Shown in pieces: positions 1-64,000 of a stretch of 64,000 bases of DNA. The position numbers and the translations under genes were made by a program. The stretch's first letter is position 1. The number at the start of each line of letters is the position of its first letter. The notes beneath the pieces are model-generated. The model worked only from the letters and a program-made list of their open reading frames with translations, made no database searches and had not been told where the DNA came from. The stretch comes from Brucellaceae bacterium (lineage in GTDB: Bacteria > Pseudomonadota > Alphaproteobacteria > Rhizobiales > Rhizobiaceae), in assembly GCA_020637775.1 (NCBI GenBank), contig JACKJV010000008.1:148294-212293 (forward strand). The letters are read 5' to 3'.

Positions 1-962
1 GCGCCATTGCCCTTGGCCGCACCATTCTGGGCCTCGGGCGAAGGCAGTTGAAGCTGGAGGAAAGCCAGGCGGCGGCGGCGGCAGGCCAGATCGCGCTGGC
101 CCAGGCCTGGTCGGAGGAACTCGCCCGCCATGCCATCACGGCCGGGCAGGTTCTCGTCACGCTGGGCGACACGGAAGAGCGGCGGCGCTATCTCAATGCC
201 CGCGCCACCATCGGCACATTGCTCAAGCTCGGTGCCGTGCCGGTCGTCAACGAGAACGACACGGTGGCGACCACGGAAATCCGCTACGGCGACAATGACC
301 GGCTGGCCGCCCGCGTCGCCACGATGATGTCGAGCGACCTGCTGATCCTGCTCTCCGATATTGACGGGCTTTACACCGCGCCGCCCGCCCTCGATCCCGC
401 TGCACGGCATATCCCGCTGGTCGCGCGCATCACGCCGGAAATCGAGGCCATGGCCGGCGCCGCCGCCTCGGAACTGTCGCGCGGGGGCATGCGCACCAAG
501 CTCGATGCCGGCAAGATCGCCACGACGGCCGGAACCGCCATGATCATCGCGTCCGGTGAGGTCAATCACCCGTTGGGCGCCATCGAGGGTGGCGCCCGCT
601 TCACCCGCTTCGAACCGGCCGGCAATCCCGTCTCCGGCTACAAGAGCTGGATCGCCGGGCAACTGGAACCGGCCGGACGGCTTCTCATCGATGACGGCGC
701 CCTGAAAGCCCTGCATGAAGGCCGTTCGCTGCTCGCCGCCGGGGTGCGCGCGGTGACGGGCAATTTCGCCCGCGGCGATACCGTGGCCGTGCTCACCGCC
801 GATGGCACGGAGGTGGCGCGCGGCCTCATCGCCTATGATGCCGCCGACGCGATGCGCATTGCCGGCCGCAAGAGCGCCGAGATCGAGCAGGTTCTGGGCT
901 ATCAGGCCCGCTCCGCCATGATACACCGCGACGACCTGGTGGTGACCGCGCCGGTCCCGTGA
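1..962 (+). CDS. proB: Glutamate 5-kinase, 5' end missing
   Basis: Glutamate 5-kinase phosphorylates L-glutamate in the first step of proline synthesis. The frame is open from base 3, so the N-terminal part (roughly 50-60 residues of a usual protein of about 370) lies outside the window. Visible are the amino-acid kinase core with the VNENDTVAT substrate loop and FGDND-like segment (here YGDNDRLAA), the GGMRTKLDA nucleotide motif, and the C-terminal PUA domain from about base 690. A TTG at 48 is only an internal codon. ProA follows after 62 bases, as expected for a proBA operon; in this bacterial group obgE usually lies upstream. Identification is secure. Confidence 0.96.
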
Positions 963-1024
963 TGAACCGGCGATTGCCCGCCGCCACCGGACCATGTATT
1001 GACCCTGCGACAGGGAGACCCGAC

Positions 1025-2311
1025 ATGCTGACCACCGACAGCACCGGCAAGACAGACGTTCACGCCCTCATGGCAGACATGGGAAGGCGCGCCCGCGCCG
1101 CCGCCGCCCCGCTTGCCATCGCCAGCCCGCAGGCCAAGCATGCCGCGCTGATGGCCATGGCCGATGCCATCGAGACGGGCATGGACACGATCCTGGCCGC
1201 CAATGCACGCGACATGGAAAACGGCGTGGCGGCCGGCCTCTCGCCGGCGATGCTGGATCGCCTGAAACTCGACGGGGACCGCGTGCGCGCCATGGCCGGC
1301 GGCATCCGCGCCATCGCGGAACTCAAGGATCCCGTGGGCGAGATCATCGCCGAATGGGACCGGCCCAACGGTCTGCACATCGAACGGGTGCGCACGCCGC
1401 TCGGCGTCATCGGCGTCATCTATGAAAGCCGGCCCAACGTGACCGCCGATGCCGGCGCGCTCTGCCTGAAGGCCGGCAATGCCGTCATCCTGCGCGGCGG
1501 CTCGGACTCGGCGCATTCATCGGCGGCCATCCACGCCTGCCTCGCCGAGGGGCTGGAGGCGGCAGGCCTGCCAGCCGATGCCATCCAGCGGGTTCCGGTG
1601 ACCGACCGCGCCGCCGTCGGCGAATTGCTGACAGGACTGGACGGCAATGTGGACGTCATTGTCCCGCGCGGCGGCAAGAGCCTCGTCGCCCGCGTTCAGG
1701 CGGATGCCCGGGTGCCGGTCTTCGCCCACCTGGAAGGCATCTGCCATGTCTACGTGGACAAGTCCGCCGATCCGGCCATGGCCGTGGCCATCGTGACCAA
1801 TGCCAAGATGCGCCGCACCGGCATTTGCGGCGCGGCGGAAACGCTGCTGGTGGACCGCGCCTGCGCTGCCACCCACCTGCCGCCGATCCTGCAGGCCCTT
1901 GCGGAAAAGGGTTGCGAAATCCGTGGCGACGACACCGTCATGGCCCTTTGGGACGATGCGAAGGAAGCGGCGGCCGAGGACTGGTCGACCGAATATCTCG
2001 ACGCCATCATTTCCGTGGCCGTCGTCGATGGCGTGTCCGGCGCCATCGGGCACATCAACCGCTATTCGTCGCATCACACCGAAGCGATCATCGCCGAGGA
2101 CGATGAGGCCGTCGCGCGCTTCTTCAACGAGATCGACAGCGCCATCCTGCTTCACAACGCCTCCACCCAGTTCGCCGATGGCGGTGAATTCGGCATGGGT
2201 GCCGAGATCGGCATCGCAACGGGCAAGATGCATGCGCGCGGACCCGTCGGCGTCGAACAGCTCACCTCGTTCAAGTACCGGGTGCGCGGCACCGGTCAGA
2301 CCCGCCCCTGA
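1025..2311 (+). CDS. proA: Gamma-glutamyl phosphate reductase
   Basis: ProA reduces gamma-glutamyl phosphate to glutamate semialdehyde with NADPH, the second step of proline synthesis. The 428-residue product is an aldehyde-dehydrogenase-fold protein of the usual ProA length. The catalytic cysteine is Cys268 in the segment [11 protein letters not shown], and the [11 protein letters not shown] motif is intact. The ATG at 1025 is chosen because AGGGAG (1012-1017) lies 7 bases before it. The longer reading from GTG 959 would add 22 atypical residues and overlap proB. The stop overlaps the nadD start by one base (TGATG), so the two are translationally coupled. Confidence 0.97.
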
Positions 2312-2952
2312 TGGAGGAGGCCGAGAGCGTAGCCCGGCACTATCTGCGCATGCCCGCAACCGCGCCCGGCTTGCGGGTCGGCCTGTTCGGCGGCTCTTTC
2401 AATCCGCCCCATGGCGGTCACGCGCTGGTTGCCGAGATCGCCCTGCGCCGGCTGGCGCTCGACCAGCTCTGGTGGATCGTCACGCCGGGCAACCCGCTCA
2501 AGGACAATTCCAACCTGGCGCCGCTGGCCCGGCGCGTCGCCGCTTCCGAGGCGGTCAAGCCTTCCCCGAAGGTGAAGATCACGGCCTTCGAGGCCGCATA
2601 CCGGGTGCGCTTCACGGCCGATACGCTGGCACTGGTCAAGGCGCGCCGGCCCGGCGTGCGCTTTGTCTGGATCATGGGCGCGGACAACCTGCGCTCCTTT
2701 CACCGCTGGCAGCGGTGGCGGCAGATCGTCCGTACCTTCCCCATCGCCGTGATCGATCGCCCTGGCGATACGCTGGCGTTCCTTTCATCGCGCATGGCGA
2801 AGACCTTCGCGCACGCGCGCATCGATGAAGCCGATGCCCCGCGTCTGGCCTTTCTCGATCCGCCGGCCTGGACCTTCATTCACGGCCCGCGCTCCTCGCT
2901 CTCATCGACCGAGTTGCGCGCGAAGGCGGGGCAGGAGTCGCAGACGCGTTAG
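2311..2952 (+). CDS. nadD: Nicotinate-nucleotide adenylyltransferase
   Basis: NadD converts nicotinate mononucleotide and ATP to deamido-NAD in NAD synthesis. The 213-residue product carries the nucleotidyltransferase signature GSFNPPHGGH at residues 28-37 and a C-terminal SSTELR motif, the usual (I)SSTxxR phosphate-binding sequence. The start overlaps the proA stop by one base. An internal ATG at codon 14 sits closer to the domain, so the first 13 residues are uncertain. Followed after 97 bases by rsfS, the normal order in Rhizobiales. Confidence 0.95.
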   Translation: MEEAESVARHYLRMPATAPGLRVGLFGGSFNPPHGGHALVAEIALRRLALDQLWWIVTPGNPLKDNSNLAPLARRVAASEAVKPSPKVKITAFEAAYRVRFTADTLALVKARRPGVRFVWIMGADNLRSFHRWQRWRQIVRTFPIAVIDRPGDTLAFLSSRMAKTFAHARIDEADAPRLAFLDPPAWTFIHGPRSSLSSTELRAKAGQESQTR

Positions 2953-3049
2953 CAAACGTGAAAACAGTCGATCCGCCGTGTCTTGAAAATGCAAGGCTTT
3001 GCTGCCACCTTTCAAGCGTACGCTGGACACGGCGTGCGGCGTTGCTCTC

Positions 3050-3478
3050 ATGATGAAAGGAAAGACACTGAGAACAGCAACTGTAGTGAAGGCAGACGAA
3101 TTGTCTTCCCGGGCTGAGGCCGGCCGGAGCTCCGGCGCCGAAGCAGCCCTTCAGACGGCCCTTGAATCGCTTGAGAATTCCAAGGCCGAAGATATTGTTT
3201 CCATTGACATTCAGGGCAAGTCCAGTCTTGCGGACTACATGATCGTGGCCTCCGGGCGCTCGCATCGTCATGTTGCCGCCGTGGCGGATCACCTGATCCG
3301 GGCCCTCAAGGAGGCCGGCCATGGCAATGCCCGCGTCGAGGGTCTGGCCAGCGCCGACTGGGTGTTGATTGATTCGGGCGACGTTATCGTCCATGTCTTC
3401 CGGCCTGAAGTCCGCGAGTTCTACAACATCGAGAAGATGTGGCAGGCTCCGGACCTGGAGGACGGCACCCTGCACTGA
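3050..3478 (+). CDS. rsfS: Ribosomal silencing factor RsfS
   Basis: RsfS (Iojap/YbeB family) binds ribosomal protein uL14 and blocks subunit joining when nutrients are short. The conserved core SKAEDIVSIDI...DYMIVASGRS...VEGL...WVLID.GDVIVHVF and the C-terminal YNIEKMW motif are all present. The start is uncertain: ATG codons at 3050 and 3053 are adjacent and neither has a strong Shine-Dalgarno, and a TTG at 2999 would also be in frame. The N-terminal 35 residues are variable in this family, so all three fit. A 7-bp inverted repeat (CTTGAAA at 2982, TTTCAAG at 3010) lies just upstream. Confidence 0.93.
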   Translation: MMKGKTLRTATVVKADELSSRAEAGRSSGAEAALQTALESLENSKAEDIVSIDIQGKSSLADYMIVASGRSHRHVAAVADHLIRALKEAGHGNARVEGLASADWVLIDSGDVIVHVFRPEVREFYNIEKMWQAPDLEDGTLH

Positions 3479-3508
3479 ACCCTGCGGGGTCATGGACAGG
3501 GAGCAAGC

Positions 3509-3991
3509 ATGCGGATCGTCGTTCATGCCGTGGGCCGGATGAAGGCCGGCCCCGAGCGGGATTTGTCGGCGCGCTATTTCGAGCGCTTCGCCAAGGCCGG
3601 ATCTCCGCTCGGACTGGATTTTGCCGGTGTGAAGGAAATGGCCGAGAGCCGGGCGCCCGATGGGGCGCGGCGCAAGGCGGAAGAAGCCGAACCGCTCCTG
3701 CGAATGGCTGCCGATGGCGCTTTCCTTGTGTTGCTCGATGAAACCGGAAAGTCCGTCACGTCCGCCGATTTCGCTGAGCGGCTGGCAAGCCTGCGCGATG
3801 AGGGTCCGCGCGATCTCGTCCTGGCCATTGGCGGGCCTGACGGACACGACCCGGCCTTGCGCGGGAAAGCCGGCATGCTCCTGTCTTTCGGCCGGATGAC
3901 ATGGCCCCACCAGATCGCGCGCATCCTGCTGGCCGAACAGCTCTATCGCGCCTGCACGATCCTTTCCGGCCATCCCTATCACCGGGCCTGA
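3509..3991 (+). CDS. rlmH: 23S rRNA pseudouridine-1915 N3-methyltransferase
   Basis: RlmH (SPOUT superfamily) methylates pseudouridine 1915 in helix 69 of 23S rRNA. The 160-residue product matches the family length. It has the SAM-pocket motif AIGGPDGH near residues 107-114, the SFGRMTWPHQIARILLAEQLYRA knot helix region, and the C-terminal HPYHRA ending typical of RlmH. A clear Shine-Dalgarno (AGGGAG) precedes the ATG. The gene follows rsfS by 30 bases, so two ribosome-associated factors share a transcript. Confidence 0.97.
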   Translation: MRIVVHAVGRMKAGPERDLSARYFERFAKAGSPLGLDFAGVKEMAESRAPDGARRKAEEAEPLLRMAADGAFLVLLDETGKSVTSADFAERLASLRDEGPRDLVLAIGGPDGHDPALRGKAGMLLSFGRMTWPHQIARILLAEQLYRACTILSGHPYHRA

Positions 3992-4054
3992 TGCACAGGC
4001 CGTCGCGTGTCTTTGGTTAATGATTCCTTTGCCGTGCTCCGTTAGGCTGGTGCC

Positions 4055-5422
4055 ATGAAACCGCGATGGAAGCTTGCCACCTGCGCCCGCTGCCCGGCCC
4101 TGCTTGCCGGCGCATTGGCGCTTGGCCTTCTGGCGTCCTGTCCCGCCAGCGCCCAGGATGCGGCCGCCCCCGATCCGGCAGCGCTGGAATCGCGACAGGG
4201 CGAAACCCGGGCGGCCTATGAACGGATCGCCGCCGAGATGGCGGCCGCGCAGGATCGCAAGGCGGCGCTGGTCGCGGAAATCGAATCACTGGAAAAGGAC
4301 GCCACCGCGATCACCGCCGCGCTGATCCGTTCGGCAGGGGAGGAACGCAAGCTCGCCGAGGACATCGACGCCATCGCCGGCCGCATCACCGATCTGCATG
4401 CCCGGCAGGAGGCGGTTCGCCGGTCACTGGCCAGCCGGCGCGGCATCCTGGCGGAAGTACTCGCCGCCTTGCAGCGCATGGGGCTCAATCCCCCGCCGGC
4501 CATTCTGGTCAGGCCGGAGGATGCCCTTGGCTCGGTCCGCAGCGCCATTCTGCTTGGAGCCGTCGTGCCGGAACTGCGCAGCCAGACGGCGATCCTCGTT
4601 GCAGATCTCGAGGAGCTGCAACGCGTCACGGCGGCCATCATGCGTGAACGCCAACAGCTTGAAGGCGCCGTTCGCCGCCAGGTGGCCGAGCGCGAGCGCC
4701 TGGACGCCCTGCTTGCGGAAAAGAAGCGGTTGCGTGAGGAGACCGAGGCGCGCATTGCCGCCGAGACGGCCCGCGCCGAGGAACTGGCCGCACGCGCCAC
4801 CTCCTTGCAGGAACTCATCGCCTCGCTCGACGCCGAGATCGCCACGGCCCGCGAGGCAAGCGAGGCGGCACACAAGGCCGAGCAGGAAGCCCTGGCCCGC
4901 AGCGAGGAACTGGAGCGTCTGCGCCGGCAGGAAAGCCCGGTGCCGGAAGAAAACAGGCTGGTGACCGGCCTGCCCTTCGATGCCATGAAGAAGCGCCTTC
5001 TCCTGCCCGTCTCCGGGCAGCTACGGGACCATTTCGGCGAGGTCTCGCCGGATGGCCTCCACCGGACCGGCGACACCATTCAAACACAATCGGGCGCTAT
5101 CGTCACATCGCTGGCGGATGGTACGGTTCTCTTTGCCGGTGCCTTTCGTTCTTATGGCCAACTCTTGATCCTGGATGCCGGCGCCGGATATCATGTCGTA
5201 ATGGCAGGCATGGGCAGGCTCAATGTGGTCCAGGGCCAGAAAGTGGCGGCAGGCGAGCCGGTTGGCGCCATGGGGGAAAGACGGGTGGCGGCTGTTGTCG
5301 CTACGGGTGATGAAAACGGACAGCCGGAGCTCTATGTTGAGATTCGGAAGGACAGGAAACCCGTTGATCCGGCACAATGGTGGTCGGACAAGGTAGCCGG
5401 AAGGACGAGGAATGATTCGTAA
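4055..5422 (+). CDS. EnvC-like murein hydrolase activator
   Basis: This 455-residue periplasmic protein begins with a signal peptide (about residues 1-34, ending ASAQD), followed by a long Glu/Ala/Arg-rich coiled coil (about 40-300) and a C-terminal LytM/M23 domain (about 310-445). The zinc-ligand positions of active M23 peptidases are replaced: GLHRTGD stands where HxGxD is expected and YVEIR where LHFE is usual. Family knowledge says such degenerate LytM proteins (EnvC) switch on amidases at the division site rather than cutting peptidoglycan themselves. The gene overlaps ctpA by 11 bases, a common alphaproteobacterial arrangement. Confidence 0.88.
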   Translation: MKPRWKLATCARCPALLAGALALGLLASCPASAQDAAAPDPAALESRQGETRAAYERIAAEMAAAQDRKAALVAEIESLEKDATAITAALIRSAGEERKLAEDIDAIAGRITDLHARQEAVRRSLASRRGILAEVLAALQRMGLNPPPAILVRPEDALGSVRSAILLGAVVPELRSQTAILVADLEELQRVTAAIMRERQQLEGAVRRQVAERERLDALLAEKKRLREETEARIAAETARAEELAARATSLQELIASLDAEIATAREASEAAHKAEQEALARSEELERLRRQESPVPEENRLVTGLPFDAMKKRLLLPVSGQLRDHFGEVSPDGLHRTGDTIQTQSGAIVTSLADGTVLFAGAFRSYGQLLILDAGAGYHVVMAGMGRLNVVQGQKVAAGEPVGAMGERRVAAVVATGDENGQPELYVEIRKDRKPVDPAQWWSDKVAGRTRNDS

Positions 5423-6746
5423 GTTTGCACTGCTTGGTACGGGCGCGCTCGTGGGCGCGGCGGCCATGGTGTCGATTCAGGGCGGGCCCTGGGCGCCGGC
5501 CAATGCCGCCGGGTCCGAGACCTATCGCCAACTGGCCATTTTCGGAGACATCTTCGAGCGCGTACGCGGCCAGTATGTCACGCCGCCCGATGAGAAGAAG
5601 CTCGTCGAATCCGCGATCAACGGCATGCTCACCTCGCTCGACCCGCATTCCTCCTACCTGAATGCGGATGACGCCAAGGACATGCGCGTCCAGACCAAGG
5701 GCGAATTCGGCGGTCTCGGTATCGAGGTCACGATGGAGAATGAACTGGTCAAGGTCATCACGCCCATCGACGACACCCCGGCCATGCGCGCGGGCGTCCT
5801 GGCGGGCGATCTGATCGCCGAGATCGATGGTGAGGAAGTGCGTGGCCTGTCGCTGGCCGATGCGGTCGACCGGATGCGCGGCGAAGTCAACACGCCCATC
5901 GAGTTGACCATCCTGCGCGAGGGCGCCGACAAGCCGCTCAAGATCAAGATCGTTCGTGACGTCATCAAGGTGAAGGCCGTCAAGGATCGCATCGAGGAGG
6001 ATGTCGGCTATCTCAAGATCACGTCCTTCACCGAGAAGACGTTCGGCGATCTTCAGGACGCGATCACGCGGATCAAGAAGGAATTGCCGGACGACAAGCT
6101 GAAGGGCTATGTGCTGGACCTGCGCCTCAATCCGGGCGGGCTGCTGGATCAGGCCGTGGCCGTCTCCGATGCCTTCCTTGACAAGGGCGAGATCGTCCGC
6201 ACCAAGGGCCGCGAGGAGCGCAACATCGATCTCTACACCGCACGCGCCGGCGATCTGACCAATGGAAAGCCGGTGATCGTCCTGATCAATGGCGGATCGG
6301 CCAGTGCCTCGGAAATCGTCGCAGGCGCGCTTCAGGATCACCGCCGCGCCACGGTGCTCGGCACGCGTTCCTTCGGCAAGGGTTCGGTGCAGACCATCAT
6401 TCCGCTGCAGGAGAACGGTGCCCTGCGCCTGACCACGGCGCTCTATTACACGCCCTCCGGCAAGTCCATCCAGGGGGCCGGCATCAACCCGGATATCGAG
6501 GTTGCCCAGCCCCTGCCCGACGAACTGAAGGGCCGCGACCTGACGCGCGGTGAATCGGAACTTCGCGGGCACATCAAGGGTGATGAGGAAAACGAGGAAG
6601 GTTCAGGCTCCATCGCCTATGTTCCGCCGGAAGCCAAGGACGACCTGCAGCTTCAGGCGGCCTTGAAGCTGCTGCGGGGCGAGACGACAAATCCCGCCTT
6701 CCCGCCGAGCCCGGACAAGGCCGTCGTGCTTCAGCAGGCCGATTAA
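5412..6746 (+). CDS. ctpA: C-terminal processing peptidase, S41 family
   Basis: CtpA is a periplasmic serine protease that trims C-termini of envelope proteins. The 444-residue product has an N-terminal hydrophobic signal or anchor (residues 5-22), a PDZ domain (about 95-180) and the S41 catalytic domain. The Ser/Lys dyad is Ser298 in NGGSASASE and Lys323 in RSFGKGSVQ, 25 residues apart as in E. coli Prc. The start codon lies inside the end of the EnvC-like gene (11-base overlap), so expression is coupled; cell-wall activator and protease probably act in the same septal process. Confidence 0.95.
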   Translation: MIRKFALLGTGALVGAAAMVSIQGGPWAPANAAGSETYRQLAIFGDIFERVRGQYVTPPDEKKLVESAINGMLTSLDPHSSYLNADDAKDMRVQTKGEFGGLGIEVTMENELVKVITPIDDTPAMRAGVLAGDLIAEIDGEEVRGLSLADAVDRMRGEVNTPIELTILREGADKPLKIKIVRDVIKVKAVKDRIEEDVGYLKITSFTEKTFGDLQDAITRIKKELPDDKLKGYVLDLRLNPGGLLDQAVAVSDAFLDKGEIVRTKGREERNIDLYTARAGDLTNGKPVIVLINGGSASASEIVAGALQDHRRATVLGTRSFGKGSVQTIIPLQENGALRLTTALYYTPSGKSIQGAGINPDIEVAQPLPDELKGRDLTRGESELRGHIKGDEENEEGSGSIAYVPPEAKDDLQLQAALKLLRGETTNPAFPPSPDKAVVLQQAD

Positions 6747-6758
6747 GACATCAGGAGT

Positions 6759-6776
6759 GCCGCCGCACGCGGCGGC
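6759..6776 (+). terminator. GC-rich hairpin after ctpA
   Basis: A perfect 7-bp stem (GCCGCCG, loop CACG, CGGCGGC) starts 12 bases after the ctpA stop. The tail GCTTCGCTTTC has only short T runs, so termination may be partial and the deacetylase gene downstream may still be read from the same transcript. Confidence 0.4.
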
Positions 6777-6839
6777 GCTTCGCTTTCTACAGGGTGACAC
6801 GGCCGGTCTTCCCGGCGGGCAATGCGAGCCGGACGAGAC

Positions 6840-8039
6840 ATGACCGATAGCGGGCACGACAGGCGCCAGCGGGAAATCGACCGGCCTCTCGGGCTGGAAG
6901 GGCGCCCCCGCAAGTCTGGCCTGGGGCTTCCAAGGGGCGTCCTCGGCGCTGCGGCCGCTCTCATCCTGGTGGGCTTGCCGGCAGGCTGGATTGCCTTGTC
7001 CAGCGATCCGTTCCGCGAGGTCCAGCCGGAGATCTCGGCCATTCCCGAACCGGCCACGAACCAGCCGACAACGGCCCGCGAGCCTGAGACCATGCCGGTG
7101 GCGGCAGCGAAAGGTGAGGGGCCCGCCGTCATCAAGGTCCCGCCCGATGACGCGGGCAAGGCGGCATCCGGCACCAAAGCGAGCGAATCCGGCAGCGTCA
7201 TCATCATCCGCGATCCGTCGGAACTGAAACAGGACGGCCGGACCGCCCACCTGCCGGACAGGGCGCTGATCGAGCAGTCCGAACACGGCCCGTTGCCGGT
7301 CACCGGGCCGGATGGCCGCCGACCCTTCGATGTCTATGCGGGATCCTGGTCGGGAACCCGCGGCGCCAGGGTTGCGATCGTCATTGGTGGGCTGGGGCTT
7401 TCGCAAACCGGGACACAGGAGGCCATCCAGAAACTTCCCGGAGGCGTGACACTTGCCTTTTCCCCCCAGGGCAACAGCCTGAACCGATGGATGCAGGAAG
7501 GCCGGCGCAAGGCCCATGAAGTCCTGCTCCAGCTTCCTTTGGAACCTTTCGATTATCCCCGGGTCAATCCCGGTCGCAACACCCTGACGGTGGATGCGCA
7601 GCCGGAGCAGAACCTGTCCAAACTGTACTGGACGCTCGGCCGAACGACGAATTATGTCGGCGTCATGAACTATATGGGCGCGCGGTTCATGTCCGATGCC
7701 AACGCCATGCAGCCGGTCATGGCGGATTTGGCCGCGCGCGGCCTGATGTTTCTCGATGACGGCACCTATGCCCGTTCGTTGGCACCCTCGATGGCCAGGG
7801 GCGGCAAGATGCCCTTCGCCACCGCCGACACGATCATCGATCAGGTTCAGGACCGGGCAGCCATAGTGAAGAAGCTGGATGAACTGGAAGCGACCGCTCG
7901 CGCCAGCGGGTCGGCGATCGGCATCGGATCGGCTTTCGACGTCACGGTCGCAGCCGTGGCGGCATGGGTCGCGGAAGCCAGGAAAAGAGGCGTGGAAATC
8001 GTGCCGGTATCCGCACTCGCAACAGATCCGCGCATGTAG
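6840..8039 (+). CDS. Divergent polysaccharide deacetylase family protein
   Basis: The C-terminal part (from about residue 170: [20 protein letters not shown]) is the YibQ-type divergent polysaccharide deacetylase domain (old name DUF610), a relative of NodB-fold deacetylases. The segment [11 protein letters not shown] and the LFLDDGT-like [11 protein letters not shown] match the family. The N-terminal part has a cytoplasmic start, one membrane helix (about residues 33-53: [20 protein letters not shown]) and a low-complexity periplasmic linker. It follows ctpA and the EnvC-like gene, an order found in other Rhizobiales, so a cell-envelope role is likely. Its substrate is unknown. ATG 6822 is an alternative start; 6840 gives the MTD start usual in relatives. 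Confidence 0.85.
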
Positions 8040-8065
8040 AGACAGGAGACGGAGGGGCGGGACGC

Positions 8066-8593
8066 ATGGGAAAGAAAAAGATCAGGTCTGACGACCTGCC
8101 GTACAGGCCATGCGTCGGCGTCATGGTGCTGAACGGCGACGGGCTGGTCTGGGCCGGACGCCGCATCGCGGCCGATGACGGCGAAATGGCCGGCGCAACG
8201 CACCTCTGGCAAATGCCACAGGGCGGTATCGACAAGGGTGAAACGCCCCTGGAGGCGGCCTGGCGGGAACTCTATGAGGAAACCGGCATCCGCACCGCCT
8301 CGCTGGTCATGGAGGCTCCGGACTGGATCCATTATGACCTGCCTCCAGAACTCGTCGGCATCGCGCTCAAGGGCAAGTATCGCGGCCAGAAACAGCGCTG
8401 GTTCGCGTTCCGTTTCGAAGGCGATGAAAGCGAAATCCGGATCAATCCGCCACCGGGCGGCCATCAGGCGGAATTCGACGCCTGGTCATGGAAGCCCATG
8501 GCCGAATTGCCGGACCTGATCGTTCCCTTCAAGCGCAAGGTCTATGACGAGGTTGTGGCCGTCTTTTCGCACCTGGCGGCAACGCCGGCATGA
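8066..8593 (+). CDS. rppH: RNA pyrophosphohydrolase
   Basis: RppH removes pyrophosphate from 5'-triphosphate mRNA ends and so triggers RNase E-dependent decay. The 175-residue product has the full Nudix box at residues 53-75 (G-x5-E-x7-RELYEETGI), the opening YRPCVGVMV and the trailing [11 protein letters not shown], all typical of RppH. The ATG at 8066 is preceded by GGAGG (8051-8055); longer readings start inside the previous gene. The stop overlaps the next ATG (ATGA). Confidence 0.95.
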
Positions 8594-9285
8594 AACTGAT
8601 CGGTTTGCTTGGCGGCATGAGCTGGGAATCGACCGCCCTTTACTACCGCCTGATGAACGAGGAAGTCAGGCGATTGCGTGGCGGCCTTCATTCCGCGCGC
8701 CTTCTTCTTCATTCGGTCGATTTCCATGACATCGAGCAACGCCAGCACAAAGGTGACTGGGAGGGGACGGCCGACATCCTGGCCACCGCTGCGCGCGGCC
8801 TGAAGGCCGGCGGCGCAGATTTTGTCGTACTGGCAACCAACACGATGCACAAGGTCGCCGACAGGATCGGCGCCGCGTCCGGGCTCGATCTCCTGCATAT
8901 CGCGGATCCGACCGGAACCGCCCTGAAAACGGACGGCGTCCACCGCGTTGCCCTTCTCGGAACGCGCTTCACGATGGAACAGGATTTCTACCGCGCGCGG
9001 CTCGAAAATGACTTCGGTTTGGACGTTCTGATTCCCGCGCCCGGCGACCGTGCCGACATCCATCGGATCATCTACGATGAGCTTTGCCGCGGCATCGTCG
9101 CCGACCGCTCGGCGGCCCGTTTCGGTGAAATCATCGAACGGTTGAAATCACGGGGCGCGGAGGCAGCGATCCTCGGCTGCACCGAAATCACCATGATCGT
9201 GAATGACGGCAATTCGGCCTTGCCTGTCTATGACACGACCGCTCTCCATGCCCGCGCCGCCGTGATCCGCGCCTTGGCGGACTGA
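8590..9285 (+). CDS. Aspartate/glutamate racemase family protein, YgeA-like
   Basis: This is a two-domain Asp/Glu racemase-fold enzyme of 231 residues with the opening [13 protein letters not shown]. Instead of the usual pair of catalytic cysteines, it has Thr83 (ATNTMHK) and Cys197 (LGCTEI). The L-Asp/Glu-specific racemase YgeA of E. coli uses the same Thr83/Cys197 pair, even at the same residue numbers, so racemisation of L-Asp or L-Glu is the best guess. It is coupled to rppH by an ATGA overlap and is the last gene of the rightward operon. A role in making D-amino acids for wall or biofilm functions is inference. Confidence 0.85.
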
Positions 9286-9323
9286 AGAAGCCGCGCCACC
9301 AGGAGACGCATGCCGCAAACAGA

Positions 9324-9347
9324 AAACGGGCCCCGCAGGGCCCGTTT
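9324..9347. terminator. Bidirectional terminator between racemase gene and atpC
   Basis: A perfect 10-bp stem AAACGGGCCC / GGGCCCGTTT encloses the loop CGCA. Three T follow on the + strand and four T on the - strand, so it can end both the rightward operon and the leftward atp operon. Confidence 0.85.
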
Positions 9348-9374
9348 GAAACTGCGCGACATTCCTGCCTGGCA

Positions 9375-9782
9375 TCAGGCCGGCAGAATGGCACCTTGAA
9401 GCGTCGTCAGCTGGTCCAGGAATTCCTGGGCGCGCTGACGGTTGTCGTCATCCTGCGCGTCGGCGAGGTCTTCACGCGCTTCCGCGATCCGGCGCTCGAT
9501 ATCCGCCTTGTCGATATTGTCGACATGCACCGACGCCTCGGCAAGCACTGTGCAGCTCTCCGGCATGACATCGGCGAACCCGCCGAAAATCACATACTGG
9601 TCTGCCTTGCCGCCTGCCGTATTCACCGTCACGACACCCGGCCGGATCGAGGTCATCAGCGGCGCGTGACTGGCCATGATGGTCATCTCGCCGTCAACGC
9701 CGGGGATCACGACAGATGCGACGTCTTCCGAGACAAGCAGCTTTTCGGGCGACACCAGTTCGAACTTGAAGGATTGGGCCAT
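9375..9782 (-). CDS. atpC: F1 ATP synthase epsilon subunit
   Basis: Epsilon is part of the F1 central stalk and inhibits ATP hydrolysis. The product has the beta-sandwich domain (FELVSPEKLL...DGEMTIMASHAPLMTSIRPG) and the C-terminal helical part. MAQSFKFELVSPEKLL matches the usual family start, so ATG 9782 is preferred over ATG 9788 two codons upstream. Last gene of atpHAGDC; an 85-base gap separates it from atpD. Confidence 0.96.
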   Translation of the reverse strand: MAQSFKFELVSPEKLLVSEDVASVVIPGVDGEMTIMASHAPLMTSIRPGVVTVNTAGGKADQYVIFGGFADVMPESCTVLAEASVHVDNIDKADIERRIAEAREDLADAQDDDNRQRAQEFLDQLTTLQGAILPA

Positions 9783-9867
9783 GTTCATCCAGCGAACAGC
9801 GAATAGCGGACAGCGTGACTGCCTAGACTATCCCTGCTCGCTACTCCCTGTTCCCGATTCGCTTTGA

Positions 9868-11352
<1,485 letters not shown>

Positions 11353-11367
11353 TTACCTTTTCTAACC

Positions 11368-12249
11368 TCAGAGCGCTTCGGCGCCCGAAATGATTTCAAT
11401 GAGTTCCTTGGTGATCTGCGCCTGGCGCTGACGGTTGTAGGAAAGCGTCAGCTTGTCGATCATCTCACCGGCATTTCGCGTCGCATTGTCCATGGCGGAC
11501 ATCTGCGCGCCGTAGAAGGAGGCCTGATTTTCCAGCAATGCGCGGAAGATCTGGACGGAGATGTTGCGCGGGATCAGCGTCTCCAGGATCGTTCCGGCAT
11601 CCGGTTCGTATTCGTAGGTCGCCCCGGCCGTATCCGCGGCCGCCGTCTCCCCACCCGCCTGGGCCGGGATGATCTGCTGGGCGGTCGGCACCTGGCTGAT
11701 CACCGACTGGAATTCCGAATAGAACAGGGTGCAGACATCGAACTGGTTGTCGTCGAACAGCGCGATGATCTTCTTGCCGATGGCATCGGCATTGACGAAG
11801 CCGATATTGCGCACTTCGCGCAGATCGACGCGGTCGATGATCAGGTTCGCATGATCGCGGCGAAGCTGATCATAGCCCTTCTTGCCAACGCACAGGATTT
11901 TCACCTGCTTGCCGTCCGCGAGAAGCTTGCGGATGCGTTCACGCGCAAGACGCACGATCTGCGTGTTGAAGCCGCCGCAAAGGCCGCGTTCGCCGGTGCA
12001 GACGACGAGCAGATGCGTCTCGTCCCTGCCCGTTCCCGTCATCAGGCGCGGCGCATCCGCCCCGTCGCCGACCACGGATGCGATATTGGCAAGCACTGCG
12101 CCCATCCGCTGCGAATAGGGACGGGCGGCCTCCGCCGATTCCTGCGCCCGGCGCAGTTTCGCGGCGGCGACCATCTGCATCGCCTTGGTGATCTTCTGCG
12201 TCGCCTTGACAGATGCAATGCGGACGCGGAGGTCTTTCAAAGAGGCCAT
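11368..12249 (-). CDS. atpG: F1 ATP synthase gamma subunit
   Basis: Gamma is the rotating central shaft of F1. The 293-residue product has the N-terminal helix [33 protein letters not shown], the [12 protein letters not shown] core and the C-terminal helix ending in [13 protein letters not shown], all diagnostic. An insert around residues 195-215 ([22 protein letters not shown]) is Ala/Thr-rich and typical for alphaproteobacteria. Part of atpHAGDC. Confidence 0.98.
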
Positions 12250-12268
12250 GTCGGTTCCCGTTCAGCTA

Positions 12269-13798
12269 TCAGGCAAAGCTCTTGGCGTAGGCGTCGAGCT
12301 GTGCCTTCAGCTTTTCCTCGATCTCGGGCGTCAGCGCCTTCTCGGTGCGGATGGCTTCCAGCACATCCTTGCCTTCGCCACGCATGTGGGCGAGCAGACC
12401 CTGTTCGAACTTGCCGACCTGGTTGACCGCCAGCTTATCGAGATAGCCCTTGACGCCCGCATAGATCACCGCGACCTGCTCTTCGGTCTTGAGCGGCGAG
12501 AACTGCGGCTGCTTGAGCAACTCGGTCAGACGGGCACCGCGGTTCAGCAGGCGCTGGGTAGCGGCGTCGAGGTCGGAGCCGAACTGGGCAAAGGCCGCCA
12601 TCTCGCGATACTGCGCCAGCTCGCCCTTGATCGACCCGGCCACCTGCTTCATCGCCTTGATCTGGGCAGAGGAGCCCACGCGCGACACCGACAGGCCGAC
12701 GTTCACCGCCGGGCGGATACCCTGGAAGAAGAGATCCGTCTCAAGGAAGATCTGGCCGTCGGTGATCGAGATCACGTTGGTCGGAATGAAGGCCGAAACG
12801 TCGTTGCCCTGCGTCTCGATGACCGGCAGCGCGGTCAGGGAGCCAGCCCCGTTGTCCTCGTTCAGCTTGGCGGCGCGCTCCAGCAGGCGGGAGTGCAGGT
12901 AGAAAACGTCACCCGGATAGGCTTCGCGGCCGGGCGGACGGCGCAGCAGCAGCGACATCTGGCGGTAGGCGACGGCCTGCTTGGAAAGGTCGTCGTAGCC
13001 GATCAGGGCGTGCATGCCGTTGTCGCGGAAATATTCGCCGATGGCGCAGCCGGCAAACGGGGCGAGGAACTGCATCGGCGCCGGATCGGAGGCAGTCGCA
13101 GCGATCACGACGGAATATTCCAGCGCACCGCGGTCTTCCAGGACCTTCACGAACTGGGCGACGGTGGAGCGCTTCTGGCCGACCGCGACATAGACGCAGA
13201 ACAGCTTGTCCTTCTCCGGACCGTTGTCGTGGATCGGCTTCTGGTTGAGGAACGTGTCCAGGATGATGGCGGTCTTGCCGGTCTGGCGGTCGCCGATGAC
13301 CAGCTCGCGCTGGCCGCGGCCGACCGGGATCAGCGCGTCGATGGCCTTCAGGCCGGTCGACATCGGCTCATGCACCGACTTGCGCGGGATGATGCCCGGT
13401 GCCTTGACGTCCACCTGGCGGCGCTCCTTGGCCTTGATCGGGCCCTTGCCGTCGATCGGGTTGCCCAGCGCGTCAACGACGCGGCCGAGAAGCTCCGGAC
13501 CGACCGGAACGTCCACGATGGCGCCCGTGCGCTTGACCGTGTCGCCTTCCTTGATGTCGCGGTCGGAGCCGAAGATGACGACGCCGACATTGTCGCTTTC
13601 GAGGTTCAGGGCCATGCCCTGGATGCCGCCGGGAAACTCGACCATTTCGCCCGCCTGGACGTTGTCGAGACCGTAGACACGGGCGATGCCGTCACCGACG
13701 GACAGAACCTGGCCGACTTCGGAGACCTCAGCCTCCTTGCCGAAATTCTTGATCTGATCTTTCAGGATTGCGGAAATTTCCGCGGCGCGGATATCCAT
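12269..13798 (-). CDS. atpA: F1 ATP synthase alpha subunit
   Basis: Alpha is the non-catalytic nucleotide-binding subunit of F1. Its 509 residues include the N-terminal delta-binding segment ([16 protein letters not shown]), Walker A GDRQTGKT with Lys175, and the C-terminal helical domain. The ATG overlaps the atpH stop by one base, so translation is coupled. Confidence 0.99.
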
Positions 13799-14358
13799 CA
13801 GCCGACCTCTTTCAGTGCAAGCTTCATCGAAGTGAGTTTCGTTTTGAGCGACGTATCGATCTGCCTGGAGCCGATCTTCACGATCAGGCCGCCAAGAATG
13901 GAGGGATCAACCGTCAGATTGATGGCAACGTCCTTGCCGGCCACATCCTTGAGGGTGGCGGCAAGTTCCTTCTGCTGCGTCGCGTTCAGCTCATGCGCGC
14001 TGACGACATCGGCAGCGATCTCGCCGCGCGCTTCCGCCGCGATGGCGCGAAACGCCGTGATGATGCCGGGCAGCGCAAACAGGCGGCGGTTGCGCGCCAC
14101 CACCTTCAGGAAATTGGCCAGCAGGCCGTCGATGCCGGTCTTTTCCGCGATCGCGGAAATTGCCTTGAACTGGTCGTCCGCGGAGAAGACCGGGCTTTCG
14201 ATCAGTCGCTTGAAGTCGGCCGATTCGCCGATCAGGGCTTCAACCTGGCCGAGGCCGGTTTCCACCGCTTCGACGGAACCGGATTCCGCTGCCAGCTCGT
14301 ACAACGAGCCCGCATAGCGCCTGGCGACACCGGAAATGAGAGAGGAAGACTGTGTCAC
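13798..14358 (-). CDS. atpH: F1 ATP synthase delta subunit
   Basis: Delta connects the F1 head to the b-subunit stator. The 186-residue protein has the N-terminal helical bundle ([15 protein letters not shown]) and the C-terminal motif [25 protein letters not shown] split over a conserved GG. It is the first gene of atpHAGDC; Fo genes are not next to it, as usual in alphaproteobacteria. A plausible sigma-70 promoter lies about 75-100 bases upstream. Confidence 0.97.
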
Positions 14359-14431
14359 GGGTGACCGTTTCTCTTTCTGGCGGGATCAAGACCTGGCTTC
14401 GAGCCAGCCGAATGGCTTGCCCAAGCCCTTG

Positions 14432-14461
14432 ATCATATTGACGTTTTCTGGCGTATCTCAA
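14432..14461 (-). promoter_or_regulatory. Putative promoter of the atp operon
   Basis: On the - strand TTGAGA (14461-14456) and TATGAT (14437-14432) are separated by 18 bases and lie 74 bases before the atpH start. The rest of the 239-base gap 14359-14597 holds no gene that can be supported. Confidence 0.5.
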
Positions 14462-14597
14462 GGCTTGGCCGCCTTGTTTCCGCCAAAATGCGCTTGCCGT
14501 CTAACACAAGCTCAGGAGACTCGCAACATGGGCGCAGTCATGCTTTTGGATCAACTTGCCGCAGCGCGGCGGGGAAGCGGCCGCAATGCAGCAACCT

Positions 14598-14990
14598 TCA
14601 GGCGGCATATCCGAGCGCATGGGCCCCGCTGAGTCCGGCAAGCACGGCGGCGAGCAGGAGCAGCAGAATGGCCGGCAGCCGCGTTGCACCCGGCAGGAAG
14701 AAGGCCAGAACGGCGCCGATGGCCGCCGCGCCCCAGGCCATTGCCAGCGACAGGTAGAGCATTTGCTGGGCCAGCAGGATGCATGCCAGCCCCTGCCCCA
14801 GCATGAAACCGCCGGGCAGGGCCCGGACCATCGCCGCCGCATCGCCGTTCCGCCGCGCGCCCGGCGCAAGCAGCGCCAGAGCCAGGCGCGGAAGCAGCAG
14901 AAGCACCAGCCCGGCCAGGCAGGTCGCCGCCGCCGCCCAGAATGCCATCCATTCGCCCTGGCTGTAGGGCCACGGAAAAGCCAGTTCCAT
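14598..14990 (-). CDS. Small four-helix membrane protein, unknown function
   Basis: The 130-residue product has about four predicted membrane helices (around residues 15-35, 55-75, 78-95 and 102-125) separated by short charged turns; an N-terminal FPWPYSQGEW segment precedes the first. ATG 14990 is chosen because AAGGGAG lies 8 bases upstream; a GTG three codons earlier is the alternative. It is oriented like the atp operon but separated from atpH by 239 bases with their own promoter. I recognise no family with certainty; a DUF4345-like protein is possible. Confidence 0.7.
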   Translation of the reverse strand: MELAFPWPYSQGEWMAFWAAAATCLAGLVLLLLPRLALALLAPGARRNGDAAAMVRALPGGFMLGQGLACILLAQQMLYLSLAMAWGAAAIGAVLAFFLPGATRLPAILLLLLAAVLAGLSGAHALGYAA

Positions 14991-15102
14991 GTCTTGCACT
15001 CCCTTGTCTGGTCATGCCTGCGCGAATCGTCCTGCTTCACACCGGAACCGACCTGAGGGGAAGTGAATCGGCGACCGCGCCCCTGTCAAGCGCCCGGCGC
15101 CG

Positions 15103-15816
15103 CTACTTCGCCGAACGGTTGGCGGCATCCGGGCCGCACAGGCCGGCAACGGCAACCGCCTCGCCCGTCTTTCCGCCCCGTGATACCCGCACGCTTCCGT
15201 CGAGCAGGGTCAGCATCCGCGTCCGCTCGCTGACCGTGAATTCCAGAAAGACCGACACCGGCGCTTTCTCCAGCGTTTCATAGCGCCGCCTTTCGCCGTC
15301 CGTCCGCTTCGCGCGCTCGATCAGCACGAGTTCCCGCAACAGGCCGTTGATCCGGGCATAACCCCGCTCGAAGGTACCGAAACCGTCGAACCAGCGCTCC
15401 GTGAAGAACAGCGTTGCCGGATCGGCATGGATCGTCTTGTAGGTCGTCAATTGCTCTTCCGGCTTCGATTGCCCGGCATCGTCCCCGGAATCGGCTCCCT
15501 CCGCCCGGAGAAACCGGCAATGCGCGCCGGGATGGTCGAATCCGATGGCCGTGAGCGTGGGCGGAGCGCCGGATGGGGCCGGCAGAACGGGACTCTCAGC
15601 CGGGCCGGCATCGTCCTGTACCGGATCCGGCACGGGATCGCCGCCGCCAGGAGCCGGCCCCGGCGACGCCGGCGGCGGATTTTGCGCCTGGCCGGCGGTT
15701 CCGGGCGCAGGATCCCCGCTGACCTGTGCCTGGGCCTGGGCCTGCGCCTGCATCGCCATCAGCCCGGTTGCCGCCATTGCCGCGATCAAAGATCCGGCCC
15801 GTCGCACTACGGCCAT
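15103..15816 (-). CDS. Secreted Pro/Ala-rich hypothetical protein
   Basis: The 237-residue product starts with a signal peptide (residues 1-31), in which the dipeptide QA is repeated (AQAQAQAQA). A Pro/Gly/Asp-rich linker to about residue 85 follows, then a folded domain from TLTAIGFDHPGAHCRFLRAEG to the end with two widely spaced cysteines. It probably acts in the periplasm. Function is unknown. The QA repeat is coded by near-identical GCCCAG-type hexamers, so its length may vary between strains. Confidence 0.7.
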   Translation of the reverse strand: MAVVRRAGSLIAAMAATGLMAMQAQAQAQAQVSGDPAPGTAGQAQNPPPASPGPAPGGGDPVPDPVQDDAGPAESPVLPAPSGAPPTLTAIGFDHPGAHCRFLRAEGADSGDDAGQSKPEEQLTTYKTIHADPATLFFTERWFDGFGTFERGYARINGLLRELVLIERAKRTDGERRRYETLEKAPVSVFLEFTVSERTRMLTLLDGSVRVSRGGKTGEAVAVAGLCGPDAANRSAK

Positions 15817-15882
15817 GAAACTGCATCCTCGTTGCCTTTCCCGCGAACTCTAGCCCATCGCGGCGCCGGGACAAGGGGCCGC

Positions 15883-16725
15883 CTATGCCAGCATGGATGC
15901 GATCATCCGGGCCGACGACCGGGCATCCACCTCGCAATCGCGCACGAGCTGGTCGAAATGCGCCGTCAGCGCCTGCACCTGGCGGCTTTCGCGAAACACC
16001 AGATACTGGCTTCCGATGTAGACGACGCCGATCAACGGCCCGAACACCGTGACCGGCGCGGAATAGACCTTGCGGTTGTCGTAGAGATAGAGCCTGAGCG
16101 ACGGATAGAGCCGCTCGCAGCTTTCTGCCATCACTTCGATCTGTCGCCGGCGCGCCCATTCCGGCAGGCCGGCCCAATAGCCCTCGCCGCGCGCCAGCGA
16201 ACGAATCATCTCCAGCGATACGCAGATTTCATAGTCCGAGCCGGGCGAGCGCAGGAATTGCGCCTGATCCTCCACCGCCGCAGTCGCCTGTGCCGGCGTC
16301 TTGTCCAGAAAGGCGGAATATTCGAAATCCAGCACCGCATCGGTCTTCAGGATATCCGGCAGCGTGGCCGGAACATAGCGGATCTTGTGCCCGGCCGCTT
16401 CGCGGTGCCATTCGCGGATCTGGTCATCCGATGGTGTGTGCTGGGCATCGGCGACACGGAAACTGGCCTGCAACAGGTCGGCCGCCGTTTCGCTGCGCTC
16501 CGAGAGGCCGAGCAGCCAATCGGCCGAAACACCAAGCGCCGATGCACACTGGGCGGCCAGATGGGCATTGGGCAGACGCAGGTCATCGGCCCCGCCCAGC
16601 GCCTGCGCGATTGTCGAGCGATCGACGCCGCACGCCCGCGCCAGCGCGCTACGGGTCATGCCGATGGCCGCCATCCGGAGCGATACCCGCTCGCGGAAAA
16701 GCCGCGCTCTTTCTTCCTTGTTCAT
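15883..16725 (-). CDS. XRE-family transcriptional regulator
   Basis: An N-terminal helix-turn-helix of the XRE/Cro type covers about residues 14-70 (MTRSALARACGVDRSTIAQALGG). The remaining 200 residues form a larger C-terminal domain without recognised motif, probably for sensing or oligomerisation. A palindrome lies directly in front of its start codon, suggesting autoregulation. It is divergent from the DUF2061 gene at 16848, a possible target. Ligand and regulon are unknown. Confidence 0.85.
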   Translation of the reverse strand: MNKEERARLFRERVSLRMAAIGMTRSALARACGVDRSTIAQALGGADDLRLPNAHLAAQCASALGVSADWLLGLSERSETAADLLQASFRVADAQHTPSDDQIREWHREAAGHKIRYVPATLPDILKTDAVLDFEYSAFLDKTPAQATAAVEDQAQFLRSPGSDYEICVSLEMIRSLARGEGYWAGLPEWARRRQIEVMAESCERLYPSLRLYLYDNRKVYSAPVTVFGPLIGVVYIGSQYLVFRESRQVQALTAHFDQLVRDCEVDARSSARMIASMLA

Positions 16726-16728
16726 GAT

Positions 16729-16746
16729 TTTTCTCTACAAAGAAAA
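16729..16746. promoter_or_regulatory. Palindromic operator candidate of the XRE regulator
   Basis: TTTTCT-CTACAA-AGAAAA forms an 18-base inverted repeat 4 bases before the regulator start. It begins an AT-rich stretch (about 16726-16800) that stands out from the GC-rich surroundings and must contain the divergent promoters. Confidence 0.4.
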
Positions 16747-16847
16747 CTTTTATCATCATAGCGGCATTTTTGCAGCAAATTATCAGAATTCCCGTGGCCT
16801 GCAAGAAACGTCTATCCCCGGGACGTTCAAGACCAACGGGGGTACAA

Positions 16848-17081
16848 ATGGAATCCAGACTGAGAACCGTCGTCAAGGCCGCCACATGGCAAATGCTGGG
16901 CCTTGTCACCATGAGCCTTCTGGCCTGGATACAGACAGGCTCGATAGCCGGTGCCTTCTCCTTCGCGCTTTCGGCGGCCCTTGTCGGCTTCGTCATGTTC
17001 TTCATTCACGAACGGGTCTGGGGCTTCGTTCCGTGGGGCCGGCAGGCACGAGTTCATCGCCAGACGGAATCCGCCGCCTGA
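16848..17081 (+). CDS. DUF2061 membrane protein
   Basis: The 77-residue product carries the DUF2061 pattern: an amphipathic N-terminus (ESRLRTVVKAATWQ) and two membrane helices (about residues 16-33 and 38-57), followed by the family-typical FFIHERVWGFVPWGR. Members are small inner-membrane proteins of unknown role. The ATG at 16848 follows a G-rich stretch; upstream in-frame codons are not family-like. It is divergent from the XRE regulator. Confidence 0.82.
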   Translation: MESRLRTVVKAATWQMLGLVTMSLLAWIQTGSIAGAFSFALSAALVGFVMFFIHERVWGFVPWGRQARVHRQTESAA

Positions 17082-17099
17082 CCGCCGCGCGGTTCCAGT

Positions 17100-17114
17100 T
17101 TGGAAAACTTCCAA
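17100..17114. repeat. Perfect palindrome TTGGAA-AAC-TTCCAA
   Basis: A 15-base perfect palindrome lies 18 bases after the DUF2061 stop and about 120 bases before the next start. It may be a regulator-binding site for the secreted-protein gene; the 6-bp stem is too AT-rich to be a terminator. Confidence 0.3.
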
Positions 17115-17233
17115 TCTGCGGCACCGCCCATTGCAGCGGCACGCCTGTGGTGCCATGCCTCTCGCCGTCGCGGCCGCCGTGCCGCGGGCACTGTCAATGT
17201 TGGGGCCTTGAACCCCATCGATTGGAGAGAGAA

Positions 17234-17641
17234 ATGTCATACATCGTTCGTGCCGTTGCGATTGCCATTGCGGCGACCCTGTTTGCATGTCCTGCCCTGG
17301 CTTCCGGACCCGGCGTGAAGTCAAAGCCCGGAGAGCATTTCGATTTCGCCAAGCCGAAGACCGGGGCGGAAGCGCGCGAGGCATTGCGCGACCACTCATC
17401 CGAAATGGTCATCGCCTTGGCCGGCGGCGATACCTACGGCGTGCATGAGGAAAGCTACTACCTCGAAGACGCGACGGCCTTCCTGCGCGAGGCGGGCATG
17501 TTGAGCGAGACCGAAGGGCTGGCTCTGGCCAATGAAATAGAGGCCGTTCATCTCGCATCCGAGACTGAGGATCTCGATATGGTCCGCCAGCGGATGCCGG
17601 ACCTGCTGGCGCGCATTGACCATGTGCTGCTGAAGCCCTGA
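17234..17641 (+). CDS. Small secreted helical protein, DUF6746-like
   Basis: The 135-residue product has a clear signal peptide (MSYIVRAVAIAIAATLFACPALAS) and a mature part predicted to be helical and acidic. The segments KPKTGAEAREAL...EEVHLASE-like EIEAVHLASETEDLD resemble the DUF6746 family of periplasmic proteins, but I am not certain of that link. TTGGAGAGAG lies just upstream of ATG 17234. The reading frame stays open far upstream, but that part is antisense to other genes and is not coding. Confidence 0.72.
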   Translation: MSYIVRAVAIAIAATLFACPALASGPGVKSKPGEHFDFAKPKTGAEAREALRDHSSEMVIALAGGDTYGVHEESYYLEDATAFLREAGMLSETEGLALANEIEAVHLASETEDLDMVRQRMPDLLARIDHVLLKP

Positions 17642-17651
17642 ACGCCGGCTG

Positions 17652-17678
17652 ACCGGAGGCATCGCCGCGCCTTCCGGT
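17652..17678. terminator. Hairpin between convergent genes
   Basis: ACCGGAGGC pairs with GCCTTCCGGT (one bulged T) around an 8-base loop, between the converging genes ending at 17641 and 17693. No strong T tract follows, so the call is tentative. Confidence 0.35.
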
Positions 17679-17692
17679 TCTCTGGCAAACGA

Positions 17693-18454
17693 TCACACCC
17701 GTCCCTCGGTGCGGATGTGCAGCGTCGCCCCGCAATGCTTGCAATGCACCGCATCGGCATCATGCAGGAAGAGCCCGCATGTCTTGCATTCATGCGTCAC
17801 CTTGGAAGGCCGGAACAGCACCTGCAGAAGGCGCAGGAACAATGTCACGCCGAAGATCATGACAGCCACGGAAATCATGCGCCCCGGCGTACCGGTCAGC
17901 GTGATGTCGCCGAAACCGGTCGTTGTCAGTGTCGTTACGGTGAAATAGAGCGCATCGGCATAGTTGTTGATTTCAGGATTGATGCCCACCTGCAGCGCAT
18001 AGATCAGCCCGGTCATCACGAACAGGAAGACACCGAGATTGACCGAGGCCAGAACAATGTCCTCGTGCATCCGGAAGAACCGGAAATCCTGCCTCAGACG
18101 GCTGAGCAGCTGGTAGGTGTGCAGCAGTCTGAGCGTGCGCAGGATACGCAGGAAGCCGAAACCTTCTCCGGCGATCGGCGCGACGAAGGAAATGATCGCC
18201 GCGACATCGGCCCAGGTCGACAGGCGCAGCAGGAAACGCCCCTTTTTTGGCTCCAGCAGCATTCTGACGATGAAATCGGCGAGAATCAGCACGCCGAAGA
18301 CAAGGTCGATGGTCTCGACCATGCCGCTTCGTTCGAAGAACGAGGTGACGATCACGAAACCGATCGTGACGATGTCGAAAATGAGCAGCCCGTAACGGAA
18401 CCGCTGCGCAGCCGGCGTCTCATCCTCGTAGAGCGACCTGATCCGGTCCAGCAA
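17693..18454 (-). CDS. Potassium channel-like protein with zinc-ribbon tail
   Basis: The 253-residue protein has a voltage-sensor-like N-terminal half: S1-S3 helices, then an Arg-rich S4 segment (FLRILRTLRLLHTYQLLSRLR, about residues 100-120). A pore follows with the selectivity filter TTTTGFGD (about residues 175-182). The last 30 residues contain CKTC and CKHC pairs, a zinc ribbon facing the cytoplasm. It is a single-subunit K+ channel type by filter sequence; gating is unknown. It converges on the secreted-protein gene and lies 87 bases after priA in the same direction. Confidence 0.85.
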   Translation of the reverse strand: MLDRIRSLYEDETPAAQRFRYGLLIFDIVTIGFVIVTSFFERSGMVETIDLVFGVLILADFIVRMLLEPKKGRFLLRLSTWADVAAIISFVAPIAGEGFGFLRILRTLRLLHTYQLLSRLRQDFRFFRMHEDIVLASVNLGVFLFVMTGLIYALQVGINPEINNYADALYFTVTTLTTTGFGDITLTGTPGRMISVAVMIFGVTLFLRLLQVLFRPSKVTHECKTCGLFLHDADAVHCKHCGATLHIRTEGRV

Positions 18455-18541
18455 GGCGTTGGCCTCCTCTCTGTCGGCGCATCCGGTTCCACAATGCAGA
18501 AACCGGCCCGTTTGGCCAGTCCCCGCACGAAGTGGCCGCGC

Positions 18542-20727
18542 TCACAGAAAGCTCTGCGGATCGATGTCCACCTGAACGCGGATTTGCCCGCGCTCCTTCG
18601 GCCCGGCCTTGAGCATGGCGCGAATGAAGCCCTGGAGATCGGCCTTGCGTTCGCCATGCACCAGAAGGCGCATCCGGTGGCGCCCGCGTATCAGCGCCAG
18701 CGGCGCTTCCGCCGGTCCCAGCAGCATGATGCCCGGCGCCTGCGGCGCGGCAGCACGCAGGGCACGCGCATGCCCCATGGCCTCGCCGGCGGTCGGCGCG
18801 GAGACGATGATGCCGGCCAGCCGGCCGAACGGAGGCAGGCCCGATTTCTCGCGCTCCGCGATCTCCCGGTCGTAAAATGCCTCCCGGTCACCGGAAATGA
18901 TGGCCCGCATGACCGGGTGGTCCGGCTGGTAGGTCTGGATCAGGCCGAGGCTCTTCTTGCCCGTTCGCCCGGCACGGCCGGTGACCTGGGAAAGAAGCTG
19001 GAAGGTGCGTTCGGCGGCCCGCGGGTCGCCATTGGTCAGCCCGATATCCGCGTCGACCACGCCGACCAGCGTCATCCCGGGGAAATTGTGCCCCTTGGCC
19101 ACGAGCTGGGTGCCGATCACGATGTCGGCCTCGCCCCCGGCAATGGCTTCCAGCTCCAGCCGAAGCCGCTTCACCCCGCCCAGGAGATCGGAGGAAAGCA
19201 CGATGATGCGCGCCTGCGGGAAATGGCTGGCCACTTCCTCCGCGATCCGCTCGATTCCCGGCCCGCAGGCGACGAGATGATCCAGCGTCCCGCATTCCGG
19301 ACAGGCCTCCGGCTTCGGCTCGTGATAGCCGCAATGATGGCACATGATCTGGCCGCGGAAGCGGTGTTCCACAAGCCAGCTCGAACAGTCCGGGCACTGG
19401 AAGCGGTGGCCACAGACCCTGCACAGCGTCAGCGGTGCATAGCCCCGCCGGTTGAGGAACAGCAGCGATTGCTCGCCGGCTTCCAGCGTGCGCTCCATGG
19501 CCTGCAACAGGACCGGCGAGAGGAACCCGCCGCGTGCGGGGGCATGCTTGCGCATGTCCACCGCTTTCAGGTCGGGCAGCGCGGCATCGCCATAGCGAAC
19601 CGGCAGCGCGATGCGCCGGTACCGGCCCTGTTCGGCGTTCACCCGGCTTTCCACCGATGGCGTGGCCGAGGCGAGCACCACGGGAAACCCGCCGATATGC
19701 CCGCGCACCACCGCCATGTCGCGGGCATTGTAGAAAACCCGGTCTTCCTGCTTGTAGGCCGGGTCGTGCTCCTCATCGACGACGATCAGGCCAAGCGCTC
19801 CAAATGGCAGGAACAGCGCCGAGCGGGCACCGCCACCACCTGCACACGGCCTTCGGCCACCTGCCGCCAGACCTTCTCGCGCGCCTTGGGTGCCATGTCG
19901 GAATGCCATTCGGCAGGCCGTGCGCCGAACTCTGTCATGGAAACGTTCGAGAAACGCCTGCGTCAGCGCGATTTCAGGAAGCAGGATGAGCACCTGGCGG
20001 CCCGCTTCCAGCGCCGCCGCCACCGCCTCGAAATAGACTTCCGTCTTGCCCGAACCGGTCACGCCGTCCAGCAGCGTCACGCCATAGCCCCCAGCGGTCA
20101 CGCCTTCGCGAAGTCCGGCCGCCGCCGCCGCCTGCTCGCCGGTCAGAACCGCGCCCCCCCATAGGCCGGATCGGGCGCGGGCACCACCGGCGGCGGCGGC
20201 AGGCGCACCGTCTCGAAACTGCCCTGCGCCATCAGCCCGTCCACCACGCCGGGCGAAACGCCGGCCGCATGGGCCAGGCCTGCGCGCGTCCAGGCCATGC
20301 CGTCCTGTGCCAGTTCGAGCACCCGCGCGCGCGCCGCCGTCATCCGGTCGGGGCGGATCGCGGTCAGGCGCAGTCCTTCCAGCGGCGCTTCGGGCTCGAA
20401 GGCGGCCGGCGCGCGCAGTGCCATGCGCGCCACCATGCCCGGCGGCGACAGCGTCCAGGCTGCCACCCAGTCGATGAACCGGCGCATGTCGGCGGTCAGC
20501 GGTGGACAGTCGAAGACCTGCGAAACGGGCCGGATCTTGCGCGGGTCGACCGCCCCGGCACCCTGGTCCCAGACGACGCCTGCCACCATGCGCGGCCCGA
20601 GCAGCACCTGCACGATCGCCCCCCGCCGGCGCGTTCATGCCGGCAGGCAGGGCGTAGGTATAGGGTGTCTCGGCGGTGTCGGCACCAGCACCGCGACCTT
20701 CCGTTTTCGGCCGAATCTTTGTGTCAT
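18542..20727 (-). pseudogene. priA: Primosomal helicase PriA, reading frame broken
   Basis: PriA restarts stalled replication forks and is normally needed for robust growth. The C-terminal part is intact: Walker A GVTGSGKTEVYF, DEEH box VVDEEHDPAYK, the zinc cysteines (CRVCGHRFQC, CPDC, CHHCGY, CPEC) and the helicase motifs. The N-terminal part is split over two frames. From ATG 20727 (MTQRFGRKRKV), I count frame changes near 20670-20685, in a C6 run near 20620, in a C7 run at 20154-20160, near 19936 and near 19830. The last two compensate each other. The encoded sequence is otherwise well conserved on both sides of each break, so sequencing or assembly errors are more likely than gene decay. 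Confidence 0.9.
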
Positions 20728-20819
20728 GGTGGGTGACCTTGCCCTGAATGTGCGATAAGGGGAAGCCAATCTGAAAACGGCCGCGCGCGGCCGTGCGCAG
20801 CCGATTGACGGAGCAACCC

Positions 20820-21477
20820 ATGAAATTTTTGTCGACACAGCCGACGTTGCCGAGATCCGCGAACTCAACGACCTGGGCCTGCTGGATGGCGTGACCACCA
20901 ACCCTTCCCTCGTCATGAAGTCCGGCCGCGACATCATGGAAGTGACGAAGGAAATCTGTTCCATCGTCGAGGGTCCGGTCTCCGCCGAGGTGACCGCCGT
21001 CGATTTCGACGAGATGATGAAGGAAGCCGCGGTCCTCTGACGAAGATCGCCGACAACATCTGCGTCAAGGTCCCGCTGACCCTCGACGGGCTGAAGGCCT
21101 GCAAGGCGCTTTCCTCGGATGGCGTGAAGACGAATGTCACGCTGTGCTTTTCGGCCAACCAGGCACTGCTGGCGGCCAAGGCCGGCGCCACGTTCATCTC
21201 GCCCTTCATCGGCCGCCTCGACGACATCCACATCAATGGCATGGACCTGATCGGCGAGATCCGGACCATCTACGACAATTACGGCTTCCAGACCGAGATC
21301 CTCGCGGCCTCCATCCGCACCGTGAACCACGTCAAGGAAGCAGCCCTGATCGGCGCCGACGTCGCCACCATTCCGCCGTCGACGCTCAAGTCCCTGGTCA
21401 AGCACCCGCTGACCGACAAGGGCCTGGAAGCATTCCTGGCCGATTGGGCGAAAACCGGCCAGAAGATCGTCGGCTGA
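20820..21477 (+). pseudogene. fsa: Fructose-6-phosphate aldolase / transaldolase-like, frameshifted
   Basis: The product belongs to the small (about 217-residue) transaldolase-like family. The Schiff-base lysine lies in the segment CVKVPLT, with [26 protein letters not shown] and [12 protein letters not shown] following. Two breaks are visible. Codons ATG AAA are followed by five T where six are needed to read KFFVDTADV, and near 21036 the bases GTCCTCTGACG contain an extra CT (GTC CTG ACG AAG ATC would restore VLTKI). Removing these two errors gives a full-length family member, so real loss of function is doubtful. It is divergent from priA. Confidence 0.9.
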
Positions 21478-21533
21478 AGCCGAAAATCGCAACTTCCTGC
21501 TGCCAAGTTTTTGCAAGCAGTCTCTAAAATTTT

Positions 21534-21580
21534 GTTTACCCCCGCATGCAATGGTTGCGTCTCACCGGGCGGGGGTAGAC
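21534..21580 (+). promoter_or_regulatory. Inverted repeat covering the kinase ribosome-binding site
   Basis: GTTTACCCCCGC (21534-21545) pairs with GCGGGGGTAGAC (21569-21580) over 12 bp with a single G-U wobble, around a 23-base loop that itself holds GCAA-TGG-TTGC. The right arm contains the only Shine-Dalgarno-like sequence of the TTG start at 21582, so folding would hide it. Confidence 0.45.
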
Positions 21581-21581
21581 C

Positions 21582-23856
21582 TTGGAGAATTTGCACTGGC
21601 GCGACCGCATCCTGACGGTTGGACATCCGCAAAGTGATTTGCTGACGGACGCGCAGTTCCGGCTCCTGCGCGCTGCTGTCGTCCCGCTGTTTTCCGGCAT
21701 CCTGGTTCTCGCGGCCATACAGGCCCTGCTGGCTTCGGCCTATGCGCCAGCCTGGGTGGCGCTCACCCCGCTCGTTTCGCTGGTTCTCTTCACCGCCATG
21801 CGCGGGGCGGTCTGGTGGCGGACGCGAAAACGGCAGACCAGCGCGCCGGAAAGCCGGAACATCCTCTGGCAGACGGTGGTGCATGCGTTCGCCGCCGGCC
21901 TTGTCTTTCCCGCCGCGATCATGATCCCGCCGCTTATCGCCGCCGGCGAGACCGAAGCAACACAGGCCGCGCCATTTCACGCTGCTGACCATCGCCCTTT
22001 GCGGCTATTGCCTGCAGGCTCTTCCCGCTGCCGCGCTGGCGGTCTTTCTGGTTCGCTGCCCGGCATGCTGCTCCTGCCGGTCTTCTTTCCAGGTGTGAAC
22101 AACATCGCCCTGGCCATCGGTTACATCGTCACGGCATGCTGGCACTGGAATCGCTCTACAAGAATTTCGCTGCGCTGGTGGAGGGGCGTTGATGCGCGCG
22201 CGCGGATGGAATCGCTGCAGGCAGGCGGCGGCCCGCGGCCAAGCGCCAAGGGCGAGTTCGTGGCCAACATGAGCCATGAAATTCGCACCCCGCTCAATGG
22301 TGTGCTTGGCATGGCCGACTGCTTCTGGCCCGCACCGGCCAGGATCCCCGGCAGGCCACCTATACCAACGTCATCATCAAGTCCGGCAACGCCCTGCTCG
22401 CAACAGTCAATGACATGCTCGACTTCGCCAGGATCGAAGCCGGGCAGCTCATGCTCGACCCGCAGCCCTTCTGTCTTTCAGGCTGTCGAGGATGTCGCGC
22501 AAGCTCACGCAAAGGGAGGCCGCGGCAAAGGGCGTCGAGATCATCGACCGTTTCGATTCCTCCATGCCGCGATACTTTGTCGGGGATGCCGGCCGCGTCC
22601 GGCAAATCCTGTCCTGCCTGGTTTCGAATGCCGTCAAGTTCACCGGGCGCGGGCACGTCCTGATCGATGTTTCGGGCAAGGTGGAACGCGGGGCTGCCAG
22701 GATCAGCATCCGCGTGGAAGACACCGGCCCTGGCATCGAGGCGGAGCGGCTGGCTGGCATTTTCGACCGCTTCACCGAGGATGGCGGTGCCCGCAAACGG
22801 CACGAGGGTGCCGGATTGGGGCTGGCGATCGCGCTGCGTCTGGTCCACATGATGGGCGGTGAGATCGGCGTCGAGAGCCAGCCGGGAGAGGGTTCAAGCT
22901 TCTGGGTCCATCTGCCGCTCGACGTCCATGAAGTGCTTGAAGCGCCCGTCCACCTGCCGCCGGGGATACAGGGCGCGCGGATCCTCATCGTCGATGACAA
23001 CCCCGTCAACCGCTCCATCCTGACCGAGCAGATGCAGGGCTGGGAATTCGAGGCCGCGGCCGTGGAAAGCGGCGCGCTCGGGCTCGCCTTCTTCGAGCGG
23101 TCCCGGGCCCTGGGAGCGCGGGTCGACTGCGTGATCATGGACTGTCACATGCCGGGCCTGAACGGACCCGACACGGCCCGCAGGATGCGCGCGACCGCCG
23201 CCGGCGCCGATCTGCCCGTCGTCTTCCTGTCGTCTGTCGACCCGGACGATCTCGACATGGCCGGCTTCGATCCCGCCATCACGAAGCGGCTGACGAAACC
23301 CGCGCGATCCGCCGCTCTGCGTGAGGCGGTTGTATCGGCCATTTCACGGGGCCACGAGACCGGAGGAAGGAAAGGTCCCGCAGGGGATACGCTGACCGAA
23401 CTGGACACGATGGGCGAGCCGGCCGCGCAACAGGTCCGCCCGGCCCGCGCCACGCTCGACATCCTGCTCGTCCAGGACAACGAGTTCCAGCAGGCAGCCT
23501 GCCGCCAGGCGCTCGACGCGCTCGGCCTCGATTACCGGATCGCTTCATCGGGCGAACAGGCCATTGCCATCGCCCGCGAACAGCACCCGCGGCTGACACT
23601 CGTCGACAGCGTCCTTCCCGATATCGAGTGGAGCGACGTGGCCATGGCGGTGCGCCGCAACGGATTGCTTCCCGATGGCTCGCCGCCGCTGGTCTTCGTG
23701 CTGGTCTCGCGGGACGGCCCCGGCGCCATGCACGGCGCCTTGCCCGGATTGCTCGATGGCCGCCTTGAAAAGCCGGTCTCGCCGGCCAAGCTGACCAGCC
23801 TGACAGGCACCTGGCTTTCGGCCGCAAAGCAGGACCAGGCACGAAAGCGCGCCTGA
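21582..23856 (+). pseudogene. Hybrid sensor histidine kinase, 5' half frameshifted
   Basis: Two N-terminal membrane helices (about 21640-21800) are followed by a dimerisation domain with the phospho-accepting His at codon 22275 (ANMSHEIRTPLNG), a HATPase domain (N box VSNAVKFTG, G boxes VEDTGPGIE and GAGLGLAI), and two receiver domains. The first receiver has its Asp at codon 23140 (VIMDCHMPGLNG). The second is partly degenerate (VQDNE for the acidic pair). From about 22515 to the stop the frame is clean. Upstream I see frame changes near 21970, 22045, 22130, 22190, 22322, 22475 and 22513. The start is a TTG with an in-frame stop two codons before it. Signal and partner are unknown. Confidence 0.85.
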
Positions 23857-23880
23857 CTTGTCGGCGGAAGACGGCGGCGG

Positions 23881-24444
23881 TCAGGGTCCGGCGCGTTTGA
23901 GATCCTGCGCCACGGCAAGCCGCATGAATTCCGCAAGTTCCCGCGCGGCCCTGTCGGCTGCATCCTTTTCGCCGCGCCATGCACTGTAGAACTGGCGTGG
24001 ACGGTCATAGGAGGCCATCGCCGATCGCGTGCCCGTGGCGACCTTCTCGCCCGTCTGCATATCGGTGAGGACATAGTCGGCGCGCAGTTCGACGGTTCCC
24101 GCCGTGGGATCGAGGTCGTTGCTGCCGTCCGAAAGCTGGACATCCAGCACCCTCAGGTCGCGCTTGGTCAGATCGAATCCGAGCCGGTAGCGCGCATCGG
24201 CGGGCTGGCCTGCCCCGCCGTTGAACATGAAGATCAGGTGGTTGCGTACCTGCTGGGCTTCCCGCGTATCCACCGGTGCGACCGAAACCGATGTCAGCCG
24301 CGCCGCGCCTGGCTCCACCGAGGCGGTTTCGAGCCTTGCCGAGGAACCGTAAAGCGGCTCCACCGTGCAGCCGGCCAGCCCGGCCACGCACATGACGGCG
24401 ACTATGCGGGCCGCCCCCCGGCCCATGCGATCAGACGACGACAT
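23881..24444 (-). CDS. lptE: LPS-assembly lipoprotein LptE
   Basis: LptE is the outer-membrane lipoprotein that plugs LptD and helps insert lipopolysaccharide. The 187-residue product has a lipobox LAGC (Cys26) after a short signal sequence, followed by the family segment TVEPLYG and a beta-rich domain. ATG 24444 is supported by AAAGGATCGTCA before it and overlaps the leuS end by 14 bases. The order leuS-lptE is standard in Rhizobiales; the usual next gene holA is absent, since a convergent kinase gene follows. Confidence 0.88.
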
Positions 24445-27037
24445 TGACGATCCTTTGCGGCACCACGATCACCTTGCGCGGCGGCTTGCCCTCCAGCGCC
24501 TTCTGGACGAAGTCCAGCGCCAGCACCGCCGCTTCGACGGCAGCTTTGTCCGCGTCGCGGGCGATTGTCAAATCGCCGCGCTTCTTGCCGTTGATCTGGA
24601 CCGGGTAGGCGATTTCGTTTTCGGTCACCAGCGCCGGATCGAAATCCGGCCAGGCCTGTTCGGCAACCAGGCCTTCGCCGCCGATCGCCGCCCAGCATTC
24701 CTCAGCCAGGTGCGGCATCATCGGCGCCAGCATCACCACCAGCTTTTCAACCGCATCGCGTGCGGCGGCCTTGCCGGCCGCATCGCCCTTGCCGGCGGCA
24801 ATCTCGCCGAGCGGCTGGGCAATCGCGTTCACCATTTCGTAAAGCCGTGCCACGGCCTTGTTGAAATTGAGCTTCTCGATGTCTTCGCTCACCGCCTTGA
24901 CGGTCTTGTGTGCTGCCTTGGACACCGGATTGTCGCCGGAAGCGGGCGCCACGCCTGCAAGCGAGCCGGCGGTCTCCGACACCAGGCGCCAGACGCGCTG
25001 CACGAAGCGGTGCGCGCCTTCCACCCCGGCTTCGGTCCAGATCACGTCACGGTCCGGCGGCGAATCCGAAAGCATGAAGAAGCGCGCCGTATCCGCGCCA
25101 TAGGACGCGATGATGTCATCGGGGTCGACCACGTTCTTCTTCGACTTCGACATCTTTTCGATCGCGCCGATGGCGATCTCCGCGCCGTCGTCGATCAGGA
25201 ACGCCTTGCGCTGGCCGTCCACCTCCTCGATGCGCACACGGGCCGGCTCCACCCAGCCTTCCGGCCCCTTGTAGGTCTCGTGCACCACCATGCCCTGGGT
25301 GAACAGGCCCTTGAACGGCTCGTCGATGTCCAGGTGGCCGGTCGCGCGCATGGCGCGGGTGAAGAAGCGCGAATAGAGCAGGTGCAGGATCGCGTGTTCG
25401 ATTCCGCCGATATACTGGTCCACCGGCAGCCAACCATTGGCCGCGGCCGGATCGGTCGGATCGTTTTCCCATGGCGCGGTGAAGCGGGCGAAATACCAGG
25501 ACGAATCGACGAACGTGTCCATGGTGTCGGTCTCGCGCCGGGCGTCGGCGCCGCATTTCGGGCAGGAGACGTGACGCCAGGTCGCATGCCGGTCCAGCGG
25601 GTTGCCGGGCCGGTCGAATTCCACATCGTCGGGCAGCTTGACCGGCAGATCCTTCTTGGGCACCGGCACGGTGCCGCAGCTTTCGCAATGAATGACCGGG
25701 ATCGGGCATCCCCAGTAGCGCTGCCGTGAGATGCCCCAGTCGCGCAGACGGAACTGCACCTTGCGCTCACCTTGCGGGCGCCCGCCCAGCATGGTGTTTT
25801 CCAGTCGGGACGCCACGGCCTCGAAGGCCTCGTCCGGTGTCATCCCGTCCAGGAAGCGCGAGTTGATCATCACCCCGTCGCCGACATAGGCCTCCTCGGT
25901 GATCTGGAAGGAAGCGGCATCGCCATCCTTCGGCATCACCACGGGAACCACCGGCAGGCCGTACTTGTTGGCGAAGTCGAGGTCGCGCTGGTCGCCCGAC
26001 GGACAACCGAAGATCGCGCCCGTGCCGTAGTCCATCAGCACGAAATTGGCCACGTAGACCGGCAGCGTCCAGTTTTCGTCAAAGGGGTGGACAACGCGGA
26101 TGCCCGTATCGAAGCCCTTCTTCTCCGCCGTCTCCAGCGCCGCCAGTGATGTGCCCATGCGCCGGCACTCGTCGCAGAAGTCAGCCAGCGCCGGATTGCC
26201 TTCTGCCGCCTTGCGCGCCAGCGGGTGATCGGCGGAAATCGCCATGAAGGAGGCGCCGAACAGCGTGTCGGGCCGCGTCGTGTAGACGTCAAGATCGTCG
26301 AAGCCTTCCGGCGCGGTTTGCGGCACCATGGCCCAGCGCACCTGAAGCCCTTCCGACCGGCCGATCCAGTTCTTCTGCATCACCCGGACCTTTTCCGGCC
26401 ACTGGTCGAGGTCGTCCAGAGCGTCCAGCAGGTCCTGCGAATAATCGGTGATACGGAACACCCATTGTGCCAGTTCGCGCTGCTCCACCAGCGCGCCGGA
26501 GCGCCAGCCGCGCCCGTCGATCACCTGTTCGTTGGCCAGCACCGTCATGTCCACCGGGTCCCAGTTGACCTTGGAGACACGCCGCCCGACCAGGCCCTTG
26601 TCCAGGAAGTCGAGAAACAGCATCTGCTGACGGTGGTAATAATCCACATCGCAGGTGGCGAACTCGCGCGACCAGTCCAGCGACAGGCCCATGGATTTCA
26701 GTTGCCCGCGCATCGTGTCGATATTGGCATAGGTCCATTGTGCCGGATGCGTCTTGTTGGCCATGGCTGCGTTTTCCGCCGGCATGCCGAAGGCGTCCCA
26801 TCCCATCGGATGCAGCACGTTGAAGCCCTTGGCGCGCTTGTAGCGGGCCACCACGTCGCCCATCGTGTAGTTGCGCACATGGCCCATGTGGATGCGCCCG
26901 GACGGATAGGGGAACATCTCCAGCACATAGTATTTCGGCTTCGGATCGTCGTTCTTCGTCTCGAAGAGCTTCTTCTCCGCCCAGGCCTGCTGCCATTTGG
27001 GTTCCGCGGCACGCGGGTTGTAGCGTTCGGTTGCCAT
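24431..27037 (-). CDS. leuS: Leucyl-tRNA synthetase
   Basis: LeuS charges tRNA-Leu. The 868-residue class I synthetase has the HIGH-type motif HMGH at residues 50-53, the CP1 editing domain, and KMSKS at 628-632, followed by the anticodon-binding and C-terminal domains. [16 protein letters not shown] is the canonical start, so ATG 27037 is chosen; an upstream extension to 27106 would add 23 residues unlike the family. It is followed by lptE (14-base overlap) and is divergent from the YggS gene. Confidence 0.98.
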
Positions 27038-27169
27038 GTCCGGGTTTTCGCTTGATAACGTGGCTCGAAGGGATTGTGGGCGGACCTTCACCATGCTTTG
27101 GCGCAACCGTCAACCTGTGATGGCCGGAGTTCCGCCCCGGACGCATGAAAGAAAGGCAAGAGAGGCGCA

Positions 27170-27844
27170 ATGAACACAAGCGCGGCACAGTTGCAGACGG
27201 TGCGCGACAGGATCGCGAAGGCAGCCAGGCAAGCCGGACGCGAGCCCGGCGATGTCGCCCTTGTCGCCGTCTCAAAGACCTTCGGTGCAGAGGACATCCG
27301 CCCGGTGCTCGACGCCGGCCAGCGCATCTTCGGTGAGAACCGGGTGCAGGAGGCGCAGGCCAAATGGCCGGACCTGCGCGCCGCTTTCCCGGACGTCGAA
27401 CTGCACCTGATCGGCCCGCTTCAGTCCAACAAGGCGAAGGACGCCGTCGCCCTGTTCGACGTCATCGAATCCGTCGACCGCGAGAAGATCGCCGCCGAGC
27501 TTGCCAGGGAAATGCGCCGGCAGGACCGCCATCCCGCGCTCTATGTACAGGTCAATACCGGCCTCGAGCCGCAAAAGGCGGGAATCGATCCGCGCGAGAC
27601 CGCCGCCTTCATCACCCGTTGCCGCGACATCCACGGGCTCGAAATCGAGGGGCTGATGTGCATTCCGCCGGCGGACGAGAATCCCGGTCCCCATTTCGCC
27701 TTGCTGGAAAAGCTGGCACGCGAGGCTGGCGTGCGCAATGTTTCCATGGGCATGTCCGGCGACTACGAGACGGCAGTCGCATTCGGCGCCACCCATGTGC
27801 GCGTCGGCTCGGCGATTTTCGGCAGCCGCGCCCGTCCGGCCTGA
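27170..27844 (+). CDS. PLP homeostasis protein, YggS/PROSC family
   Basis: This family binds pyridoxal 5'-phosphate and keeps its free level balanced without catalysing a known reaction. The 224-residue single-domain TIM barrel has the PLP lysine Lys36 (VAVSKTF), GENRVQEAQAK, HLIGPLQSNKAK and the phosphate-binding SMGMSGDYETAV...VRVGSAIFG. Length matches the family. It is divergent from leuS; a pyridoxal kinase gene also occurs in this window at 59231. Confidence 0.95.
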   Translation: MNTSAAQLQTVRDRIAKAARQAGREPGDVALVAVSKTFGAEDIRPVLDAGQRIFGENRVQEAQAKWPDLRAAFPDVELHLIGPLQSNKAKDAVALFDVIESVDREKIAAELAREMRRQDRHPALYVQVNTGLEPQKAGIDPRETAAFITRCRDIHGLEIEGLMCIPPADENPGPHFALLEKLAREAGVRNVSMGMSGDYETAVAFGATHVRVGSAIFGSRARPA

Positions 27845-28039
27845 CCTTCGCCCGCGCCGGACGGCTTTCCTGCCCGGCGCCTCATGCGAAAGACGCATGC
27901 CAAAGGTGGCAAGGGCGGATCGAACGTCTAATTTCAGGCGGGGAACGCCGATGCTAAGAGAGGCCCGACTTCACCGCTGGACTTGTTTGCCGGGGGAACG
28001 GGCAAGCGTGATCCGGGCTCAGAACATGGAGGAAACCTC

Positions 28040-29995
<1,956 letters not shown>

Positions 29996-30025
29996 GGCGC
30001 CCGTCAGGCCACGTCACGACATGCC

Positions 30026-30060
30026 AACGGCCGGGGATGCTCCCCGGCCGTTTCGTTTTT
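30026..30060 (+). terminator. Intrinsic terminator of acs
   Basis: The stem CGGCCGGGGA / TCCCCGGCCG (10 bp, loop TGC), flanked by an extra AA-TT pairing, is followed by TTTCGTTTTT. Confidence 0.9.
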
Positions 30061-30237
30061 AACATACTGAAATATTGGATTTCTTCCGGACCGGACGATG
30101 GCGCGGTATGCGCCGGGCATGAGTCCTTCGGCTATAAACCCAATGTCGGGCTTTCGTCATTCCGGGAAGCGGTTAATGAAATGCCGAAGCCATGTCTCAT
30201 GGGGGGACTGGCTGTTCCAATGACCTGGGAGGGTTTG

Positions 30238-30501
30238 ATGGACAACAAGGAACAGCGCGCAGCCGACTATTGGCGCGCAAACGTCCGGCTGATGATCGGA
30301 TCACTCGTCATCTGGGCGCTCGTCTCGTTCGGGTTCGGCATCCTGCTGCGCCCGATGCTCGCCGGTATTCAGGTCGGCGGAACGGATCTCGGCTTCTGGT
30401 TCGCCCAGCAGGGATCGATCCTGGTCTTCATCGTGCTGATCTTCTTCTACGCGTTTCGCATGAACGCGCTCGATCGTCAGTATGACTTCGACGAGGAATA
30501 A
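30238..30501 (+). CDS. DUF4212 small subunit of a sodium:solute symporter
   Basis: The 87-residue product has the DUF4212 layout: NKEQRAADYWRANVRLM at the N-terminus, then two membrane helices (about residues 21-43 and 56-76) and a short charged tail. Members are encoded directly before a sodium:solute symporter and are taken to be its accessory subunit. GGGAGG lies 6 bases before ATG 30238; longer in-frame readings start in noncoding DNA. The symporter follows after 12 bases. Confidence 0.92.
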   Translation: MDNKEQRAADYWRANVRLMIGSLVIWALVSFGFGILLRPMLAGIQVGGTDLGFWFAQQGSILVFIVLIFFYAFRMNALDRQYDFDEE

Positions 30502-30513
30502 GGGGGATCGATC

Positions 30514-32289
<1,776 letters not shown>

Positions 32290-32298
32290 CAAGGCGCT

Positions 32299-32319
32299 CA
32301 GGGCGGTCAGTCCGCCCTG
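32299..32319 (+). terminator. First hairpin after the symporter
   Basis: CAGGGCGG pairs perfectly with CCGCCCTG around a 5-base loop, 9 bases after the symporter stop. No T tract follows; it probably works with the stronger hairpin at 32337. Confidence 0.4.
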
Positions 32320-32336
32320 CGTCATCGCAGACAAGG

Positions 32337-32368
32337 AACGCCCCGTGGCCCTGGCCGCGGGGCGTTTT
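32337..32368 (+). terminator. Intrinsic terminator of the symporter operon
   Basis: AACGCCCCG pairs perfectly with CGGGGCGTT, with an inner GGCC/GGCC pairing, and TTTT follows. Confidence 0.75.
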
Positions 32369-32475
32369 CGTGCGGCGAGCCGGTCGCGCGGCCCCGTCGC
32401 GCCACCGGCCTTGACAATCGCCGCCCATGACCACACCTTCTAGACATGTTCAACGAAATGAAAGGAGGTGATCCG

Positions 32476-32541
32476 ATGTCGAGTGATTTCCTGAAGGACG
32501 TGAGTGCAAGCGGATCGTCGCTCCTTCGGAGCAGCCTCTGA
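32476..32541 (+). CDS. 21-codon ORF behind a perfect anti-SD complement
   Basis: A 21-residue ORF begins MSSDFLKDVS, ends SSLLRSSL and has eight Ser and four Leu. Its ATG is one base after GAAAGGAGGTGATCC (32460-32474), the exact complement of the alphaproteobacterial 16S rRNA 3' end over 15 bases; AGGAGG itself sits 7 bases before the ATG. A perfect -35 box TTGACA (32411-32416) lies upstream, but I find no good -10 at 17-18 bases. Two exclusive hairpins span the end of the ORF: GCTCC/GGAGC (32520-32532) and CCTTC/GAAGG (32523-32544). The nearest co-directional gene is over 1.1 kb away, so it looks like its own unit, either a small peptide or a ribosome-binding RNA. I do not recognise it. Confidence 0.55.
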   Translation: MSSDFLKDVSASGSSLLRSSL

Positions 32542-32568
32542 AGGAAGCGTGCGTGACGCCATGAGGTA

Positions 32569-32586
32569 AACCGGCCTTCGCCGGTT
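32569..32586 (+). terminator. Hairpin ending the small-ORF unit
   Basis: AACCGGC and GCCGGTT form a perfect 7-bp stem with loop CTTC, 27 bases after the small ORF stop. The tail CGCTTCAG is not a T tract, so termination here is only likely. Confidence 0.4.
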
Positions 32587-32623
32587 CGCTTCAGACAGGC
32601 TCGCGCCCGTTCACGGAATTGCG

Positions 32624-32669
32624 GCGCCGCCCCCGCCGGTCACACCGACCGGAGCAACGGGGGCGGCGC
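32624..32669. repeat. Long GC-rich nested stem-loop
   Basis: GCGCCGCCCCCG (32624-32635) pairs perfectly with CGGGGGCGGCGC (32658-32669). Inside lies a second perfect hairpin CCGGTC-ACACC-GACCGG, with a one-sided 5-base bulge AGCAA. It sits 80 bases past the end of the leftward nuclease gene. The bases 32670-32748 hold nothing else I can support. Confidence 0.5.
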
Positions 32670-32748
32670 TTCGCATGTTTGGCCTCGCGGTCAAAAGGCC
32701 TCGTTTGCTTTGCATGGCCCGACCCGGAATGGCTGCGGTTCCTCTGCC

Positions 32749-33189
32749 TCAGGGGCACCAGTCCTGCCGCCGTCCTCCGCCATAGGGCCGCGCCAGCCCG
32801 GCCTCCAGAAGGAAAGCGGAAGCGCCGCGGCCGTCGGCCCGCGCCAGATCGGCCAGCACCCGACCATAATACTTCCCGCCGGAAATGTTCGTCAGCCGCA
32901 AATGCCCGTCCTGCAGGAATCCGGCCAGCGAATCCCGCGCCTTGCGCGCCGCCGCCTTTTCCGCGCCGCACCGCCCGCGCAGTTCCGGCGCGTCCACCCC
33001 GCGAATACGCACCGACACGGTAACCGAATGTCCCGGCCAGATTTGTGCGACCGCAAGCACCGAATCGCCATCGATCACCCGGATGACCTCCGCCTCGACA
33101 GGGCCGCGAATGGTGTCCTGCGCCGCAGCCGGCAGGGCGGAAAACAGGTGGCAGAACAGAAGAACCGGACAGGCGAGGCGAAGCAGCAT
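32749..33189 (-). CDS. Secreted thermonuclease-family protein
   Basis: This is a staphylococcal-nuclease-like (SNase) domain of about 115 residues behind a signal peptide (residues 1-23, ending PAAAQ). The catalytic pattern is intact: Arg in VRIRGVDAPEL, Glu of the same segment, and Arg in KYYGRVLADL. At 146 residues it is a minimal secreted nuclease, probably cutting DNA or RNA in the periplasm or outside. ATG 33189 is chosen because the signal peptide starts there; an upstream extension to 33282 has no support. No strong Shine-Dalgarno is seen. Confidence 0.85.
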   Translation of the reverse strand: MLLRLACPVLLFCHLFSALPAAAQDTIRGPVEAEVIRVIDGDSVLAVAQIWPGHSVTVSVRIRGVDAPELRGRCGAEKAAARKARDSLAGFLQDGHLRLTNISGGKYYGRVLADLARADGRGASAFLLEAGLARPYGGGRRQDWCP

Positions 33190-33290
33190 GAAAGAGACAT
33201 TATTCCTATTTCCCCCGCAAGGCAAGCCAAATAGGATTTTATTCCCGAGACCGGCGGTCACTCGCGCCGGCCGTTCCGCCACAGGGCGCC

Positions 33291-33548
33291 TCAGAAGTCG
33301 ATGGCCAGCCCCTTGATCTCCCAGTCGCCGTAACGCACGGGTTCCTTGCCGCCGCGGCCGCCGAGTTCCTTTGCCATCGCCTTTTCGGCGGCCTCATAGG
33401 CTTGGCGGCGTTCGGCGGCTTCTTTCAGGGCCCGTTGAGCGGCCGGAGGAAGGTCCTCCAACCGCCGGCGCGCCGTGTCCTGTGCCCGCGCAGCGGCGCC
33501 GTCAGCGTCCTGCGCCATGTCCTGCCTTGCATCTGTCATGTCACGCAT
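33291..33548 (-). CDS. DUF1674 / SDHAF4-like protein
   Basis: The C-terminal motif [20 protein letters not shown] is the DUF1674 signature, shared with the mitochondrial succinate-dehydrogenase assembly factor SDHAF4, which binds flavinylated SdhA. The N-terminal part is charged and low in complexity. Several ATG codons compete (33569, 33554, 33548, 33539); 33548 has the best-spaced GGA. It is divergent from htpX and distant from any sdh genes. Confidence 0.85.
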
Positions 33549-33663
33549 TGCCATTCCGTCCGGCGGCACGCCGCCTGCAATTGAAGTTGTGCTTCCCGCT
33601 CCCCATCATATAAGCCACATGAGACGGCGGATCGACCCCCCGCCTTTTTCGGAGAGCCGAACG

Positions 33664-34692
33664 ATGAACACGATGAAGACAGCCATGCTGCTGGCCGCGA
33701 TGACCGCGCTCTTCATGGGCATGGGTTTCCTGATCGGCGGCTCCACCGGCATGGTCATCGCCTTTGTCATCGCCGCCGGCATGAACCTTTTTTCCTACTG
33801 GAATGCCGACAGGATGGTGCTGTCCATGCACCATGCCCGCGAGGTGGACGAGACCAGCGCGCCGGAATTTCACGCCCTGGTGCGCGAACTGGCCGACAAT
33901 GCCGGCCTGCCCATGCCAAAGGTCTATGTCATCGACAACCCGCAGCCCAATGCCTTCGCCACCGGGCGCAACCCGGAAAACGCCGCCGTAGCCGCGACAA
34001 CCGGCCTGCTCAAGGCCCTTTCGCACGAGGAAGTGGCCGGCGTCATGGCCCATGAACTGGCCCATGTGGAACATCGCGACACGCTGATCATGACCGTCAC
34101 CGCCACCATTGCAGGCGCCATTTCCATGCTCGGAAATTTCGCCTTCTTCTTCGGCGGCAATCGCGACAACAACAATCCCCTCGGCTTTGTCGGCGTTCTC
34201 GCCGCCATGATCGTCGCCCCGCTGGCCGCCATGCTGGTGCAGATGGCCATCAGCCGCACACGCGAATATGCCGCCGACCGCCGCGGCGCTGAAATTTGCG
34301 GACGGCCGGACTGGCTTGCCAATGCGCTTGAAAAGATTGCCATGGGTGCGCGCACCATTCCCAACGGCGATGCCGAGCGCAACCCGGCCACGGCGCACAT
34401 GTTCATCATCAATCCGCTGTCCGGCCAGAACATGGACAATCTGTTCTCCACCCATCCCGACACCGCGAACCGGATTGCCGCGCTGATGGCGATGGCCGGA
34501 GACCCGTCATTCGCTCCGGCCGCGTCGGGCAGGGCCGCGGCGCCTGCGCGGCCGTCCTCCGGGCCCTGGGGCGAAGTGGCGCGCACGGATGCGCCTGACA
34601 GGACCGCCCCCCGCCGCTCGCCTGCGCGCGTGCCGTCGGTCAAGCGTCGCGTTGGCGCTGAAGGCCGCGACGATGAAGGGCCATGGTCTTGA
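33664..34692 (+). CDS. htpX: Zinc metalloprotease HtpX
   Basis: HtpX is an inner-membrane M48 protease that degrades misfolded membrane proteins together with FtsH. The 342-residue product has two N-terminal helices (about residues 5-45), the zinc motif HELAH at 130-134, two more helices (about 145-200), and the third ligand in [16 protein letters not shown] precedes ATG 33664. A Pro/Ala/Arg-rich tail beyond residue 285 extends past the core of E. coli HtpX. The stop lies 10 bases inside rsmB, so the two are coupled. Confidence 0.95.
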
Positions 34693-36074
34693 GCACGAAA
34701 CCACGCCGGCGCCCGGCGCCGCGCGCAAAGCCGAGCCAGCCCGATGCCGCGCCCGAAAGGCCGGGCCTTGCAGCCCGCCGGACCGCCGCGCGCCTGCTCG
34801 GCGCCATCGTCGATGCCCGGTCATCGATGGACGGCCTGACCGACAATGACCACGGCCACCCGGATTACATGAAGCTGGAGCCGCGCGACCGCGCCCTGGT
34901 CCGTGCGATCCTGATGTCGGCCCTGCGCCATCGCCGCACGATCCAGGCCATGATCGACAAGCGGCTGGACCGGGCCCTGCCGGCAAACGCCACCGTCCTT
35001 TCGCACATCCTCCATGTCGGCGCCGCACAGGTGCTTTTTCTGTCCGTCCCGGACAGCGCTGCGGTGGATCTTGCCGTCAGCCACGCCCAGGCCGATCCGC
35101 GTAGCCGGCGTTTCGCCAATCTGGTCAACGCGATCCTGCGCTCCATCCAGCGTGGCGGCGAACGTGCCCGTGCCGCTGCCCTGCACCAGACCGTGGATGC
35201 GCCCGACTGGTTTGCCGAACGCCTGACCGCCGATTACGGCGCGCAAACCGCCGCTCGGGTCCTTGCCATGCACCGCCATGAAGCGCCGGTGGATTTCACC
35301 GTAAAAGATGACCCCGATCACTGGGCAAGTGCATTGGGCGGCATCGTGCTTCCCACCGGTTCGGTGCGCGTTGCCCGCCTCGCCGCGCCCGTGCCGGATT
35401 TGCCGGGCTATGGCGACGGCCAATGGTGGGTGCAGGATGCCGCCGCCGCCCTGCCCGCCCGCATGATGGGCCCCATCGCCGGCAGACGTGTTGCCGACCT
35501 GTGCGCCGCACCGGGCGGAAAGACCGCACAGCTTGCCCTGGCCGGTGCCAGCGTGACGGCGCTCGACCTGTCCAAAAACCGTTTGCGCCGCCTGCGCGAA
35601 AACCTGGCCCGGCTCGGCCTTGAGGCCCGAACCGTCGCGGGCGACCTGCGGACCCATCGGCCCGAGGAGCCCTATGATGCCGTTCTGCTGGACGCGCCGT
35701 GCTCGTCGACCGGCACCGTGCGGCGGCATCCTGATGTGCCCTGGACCAAGACGCCGGCGGACATCGAAAAACTGGCCTCGCTTCAGGCGGAACTGCTGGC
35801 GCATGCCGTCGCGATGGTCCGGCCCGGCGGCAGGGTCGTCTTTTCCAACTGCTCGCTCGACCATGCCGAGGGTGAACGCATGATCCTGTCGCTGCTGGAA
35901 AGCCGCGGCGACCTGGCTGTCGATCCCCTCCGGCCCGGCGAACTGCCCGGCGCCGACGGCTTCATCGCGCCTCAGGGCTGGCTGCGAACGACACCGGCGG
36001 ACTGGCCCGCCGACGACCCCGCACGCGCCGGCCTTGACGGATTTTTTGCAGTTCGGCTCACCCGCCTTGCCTGA
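34683..36074 (+). CDS. rsmB: 16S rRNA (cytosine-967-C5)-methyltransferase
   Basis: RsmB methylates C967 of 16S rRNA. The 463-residue product has an N-terminal NusB-like RNA-binding domain (about residues 30-165) and a C-terminal methyltransferase with the SAM motif [14 protein letters not shown]. The two working cysteines are Cys340 (DAPCSSTG) and Cys390 ([12 protein letters not shown]), 50 residues apart as in E. coli. The usual Thr before the second cysteine is Asn here. The start overlaps htpX by 10 bases. Confidence 0.95.
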
Positions 36075-36171
36075 AACTGGTCCGTCCACAGCCGCGCTTC
36101 GTTTTGCGCTTCGCATAACGCCTTGAATCGTCTACCATTCCGCGCAGCGCGTTTTCAGGAGGAGTGTGTGC

Positions 36172-37890
36172 TTGGCGACGACCGCCGCTGACAGGCCCCG
36201 GCTCTGGCCACTCGTGCTGCGCGAATTGTGGCGCCGCGCTCGCCTGCGCATGCGCGTCGGGCCGCTTTTTCGCTGGCGCTTTTCCGGCCGCGCGCCCGAG
36301 CGGGTTCTGGTTGCGCCACCTGATCTCCGGCTCGCCGACGGGCACATTGCCGCCGACATCTATGCCGGCCGCTTCGCGCTGGCTGGCCATGTGGTCGAGA
36401 CCGGCGGTGAATCGCCCTTCCGCCTCGACATCCGCAACCGAGCCTGGACGGAGGCCCTGCACGGTTTCCGCTGGCTGCGCCACATGCGCGAAGCTGGCAC
36501 CGATCTCGCCAATGCCAATGCCCGCGCCCTGGTTTCCGACTGGATCGCCATTCATGGTGGCCGCATCGGCGAGCCCGCCTGGAATCCGTCGACAACGGCC
36601 ATTCGCGTCATCGCATGGCTGCAACATTCCACCGTGGTTCTGCAGGGTTGCGAACTGCCCTTCTATCGCACCTACCTGCGCTCGCTGAGCGCCCAGATCC
36701 GCTATCTGCGCGCCATGGTGCCGGACATGCCGGCCGGCGAGGACCGGCTGCGCGCGCGCATCGCCATCGCCCTGGCCAGCCTCTCCCTGCCGCAGAGCCC
36801 GGCTTCCGTTCGCCAGGCCGCCCGCCGTCTCGACATGGAACTGAAGGAGCAGATCCTGCCCGATGGCGGTCATGTCTCGCGCAGTCCGATGGCCGTTCTG
36901 GAACTGCTTGCCGACCTCCTGCCCCTGCGCCAGACCTATGCCAGTCAGGGTGAAACGCCGCCGCCGGAGCTCATCCCCGCCGTCGAGCGCATGCTGCCCA
37001 TGCTGCGCTTCTTTCGTCACCAGGATGGCAATCTTGCCCGCTTCAATGGCGCCGGCGCGACCAGCCCCGACCGCATCATGGCCATACTCCAGCATGACGA
37101 GACGCAGGGCACGCCGCTGACCCATGCCACCCATACCGGGTTCAACCGCCTGCAACTCGGCAACACGACCGTGATCGCCGATACCGGCGCCGCGCCGCCA
37201 CCCGATGTCGCCGGCCGCGCCCATGCCGGCTGCCTTTCCTTCGAGATGTCGTCCGGCCGCCATCACTTCATCGTCAATTGCGGCGTCGATGTTTTCGGCC
37301 CGGCTGAATTCCTGGCCCTGTCGCGCGCCACGGCTGCCCATTCGACAGCCACGCTGAACGACAGCTCATCGGCCCGCTTCGCTTCCACCGGCTGGACCAG
37401 CGACATCATCGGCGCCCCTCTGGTGCAGGGGCCGCGCAAGACCCCCTGCGAGCGCCATGACGGCGAAGGCCACCGTGCCTTTACCGCCAGTCACGACGGC
37501 TATGTCTCCCGTTTCGGCATCATTCACGAGCGCAGCGTGATGCTGCGTGAAAACGGCCATGTTCTCGACGGGGCGGACCGTTTCTTCAGGCCCGGTGGCG
37601 AAGCGCCAAGGGCCCGCAACGATGCGGTCGCGCTGCGCTTTCATGTCCATCCCGACATCGGCATCTGGCAGGATGAGCACGGGCAGGTCATTCTTTCCGC
37701 TCCCGCGGGCGACAGTTGGGTCTTCACCACCGGCGGCGTACAGCCGATGATCGAGGAATCCATCTTCTTCGCCGGTATTGCCGGCCCGGAAAAGACGAGC
37801 CAGGTGGTTCTGGCGTTCAAGGCTTCGGAAATTCCCGAGATCCGCTGGCGGCTGACCCGTGTCCCGCCGCAGGCCCATGGCGAGGCCTGA
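36172..37890 (+). CDS. Heparinase II/III-family protein
   Basis: The 572-residue product has an N-terminal helical (alpha/alpha toroid) half and a C-terminal beta-rich heparinase II/III-like domain (about residues 350-550, with RHHFIVNCG and DGYVSRFGIIHER). It lacks a signal peptide and lies between rsmB and purH, the standard place in Rhizobiales; its natural substrate is unknown. AGGAGGAG (36157-36164) is spaced 7 bases from TTG 36172, giving MATTAADRP; the GTG at 36166 sits too close to that Shine-Dalgarno. Confidence 0.85.
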   Translation: MATTAADRPRLWPLVLRELWRRARLRMRVGPLFRWRFSGRAPERVLVAPPDLRLADGHIAADIYAGRFALAGHVVETGGESPFRLDIRNRAWTEALHGFRWLRHMREAGTDLANANARALVSDWIAIHGGRIGEPAWNPSTTAIRVIAWLQHSTVVLQGCELPFYRTYLRSLSAQIRYLRAMVPDMPAGEDRLRARIAIALASLSLPQSPASVRQAARRLDMELKEQILPDGGHVSRSPMAVLELLADLLPLRQTYASQGETPPPELIPAVERMLPMLRFFRHQDGNLARFNGAGATSPDRIMAILQHDETQGTPLTHATHTGFNRLQLGNTTVIADTGAAPPPDVAGRAHAGCLSFEMSSGRHHFIVNCGVDVFGPAEFLALSRATAAHSTATLNDSSSARFASTGWTSDIIGAPLVQGPRKTPCERHDGEGHRAFTASHDGYVSRFGIIHERSVMLRENGHVLDGADRFFRPGGEAPRARNDAVALRFHVHPDIGIWQDEHGQVILSAPAGDSWVFTTGGVQPMIEESIFFAGIAGPEKTSQVVLAFKASEIPEIRWRLTRVPPQAHGEA

Positions 37891-38004
37891 TCCGCCTTCA
37901 TCCCTATGTCCCATGGGCTGAAACGTTGGAACCGGCGTGAACCTGTGCTAACTGCGCGCCATTCCGTCCCGCATGCCGTTTGAAGCGAAAGGCTTGCCGC
38001 CCCC

Positions 38005-39621
38005 ATGGCCGTTCAATCCAAGAAGATTCCCGCACCCGACCTGGTGCGTGTCCGCCGCGCCCTGCTGTCGGTCTCCGACAAGACCGGCCTCGTCGAATTT
38101 GCCCGCGCCCTGCACGACCTGTCGGTCGAACTGGTTTCCACCGGCGGCACGGCCAGGGCCATCAAGGAAGCGGGCATTCCGGTCCACGATGTCTCCGACA
38201 TCACCGGCTTTCCGGAAATCATGGACGGCCGCGTCAAGACGCTCCATCCTTCCGTCCATGGCGGCCTTCTGGCCATTCGTGACGATGAGGACCATGCGGC
38301 CGCCATGCAGGCCCATGACATCCGCCCGATCGACCTTGCGGTCATCAATCTCTATCCCTTCGAGGACGTGCGCTTCTCCGGCGGCGATTATCCCTCGACG
38401 GTGGAGAACATCGACATTGGCGGTCCTGCCATGGTGCGCGCCTCGGCCAAGAACCACGCCTATGTCGGCATTGTTACCGATCCGCAGGACTACGCCGCCG
38501 TTCTCGACGAGTTGCAGGCCCATGCGGGGCAGTTGACCCATGCCTTCCGCCAGCAGCTTGCGGCCGCGGCCTTTGCCCGCACCGCCGCCTATGATGCCGC
38601 CATTTCCGGCTGGTTTGCCGAGACGCTGAAGCTGGAGGCGCCGCGCCACCGCGCTGTCGCCGGCCGTCTGCATTCGGTCATGCGCTATGGCGAGAATCCG
38701 CACCAGAAGGCCGGTTTCTATCTCACCGGCGACCGGCGTCCGGGCGTGGCCACGGCGACCCAGTTGCAGGGCAAGCAGCTTTCCTACAACAACATCAACG
38801 ACACCGACGCCGCCTTTGAGCTTGTCGCCGAGTTCGATCCGGCCCGCGCCGCCGCCGTCGCCATCATCAAGCACGCGAACCCGTGCGGCGTGGCCGAGGG
38901 CGGCGATCTGCGCGAAGCCTATCTGAATGCGCTGCGCTGCGATCCGGTGTCCGCCTTTGGCGGCATCGTTGCGCTCAACCGCACGCTGGATGCGGCCGCC
39001 GCCGAGGAAATCGTCAAGATTTTTACCGAGGTCATCATCGCGCCTGACGCCACCGACGAGGCCCGCGCCATCGTCGCGGCGAAGAAGAACCTGCGCCTGC
39101 TGGTGGCAGGCGGCCTGCCGGACCCGCGCGCCCGCGGCATCACGGCGAAATCCGTGGCCGGTGGCCTGCTGATCCAGGACCGCGACAATGGCGTCGTCGA
39201 TGATCTCGACCTGAAGGTGGTGACCAAGCGCGCGCCCACAGACGAGGAAATGGCCGATCTCAGGTTTGCCTTCCGGGTTGCCAAGCACGTCAAGTCCAAC
39301 GCCATTGTCTATGCCCGCGGCCTTGCCACCGTCGGCATTGGCGCCGGCCAGATGAGCCGTGTCGATTCCGCCCGCATTGCCGCCCGCAAGGCGCTGGATG
39401 CCACCGAGGCGGCCGGGCTTTCCGAACCGCTGACGAAAGGCTGCGTGGTCGCCTCCGACGCCTTCTTCCCGTTTGCCGACGGCTTGCTGTCCGCTGTCGA
39501 AGCAGGGGCCACGGCGGTGATCCAGCCGGGAGGTTCGATGCGCGACGACGAGGTGATCGCCGCCGCCGACGAGCACGGCATCGCCATGGTGACGACAGGC
39601 ATGAGGCATTTCAGGCACTGA
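38005..39621 (+). CDS. purH: Bifunctional AICAR transformylase / IMP cyclohydrolase
   Basis: PurH carries out the last two steps of IMP synthesis. The 538-residue product has the N-terminal MGS-like cyclohydrolase domain ([18 protein letters not shown]...[13 protein letters not shown]) and the C-terminal transformylase domain with [16 protein letters not shown] and [11 protein letters not shown]. Length matches the family. The gene ends directly in front of a tandem palindromic repeat that probably stops transcription. Confidence 0.98.
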
Positions 39622-39851
39622 GCACGTCCAGAAAAAGTTGCAGACTTTTTCGTCCGGACAGTGCGCCAGGGGAAACCCGGCACGTCCAGAAAAAGTTGCA
39701 GACTTTTTCGTCCGGACCGTGCGGCGGAAACAAACGGCACGTCCAGAAAAAGTTGCAGACTTTTTCGTGCCGGAAGTGCGGCGGAGGCAAACCGGCACGT
39801 CCGGAAAAGGTTGCAGACTGTTTCGTCCGGACAAGGCGCCGGGACACTGCG
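39622..39851. repeat. Four tandem 57-58 bp palindromic repeats
   Basis: Units begin with GCACGTCC at 39622, 39680, 39737 and 39795. Each holds the perfect hairpin GAAAAAGT-TGCAG-ACTTTTTC (copy 4 is diverged: GAAAAGG and CTGTTTC), followed by CGTCCGGAC and a less conserved GC-rich spacer. Copies 1-3 are nearly identical in the core. The first unit starts at the base after the purH stop. The T run on either strand after each stem makes them terminator-like in both directions. Both strands stay open through the array, but the products are repeats of a short peptide and are not credible genes. Confidence 0.85.
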
Positions 39852-39896
39852 AAATTGTTCGGGCGATCCACCCGGGCTTTTTGCGTTGATGGCCCG

Positions 39897-39918
39897 CTGT
39901 CACACAAGCTTCTTGAAA
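39897..39918 (+). promoter_or_regulatory. Possible PhoB box upstream of phoD
   Basis: CTGTCAC at 39897 is followed at 11-base spacing by a weak second half-site (GCTTCTT), and another CTGTCAC occurs at 39941. Pho boxes are CTGTCAT direct repeats 11 bases apart. The match is partial; the location in front of an alkaline phosphatase supports it. Confidence 0.3.
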
Positions 39919-40013
39919 CGATTACAAACCGGACAACAAGCTGTCACTGAAACATCCGAGGTTCCCGCCGGCGCCAGCAGAAGGCGCCTGATCCAGTTTT
40001 GAGGGAACCCGTC

Positions 40014-41591
40014 ATGTCGAAAATGATGAAGATGAGCCGCCGCGGTTTCATGGCCTCGGCCGGCGCAACCGGCCTCGTGGCCGCCTCCGGCCTTGCCATG
40101 CCGTTCTATTCGCGCGCCAGCCAGCGCCCGGCATTCACCCATGGTGTGCAGTCGGGTGACGTGGACATGTCGTCGGGCATGATCTGGGGCCGCACCGACC
40201 GCCCCGCCCGCGTGATGATGGAAGTGGCCACGCGCGAGGACTTCGCCAACGCCACGCGCCTTGCGCCGCTGAACGCGCTTCCCGAGAGCGATTTCGCGGT
40301 CAAGCGCCTTGTCGCGGACCTGGCAGCCGACCAGGACGTCTTCTTCCGCATGACCGCCGCCGACCTCTCCGATCTCAACGCCACGTCCGAGCCGGTCATC
40401 GGGCGCTTCCGCACTGCCCCCGCCGGCCGCCGCGACATCCGCTTTGCCTGGTCGGGCGACACCGCCGGTCAGGGCTGGGGCATCGATGACGACGGCATGA
40501 AGACTTATGCCACCATGGCCCGTCACACGCCCGATTTCTTCATCCATTCCGGCGACACCATCTATGCCGACGGGGCGATGAAGGACGAGGTGGAGCTGAA
40601 GGACGGCACCAAATGGGTCAACAGGGTGCTGATCGATGAGAAGCGCAAGGTCGCCGAGACCCTTGATGAATATCGCGGCCAGTGGAAATACAACATGATG
40701 GACGAGCATGTGCGCGCGCTCAATGCCATCTGCCCGACCTTCTTCCAGTGGGACGACCATGAAGTGGTCAACAACTGGTCGGACTCCAAGAACCTGATGG
40801 GCGACGACCGCTACACGGAGAAGTCGGTCCATGTGCTCGCTGCCCGCGCGGGCCGCGCTTTCCATGAGATGACGCCGATCCGCTACACGCCCGCGGAACC
40901 GGGCCGCGTCTATCGCAAGGTCGCCTACGGCCCGATGCTGGACATCTTCTTCCTCGACCTGCGCAGCTATCGCGGTGCCAATGGCGCGTCGATGGAAACG
41001 GACATGACGCCGGAAAGCCGCATTCTGGGCGAAGAGCAGGTCAGGTGGCTCAAGCGCGAGCTGGCCGGCTCCAGGGCCACCTGGAAGGTCATCGCCTCCG
41101 ACATGCCGATCGGCCTGGTCGTCTGGGACAACTGGAAGGAACAGGCCGGCGCCGAGGCCATTTCCAATGGCGACAACGGCCCGGCAAAAGGCCGCGAACT
41201 GGAAATCGCCGACCTGCTGCGCTTCATCAAGACCGCCGGCATCGACAACACGGTCTGGCTGACGGCGGATGTTCACTACACCGCCGCCCATTACTACGAC
41301 CCCTCGAAGGCGCAGTTCCAGGACTTCAACCCGTTCTGGGAATTCGTCTCCGGCCCGCTCCATGCCGGCACCTTCGGCCCGAACGCGCTCGACATGACCT
41401 TCGGCCCGGAAGTGAAGTTCGTGAAGGCGCCGACGCCGGAACAGGGCGCCAACCTGCCGCCCTCCATGGGCCTTCAGTTCTTCGGCCTCGTCGATATCGA
41501 CGGCGCGACCGAGCAGCTTACCGTGCGCCTGATGGACCGCGACGACGCGGAACTGTGGAAGATCACGCTCGATCCGGTGCGCAGCGCCTGA
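40014..41591 (+). CDS. phoD: Alkaline phosphatase PhoD family protein
   Basis: PhoD-type phosphodiesterase/alkaline phosphatases are Tat-exported, metal-dependent and release phosphate from organic esters. The 525-residue product has a Tat signal (MSRRGFMAS, residues 7-15), the N-terminal beta domain (HGVQSGDVD, GMIWGRTD), and the metallophosphatase core with HSGDTIYADG, WDDHEVVNN and TADVHYTAAHYYD. GAGGGA lies 7 bases before ATG 40014. A possible Pho box lies upstream. A perfect terminator follows. Confidence 0.93.
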   Translation: MSKMMKMSRRGFMASAGATGLVAASGLAMPFYSRASQRPAFTHGVQSGDVDMSSGMIWGRTDRPARVMMEVATREDFANATRLAPLNALPESDFAVKRLVADLAADQDVFFRMTAADLSDLNATSEPVIGRFRTAPAGRRDIRFAWSGDTAGQGWGIDDDGMKTYATMARHTPDFFIHSGDTIYADGAMKDEVELKDGTKWVNRVLIDEKRKVAETLDEYRGQWKYNMMDEHVRALNAICPTFFQWDDHEVVNNWSDSKNLMGDDRYTEKSVHVLAARAGRAFHEMTPIRYTPAEPGRVYRKVAYGPMLDIFFLDLRSYRGANGASMETDMTPESRILGEEQVRWLKRELAGSRATWKVIASDMPIGLVVWDNWKEQAGAEAISNGDNGPAKGRELEIADLLRFIKTAGIDNTVWLTADVHYTAAHYYDPSKAQFQDFNPFWEFVSGPLHAGTFGPNALDMTFGPEVKFVKAPTPEQGANLPPSMGLQFFGLVDIDGATEQLTVRLMDRDDAELWKITLDPVRSA

Positions 41592-41610
41592 TCCGGCCAT
41601 CGCAGCCAGG

Positions 41611-41642
41611 AAACGGCGGGCCGTTGCGCCCGCCGTTTTTTA
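41611..41642 (+). terminator. Intrinsic terminator of phoD
   Basis: An 11-bp perfect stem AAACGGCGGGC / GCCCGCCGTTT with loop CGTTGC is followed by a T tract ending TTTTTTAT. Confidence 0.92.
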
Positions 41643-41710
41643 TCCTCGGGGCTTGCCCTTCGCGCTCCGCTCGCTATTCCTTCTGGCCGATAGCAAGGAG
41701 GGAGACGATC

Positions 41711-42694
41711 ATGGAACAGCGCAAGCTTGGAGCGAACGGGCCGGACGTCGGCGCGCTCGGCCTCGGCTGCATGAGCTTTGCCGGTTTTTACGGGCCGACG
41801 GACAAGGCAGAGAGTTTTGCCACGCTCAGACGGGCGCTGGATCTGGGTATCACCCATCTCGATACCGCCCTCCTTTATGGCATGGGCCTGTCGGAAACCG
41901 TCATTGGCGAATTCATCCGGGACAATCCCAACGAATTCGTCATCGCGTCCAAATGCGGCATCGTGCCCAAGCCCCAGCGCCATTTCAACAACAAGCCCGA
42001 CTATGTGCGTGAGGCCGTGGAAGGCTCGCTGAAGCGGCTCGGTGTCGACCATATCCCGCTCTACTATCTCCATCGCCGGGAACAGGAAATCCCGGTGGAA
42101 GAGGCCGTGGAAACCATGGCCGCGCTGGTGCGCGAGGGCAAGATCGGCGGCATCGGCCTGTCCGAGATCGCCCCGTCCACGCTGGAGCGCGCCTGTGCCG
42201 TGCATCCGGTCATGGCCGTGCAGAACGAATATTCGCTGTGGACACGCCTGCCGGAACTCGGCCTCATCCAGGCCTGCAAGCGTCTCGGCGTCGCCTTCGT
42301 CGCCTTTTCGCCCGTCGGCCGCGGCATCTTCGCCGACACCGCGCCGGACCCGTCCAGCTTCGGCGAGAACGATTTCCGCCGCGTCAATCCCCGCTTCGAG
42401 GAGCCCAACTGGTCGACCAACAATGCCCGTGTCGATGCCTTGCGGGCCTATGCCCGTGATCACGGCTGGAGCACGGCGGCGCTGGCCACGGCCTGGACGC
42501 TGGCGCAGGGCGATCACATCATTCCCATTCCCGGCACCCGCTCGCCGGCGCATCTCGACCAACTGGCCCAAAGCCTCGACATCCCGCTGGGGCCCACGGA
42601 ACTGGAAGAGATCGAGGCCATTCTGCCGGTGGGCTTCGCCCATGGCGACCGCTACTCGGCCGCCCAGCAGATCGGCACGGAACTCTACTGCTGA
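41711..42694 (+). CDS. Aldo/keto reductase
   Basis: The 327-residue TIM-barrel enzyme uses NADPH to reduce aldehydes or ketones. The catalytic set is visible: Asp and Tyr in DTALLYG, Lys in IASKCGI and His in YYLHRRE; the cofactor-binding end has IPIPGTRSPAHL. It is closest to the IolS/YakC-like group by the opening LGANGPDVGALGLGCM. GGAG lies close to ATG 41711. It stands alone between the phoD terminator and dxr. The substrate is unknown. Confidence 0.92.
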   Translation: MEQRKLGANGPDVGALGLGCMSFAGFYGPTDKAESFATLRRALDLGITHLDTALLYGMGLSETVIGEFIRDNPNEFVIASKCGIVPKPQRHFNNKPDYVREAVEGSLKRLGVDHIPLYYLHRREQEIPVEEAVETMAALVREGKIGGIGLSEIAPSTLERACAVHPVMAVQNEYSLWTRLPELGLIQACKRLGVAFVAFSPVGRGIFADTAPDPSSFGENDFRRVNPRFEEPNWSTNNARVDALRAYARDHGWSTAALATAWTLAQGDHIIPIPGTRSPAHLDQLAQSLDIPLGPTELEEIEAILPVGFAHGDRYSAAQQIGTELYC

Positions 42695-42773
42695 ACACGC
42701 CGGGAAACGGCTTGTCCCGCCCACGGTGGCGGGGTAAGCCCGGCAGCGCAACGGCAAGCCGCACGGAGTTCGA

Positions 42774-43958
42774 ATGACGCCTGAACCAAGCGCAATCTCG
42801 CACCGGCGCATTTCCGTGCTGGGCAGCACCGGCTCCATCGGCGTCAACTCGCTGGATGTCATCGCCCACATGGGCGGACCGGAGGCCTTTGACGTGGTGG
42901 CGCTGACCGGCGCTTCGAACATCGACCTGCTGGCGCAGCAGGCGCAGGTCGTGAATGCGGAAATCGCTGTCACCGCCGACGAGACACGCTATCGCGATCT
43001 CAAGGCCGCGCTGGCCGGCACCGGCATAGAGGCCGCTGCCGGGCGCAACGCACTGATCGAGGCCGCGGGCCGGCCGGCCGACATCACCATGGCCGCCATC
43101 GTCGGCATGGCGGGGCTGGAGCCGACCCTGGCCGCCGCGGCCAACGGCGGCGTCATGGCGCTTGCCAACAAGGAATGCCTCGTCTCCGCCGGCGATCTCT
43201 TCATCGCGGCCGTACGCGAGGCCGGCGGCTCGCTCCTGCCTGTCGACAGCGAGCACAACGCCATCTTCCAGGTGCTTGATCCGTCGCAGAAACGCGGCGT
43301 CGAACGCATCATCCTCACCGCCTCCGGCGGCCCGTTCCGCACCTTCACGCGTGAACAGATGGAAGGTGTGACGGCGCAGACCGCGCGCAGGCATCCCAAC
43401 TGGTCCATGGGACTGAAAATCTCCATCGACAGCGCCTCCATGTTCAACAAGGCGCTGGAAATGGTCGAGGCGCGCCACCTCTTCGATCTTTCGCCCGATC
43501 AGGTGGAAGTCATCGTCCACCCGCAATCCATCGTCCATTCCATGGTCGCCTATGCCGATGGCTCGGTCCTGGCCCAGCTCGGTCCCTCCGACATGCGCAC
43601 CGCCATCGGCTATTGCCTGGCCTGGCCCTTCCGTGCCCACATGCCGGTGGAGCGCCTCGACTTCGCGAAGCTGGCCCGCCTCGACTTCGAAGCCCCGGAT
43701 GAGACCCGTTTCCCGGCCCTGCGGCTGGCACGGCAGGCACTGGAGACCGGCGGCGTGGCCGGTGCGGTGCTCAACGGCGCCAAGGAAGTGGCGCTCGACG
43801 CCTTCATCGAGGGCCGGACAGGCTTCCTGCAGATGGCGGAGATCGTCGAGAAGGTGATGGACCGCCTGTCTCCCGATGTCGCCGCCGCCACGCTCGACGA
43901 TGTCTTCAGCGCCGATCACTGGGCGCGCGGCATGGCGCGCAGCCTGATTGCGGCATAG
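42774..43958 (+). CDS. dxr: 1-deoxy-D-xylulose 5-phosphate reductoisomerase
   Basis: Dxr makes 2-C-methyl-D-erythritol 4-phosphate, the committed step of the MEP isoprenoid pathway. The 394-residue product has the NADPH motif GSTGSIG at residues 17-23, ALANKE, the metal/substrate motif [10 protein letters not shown], the loop [18 protein letters not shown] and [13 protein letters not shown]. It is the classical Dxr, not the DXR-like enzyme used by Brucella. It is separate from the usual uppS-cdsA cluster. Confidence 0.97.
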
Positions 43959-44129
43959 GAACGCCGCACGCGATGGGGAAAGGCCGGCATGCCATGCCTG
44001 CCCGGCCGGCAAACCAGCCATGCAAACGCGCCCCCTTTCGCAATTGCACAAATTCCTGTATGAGGCGCGGCAAGACCATTGGCGGGCGGCCGTTGGCAAC
44101 AGGCCCCGCCCCAGTTTCCGGGATACAAA

Positions 44130-45956
44130 ATGACCCTCCGCAACATCGCGATCATCGCGCACGTTGACCATGGCAAGACGACACTGGTTGACGAACTTCT
44201 CAAGCAGTCCGGCGCGTTTCGCGAAAACCAGCGCGTGGCCGAGCGTGCCATGGATTCCAACGATCTGGAAAAGGAGCGCGGCATCACCATCCTCGCCAAG
44301 GCGACTTCGGTGGAGTGGAACGGCACGCGCATCAACATCGTCGACACCCCCGGCCACGCCGATTTCGGCGGCGAGGTGGAGCGTATCCTGTCCATGGTGG
44401 ATGGCGCGGTCCTTCTCGTCGATGCCGCCGAAGGCCCGATGCCGCAGACCAAGTTCGTCGTCGGCAAGGCGCTGAAAGTCGGCCTCAAGCCAATCGTCGC
44501 GGTCAACAAGATCGACCGGCCCGATGCCCGCCCCGATGAGGTGCTCAACGAGGTGTTCGACCTCTTCGCCAATCTCGACGCCACCGACGAACAGCTCGAT
44601 TTTCCCGTCCTCTACGGTTCGGGCCGTGATGGCTGGATGAATGTCGCGCCCGAGGGCCCGAAGGACCAGGGCCTCGGCCCGCTCTTCGACCTGATCGTGC
44701 GCCATGTGCCGCAGCCGTCCGTGGAGGCGGGCCCGTTCCGCATGATCGGCACCATCCTCGAAGCCAATCCGTTCCTCGGCCGCATCATCACCGGCCGCAT
44801 TGCATCGGGTTCGGTGAAGCCGAACCAGCCGGTCAAGGTTCTCGATCGCGAGGGCAAGCTGCTGGAAACCGGCCGCGTCTCCAAGATCCTCGCTTTCCGC
44901 GGCCTTGAGCGCCAGCCCATCGAGGAAGGCCGCGCCGGCGATATCGTCGCCATTGCCGGCCTGCAGAAGGGCACCGTCGCCGACACGTTCTGCGATCCCT
45001 CCGTCACCGCGCCGATGGAAGCCCAGCCGATCGACCCGCCGACGGTCACCATGAGCTTCATCGTCAATGACAGCCCGCTGGCCGGCACCGAGGGCGACAA
45101 GGTGACCAGCCGCGTCATCCGCGACCGCCTGCTGAAGGAAGCGGAAGGCAACGTGGCGCTGAAGATCGAGGAGGCCGACGACAAGGATTCGTTCTATGTC
45201 TCGGGCCGCGGCGAATTGCAGCTTGCCGTTCTCATCGAGACCATGCGCCGCGAAGGCTTCGAACTTGCCGTTTCGCGTCCGCGCGTCGTCATGAAGAAAG
45301 ATGAGCACGGCCAGCTTCTCGAACCGGTCGAGGAAGTGGTCATCGACGTCGACGAGGAACATGCCGGCATCGTCGTCCAGAAGATGAGCGAGCGCAAGGC
45401 GGAGATGGTGGAACTGCGCCCGTCCGGCGGCAATCGCCAGCGCCTGGTCTTCTTCTGCCCGACGCGCGGCCTGATCGGCTACCAGTCCGAACTGCTGACC
45501 GACACGCGCGGCACGGCGATCATGAACCGCCTGTTCCACGACTACCAGCCCTACAAGGGCGAGATCGGCGGTCGCATCAACGGTGTGCTGATTGCCAACG
45601 AGGCCGGCGAGGCCGTGGCCTATGCGCTGTTCAACCTGGAAGACCGTGGCCCCATGGTCATCGATCCGGGCGCCAAGGTCTATGCCGGCATGATCATCGG
45701 CATTCACTCGCGCGACAACGATCTGGAAGTCAACGTGCTCAAGGGCAAGAAGCTGACCAACGTGCGCGCGGCCGGCAAGGACGAGGCCGTCAAGCTGACC
45801 CCGCCGATCCGCATGACGCTGGAACGCGCCCTGTCCTGGATCCAGGATGATGAACTGGTGGAAGTCACGCCGAAATCCATCCGCCTGCGCAAGCTCTATC
45901 TCGACACCCATGAGCGCAAGCGCTTCGAGAAGAGCCGCAACCTCGGCGCGGCATGA
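44130..45956 (+). CDS. typA: Ribosome-binding GTPase TypA/BipA
   Basis: TypA is a translational GTPase of the EF-G type that helps large-subunit assembly at low temperature and stress. The 608-residue product has the G motifs AHVDHGKTT (residues 10-18), DTPGHADF and [12 protein letters not shown], followed by EF-G-like domains and the TypA-specific C-terminus. ATG 44130 gives [13 protein letters not shown], the family start; an upstream reading from 44079 would add 17 residues. The stop overlaps the next start (ATGA). Confidence 0.97.
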
Positions 45957-46606
45957 GCCGCACCCGGCAGATCGACCTCGCGACCTGGCCGCGCGCCGGC
46001 CAGTTCGCCCATTTCCGGGCCTATGCCCAGCCGCATTTCTCCATCACCGCGCCCATTGAGGTCACGCGCCTTGTGCGCCGGCTGAAGCCGGAGGGCGTCT
46101 CGGTCTTCAACGCATGCGTTTTCGCCATCACCGAAGGCGGAAATGCTGTGCCCGAATTCCGCACCCGCTTCGATGACACCGGCGTCCATGAACATGATGC
46201 CGTCGGCGCATCCTTCACGGTTCCGCTCGAAAAAGGCGGCTTCGCCTTTTGCGAAGTGGCCCGCGATCCCGACTTCACCGCATTCGACCATGCCTGCACC
46301 ACAGCCATCGCGGCGGCGCGCAAGCAATCCGGCCTGACGGACACGACGAAGGCGCAGGACGCATGGCTGTTCCTGTCATGCCTGCCCTGGCTGTCGTTCT
46401 CGGCCATGACGCATGCCCTGCGCGGCCCGGACGATAGCGTGCCGCGCATCGCCTGGGGCCGCTACCGGGAGGATGCGGCCGGCCGGCTCGTCATGCCGGT
46501 ATCGGTGCAGGTTCACCATGCGCTTGCCGACGGCGAACACGTGGCAGCCTTCTTTGCTGCCACACAGGCCGCGCTCGACGCCATCCGCACCGACATCATC
46601 GTCTGA
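45953..46606 (+). CDS. Chloramphenicol acetyltransferase-like acyltransferase
   Basis: The 217-residue product has the classic CAT fold and length. The catalytic motif VQVHHALADGEH lies near residues 186-197, with the HHxxxDG core at His188/His189. The N-terminal part ([24 protein letters not shown]) also matches the family, as does the SxPW segment (CLPWLSFSAMTHA). It is coupled to typA by an ATGA overlap. CAT homologues in chromosomes often have unknown acyl acceptors, so resistance cannot be assumed. Confidence 0.88.
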   Translation: MSRTRQIDLATWPRAGQFAHFRAYAQPHFSITAPIEVTRLVRRLKPEGVSVFNACVFAITEGGNAVPEFRTRFDDTGVHEHDAVGASFTVPLEKGGFAFCEVARDPDFTAFDHACTTAIAAARKQSGLTDTTKAQDAWLFLSCLPWLSFSAMTHALRGPDDSVPRIAWGRYREDAAGRLVMPVSVQVHHALADGEHVAAFFAATQAALDAIRTDIIV

Positions 46607-46622
46607 CCGGCATCGCCTGCCG

Positions 46623-47192
46623 TCAGCGCGCCATGCCGTGATAGGCGTCGTTCGGCTGCATGTCGGTCGCCGCCGCCATGCGGTTCGACATGTTGAAGAA
46701 AGCCGCCGTTGACGCGATGTCCCAGATGTCGCGCTCGCTCCACCCCGCATCGCGCAGGCCCTGCCGGTCGCCTTCCTCGATTGTCGCCGGTGCTTCCGTC
46801 AGCTTGACCGCGAAATCCAGCATCGCCTTCTGCTTGCCCGTCAGGTCGGCCACCCGATAGTTCATCACCATCTGTTCGCCCAGTTTCGGGTCACCCGACA
46901 ATTCGCGCACCGCCGCGCCATGCGCGGTCAGGCAATAGTAGCAATGGTTTACCGACGACACCGCCACCGCGATCATTTCGCGTTCCAGCTTTGTCAGGCC
47001 GGACGCGCCGAGCATCAGGTCATTGTACATGTCGGTGAAGGCGCGCAGCTTCTTGTCATCGAAGGAATAGGCCCGCAACACATTCGGCACCAGGCCGAGT
47101 TTTTCCTCGCACTTGTCGAAATAGGCCTGCGTTCCCTCGCTCACCGTCCCGAAACCGGGAATGTCGAGCGCGATGATCTTTTCATCGCCCAT
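46623..47192 (-). CDS. AhpD-like peroxidase-related protein
   Basis: This 189-residue carboxymuconolactone-decarboxylase/AhpD-fold protein carries the redox motif NHCYYCLTAHG (CxxC, then His 3 residues on), the pattern of alkylhydroperoxidase AhpD. It resembles the peroxidase-related enzymes with a long N-terminal extension. AAGGAG lies 8 bases before ATG 47192. It converges with the CAT-like gene and is divergent from the glutamate dehydrogenase gene. The reductant is unknown. Confidence 0.88.
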   Translation of the reverse strand: MGDEKIIALDIPGFGTVSEGTQAYFDKCEEKLGLVPNVLRAYSFDDKKLRAFTDMYNDLMLGASGLTKLEREMIAVAVSSVNHCYYCLTAHGAAVRELSGDPKLGEQMVMNYRVADLTGKQKAMLDFAVKLTEAPATIEEGDRQGLRDAGWSERDIWDIASTAAFFNMSNRMAAATDMQPNDAYHGMAR

Positions 47193-47383
47193 GCCGTCAT
47201 CTCCTTGAGATTTTACCGCTTCATCCTGTCCGGCGGGTCGCCAAACGGGCTCCATCTGTTACGATAAAGCAATTCCGGCGGTACAAGATACCGGTTTTGC
47301 ATGCCGGAAAGCGAAAAAAGCGCGGACATGCCGGCGCATGGCGCCGCATGAAGAACATGCGCGAAAGCGAGAGGGGAATCACC

Positions 47384-50300
47384 ATGGCGGGAACAAAGTC
47401 GGCGAGCCGCAAGAAGGCCGGGCAGGAATCGGAAAGGATCGTCCACGACCTGTTTCAGCGGCTGGCAGGGGCCGACGGCCAGCCCCACTACGAGGCGGAA
47501 GCGATCGCGGCGAGCGCCACCCTTGCCCACGACGCGCTCTGCCGCCATCGCAAGGGTCATGCCGTGGTCTCCATCGACACCCATGCCGATCTCAGCCAGG
47601 CGGGCAGGCCGGTCACCGCGGTCACGATCATCAACGACAACATGCCCTTCCTCTTTGATTCGGTCATGGGGGAGATCAACGAATCCTGTGGCGAACTGCT
47701 CTTCGTGGTGCATCCTGTGCTCGAAGTCAGCTTCGAGACCAGGGGCATCTGCGACATCCACGGCATCGCCAGGCGCCGCAATCCCGAAACCGGCCGCGAC
47801 CTTGTCTCGATGATCCAGATCCATGTGGCCAGGCTCGACGACGAGGACGCACGCGCCCTGCGCGCCCGGCTGGAAGCCATTCTCAAGCAGGTCCGCCATT
47901 CCGTGCATGACTGGCGCGACATGCTCATCCGCCTCGATCACGCCATCAGCGTCTATCGCCATGCGCAGGACACGCTGGACCGGCAGGCGACGGAAGAGGC
48001 GGCCGAGTTCCTTGAATGGCTGCGCGACGAGAACTTCACCTTCCTCGGCATGCGCGAATACACCTGGACCGGCGACGGCCGCAACGGCACGCTCAAGCGC
48101 AAGAGCGAGCGCGGTCTCGGCATCCTGCATGATCCCGATCTGCGCGTGCTGCGCCGCGGCGGCGAAGCGGTCACGACGACGCCGCAGATCCGGGAATTCA
48201 TGGCCGGCCCCGATCCGCTGATCGTCACCAAGGCCAATATCAAGTCGGTCGTCCACCGCCGGGTCTATCTCGACTATATCGGCGTCAAGACGTTCGACCG
48301 CAAAGGCGCCCTGACCGGCGAATTGCGGATCGTCGGCCTGTTCACCGGCTCCGCCTACACGCATTCGGTCATGCGCATTCCCTTCATCCGCTCCAAGGCC
48401 GAGCAGGTTCTCACCGATCTGGGTTTCGATCGCGGCGGCCATTCCGGCAAGGCCCTGCTCAACATCATGGAGACCTTCCCCCGCGACGAGCTTTTCCAGA
48501 TCGACCTGCCGACGCTGAAGAGCCATGCCAGCGCCATCCTGGCGCTGGGCGAACGACCGCGCCTGCGCGTCCTGCCACGGCCCGAAAAATTCGGCCGTTA
48601 CGTCTCGGTCATCGTCTATGTCCCGCGCGACCGCTACGACAGCCAGGTTCGCCAGAAGCTGGGTGACTATCTTGCCCGGGCCTATGACGGGCGCCTTTCG
48701 GCCTATTATCCCGACTTCCCCGAAGGCCCTTTGGCACGCGTCCATTTCATCATCGGACGCGACGGGACGGAGGCGCCAAAGGTCGACGTCGGCAGGCTGG
48801 AAGCCGATATCCGCGCCCTTGTGCGCACCTGGGAGGACGACCTCGCGGACGCCGCGCGGGAAAACGGCTACGATTCGCGCACCCGCGCCCTGGCCTCGGG
48901 ATTTCCGGCCGATTACCGCGCCATCACGCCGGCCGGCCGCGCCTTGCACGATGCCACGCTTCTGTCCGGGATTTCCGCCGACAATCCCTTTGTCGTCGAT
49001 TTCTACCGCGACGAAGACCATGACGAGACACACGCGGCCCTGAAGATCTTTCATCGCGGCGAACCGGTTTCGCTGTCCGGCCGGGTTCCCGCCCTGGAGA
49101 ACATGGGCCTCAAGGTGATCGCCGAGCGCACGTTCCAGACCAGTGCGTCCGATGGCGTGCCGGTCTACATCCACGACATGGAGGTGCAAAGCGCCGCCGG
49201 CAACGCCATCGATCTCGCCGACGATGGCGCATTGATGCAGGACACCTTTGCCGCCGCCTCGCGCGGCGCCGTCGATGACGACGCCTATAACGGCCTGTCC
49301 CATTCGGCAGGCCTGACCCATGAGCAGATCACCGTCCTGCGCACCTATGGCCGCTATCAGCAGCAGGCCGGCAGCACCTTCGGCCAGCCGGTGATCGCCA
49401 GCGCGCTGAATCGCTATCCGCTGATCGCCCGCGATCTCTACGACCTGTTCGACACGCGCTTCAATCCGGCCCGCTCAAAGGGCCGTGCGGAGGAATGCGA
49501 GCGCCTTCGCAAGTCCATAATCGGCAAGCTCGACAATGTGCCCGGCATCGACGAGGACACGATCCTGCGCCGCTATCTGACACTGATCGAAGCCACCATG
49601 CGCACGAACCGCTATGCCGCGCCGGTGGACGGCGTTCCGCCCCGCCAGCTCGCCGTCAAGCTCGACCCGCGTGGGATCCCCTTCCTGCCGGCGCCTCGGC
49701 CCGCGCATGAAATCTTCGTCTACGGGCTGGAAGTCGAAGGCGTGCACCTGCGGTTCGGGCCCGTCGCGCGTGGCGGACTACGCTGGTCCGACCGTTTGCA
49801 GGATTACCGCACCGAGGTTCTGGGTCTGGTCAAGGCGCAGCAGGTCAAGAATGCCGTCATCGTGCCGGTGGGTGCCAAGGGCGGTTTCGTTCCCAAGATG
49901 CTGCCGGCCGGCGGCAGCCGCGACGAGATCTTTCATGCCGGCCGCGAGGCCTACAAGTCCTTCATTTCCTCGCTCCTGTCGGTGACCGACAATCTTCAGG
50001 GCAGCGATGTCGTTCCACCGCAGGGCGTGGAACGGCTGGACGGCGACGATCCCTATTTCGTCGTCGCGGCGGACAAGGGAACGGCGACCTTCTCCGACAC
50101 CGCCAACGAGATCAGCCAGGCCTATGACTTCTGGCTCGACGATGCCTTCGCCTCCGGCGGATCGGCGGGTTACGATCACAAGAAGATGGGCATTACCGCG
50201 CGCGGCGCCTGGGAGGCGGTCAAGCGCCATTTTCGCGAGATGGACTGCGACATCCAGACCCAGCCCTTCACCGTGGCCGGTGTCGGCGACATGTCCGGCG

Positions 50301-52156
50301 ACGTGTTCGGCAATGGCATGCTGCTTTCCCCCTGCATCCGCCTGGTCGCCGCCTTCGACCATCGCGACATCTTCATCGATCCCGATCCCAACCCGGCGAC
50401 CAGCTTCGAGGAGCGCAAGCGCCTCTTCGACATGGGCCGGTCGAGCTGGCAGGATTACAACCTTTCCTACCTGTCCAAGGGCGGCGGCGTGTTCTCGCGC
50501 AACCAGAAGCTCATCAGGCTGCCGGCGGAAGCGGCCGAAGCCATCGGACTCGGCAAGACCGAAGCCTCCCCCAACGAGATTCTTTCCGCCATCCTGAAGA
50601 TGCGTGTCGATCTGCTCTGGTTCGGCGGCATCGGCACCTATATCCGCGCTTCCACCGAATCGAACGCCGATGCCGGCGACCGCGCCAATGACGCCATCCG
50701 TGTCACCGCGGCCGAGTTGCATTGCAAGGTGATCGGCGAGGGTGCCAATCTCGGCCTTACCCAGCGTGCGCGCATCGAGTTCGGACTCAATGGCGGGCGC
50801 TGCAATTCCGACGCCATCGACAATTCCGCCGGCGTCAATTCCTCCGACGTCGAGGTCAACATCAAGATCGCGCTGGCCGCGGCCATGCGCGACGGCAAGC
50901 TGTCACGCAAGGCGCGCAACACGCTTCTGGAAAAGATGACCGGCGAGGTGGCGGATCTCGTCCTGGAGACCAATTACGACCAGACGCTATGCATCTCGCA
51001 GACAGAGGCGCGCGGCATGGCGGACCTTGCCTATCAGGCGCGGCTGATGGAGCACCTGGAAAACCGGGGCCTGCTCGACCGCCGGGTGGAGCTGCTGCCC
51101 GACACCAAGGCGCTGTCCGAACGCCAGGCCCGCGGCGAACCGCTGACGCGCGCCGAGATCGGCGTATTGGTCTCCTATGCCAAGCTGGTGCTCTTCGGCG
51201 ACATCATGGCGACCGACCTGCCGGCCGACCCGCATTTCGAGCAGACGCTGATCGATTATTTTCCGGCCGAGATGCAGAAGAAATACCGTTCCGAGATCTG
51301 CGATCACCGCCTGCGTGCCGAGATCATCGCCACGGAACTGGCCAATGACGCAATCAATCGCGGCGGGCCGGCCTTCATCGTGCGCCAGCAGGACATGACC
51401 GGGCGCTCGGCCGTCGAGGCTGCGCGCGCCTTCGCCATTGCCCGCGACGGCTATGAACTCGATGCGCTCTATGCCAGCGTGGATGCGCTCGACAACAAGA
51501 TGCCGGGAAAGGCGCAATTGGGGCTTTATGCCCGCATTGCCCGCACCGTGATGAACGCCACCGCATGGCAATTGCGCAACGGCGACGCCGGTGAACCCGT
51601 CGAATCGGTGGTGGAAAGCCTGCGCAAGGGCCGAAAGGCGCTGGAAGCGGATCTGGCCGGCCTCCTGCCGGACTTCATGAAGGAACGGCTGGCCGACCGT
51701 TCCGCCCGCATGAAACATGACGGCACGCCTGCGGATCTGGCCAAGCGGATCGCGCTTCTGGGTGCCGAGGAACTGATCCCGGACATGATGCTCGTGGCCC
51801 GCGCATCCGGCGCCGACCTGCGCAAGGCCGCCCATGCCTTCTTCGCCGTGACCGACCTGTTCCGGCTTGGTCGCATCGAGGATGCCGCCCGGGCGATTTC
51901 GACCGGCGACTACTATGACGGACTTGCGCTTTCGCGCGCCGGTGCCATGATCGATGCTGCGCGCCGGGGCATCACCATTTCGGTTCTCTGCGACCATGGC
52001 AGCGGGGACGATCCCGTGGGGGCATGGCAGGAGGCCAATGAGGGGCGGATCCGGCGCACGCGTGAACGCATTCAGGCGCTGCTGGAATCGGGTGATCTGA
52101 CCGTCTCGCGCATGACGGTGGCCGCCGGCCTGATGGGCGATCTCGCCGGGGCATGA
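47384..52156 (+). CDS. gdhB: NAD-specific glutamate dehydrogenase, large type
   Basis: This 1590-residue enzyme belongs to the 180-kDa NAD-dependent glutamate dehydrogenases, which oxidise glutamate to 2-oxoglutarate and ammonia in catabolism. It has a long N-terminal regulatory region with ACT-like domains (residues about 1-650), the catalytic core with RGGLRWSDR, PVGAKGGFVPK and GVGDMSGDVFGNGMLLS, and a long C-terminal domain. GAGGGGAA lies 7 bases before ATG 47384. It is divergent from the AhpD-like gene; the 191-base gap should hold its promoter, but I see no clear boxes. Confidence 0.97.
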   Translation: MAGTKSASRKKAGQESERIVHDLFQRLAGADGQPHYEAEAIAASATLAHDALCRHRKGHAVVSIDTHADLSQAGRPVTAVTIINDNMPFLFDSVMGEINESCGELLFVVHPVLEVSFETRGICDIHGIARRRNPETGRDLVSMIQIHVARLDDEDARALRARLEAILKQVRHSVHDWRDMLIRLDHAISVYRHAQDTLDRQATEEAAEFLEWLRDENFTFLGMREYTWTGDGRNGTLKRKSERGLGILHDPDLRVLRRGGEAVTTTPQIREFMAGPDPLIVTKANIKSVVHRRVYLDYIGVKTFDRKGALTGELRIVGLFTGSAYTHSVMRIPFIRSKAEQVLTDLGFDRGGHSGKALLNIMETFPRDELFQIDLPTLKSHASAILALGERPRLRVLPRPEKFGRYVSVIVYVPRDRYDSQVRQKLGDYLARAYDGRLSAYYPDFPEGPLARVHFIIGRDGTEAPKVDVGRLEADIRALVRTWEDDLADAARENGYDSRTRALASGFPADYRAITPAGRALHDATLLSGISADNPFVVDFYRDEDHDETHAALKIFHRGEPVSLSGRVPALENMGLKVIAERTFQTSASDGVPVYIHDMEVQSAAGNAIDLADDGALMQDTFAAASRGAVDDDAYNGLSHSAGLTHEQITVLRTYGRYQQQAGSTFGQPVIASALNRYPLIARDLYDLFDTRFNPARSKGRAEECERLRKSIIGKLDNVPGIDEDTILRRYLTLIEATMRTNRYAAPVDGVPPRQLAVKLDPRGIPFLPAPRPAHEIFVYGLEVEGVHLRFGPVARGGLRWSDRLQDYRTEVLGLVKAQQVKNAVIVPVGAKGGFVPKMLPAGGSRDEIFHAGREAYKSFISSLLSVTDNLQGSDVVPPQGVERLDGDDPYFVVAADKGTATFSDTANEISQAYDFWLDDAFASGGSAGYDHKKMGITARGAWEAVKRHFREMDCDIQTQPFTVAGVGDMSGDVFGNGMLLSPCIRLVAAFDHRDIFIDPDPNPATSFEERKRLFDMGRSSWQDYNLSYLSKGGGVFSRNQKLIRLPAEAAEAIGLGKTEASPNEILSAILKMRVDLLWFGGIGTYIRASTESNADAGDRANDAIRVTAAELHCKVIGEGANLGLTQRARIEFGLNGGRCNSDAIDNSAGVNSSDVEVNIKIALAAAMRDGKLSRKARNTLLEKMTGEVADLVLETNYDQTLCISQTEARGMADLAYQARLMEHLENRGLLDRRVELLPDTKALSERQARGEPLTRAEIGVLVSYAKLVLFGDIMATDLPADPHFEQTLIDYFPAEMQKKYRSEICDHRLRAEIIATELANDAINRGGPAFIVRQQDMTGRSAVEAARAFAIARDGYELDALYASVDALDNKMPGKAQLGLYARIARTVMNATAWQLRNGDAGEPVESVVESLRKGRKALEADLAGLLPDFMKERLADRSARMKHDGTPADLAKRIALLGAEELIPDMMLVARASGADLRKAAHAFFAVTDLFRLGRIEDAARAISTGDYYDGLALSRAGAMIDAARRGITISVLCDHGSGDDPVGAWQEANEGRIRRTRERIQALLESGDLTVSRMTVAAGLMGDLAGA

Positions 52157-52192
52157 ATCGACCGCCATGGGCGGCAACGGGGACGGGACAAG

Positions 52193-53578
52193 ATGAGCGA
52201 ATTCGCGCTGCCGCCGGCCGGCCGCAAGGGTATCTGGGGCTGGATGCTTTTCGACTGGGCCGCGCAACCCTTTTTCACGGTGGTGACCACCTTCATCTTC
52301 GGCCCCTATTTCATCTCGCGCATGGCCTCCGATCCCGTGGCCGGGCAGGCCGCTTGGGGCTTTGCGGTAGCCGCCGGCGGACTGTTCATAGCCATCCTGT
52401 CGCCGGTCCTGGGCGCCATTGCCGACCATACCGGCCCGCGCAAGCCGTGGATCGGCGTCTTTGCCGTCATCAAGATCCTGGCCCTGTTCACGCTGTGGTG
52501 GGCCGAGCCCGGAGCCAGCCTTTTCTGGGTGGCGGCCGCCTTCACACTGGCCACCGTGGCGGCCGAATTTTCCATTGTCTTCAACGATTCCATGATGAAC
52601 CGGCTGGTACCGGAAAAGGAGATCGGCCGCATCTCCAACACCGCCTGGGGGCTGGGCTACATGGGCGGCATGATCGTGCTGGTCTTCGTCATCCTCTTTC
52701 TCGCCGCTTCTCCGGAAACGGGCCGCACCCTGATCGGCATCCCGCCGCTCTTCGGCCTCGATCCGGTCCAGGGCGAGGACGCCCGCGCCACCGGCCCCAT
52801 CGCCGCGCTCTGGTATCTCGTCTTCATTCTGCCGATGTTCCTGTTCACGCCCGATGCCCGCCAGGGAACCAGCACCACGAATGCCGTGGCCGCGGGGCTG
52901 GCGGATATCAGCCAGACCTTTCGCGAATTGCGCAAACGCGCCGGCATTGCCCGCTTCCTGATCGCCCGCATGATCTACCAGGATGGCGTCAACGCGCTCC
53001 TGGCGCTGGGCGGCGGCTTTGCCGCAAGCATGTTTGCCTGGTCGATCACCGAGATCGGCCTGTTCGGGATCATCCTCAACATCGTCGCCATTCCCGGATG
53101 CCTTATCGCCGGGCGCTTCGACGAGGTCTTCGGCTCCAAGCGCATCGTGCTGATCTGCGTCGCGATGCTGTTCGTCGCCACCATCGGCATCGTCTCCACC
53201 GGGCCGGGCTTCACCGCGTTCGGCCTTGTCGAGTTCGGCGGCGCCGATACGGGCGGTCTGTTCGGCACGCCGGCCGAACTGGCCTATATCGGTTTCGGCC
53301 TGCTCATCGGTGCGGCCTTCGGGCCGGTGCAGGCCTCCTCGCGCTCCTATATGGCCCGCTCGGTCACACCCGATGAAGCCGGACGCTATTTCGGCATCTA
53401 TGCGCTCGCCGGCCGGGCAACCAGTTTCCTGGCGCCCTTCCTCGTCGCAACCGTCACCCAGACCGCCGCGTCGCCCCGCGCCGGCATGGCCGTCATCTGC
53501 CTGTTCTTCATCGCCGGCTTCGTCATCCTGTTCAGCGCGCCGAAACCGGCGGAAAACCGTTCGGCGGCGCTGGCCTGA
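52193..53578 (+). CDS. MFS transporter, UMF1 family
   Basis: The 461-residue multi-spanning protein has the UMF1/Atg22-like opening GWMLFDWAAQPFFTVVTTFIFGPYF and the A-motif-like PVLGAIADHTGPRKPW. About 11-12 membrane helices are predicted, with a long loop rich in Gln/Arg in the middle (about residues 220-255). Substrates of this family in bacteria are mostly unknown. It lies 36 bases after the glutamate dehydrogenase gene and may be co-transcribed with it, so an amino acid-related role is possible. Confidence 0.88.
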   Translation: MSEFALPPAGRKGIWGWMLFDWAAQPFFTVVTTFIFGPYFISRMASDPVAGQAAWGFAVAAGGLFIAILSPVLGAIADHTGPRKPWIGVFAVIKILALFTLWWAEPGASLFWVAAAFTLATVAAEFSIVFNDSMMNRLVPEKEIGRISNTAWGLGYMGGMIVLVFVILFLAASPETGRTLIGIPPLFGLDPVQGEDARATGPIAALWYLVFILPMFLFTPDARQGTSTTNAVAAGLADISQTFRELRKRAGIARFLIARMIYQDGVNALLALGGGFAASMFAWSITEIGLFGIILNIVAIPGCLIAGRFDEVFGSKRIVLICVAMLFVATIGIVSTGPGFTAFGLVEFGGADTGGLFGTPAELAYIGFGLLIGAAFGPVQASSRSYMARSVTPDEAGRYFGIYALAGRATSFLAPFLVATVTQTAASPRAGMAVICLFFIAGFVILFSAPKPAENRSAALA

Positions 53579-53581
53579 ACG

Positions 53582-53618
53582 GCAAAAAGCGAAAGGCCGC
53601 CCCTGCCGGGACGGCCCT
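53582..53618 (-). terminator. Intrinsic terminator of the ffh-rpsP operon
   Basis: On the - strand GGCCGTCCC pairs with GGGGCGGCC (one mismatch, loop GGCA) and is followed by TTTCGCTTTTT, 26 bases after the rpsP stop. It may also stop the rightward MFS transcript. Confidence 0.65.
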
Positions 53619-53643
53619 GTGCATGACGGCAAAGCGCTTCCGG

Positions 53644-54039
53644 TTATTCGGAAGCGGCTTCCTCGGCCGGCGCGGCGGCAGCTTCGGCAGCGGCAGCGGC
53701 CGCTTCTTCCTCGCGCTGCTTCTGCTCTGCAATGCGCTCCTGCGCCTTCTTGCCCGGCTCGGCCTTTTTCGGGTTGCTGCGCTCGGGGCGCTTGGCAATG
53801 CCGGCCTGGTCGAGGAAACGCAGCACGCGGTCGGTCGGCAGTGCGCCGTTTTCCAGCCAGTGCTTGATGCGCTCCTCGTTCAGGGTGATGCGGTCGCCGT
53901 CCTTGGGCAGCATCGGGTTCCAGGCGCCGACGCGCTCGATGAAGCGGCCGTCGCGCGGGGCACGCACGTCGGCAATGACGATGTGATAGTACGGGCGCTT
54001 CTTGGAGCCAGCGCGGGCCAGACGGATTTTCAGTGCCAT
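53644..54039 (-). CDS. rpsP: 30S ribosomal protein S16
   Basis: S16 is an assembly protein of the small subunit. The N-terminal 85 residues ([23 protein letters not shown]...WNPM) are highly conserved. The 131-residue protein is longer than the E. coli one (82) because of a C-terminal extension rich in Lys, Glu and Ala, usual in alphaproteobacteria. It follows the chorismate mutase gene; rimM and trmD, which normally come next, are absent. Confidence 0.98.
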
Positions 54040-54096
54040 GGTCTACTCCTGTCGATTCTGATCCGTTTCAATGCATGCATGCCTTCGGGTCTTCCC

Positions 54097-54426
54097 TCAG
54101 GCGGTCTGTTCATCCTCCGCAGCACGGGCCGCGATGGCCTCGTGATGGCGGATCACCTCCCTGATGATGAAGGCGAGGAATTTCTCGGCGAAGTCGGGAT
54201 CCATGCCCGCCTCGTCGGCCAGCCGGCGCAACCGCTCGATCTGCCGCGCCTCGCGGTCGGGATCGGATGGCGGCAGGTCGTGCTGCGCCTTCAGCTCGCC
54301 CACCTTCTGGGTGCAGCGGAAGCGTTCTGCCAGTGTGTGGATCAGCACCGCGTCGAAATTGTCGATCGACCGGCGCAGGTCCTTCAGCACGTCGCGGGCG
54401 CGCGCAATGTCTTTGTTGTCGCTCAT
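54097..54426 (-). CDS. Chorismate mutase, AroQ type
   Basis: Chorismate mutase converts chorismate to prephenate for Phe and Tyr synthesis. The 109-residue all-helical domain has the typical Arg/Lys/Glu active-site pattern (LKDLRRSIDNFDAVLIHTLAERF...KVGELKAQHDLPPSDPDREAR). ATG 54426 lies 7 bases after the ffh stop, with GAGGGCG upstream; longer readings overlap ffh. It sits between ffh and rpsP, the regular rhizobial place. Confidence 0.92.
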   Translation of the reverse strand: MSDNKDIARARDVLKDLRRSIDNFDAVLIHTLAERFRCTQKVGELKAQHDLPPSDPDREARQIERLRRLADEAGMDPDFAEKFLAFIIREVIRHHEAIAARAAEDEQTA

Positions 54427-54433
54427 TGCGCCC

Positions 54434-55999
54434 TCATTTCTTCTTCCCGGGCATGCCCGGCAGCTTCGGCCCGCCCAGCCCCGGCAATCCGCCCGGCAAA
54501 CCGGGACCGCCAAGGCCCGGAAGTTTCGGCGCGCCGCCGCCGCCCATGCCCATGGCCTCGGCCTGTTTCTGCAGCGCTTCCAGTTCCTTCGGGCTCATTT
54601 TCGAAAGGTCGGGCATGCCGCCCATCCCGCCCATCCCGCCAAGGCCCATCTTGCTGGCCATGCCGCCCATCAGCCCGCGCATCATGCCGCCCTTTCGGCC
54701 CTTGCCGCCCATTGCCTTCATCATGTCGGCCATCTGGCGGTGCATCTTGAGCAGCTTGTTGATCTGCGCGGCATCGGTGCCGGAGCCAGCGGCGATGCGT
54801 TTCTTGCGGCTGTGCTTGAGAAGGTCGGGATTGGACCGCTCCGCCGGCGTCATCGACTGGATGATGGCGATCTGGCGTCCGAACATCCTGTCGTCCATGC
54901 CGGCAGCGGCCATCTGGTCCTTCATCTTGCCCATGCCGGGCATGAGTCCCATGATGCCGCCAAGCCCGCCCATGTTCTGCATCTGGCGAAGCTGGTCGGC
55001 GAGGTCGTTCAGGTCGAACTTCCCCTCCTGCATCTTCTTCGCCATGGCGGCGGCTTTTTCCTGATCGATGGTCTCGGCAGCCTTTTCGACCAGGCTGACG
55101 ATATCGCCCATGCCCAGGATGCGGTCGGCGATGCGCTTGGGGTGGAATTCCTCCAGCCCGTCCATCTTCTCGCCCGTGCCGATCAGCTTGATCGGCTTGC
55201 CGGTCACGGCGCGCATCGAAAGGGCGGCGCCGCCGCGCCCGTCGCCGTCCATGCGGGTCAGCACGATGCCGGTAATGCCGACGCGCTCGTCGAAATTCCG
55301 CGCCAGGTTGACCGCGTCCTGACCGGTCAGCGAGTCCGCGACCAGAAGGATTTCATGCGGGTCCGACACCTTTCGGATATCGGCCATTTCCACCATCAGC
55401 GGCTCGTCTATATGCGTGCGTCCGGCCGTATCGAGGATGACGACGTCATGGCCGCCGAGTTTCGCCGCCTGGACGGAACGCTTTGCGATGGCGACCGGAT
55501 CCTGGCCAGGCACGATCGGCAATGTCGCCACGCCCGTCTGTTCGCCGAGCTGCCTGAGCTGCTCCTGCGCGGCCGGGCGCCGTGTGTCCAGCGAGGCCAT
55601 GAGCACCTTCTTGCCCTGGCGCTCGGTCAGCCGTTTGGCGATCTTGCCGGTGGTTGTCGTCTTGCCCGATCCCTGCAGGCCGACCATCATGATGACGACA
55701 GGCGCCGGCGCGTTGAGGTCGATGGCCTCGCCTTCCGACCCCAGCATCTCGACCAGTTCGTCATGAACGATCTTGACGACCTGCTGGCCCGGCTTGATCG
55801 ACTTGAGCACATCCTGGCCCACGGCCTTGGCGCGCACCCGGTCGGTGAAGGAACGCACCACGTCCAGCGCGACGTCGGCCTCGATAAGGGCGCGGCGCAC
55901 CTCGCGCAGGGCCGCCGAAACATCTGCCTCGGAAAGCGCGCCGCGGCCGGTAAGGCCGTTCAGGATTGATCCGAGCCGGTCGGATAAGCTCTCAAACAT
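54434..55999 (-). CDS. ffh: Signal recognition particle protein Ffh
   Basis: Ffh binds signal sequences of nascent membrane proteins and, with 4.5S RNA and FtsY, targets ribosomes to the membrane. The 521-residue product has the N domain (MFESLSDRLGSILNGLTGRG), the GTPase G domain with GLQGSGKTTTTGK (Lys113), DTAGR and RMDGDGRGG, and the Met/Gly-rich M domain ending in a Pro/Gly/Leu-rich tail. First gene of a leftward operon. No ffs (4.5S RNA) gene is seen nearby. Confidence 0.98.
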   Translation of the reverse strand: MFESLSDRLGSILNGLTGRGALSEADVSAALREVRRALIEADVALDVVRSFTDRVRAKAVGQDVLKSIKPGQQVVKIVHDELVEMLGSEGEAIDLNAPAPVVIMMVGLQGSGKTTTTGKIAKRLTERQGKKVLMASLDTRRPAAQEQLRQLGEQTGVATLPIVPGQDPVAIAKRSVQAAKLGGHDVVILDTAGRTHIDEPLMVEMADIRKVSDPHEILLVADSLTGQDAVNLARNFDERVGITGIVLTRMDGDGRGGAALSMRAVTGKPIKLIGTGEKMDGLEEFHPKRIADRILGMGDIVSLVEKAAETIDQEKAAAMAKKMQEGKFDLNDLADQLRQMQNMGGLGGIMGLMPGMGKMKDQMAAAGMDDRMFGRQIAIIQSMTPAERSNPDLLKHSRKKRIAAGSGTDAAQINKLLKMHRQMADMMKAMGGKGRKGGMMRGLMGGMASKMGLGGMGGMGGMPDLSKMSPKELEALQKQAEAMGMGGGGAPKLPGLGGPGLPGGLPGLGGPKLPGMPGKKK

Positions 56000-56034
56000 C
56001 GTCCAGTCCTTGGGTTCCGGGGTTCATGCCCCCG

Positions 56035-56063
56035 GAGATAACCATCGCAGCGCGGAATTCCAA
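56035..56063 (-). promoter_or_regulatory. Putative ffh promoter
   Basis: On the - strand TTGGAA and TATCTC are 17 bases apart, 36 bases before the ffh start. A CCGGGG/CCCCGG hairpin (56017-56035) overlaps the -10 end. The rest of the gap 56000-56385 contains the transglycosylase promoter somewhere and no further gene that I can support. Confidence 0.4.
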
Positions 56064-56385
56064 TCGCCAAAACGGTTCGGCGCCCGGGGGCGCATCGCGC
56101 TGCCGGGCGTTGACCTCCAGGTTTGCGGGGCGTCCCGCCTCCTGGTCGGCGCGTCGGAGTTCTCACTCGTCGCGGAAAGTCGAACGCGGTGCATAGTCGG
56201 GGAACGCCACGGAGTCAACCCGGCTGCCGAAATGCACGGTACTGCCACGCGATTGCCATGTTTGCCTGCAGGAATTGCATTTCCTCTTGTTGCCGGTTTC
56301 AGGCATTGCCCCGGATGACAAGAAGCGCAATCACTGGCAAATTCACGCCGGGGCTGACGATTCATTCTATCCGGAGGACCTACCG

Positions 56386-57198
56386 ATGACCATCCGACGC
56401 CACGCCATGGCCACGGCCGTAGCTTGTGCCTTTCTCATGGCACCCGGCGCCGCGTTTGCAGCCAAGTGCGGAAACACATCGTCCGGGTTCGATGCCTGGA
56501 AGCGGCAAATGGCCGGCGAGGCGCAATCCGCCGGCGTCGGCCAGCGCGGCATCGCCGCCCTGATGGCGACACGCTACGCCAATGATACGATCCGCGCCGA
56601 CAGGGGCCAGAAAAGCTTCAAATACTCGCTGAAGAAATTCATGCAGGTACGCGGCGCCAACACCATTGTCGCCAAGGGCAAACGGCTGAAGAAGTCCAAG
56701 GCATCGCTGCTGAAGCAGATCGAGGCCCGCTATGGCGTGCCCCCCGGCCCGCTGATCGCCATCTGGGGCATGGAAACGGCCTTTGGCGGCTTCCAGGGCA
56801 ATTCCAATCTGCTTTCCGCCACCGCCACGCTGGCCTACGATTGCCGCCGGTCCGATTTCTTCACCGGTCACCTTCTGGCGGCGTTGAAGCTGGTGGATCG
56901 CGGCGTTCTGTCCAGTTCGACCGTGGGCGCCAAGCATGGTGAATGGGGCCAGACCCAGTTCCTGCCCGGTTCCGTCGCCCGCTACGGCGTGGATTTCGAT
57001 GGCGGCGGGCTGAACCTGTCGCGCTCCTCCGCCGATGCGCTGGCATCGACGGCCAATTTCCTGCGCGCCCATGGCTGGCGTCCGGGCGCCGGCTACCAGC
57101 CCGGCCAGCCGAATTACCGTGCCATCCAGGGCTGGAATGCCGCCGGCGTCTATCAGCAGGCCATCGCCATCATGGCATCGCAGATCGACGGCCGGTAG
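56386..57198 (+). CDS. Lytic murein transglycosylase, MltB family
   Basis: Lytic transglycosylases cut peptidoglycan with formation of 1,6-anhydromuramic acid. The 270-residue product has a signal peptide (residues 1-26, ending AAFAAK) and an MltB-type (SLT_2) domain with the catalytic Glu130 in IWGMETAFGGFQGNSN and GEWGQTQFLPGS. There is no lipobox, so it is a soluble periplasmic form. GGAGG lies 8 bases before ATG 56386. A terminator hairpin follows. Confidence 0.92.
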   Translation: MTIRRHAMATAVACAFLMAPGAAFAAKCGNTSSGFDAWKRQMAGEAQSAGVGQRGIAALMATRYANDTIRADRGQKSFKYSLKKFMQVRGANTIVAKGKRLKKSKASLLKQIEARYGVPPGPLIAIWGMETAFGGFQGNSNLLSATATLAYDCRRSDFFTGHLLAALKLVDRGVLSSSTVGAKHGEWGQTQFLPGSVARYGVDFDGGGLNLSRSSADALASTANFLRAHGWRPGAGYQPGQPNYRAIQGWNAAGVYQQAIAIMASQIDGR

Positions 57199-57220
57199 GG
57201 CACTCGGCAAACCATGAGAA

Positions 57221-57242
57221 AGGCCGGCCTTCGCGCCGGCCT
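57221..57242. terminator. Bidirectional hairpin between convergent genes
   Basis: AGGCCGGC pairs perfectly with GCCGGCCT around CTTCGC. The - strand side is followed by TTTCT, the + strand side has no T run. Confidence 0.6.
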
Positions 57243-57265
57243 CGATCCCGCACAACAAGGCTCGC

Positions 57266-57676
57266 TTACGAGCCCTCGCAGTCCTCGCCCGTTTCGGCCT
57301 GCTCGCTGCGCACGACCTGGTCGCCAGCGAATGCGAATGTTTCGCGCGTTTCCACCGCGCTGCCGGGAAAACGGTAGCAGACCACCACGGTGGCGGTGTC
57401 CGCGCCCGCCGCATCCAGCCGCCAGTCGATCGATCCGCCCGCGATTGCCTCGCGCCATTCCGGCAGGCTTTCCAGAAACGCATCCCTGTTTTGTTCGATG
57501 CCGATGTCTTCCAGCACGAAGACGGCCTCATCCGCGATGAGCGGTGCAAGCACGGTAGCGTCGCCGGCTGCCAATCCGTCATACCAGCGCGCCAGGACAT
57601 TGGCCGGGTCGGCCAGCACCGGACCGGACACGATCAGATACAGGGCGAAAGCTGCAAGGCGGAAAACGGGGCGCAT
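57266..57676 (-). CDS. Secreted NTF2/SnoaL-like protein
   Basis: The 136-residue product has a signal peptide (residues 1-22) and an NTF2-like fold by its pattern of a helical opening (VLARWYDGLAAGDATVLAPLIADEAVFVLEDIGIEQNRDAFLESL) and beta-sheet end (VVVCYRFPGSAVETRETFAFAGDQVV). Such cone-shaped domains bind small hydrophobic ligands or act as steroid-isomerase-like enzymes; no catalytic residues can be assigned. It is convergent with the transglycosylase gene. Confidence 0.75.
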   Translation of the reverse strand: MRPVFRLAAFALYLIVSGPVLADPANVLARWYDGLAAGDATVLAPLIADEAVFVLEDIGIEQNRDAFLESLPEWREAIAGGSIDWRLDAAGADTATVVVCYRFPGSAVETRETFAFAGDQVVRSEQAETGEDCEGS

Positions 57677-57730
57677 GGGTCTTGCCTCACCAGAGAAGCA
57701 GGGATTGAGAAGAAGGTGAACGCACGCCGT

Positions 57731-58417
57731 TCAGGCCTTGTCTTTCCCGGCCGGTTCCATTCCTTCGGCCAGCATTTCCGGCGCCAGCCGTTCGAAATCA
57801 CCGCTTTGGGCGTTCATCACCCACAATTCACCGGTGGAAATGTCGAACCACGCGCCGTGCAGCGCGAGCCGGCCTTTCTTTTCAAGGATGTCGACACAGG
57901 GAAAGCTGCGCAGGTTGTTGAGCGAATAGCGGATCGAGATCCGTTCCAGCGCCGTCTGCTTTTCCGTGCCGGTCATGAAGGTATAGGAGCCGACAGCCTC
58001 GGATGCAGGGCCGAGCAGACCCATCCACTTGCCGATGAAGTCACCCGGTGACAATGGCTCCGCCCCGCTCGTCAACGCAGCCGATATGCCGCCGCAGCGC
58101 CCGTGGCCGAGAACGAGTATGTTCTTGACCCTGAGGCTCTGAACCGCGAATTCGAGTGCCGCCGATGTCGAATGATATTCACCGTCCGGCTTGTAGGGCG
58201 GCACCAGGTTGGCCACATTGCGCACCACGAACAGTTCGCCCGGCAATGCATTGAAGATCATTTCCGGCGCGGCGCGCGAATCGCAACAGGCGATGACCAT
58301 GGTTTCCGGCTTCTGCCCTTCCCGCGCCAGCGTCTGGTAGCGCTCCGTTTCGACGGTGAAGCGCCCCTGCATGAAATCGCGATACCCTTGGGCAAGGGAA
58401 GTGGGGAATGTGGTCAT
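57731..58417 (-). CDS. Beta-class carbonic anhydrase
   Basis: Carbonic anhydrase interconverts CO2 and bicarbonate, supplying carboxylases. The 228-residue product has all beta-class zinc residues: Cys44, Asp46 and Arg48 in CCDSR, and His105/Cys108 in GHGRCGG. ATG 58417 gives the family start MTTFPTSLAQGYRDF; the longer reading to 58507 is not supported. It is co-directional with the DUF429-pyridoxal kinase pair. Confidence 0.96.
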   Translation of the reverse strand: MTTFPTSLAQGYRDFMQGRFTVETERYQTLAREGQKPETMVIACCDSRAAPEMIFNALPGELFVVRNVANLVPPYKPDGEYHSTSAALEFAVQSLRVKNILVLGHGRCGGISAALTSGAEPLSPGDFIGKWMGLLGPASEAVGSYTFMTGTEKQTALERISIRYSLNNLRSFPCVDILEKKGRLALHGAWFDISTGELWVMNAQSGDFERLAPEMLAEGMEPAGKDKA

Positions 58418-58472
58418 CGTCTGCGCCTCTGGTCCATGCCGATGCCCGATCAAGCCCCCTGCGCCGCCCCTG

Positions 58473-59234
58473 TCAAGCGCGAATGCAGACGGGTATTCCG
58501 TGCGCATCGGTCAGCGGCGGGTCCGGGAAGGCTTCGGTCAGGCCCTTTTCATGCCGCCGCGCGATCATCAGGCAGGCCAGCGCGTCCAGGCAATCGTCCG
58601 CGCCCGCACCGGGCGGCGCGGACGCCGCCACCAGCGCCTCCGGCAGGCCATGCCGCATCAGCAGGCCACGCCGCTCGGCCATGCCCGGTGGATGGATACG
58701 GCCCTTGAGCTTTTTCGGCAGCGTCATCGCCTTTTCGCCATTGAGACGCCAGAAGGCCAGTTCCGGATGGCATTCGATCACGCGGTCGCGCAGGTCGCGG
58801 GAGGCCCGAAGCAGGATGTCGATCTCGCGGATCTTGGGAAACAGCGTGAACGCCTGAAAGGCCAGCCCGCGCGGCGGGTCCGATGTCTGCCGCGCCACCC
58901 GGTCGGCCCGCAGGCGCGCCGCGCGCATCGCATTCCAGTCGGCAAACGGCCCCGGTTCGGCATAGACGGCGGCGCGCGAGGGAATGGAGAAGACGCTGGA
59001 CTGGCGCGCGCCCAGATGCGGCCGGATCGCCTGTTCCGGTCCGCGGCCGCCGCGCCCGATGCGCTCCGGCAGGCCGATCGGCATGTCGACGGCAACAATG
59101 GCATGCGGCCCCAGCGTTTCCATCAGTCCGGCGAAGGAGGCGAATACCGCCAGGACCGGTTCGCACCCGGCACGCTCGATGGCCGCCACCCAACCGGCCT
59201 TGCATCCATCGACGCCGGCCAGAACGCCGTTCAT
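58473..59234 (-). CDS. DUF429 protein
   Basis: The 253-residue product has the DUF429 opening VLAGVDGCKAGWVAAI, the DMPIGLPERIGRGGRGPEQAIRPHLGARQSSVFSIPSR core and the acidic GADDCLDALACLMIA end, an RNase H-like actin/nuclease-type fold with conserved Asp/Glu residues. Function is unknown; a predicted nuclease role exists in the literature for the wider family. Its ATG overlaps the pyridoxal kinase stop by 4 bases (ATGA), so the two are coupled. Confidence 0.85.
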   Translation of the reverse strand: MNGVLAGVDGCKAGWVAAIERAGCEPVLAVFASFAGLMETLGPHAIVAVDMPIGLPERIGRGGRGPEQAIRPHLGARQSSVFSIPSRAAVYAEPGPFADWNAMRAARLRADRVARQTSDPPRGLAFQAFTLFPKIREIDILLRASRDLRDRVIECHPELAFWRLNGEKAMTLPKKLKGRIHPPGMAERRGLLMRHGLPEALVAASAPPGAGADDCLDALACLMIARRHEKGLTEAFPDPPLTDAHGIPVCIRA

Positions 59235-60103
59235 GTCTTCACCCGCCGCGGCGCGGGGCGCGCAAGCTGGCGCATCGTGACCATGGCCAGAGGATGTTTC
59301 AGACTGTCGGCCTCCTGTTCCAGGAGAAGCTCGTCCGATCCGGCGCGCACCGACCGGTTGAGCACTTCGAACACCGAGGCCGTGGCCTTTTCCAGGGCCT
59401 TGCCTTCGTCGTCGCCACCGAGCAGCCGCGCCAGGAACAATGCGGCGGTCAGGTCGCCGGGACCGTTCGGCGCCTGGGGGATCAGCCTGTGCTCGGCCAG
59501 GAGCGCGCGCCGCGGCGTCACGAGAAGATTGGCCGTGGAATCCGCCATCATGGCATGAGCGGATGTGACGAGCAGGCGCGCAGGACCCGTTTCCGGTGCC
59601 GCGCGGAGGATATCGCCATTGGTGCCGAGTTGGCGGCCAACCAGCCATTCCAGTTCGAACCGGTTCGGCGTGGCGATGTCCGCCACCCGAAGCAGGCGGT
59701 CGCGAATTGCCGCCGCGGTGGCTTCGGGTACGTAAAGACCGTCCTTGTCGCCGATCACCGGGTCGCAGACATGGATCAAACCGGGTTGCTTGTCCTTCAG
59801 CGCCGCAACAAGGTCGGCAACTGCGCCGGCCTGCCCGGCATCGCCGAGATAGCCCGTAAGGACGGCGGCAAGTTCACCGGCCCATGGCGCGCGCGCCAGA
59901 TCCTGCATGAAGGCGCGGAATTGATCCGGCGGCGGCACGATGCGCGTTGCCGGCCCATGCCCCGGATGCCAGGGCAGCAGAACGGTCGGCGCGGCCCAGA
60001 CCGGGAAACCCAGCGTTTCGAGCGCGAAGACCGCCGCCCGGTTGCCGACCGAACCGCGCGCGACATGGCTGGAAACAACCAGCACCGCCTTTCCCTGCAC
60101 CAT
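59231..60103 (-). CDS. pdxY: Pyridoxal kinase
   Basis: Pyridoxal kinase phosphorylates pyridoxal to PLP in the salvage route. The 290-residue ribokinase-fold protein opens with VLVVSSHVARGSVGNRAAVFALETLGF, has CDPVIGDKDGLYVPE and the catalytic-base motif NGPGDLTAALFLA. Length and sequence fit PdxY rather than PdxK. GGGACGGG precedes the ATG. It is divergent from a GNAT gene and coupled to DUF429. Confidence 0.94.
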   Translation of the reverse strand: MVQGKAVLVVSSHVARGSVGNRAAVFALETLGFPVWAAPTVLLPWHPGHGPATRIVPPPDQFRAFMQDLARAPWAGELAAVLTGYLGDAGQAGAVADLVAALKDKQPGLIHVCDPVIGDKDGLYVPEATAAAIRDRLLRVADIATPNRFELEWLVGRQLGTNGDILRAAPETGPARLLVTSAHAMMADSTANLLVTPRRALLAEHRLIPQAPNGPGDLTAALFLARLLGGDDEGKALEKATASVFEVLNRSVRAGSDELLLEQEADSLKHPLAMVTMRQLARPAPRRVKT

Positions 60104-60237
60104 TGTCCCGTCCCTTCAGGCACACCAGCATGGCCCGTTATGGCATGGCGGAACGCCATTGCGAACCGGACAAGCCTGTGGGTGGTGCAAAGGTGCATCT
60201 TGGCGCAAGGGCCGCTCTCCTCTATGGTTAAGAAACC

Positions 60238-60744
60238 ATGAACACGCTGAGCATCGACATACGGCGCGCAGAGCCGGAAGACGCAGCTGCCATCTCCGAT
60301 GTGCATCTTCACGCATGGACAGGTGCCTATGCCGGCATCATCCCGCATGGAGCGCTATCCCGCATGATCGCCCGGCGCGGGGTGCAATGGTGGGACCATG
60401 CCATCCGCCGGGCTGCCTCGGTGCTGGTCGTCGAGATCGGCGGCGTCATCGCGGGCTATGCGACGCTTGGCCGGAACCGTGCGAAGGAACTCGCTCAACA
60501 GGGCGAGATTTACGAGCTCTACATCCTGCCCGAGTATCAGGGCATCGGCCTCGGCTCCCGCCTGTTCGATGCGGCCCGTGCCACGCTGGAAGACCATGGC
60601 CTCAACGGCATGGTTGTCTGGGCGCTGGAAGAAAACGACATCGCCCAGGCCTTCTATTTCTCGCGCGGCGGCGAAGACGTGGCCGAGGGGGTCGAGGTGT
60701 TCGATTCCAGGGCCCTCCGCAAGGTCGCCTTTGTCTGGAACTGA
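60238..60744 (+). CDS. GNAT family N-acetyltransferase
   Basis: The 168-residue acetyltransferase has the acetyl-CoA loop YQGIGLGSRL (about residues 100-109) after ELYILPE, and the C-terminal NDIAQAFYFSRGG typical of the RimI-like GNAT group. The acceptor is unknown. It is divergent from pdxY and 116 bases before ppa. Confidence 0.9.
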   Translation: MNTLSIDIRRAEPEDAAAISDVHLHAWTGAYAGIIPHGALSRMIARRGVQWWDHAIRRAASVLVVEIGGVIAGYATLGRNRAKELAQQGEIYELYILPEYQGIGLGSRLFDAARATLEDHGLNGMVVWALEENDIAQAFYFSRGGEDVAEGVEVFDSRALRKVAFVWN

Positions 60745-60860
60745 TCGGATTCGCCGATTTGCCGGCGCGGCTTTTTTCGCATCGCGTTGGACTTATGCGG
60801 CATTGCACAATGGCCAAGGCTCGTCTATCGGGGACGCAACGACAAACCCCGGAGTGATCC

Positions 60861-61397
60861 ATGCGTATTGACGCCATTTCCATCGGCAACAACCCGCCGG
60901 AAGACATCAATGTCATCATCGAAGTCCAGGTCGGCGGCCACCCGATCAAGTACGAAATGGACAAGGAAGCCGGCACGCTCGTCGTTGACCGTTTCCTCTA
61001 CACGCCGATGACCTATCCAGGGAATTACGGCTTCGTTCCCCACACCCTGTCGGAAGACGGCGATCCCATCGACGTCCTGGTTTGCAACACCCGTCCGCTC
61101 GTGCCGGGATGCGTCATCAATGTCCGCCCCATCGGCGTTCTCGTCATGGAGGACGATGGCGGCAAGGACGAGAAGGTCATCGCGGTTCCCACGCACAAGC
61201 TGACCAAGCGCTATGACAGCGTCGAGAACTACGACGACATGCCCGACATCACGCTCAAGCAGATCGAGCATTTCTTCGAACACTACAAGGATCTGGAACC
61301 CGGCAAGTGGGTCAAGATCGGCGGCTGGCAGGACAAGGATGCGGCAAAGCGCATGATCCTGGAAGCCGTCGAGCGCGCCAGGGCGGAAAAGGCCTGA
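60861..61397 (+). CDS. ppa: Inorganic pyrophosphatase, family I
   Basis: Ppa hydrolyses pyrophosphate and pulls biosynthetic reactions forward. The 178-residue product has the metal-binding signature [10 protein letters not shown] (three Asp), the [17 protein letters not shown] substrate segment and [26 protein letters not shown] precedes ATG 60861. A strong terminator follows. Confidence 0.98.
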
Positions 61398-61427
61398 CCC
61401 GGCGGATCAGGTTCGTGACATGACAGG

Positions 61428-61453
61428 AGCCGGGCCCGCAAGCCCGGCTTTTT
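61428..61453 (+). terminator. Intrinsic terminator of ppa
   Basis: AGCCGGGC and GCCCGGCT form a perfect 8-bp stem around CCGCAA, followed by five T (61449-61453). Confidence 0.88.
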
Positions 61454-61466
61454 CATGCCGGTCCCG

Positions 61467-62066
61467 TCATTCCTGCCGGTGCCGCGACGTTGAGGGCAGA
61501 GCCACAGTGCCCGCGCGAACGATCGGCTCGTCCCGCCAGCAGGCGAAACCCCGCGCGTGGCGGTCCGCCAGGTCGCGCGCCTGCCGGTTGTGGCCGGAAT
61601 TGCCTGTCGCCACCACATAGCCCACGACGCAGCCCTCACGCTCGCCCGGCTGCCCCACCTTTTCCACCACCAGAACCTGCACCGGTTTGCCGGCATCGCC
61701 GGTCGACACCGTCCAGCGATGAATCGTGGCGAAGGGAACGCCGCGCTCCACACGCCATTCGATCGTGTCCGATACCGAGTTGAACCCGCCGAAGCTCTCC
61801 CAGCTGTCCGCTACGCCACCTGGCGCAAACCCGTAGAAAAGGCTGTCGCGCAGATCGCCATAGGAAAGGTGGACCGGATAGTCGCGATAACCGGGACAGA
61901 GCATTTTCGCCCAGTCACCGCCCTCCTCTTCCGCCGGCCGGTCGATCACCGTGCAGCCATTCTGCGTATCGAGCTTCGTATAGACGCTGTCCGGCGCGGC
62001 GAAAGTCGGAAAAGCAATCAGCGGCAATACCAGCATTGCAGCGGCGAAGGACAGGAAAAGGCGCAT
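61467..62066 (-). CDS. Secreted hypothetical protein
   Basis: The 199-residue product has a signal peptide (residues 1-23, ending TFAAP) and a mature part rich in aromatic and acidic residues, with four cysteines that could form disulfides (NGCTVID, KMLCPGY, REGCVVGY, GFACWRDE). Nothing identifies its function. It lies directly after the ppa terminator in the opposite direction and is followed upstream by the DUF167 gene after 62 bases. Confidence 0.7.
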   Translation of the reverse strand: MRLFLSFAAAMLVLPLIAFPTFAAPDSVYTKLDTQNGCTVIDRPAEEEGGDWAKMLCPGYRDYPVHLSYGDLRDSLFYGFAPGGVADSWESFGGFNSVSDTIEWRVERGVPFATIHRWTVSTGDAGKPVQVLVVEKVGQPGEREGCVVGYVVATGNSGHNRQARDLADRHARGFACWRDEPIVRAGTVALPSTSRHRQE

Positions 62067-62128
62067 CGGCAGCGTCTCCGGCAGGTTGGACCGGTGCCAG
62101 TTTGCCAGAGGTCACCGCGTGGCGACAA

Positions 62129-62449
62129 TCAGTTTTCGCCCGCAAGCTGCTGCACTTGCCGGGCCAGCGCCTCACCATCTCCGGAAATGGTCACGGTCTT
62201 CAACCGCGATGTCCCGCCGGCCGTGACCGAAACGGTCGAAGCCGGAACGCCGAGCCAGCGCGCGACGAGCTTTTCCAGCGCCGCATTGGCCTTGCCCTTC
62301 TCCGGCACCGCGCGCACCCGCGCCTTCAGGTGCACCGCCCCGTCGGCGGATGAGCCGCAGCCTTCCACAGCATCGCGCGCGGCCTTGGGCGTGAGGCGCA
62401 CGAACAGCTCGAGGCCGCCAGCGCCCTGCCGGAAACAACCGCCGCTCAC
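62129..62449 (-). CDS. DUF167 (YggU) family protein
   Basis: The 106-residue product has the DUF167 pattern [16 protein letters not shown]...[30 protein letters not shown], a small alpha/beta protein of unknown role, often next to yggT. The start is GTG 62449, which overlaps the YggT stop (GTGA); this coupling decides against longer readings. Confidence 0.88.
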
Positions 62450-62736
62450 AGCACTGCGGGCGCGATGGTCGTCCAGATGAAACGCTGCAGGAAGAAGATG
62501 ATGAGGAACAGGACGATCGGTGAAAGATCGATGCCGCCAAGATCGGGCAGGATGCGCCGGATCGGCCGCAGCAGCGGTTCGGTCGCCTTGTAGAGGAAAT
62601 CGCCGATCATCGCGACGAACTGGTTGCGCGAATTGATCACGTTGAAGGCGAACAGCCAAGAATAGATCACCATGGCGATCAGGATCCAGGAATAGATGTC
62701 CAGCGCCAGGTTGAGTGTCTGCAGAAAGGCCAGCAT
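62446..62736 (-). CDS. YggT family membrane protein
   Basis: The 96-residue product has two membrane helices (about residues 5-27 and 68-91) with the family segment [23 protein letters not shown] in between. YggT proteins have been linked to osmotic tolerance and, in plastids, to division-site and cytochrome assembly roles. ATG 62736 is the family-length start. The stop overlaps the DUF167 start. Confidence 0.9.
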
Positions 62737-62844
62737 GGTCTCGGTCCGTTTGTCGTATCTGTCATGTAGCCACTGGTTTGGCGGGCGGCAAGTCCGCCCG
62801 CGCGCCAAGGACGCATCAAGCGCGATGCGATGCCACGCTTTCGC

Positions 62845-62873
62845 TTGACAGCATGCACGCCACTCCCATAAAT
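62845..62873 (+). promoter_or_regulatory. Promoter of tRNA-Ala
   Basis: A perfect -35 TTGACA (62845-62850) and a -10-like ATAAAT (62868-62873) are 17 bases apart. The predicted start lies about 8 bases before the tRNA 5' end. Confidence 0.65.
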
Positions 62874-62888
62874 GCGCCTCACTGGAAC

Positions 62889-62964
<76 letters not shown>

Positions 62965-63040
62965 GTTCTTCTCTTCTGATGAATTATTCCGTATTTTCAA
63001 TGCTTTGATATTATCGCGCGCCTCTGCGCGGGCCGGGCGC

Positions 63041-63071
63041 TTGACCTTGCCGTAGCTGGAACCACTATCTT
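63041..63071 (+). promoter_or_regulatory. CueR-type (MerR-family) promoter
   Basis: TTGACC (-35) and TATCTT (-10) are separated by 19 bases, the long spacing that MerR-family activators correct. The spacer contains CTTGCC-GTA-GCTGGAACC, close to the CueR dyad ACCTTCC-N7-GGAAGGT. The expected transcription start falls on or next to the ATG at 63078. Confidence 0.75.
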
Positions 63072-63077
63072 TCCGGC

Positions 63078-64000
63078 ATGACACACGAACATCACCACTC
63101 CCATGGCCATGCTGGTCATGCCCCGTCGGGCGATGCCGTCACGGATCCGGTCTGCGGAATGACGGTGACGCCGGGCGCTCAGACGCCTACCGCATCCTAC
63201 AGGGGCGAGGTCTTCCATTTCTGTTCGGGGAAATGCCATGACCGGTTCGAGGCCGACCCTTGGCACCATGCCAGCCGTCGCGCCACCGGCAGGACCGGCA
63301 TGGACGGCAAGGCACGGCAATACACCTGCCCGATGCACCCGGAGATCATCCGCGACGAACCCGGAAGCTGCCCGATCTGCGGAATGGCGCTGGAACCGGT
63401 CACCGCAGCACCGGACGAGAAGAACGAGGAACTCGTCGACTTCACCCGGCGCATGTGGATCGCCGTGGCGGCGGCGGTGCCGCTCATGATCCTGACCATG
63501 GGCTCTATGATCGGCATGCCCGTCCGCGACTGGATCGGCCACCAGTTCGCCGGTTACATCGAGTTCGTCCTCGCCACGCCCGTGGTCCTCTGGGTCGCCC
63601 TGCCATTTTTCAGGCGCGGCTGGTCCTCCGTCGTCAATGTCTCCCCGAACATGTGGACCCTGATCTCGCTCGGCGTCGCGGCGGCCTATGTCTACTCCGT
63701 CTTCGCCGTCTTCCTGCCTGGCCTGTTCCCGGCCGACTACCGCGGTGAAGGTGGCGTCGGCACCTATTTCGAGGCCTCGGTGGTGATCGTCGCGCTTATC
63801 TTCGTCGGCCAGGTGCTTGAACTGCGGGCCCGCGAAAAGACCGGCGACGCGATCCGCGCGCTCATGGACCTGGCGCCGAAGACGGCACGCAGGATCACGT
63901 CCGATGGCGACGAATACGACGCTCCGCTGGAAAACATTCTGGCCGGCGACCGCTTGCGGGTCCGGCCCGGCGACAGCGTCCCGGTCGATGGCGTTCTGGT
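63078..64000 (+). CDS. copA: Copper-translocating P-type ATPase, 3' end missing
   Basis: The 307 visible residues begin with a His-rich tail (THEHHHSHGHAGH), then a YHS domain (TDPVCGMTV, residues about 22-60), a heavy-metal-binding domain (YTCPMHPEIIRDEPGSCPICGMALEP, about 83-110) and the first membrane helices. The segment ALIFVGQVLELRAREKT and the actuator-domain opening follow. The window ends before the CPC, DKTGT and ATP-binding parts. The domain order YHS-HMBD-P1B ATPase is that of copper exporters. The start has no Shine-Dalgarno and lies at the predicted transcription start, so the mRNA is probably leaderless. Confidence 0.92.
   Translation, partial: MTHEHHHSHGHAGHAPSGDAVTDPVCGMTVTPGAQTPTASYRGEVFHFCSGKCHDRFEADPWHHASRRATGRTGMDGKARQYTCPMHPEIIRDEPGSCPICGMALEPVTAAPDEKNEELVDFTRRMWIAVAAAVPLMILTMGSMIGMPVRDWIGHQFAGYIEFVLATPVVLWVALPFFRRGWSSVVNVSPNMWTLISLGVAAAYVYSVFAVFLPGLFPADYRGEGGVGTYFEASVVIVALIFVGQVLELRAREKTGDAIRALMDLAPKTARRITSDGDEYDAPLENILAGDRLRVRPGDSVPVDGVL

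Follow-up and report, generated by a model that had tools for sequence, protein, structure and literature searches.

Results

Organization of the locus

In the window, by which we mean the whole 64,000-nucleotide stretch of DNA that was analysed, a symporter-like gene and the intrinsic terminator behind it are followed on the plus strand by a putative structured RNA, whose features are collected in Table 1. Near the 5′ end of this RNA, GAAAGGAGGTGATCC is a mismatch-free complement of the 16S rRNA 3′ tail and forms an extended Shine-Dalgarno (SD) sequence. It is found in one exact copy in the window, and three matches with 3 mismatches lie elsewhere, where chance would give a mean of 1.79 matches at ≤3 mismatches. 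The 15-base perfect complement, the ATG and the 21-codon ORF of the original prediction are thus all present, and the pairing does exceed that of the window's normal genes, as was claimed: even when starts are chosen liberally, the window's 44 long ORFs have no contiguous 16S-tail complement beyond 7 bases, a length reached in one, and 31 have 4-5 bases.

The upstream terminator and the TTGACA box named in that prediction are also found. A strict sigma-70 consensus scan of the window found no promoter for the small RNA, and the CACCTT hexamer would make only a weak −10 element. The TTG of the −35-like box is shared with relatives, being found at −51, −50 and −49 from the SD in 12, 18 and 14 of 61 non-sphingomonad representatives, with the window among the carriers.

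The predicted fold of 32450-32673 has an energy of −113.7 kcal/mol (z −5.34), equalled by none of 200 shuffled sequences, and it leaves the SD mostly exposed and unmasked. Alternative hairpins had been proposed over the last codons of the ORF, and alternative pairings are indeed available there, in that GGATC..CTCCTT (32512-32526) can pair with the SD (−16 kcal/mol) or, in the predicted fold, with its neighbours. A downstream hairpin had also been proposed as a border; a hairpin does lie near 32570-32585, but it is internal in the predicted fold and is not the end of the unit. The RNA likely ends at the last predicted hairpin, 32623-32670, and the element would then extend ~85 nt past the end given earlier (32587). 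This hairpin was not reported by two terminator scans, and our own terminator script caught it only with a relaxed T-rule that was applied to the window alone. With our script, terminator-like hairpins are found at 155 of 165 unique loci, a count that includes one non-member (L047). The proposal of an autonomous unit is supported. The long 16S pairing is conserved widely across the class.

Table 1. Features of the small RNA locus and its borders, in window positions
Feature	Position	Strand	Basis or remark
Upstream gene, symporter-like	30514-32289		by eye
Intrinsic terminator, upstream border	32348..32363	+	stem of 6 pairs, tail GTTTTCG; behind upstream gene
TTGACA, −35-like	32411..32416	+	sequence; TTG shared with relatives
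CACCTT, putative weak −10-like	32434..32439	+	poor; similar hexamers in relatives by eye
Structured RNA, ~225 nt	32449..32673	+	model R2, 82.7 bits, E 2.8e-18; RF01867, 32452-32669, 28.4 bits; fold z −5.34
Short 5′ leader TTCAACGAAAT	32449..32459	+	similar in relatives
Extended SD	32460..32474	+	15-nt 16S tail complement
21-codon ORF, peptide MSSDFLKDVSASGSSLLRSSL	32476..32541	+	ATG 32476-32478, TGA 32539-32541; peptide not conserved, unlike the start, the stop and the open frame
P1 5′ strand GTGATTTC, codons 3-5	32483..32490	+	covariation, predicted fold, RNAalifold
Internal anti-SD CGGATCGTCGCTCCTTC	32511..32527	+	complement of SD, about −16 kcal/mol, z −2.74
GGAGCAGCCTCT motif	32528..32539	+	GGAG competes for the CTCC of the anti-SD; 48/163 loci, all three frames
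P1 3′ strand GGAATTGC	32615..32622	+	predicted fold; shifted register in window MFE
Last hairpin, probable terminator	32623..32670	+	predicted fold; poor T-run (TTCG); counterpart helix covaries in relatives
Next larger ORF taken as gene	32749-33282	−	

Relationship to RF01867

Comparison with covariance models identifies the window RNA, with high confidence, as a divergent relative of Rfam family RF01867 (CC2171, a Caulobacter sRNA that reportedly goes back to Landt 2008). Positions 32452-32669 align full length to model positions 1-159 with 28.4 bits and an E value of 3.1e-4 for 461 nt, and the gathering score of 75 is not reached. Eight other loci align full length as well, in 8 of 8 cases and at 24.5-43.3 bits (E 9.1e-6 to 0.38), all of them below 75, and in three whole genomes the best RF01867 match is the locus of this family (E 5.3e-5, 2.0e-4 and 0.0057). 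Weak RF01867 scores are unspecific, since at E ≤ 1 the model also matches 5 of 14 non-alphaproteobacterial control genomes (B. subtilis, Synechococcus, Thermus, Deinobacterium and Thermotoga). The gathering score is passed by 14 of 20 family loci, which were picked mainly as Caulobacter-like types.

The window is linked to loci above the gathering score by R2, a covariance model for which 36 of the 47 sequences in our alignment A1 were used; it excludes the window, L003, L011, L068, L100 and six sphingomonads and retains Mesorhizobium-type loci such as L050. R2 finds the window RNA over its whole proposed extent (32449-32673) with 82.7 bits and an E value of 2.8e-18, where by our estimate the SD alone gives ~28 bits of this type. 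It also finds three sphingomonad loci (E 5e-13 to 1.2e-11) and gives only 10.1 bits to an ordinary gene, L047. L186 and L213, found by R2 with 74 and 71 bits, score 95 and 90.5 against RF01867; L173 and L185, which are above the RF01867 cutoff too, sit in R2's training set. Weak opposite-strand matches of R2 in L186 (26.8 bits) and L213 (13.6 bits) are, in our reading, terminator matches. By model and structure the window RNA adds a new and divergent member to an RNA family already known, though its score lies under Rfam's own cutoff.

The two share more than an alignment. The RF01867 consensus has the same 5′ leader and 16S complement, a GUG in the start slot, a terminator and, before it, a closing helix that is common to both, although the window's MFE structure places it in a shifted register. 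Unlike our reading of the window, the Rfam entry is of type sRNA and its description line names no ORF. A 215-nt RNA-seq transcript of Mesorhizobium huakuii, MH_s33, has been assigned to RF01867 (PMC5596092), and the family is listed in the Rfam 15 paper with one additional covarying pair (PMC11701678). The literature was searched by sequence, name, accession and concept, largely in the main texts of freely available papers, and within that coverage we found no description of an ORF, a 16S complement or an anti-SD in an RF01867-type RNA and no function for one. The suggestion that the locus is undescribed therefore holds for this anatomy, which is new here, but not for the family, already known in Rfam as the sRNA CC2171.

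Conservation of the SD and the start codon

An exact 18-mer scan of species genomes gave at least 119 loci. By organism name, all but one of the 80 matches listed are alphaproteobacterial; the exception, L047, comes from an Oscillospiraceae genome and is an ordinary gene of greater length, not a family member. In most of the other loci a short 5′ leader (..CAAC..G) leads into the 14-base 16S complement; the start codon comes next, then a short ORF, then a terminator. An exact pattern that requires ATG matches in 30 of 385 class-wide genomes. With the start slot left free (14 SD bases, four free bases, then TC), there is one match each in 121 of the order's 297 genomes; the slot holds ATG or GTG in every one of the 121, and the reversed-pattern control gave 0 matches. 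All loci of these three scans were selected by a perfect SD.

A model, R1, was also made from 47 loci, all with a perfect SD and ATG or GTG, and it favours such matches because it was trained on them; it does not require ATG or GTG, and TTG is let through. At E ≤ 0.001, R1 has matches in at least 71 of 289 class genomes (a single match in 70 of the 71), and a phylum-wide model scan has matches in at least 48 of 249 genomes, counts that are lower bounds given the strict filters and the 9-10 candidates scored per genome. Among the 72 class-wide R1 matches, the start slot holds ATG in 42, GTG in 21 and TTG in 6, and three further matches have ATG, ATG and TTG after a spacer one base shorter, which brings the total with an initiator codon to 72 of 72. 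The SD is complementary to the 16S tail at 14/14 positions in 45 of these matches, at 13/14 in 21 (hence at ≥13/14 in 66 of 72), at 12/14 in 4 and at 11/14 in 2. The 69 matches with normal spacing contain 29 SD changes, confined to positions 1, 11, 12 and 14; in 20 of them a wobble pair with 16S remains, in the other 9 the pair is lost, a bias that is partly explained by the fact that transitions are commoner than transversions in general.

From these comparisons we conclude with high confidence that initiation at the start slot is under selection, with the caution that family loci are related and the counts not independent. The weight that the original prediction gave to initiation is in keeping with this, and a lack of SD and ORF conservation in related genomes, which would have spoken against it, is not what was found: both are conserved.

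In the phylum-wide scan, 12 stretches were examined among the 48 genomes and stand outside the start tally; the SD core is present in 11. In L262 and L264 the ATG lies nearer to the SD core. Two genomes, G021 (L219) and G334 (L268), have two model matches each where one is usual, and L268, the second and partial match in G334, has no AAGGAGGTG SD core in the examined stretch.

The reading frame and its peptide

Frame and codon counts were made for 163 loci, L047 and L103 having been dropped. No stop occurs before codon 15 in any of them and 159 stop at codon 17-36, while the other two frames are closed before codon 15 at 67 and 74 loci. The ORF has 14-56 codons in the 72 class-wide matches, and its length and sequence vary freely between lineages. 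The highly made Ser/Leu-rich peptide that had been suggested is unsupported, as the peptide is not conserved beyond Ser2; some coding constraint is indicated because this residue is kept in 68 of 72 class-wide matches. In 48 of 163 loci the GGAGCARCCUC motif lies towards the end of the ORF, and its reading frame differs between them, with 38, 7 and 3 loci in the three frames.

The proposed check of third-codon substitutions gave no clear excess of synonymous change. In close pairs of sphingomonads, 682 of 3823 single-base codon differences are synonymous against 946.5 expected, and in close non-sphingomonad pairs 147 of 525 against 126.3, neither set of pairs being independent. Purifying selection on the peptide is clearly not indicated in the sphingomonads, and the slight synonymous excess is confined to the others; we rejected a functional peptide on this ground. 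That the frame is selected, a conclusion in which our confidence is high, and the peptide hardly so is what the comparison suggests: a frame that is kept open and ended while its amino acids are nearly free points to ribosome passage, not the peptide, as the selected trait.

Several lineages have ORFs of their own kind. In L122 (the ORF after 1500) and L239 a 56-codon ORF looks secreted by eye, with a hydrophobic stretch followed by Ala-Cys or Ala-Glu-Cys, and a role for the peptide itself may have arisen there. The ORFs of L235, L236, L263, L264, L265, L270 and L272 have 13-18 codons, most with VLExxVGT-like residues. L266, L267 and L269, from genomes of 6.9-7.5 Mb, share a near-identical 14-codon ORF, V-S-[YF]-T-K-R-C-H-L-A-G-I-A-R, and carry TCACCTC and GGGATC, which might lie opposite the SD.

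Helix P1 and the internal anti-SD

Codons 3-4 are predicted to pair with the strand before the terminator in a helix of five pairs, P1, which begins at +8 from the start codon. In 47 sequences two-sided changes are found in 4 of the 5 pairs of P1 and in 7 of the 7 pairs of the terminator helix. Together the helices have 58 two-sided cells against 12.8 ± 3.1 when shuffled and 7-25 when slid, in a test that favours them because the structure was set from the consensus of the same alignment. The same P1 is found by RNAalifold on A3, another but overlapping alignment; both alignments, A1 with 47 loci and A3 with 36, consist of loci of our own choosing. P1 strands also fit their own partners better than swapped ones, with 14.5 versus 11.9 (sd 0.25, 94 loci) and, when sphingomonads are left out, 13.8 versus 11.7 (sd 0.3, 62 loci). 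For this comparison ten loci in which no terminator was found and nine named ones were dropped, and the 146 remaining of 165 were thinned to 94, of which 32 are sphingomonad-type and differ little in P1. In the family register, GTGA/TCAC, the 3′ strand in the window would be the TCAC at 32611-32614.

Within the ORF of the window lies a predicted complement of the SD. To see how widespread this is, 229 of 244 loci, those with a terminator, were thinned to 148 (L047 and L103 dropped). Measured against shuffled sequence, the best downstream partner of the SD in these 148 RNAs has a mean z of −1.00, with 47% below −1, compared with −0.04 and 14% for a reversed SD probe. In 78 of the 148, versus 30.5 expected, this partner starts 21-40 nt ahead of the stop. 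The signal is carried by the 114 non-sphingomonad RNAs (mean z −1.22, 66 below −1, 71 of 114 at 21-40 nt before the stop); the 34 sphingomonad-type RNAs have a mean z of −0.24, with 4 below −1 and 7 at that distance. An anti-SD latch would not be general, since sphingomonads mostly lack the anti-SD. The predicted energy of the 14-base duplex with the 16S tail is −24 kcal/mol and that of the internal SD/anti-SD duplex averages −13; SD/anti-SD pairing inside P1 would be a pseudoknot.

Some anti-SD sequences are placed or composed differently. The best anti-SD of L235, L236, L263, L264 and L265 lies ~118-126 nt after the SD start, outside the ORF, and L264 carries CCCACCTCCTT. In addition to its SD, L025 has GGATCACCTCC in the 3′ half of its RNA, a sequence identical to part of the 16S tail.

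Gene neighbourhood

No neighbour gene common to all loci was found among the 120 compared. The largest downstream gene families cover 22, 21 and 18 of the 120 loci, on either strand, and in the window the next gene is on the minus strand; a conserved regulated gene downstream in the RNA's own unit is not seen. An upstream gene is common to 69 of the 120 loci, sphingomonads by sequence type, and its cluster is lipoprotein-like by eye. An acetyl-CoA-synthetase-like gene (by eye) lies upstream in 18 of the 120, the window included. We also considered whether the locus is a 16S gene fragment, in sense or antisense, and rejected this because the complement is followed by a start codon, ORF, P1 and terminator that are shared with relatives.

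Discussion

Kinship, start, frame and helices are supported by comparison, and a conserved start and stop around an unconserved peptide suggests that being read by ribosomes is this RNA's job. Our preferred reading, in which we have somewhat less than even confidence, is of a small mRNA-like regulatory RNA in which translation and not the peptide is selected, probably as a ribosome-controlled switch; for the switch itself our confidence is moderate to low. In such a switch, the 5′ leader would offer a 14-15-nt complement to the 16S tail, predicted to be mostly single-stranded, with an initiator codon one base later. The short ORF, kept open and ended 14-56 codons on, would serve the passage of ribosomes, while codons 3-5 can pair with the strand before the terminator and an anti-SD lies, outside sphingomonads, mostly 21-40 nt before the stop. 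When initiating 30S subunits are plentiful, the 16S tail would beat the anti-SD for the SD, as the predicted energies allow, and translating ribosomes would unfold P1 and, towards the end of the ORF, sit on the anti-SD, so that a further 30S finds the site free. Without initiation, P1 would close and the anti-SD, where present, could take the SD. The RNA may in this way report initiation capacity through its fold, its stability or its exposed strands.

Among the roles originally offered, a ribosome-occupancy sensor fits best, given the covarying closing helix and, outside sphingomonads, the anti-SD near the stop. The predicted fold of the window RNA, which leaves the SD exposed, the poor T-run of its last hairpin and the lack of an anti-SD in most sphingomonads are points against our preferred reading. 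Ribosome profiling of Caulobacter by Schrader 2014 speaks partly against a translated RNA, in that most ncRNAs there are intergenic and such regions untranslated; two earlier Caulobacter ncRNAs are translated, and the relevant passages of that paper do not give their names (PMC4117421). The full extension of our reading, to a class-wide RNA that matches the entire free 16S tail, whose product is translation itself almost whatever the peptide, and which, with an anti-SD latch near the stop in most non-sphingomonad lineages, acts as a self-reinforcing sensor of initiation-competent ribosomes, we consider doubtful.

The same long duplex could instead tether 30S subunits while P1 hinders their accommodation, with translation as no more than a release step. 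Such a 30S-holding RNA would account for a pairing over 14 tail bases that often survives SD changes as wobble, for a P1 that begins 8 nt into the ORF, for the exposed SD and for the sphingomonads, mostly without an anti-SD. A conserved start codon, open frame and stop are more than parking needs, however, and a single gene copy in 70 of 71 genomes with a match may give too little RNA for 30S pools, and we think this unlikely. A micropeptide could be the functional product, as in dual-function sRNAs, and the conserved start and stop, Ser2, the slight synonymous excess in non-sphingomonads and the secreted-looking ORF of L122 and L239 are in its favour. The sphingomonads show no such excess, though, the GGAGCARCCUC motif is read in every frame, and lengths and sequences differ freely between lineages, all of which makes a micropeptide quite unlikely. 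That the RNA is an ordinary trans-acting sRNA, as annotated, with an incidental SD and ORF, would agree with its Rfam type, with the strong predicted fold and the terminator-like end in most loci, and with the mostly untranslated intergenic ncRNA regions of Caulobacter (PMC4117421, in the passages drawn on above). It is very unlikely in our judgement, for initiator codons and open frames in 72 of 72 matches and starts in 121 of 121 free slots are hard to call incidental.

The remaining explanations come from known classes of small mRNA. In type I toxin mRNAs such as hok, tisB and aapA1, the SD is masked by an internal anti-SD or a 5′-3′ helix, and similar parts, a long-range closing helix and in many members an anti-SD, are found here. 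The peptides of the window's family are short, variable and mostly not hydrophobic by eye, however, with no conserved toxic peptide seen, and the gene is single-copy in most genomes with a match, so that a toxin-like mRNA is extremely unlikely. Leader peptides and attenuators, too, typically look like this, with a short ORF and alternative hairpins that overlap, but there is no single downstream gene to be controlled, the window's next gene points the other way, and most loci end in a terminator-like hairpin. We rejected this explanation, which seems to us extremely unlikely, because a common downstream gene is absent.

Parts of the proposed anatomy have precedents. rnTrpL/peTrpL of Sinorhizobium meliloti is, in the accounts drawn on here, a small RNA that derives from an attenuator and has a tiny ORF, translated into an acting peptide (PMC10117765, PMC7298713), but it is leaderless, a real tryptophan attenuator, and its 14-aa peptide is functional, whereas the window RNA has an extended SD and neither a conserved peptide nor a conserved downstream gene. 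Pos19 of Rhodobacter sphaeroides resembles it as a 219-nt coding sRNA with a translated sORF; as far as the passages drawn on describe it, Pos19 differs in having an RpoE promoter, in being confined to R. sphaeroides strains, in needing its SD only partly and in an effect on targets that persists when translation is abolished (PMC5036791). Extended SD initiation in Staphylococcus aureus also uses an SD-aSD helix beyond the core, there at ~30% of initiation sites according to the part of the study drawn on (PMC13009471), whereas here the whole tail is matched, usually at one locus per genome.

If our preferred reading is correct, an RNA family filed as sRNA is built around being translated, with a peptide that is nearly irrelevant; Alphaproteobacteria would have a genetic reporter of ribosome availability, and the family would show, in nature, an SD duplex of the greatest length that the 16S tail permits.

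A further likeness is to Rfam RF02471 (Ms_IGR-5, an Actinobacteria sRNA), which has a 5′ GGAAGGAGGUGGUCC close to the 16S complement and a terminator-like end; unlike the window's family, its consensus has no initiator codon in the slot. RF02471 aligns to window positions 32454-32672 with 22.9 bits (E 0.0016; cutoff 45), and kinship is not supported: a whole-genome search with it in G001 and G004 did not pick the family locus. Ms_IGR-5 is possibly an independent RNA with the same 16S bait. Elsewhere in the window lie an ffh sRNA (RF01793; 56073-56124, minus strand), at 55.7 bits above its cutoff, and a tRNA-Ala (CGC) at 62889-62964 on the plus strand.
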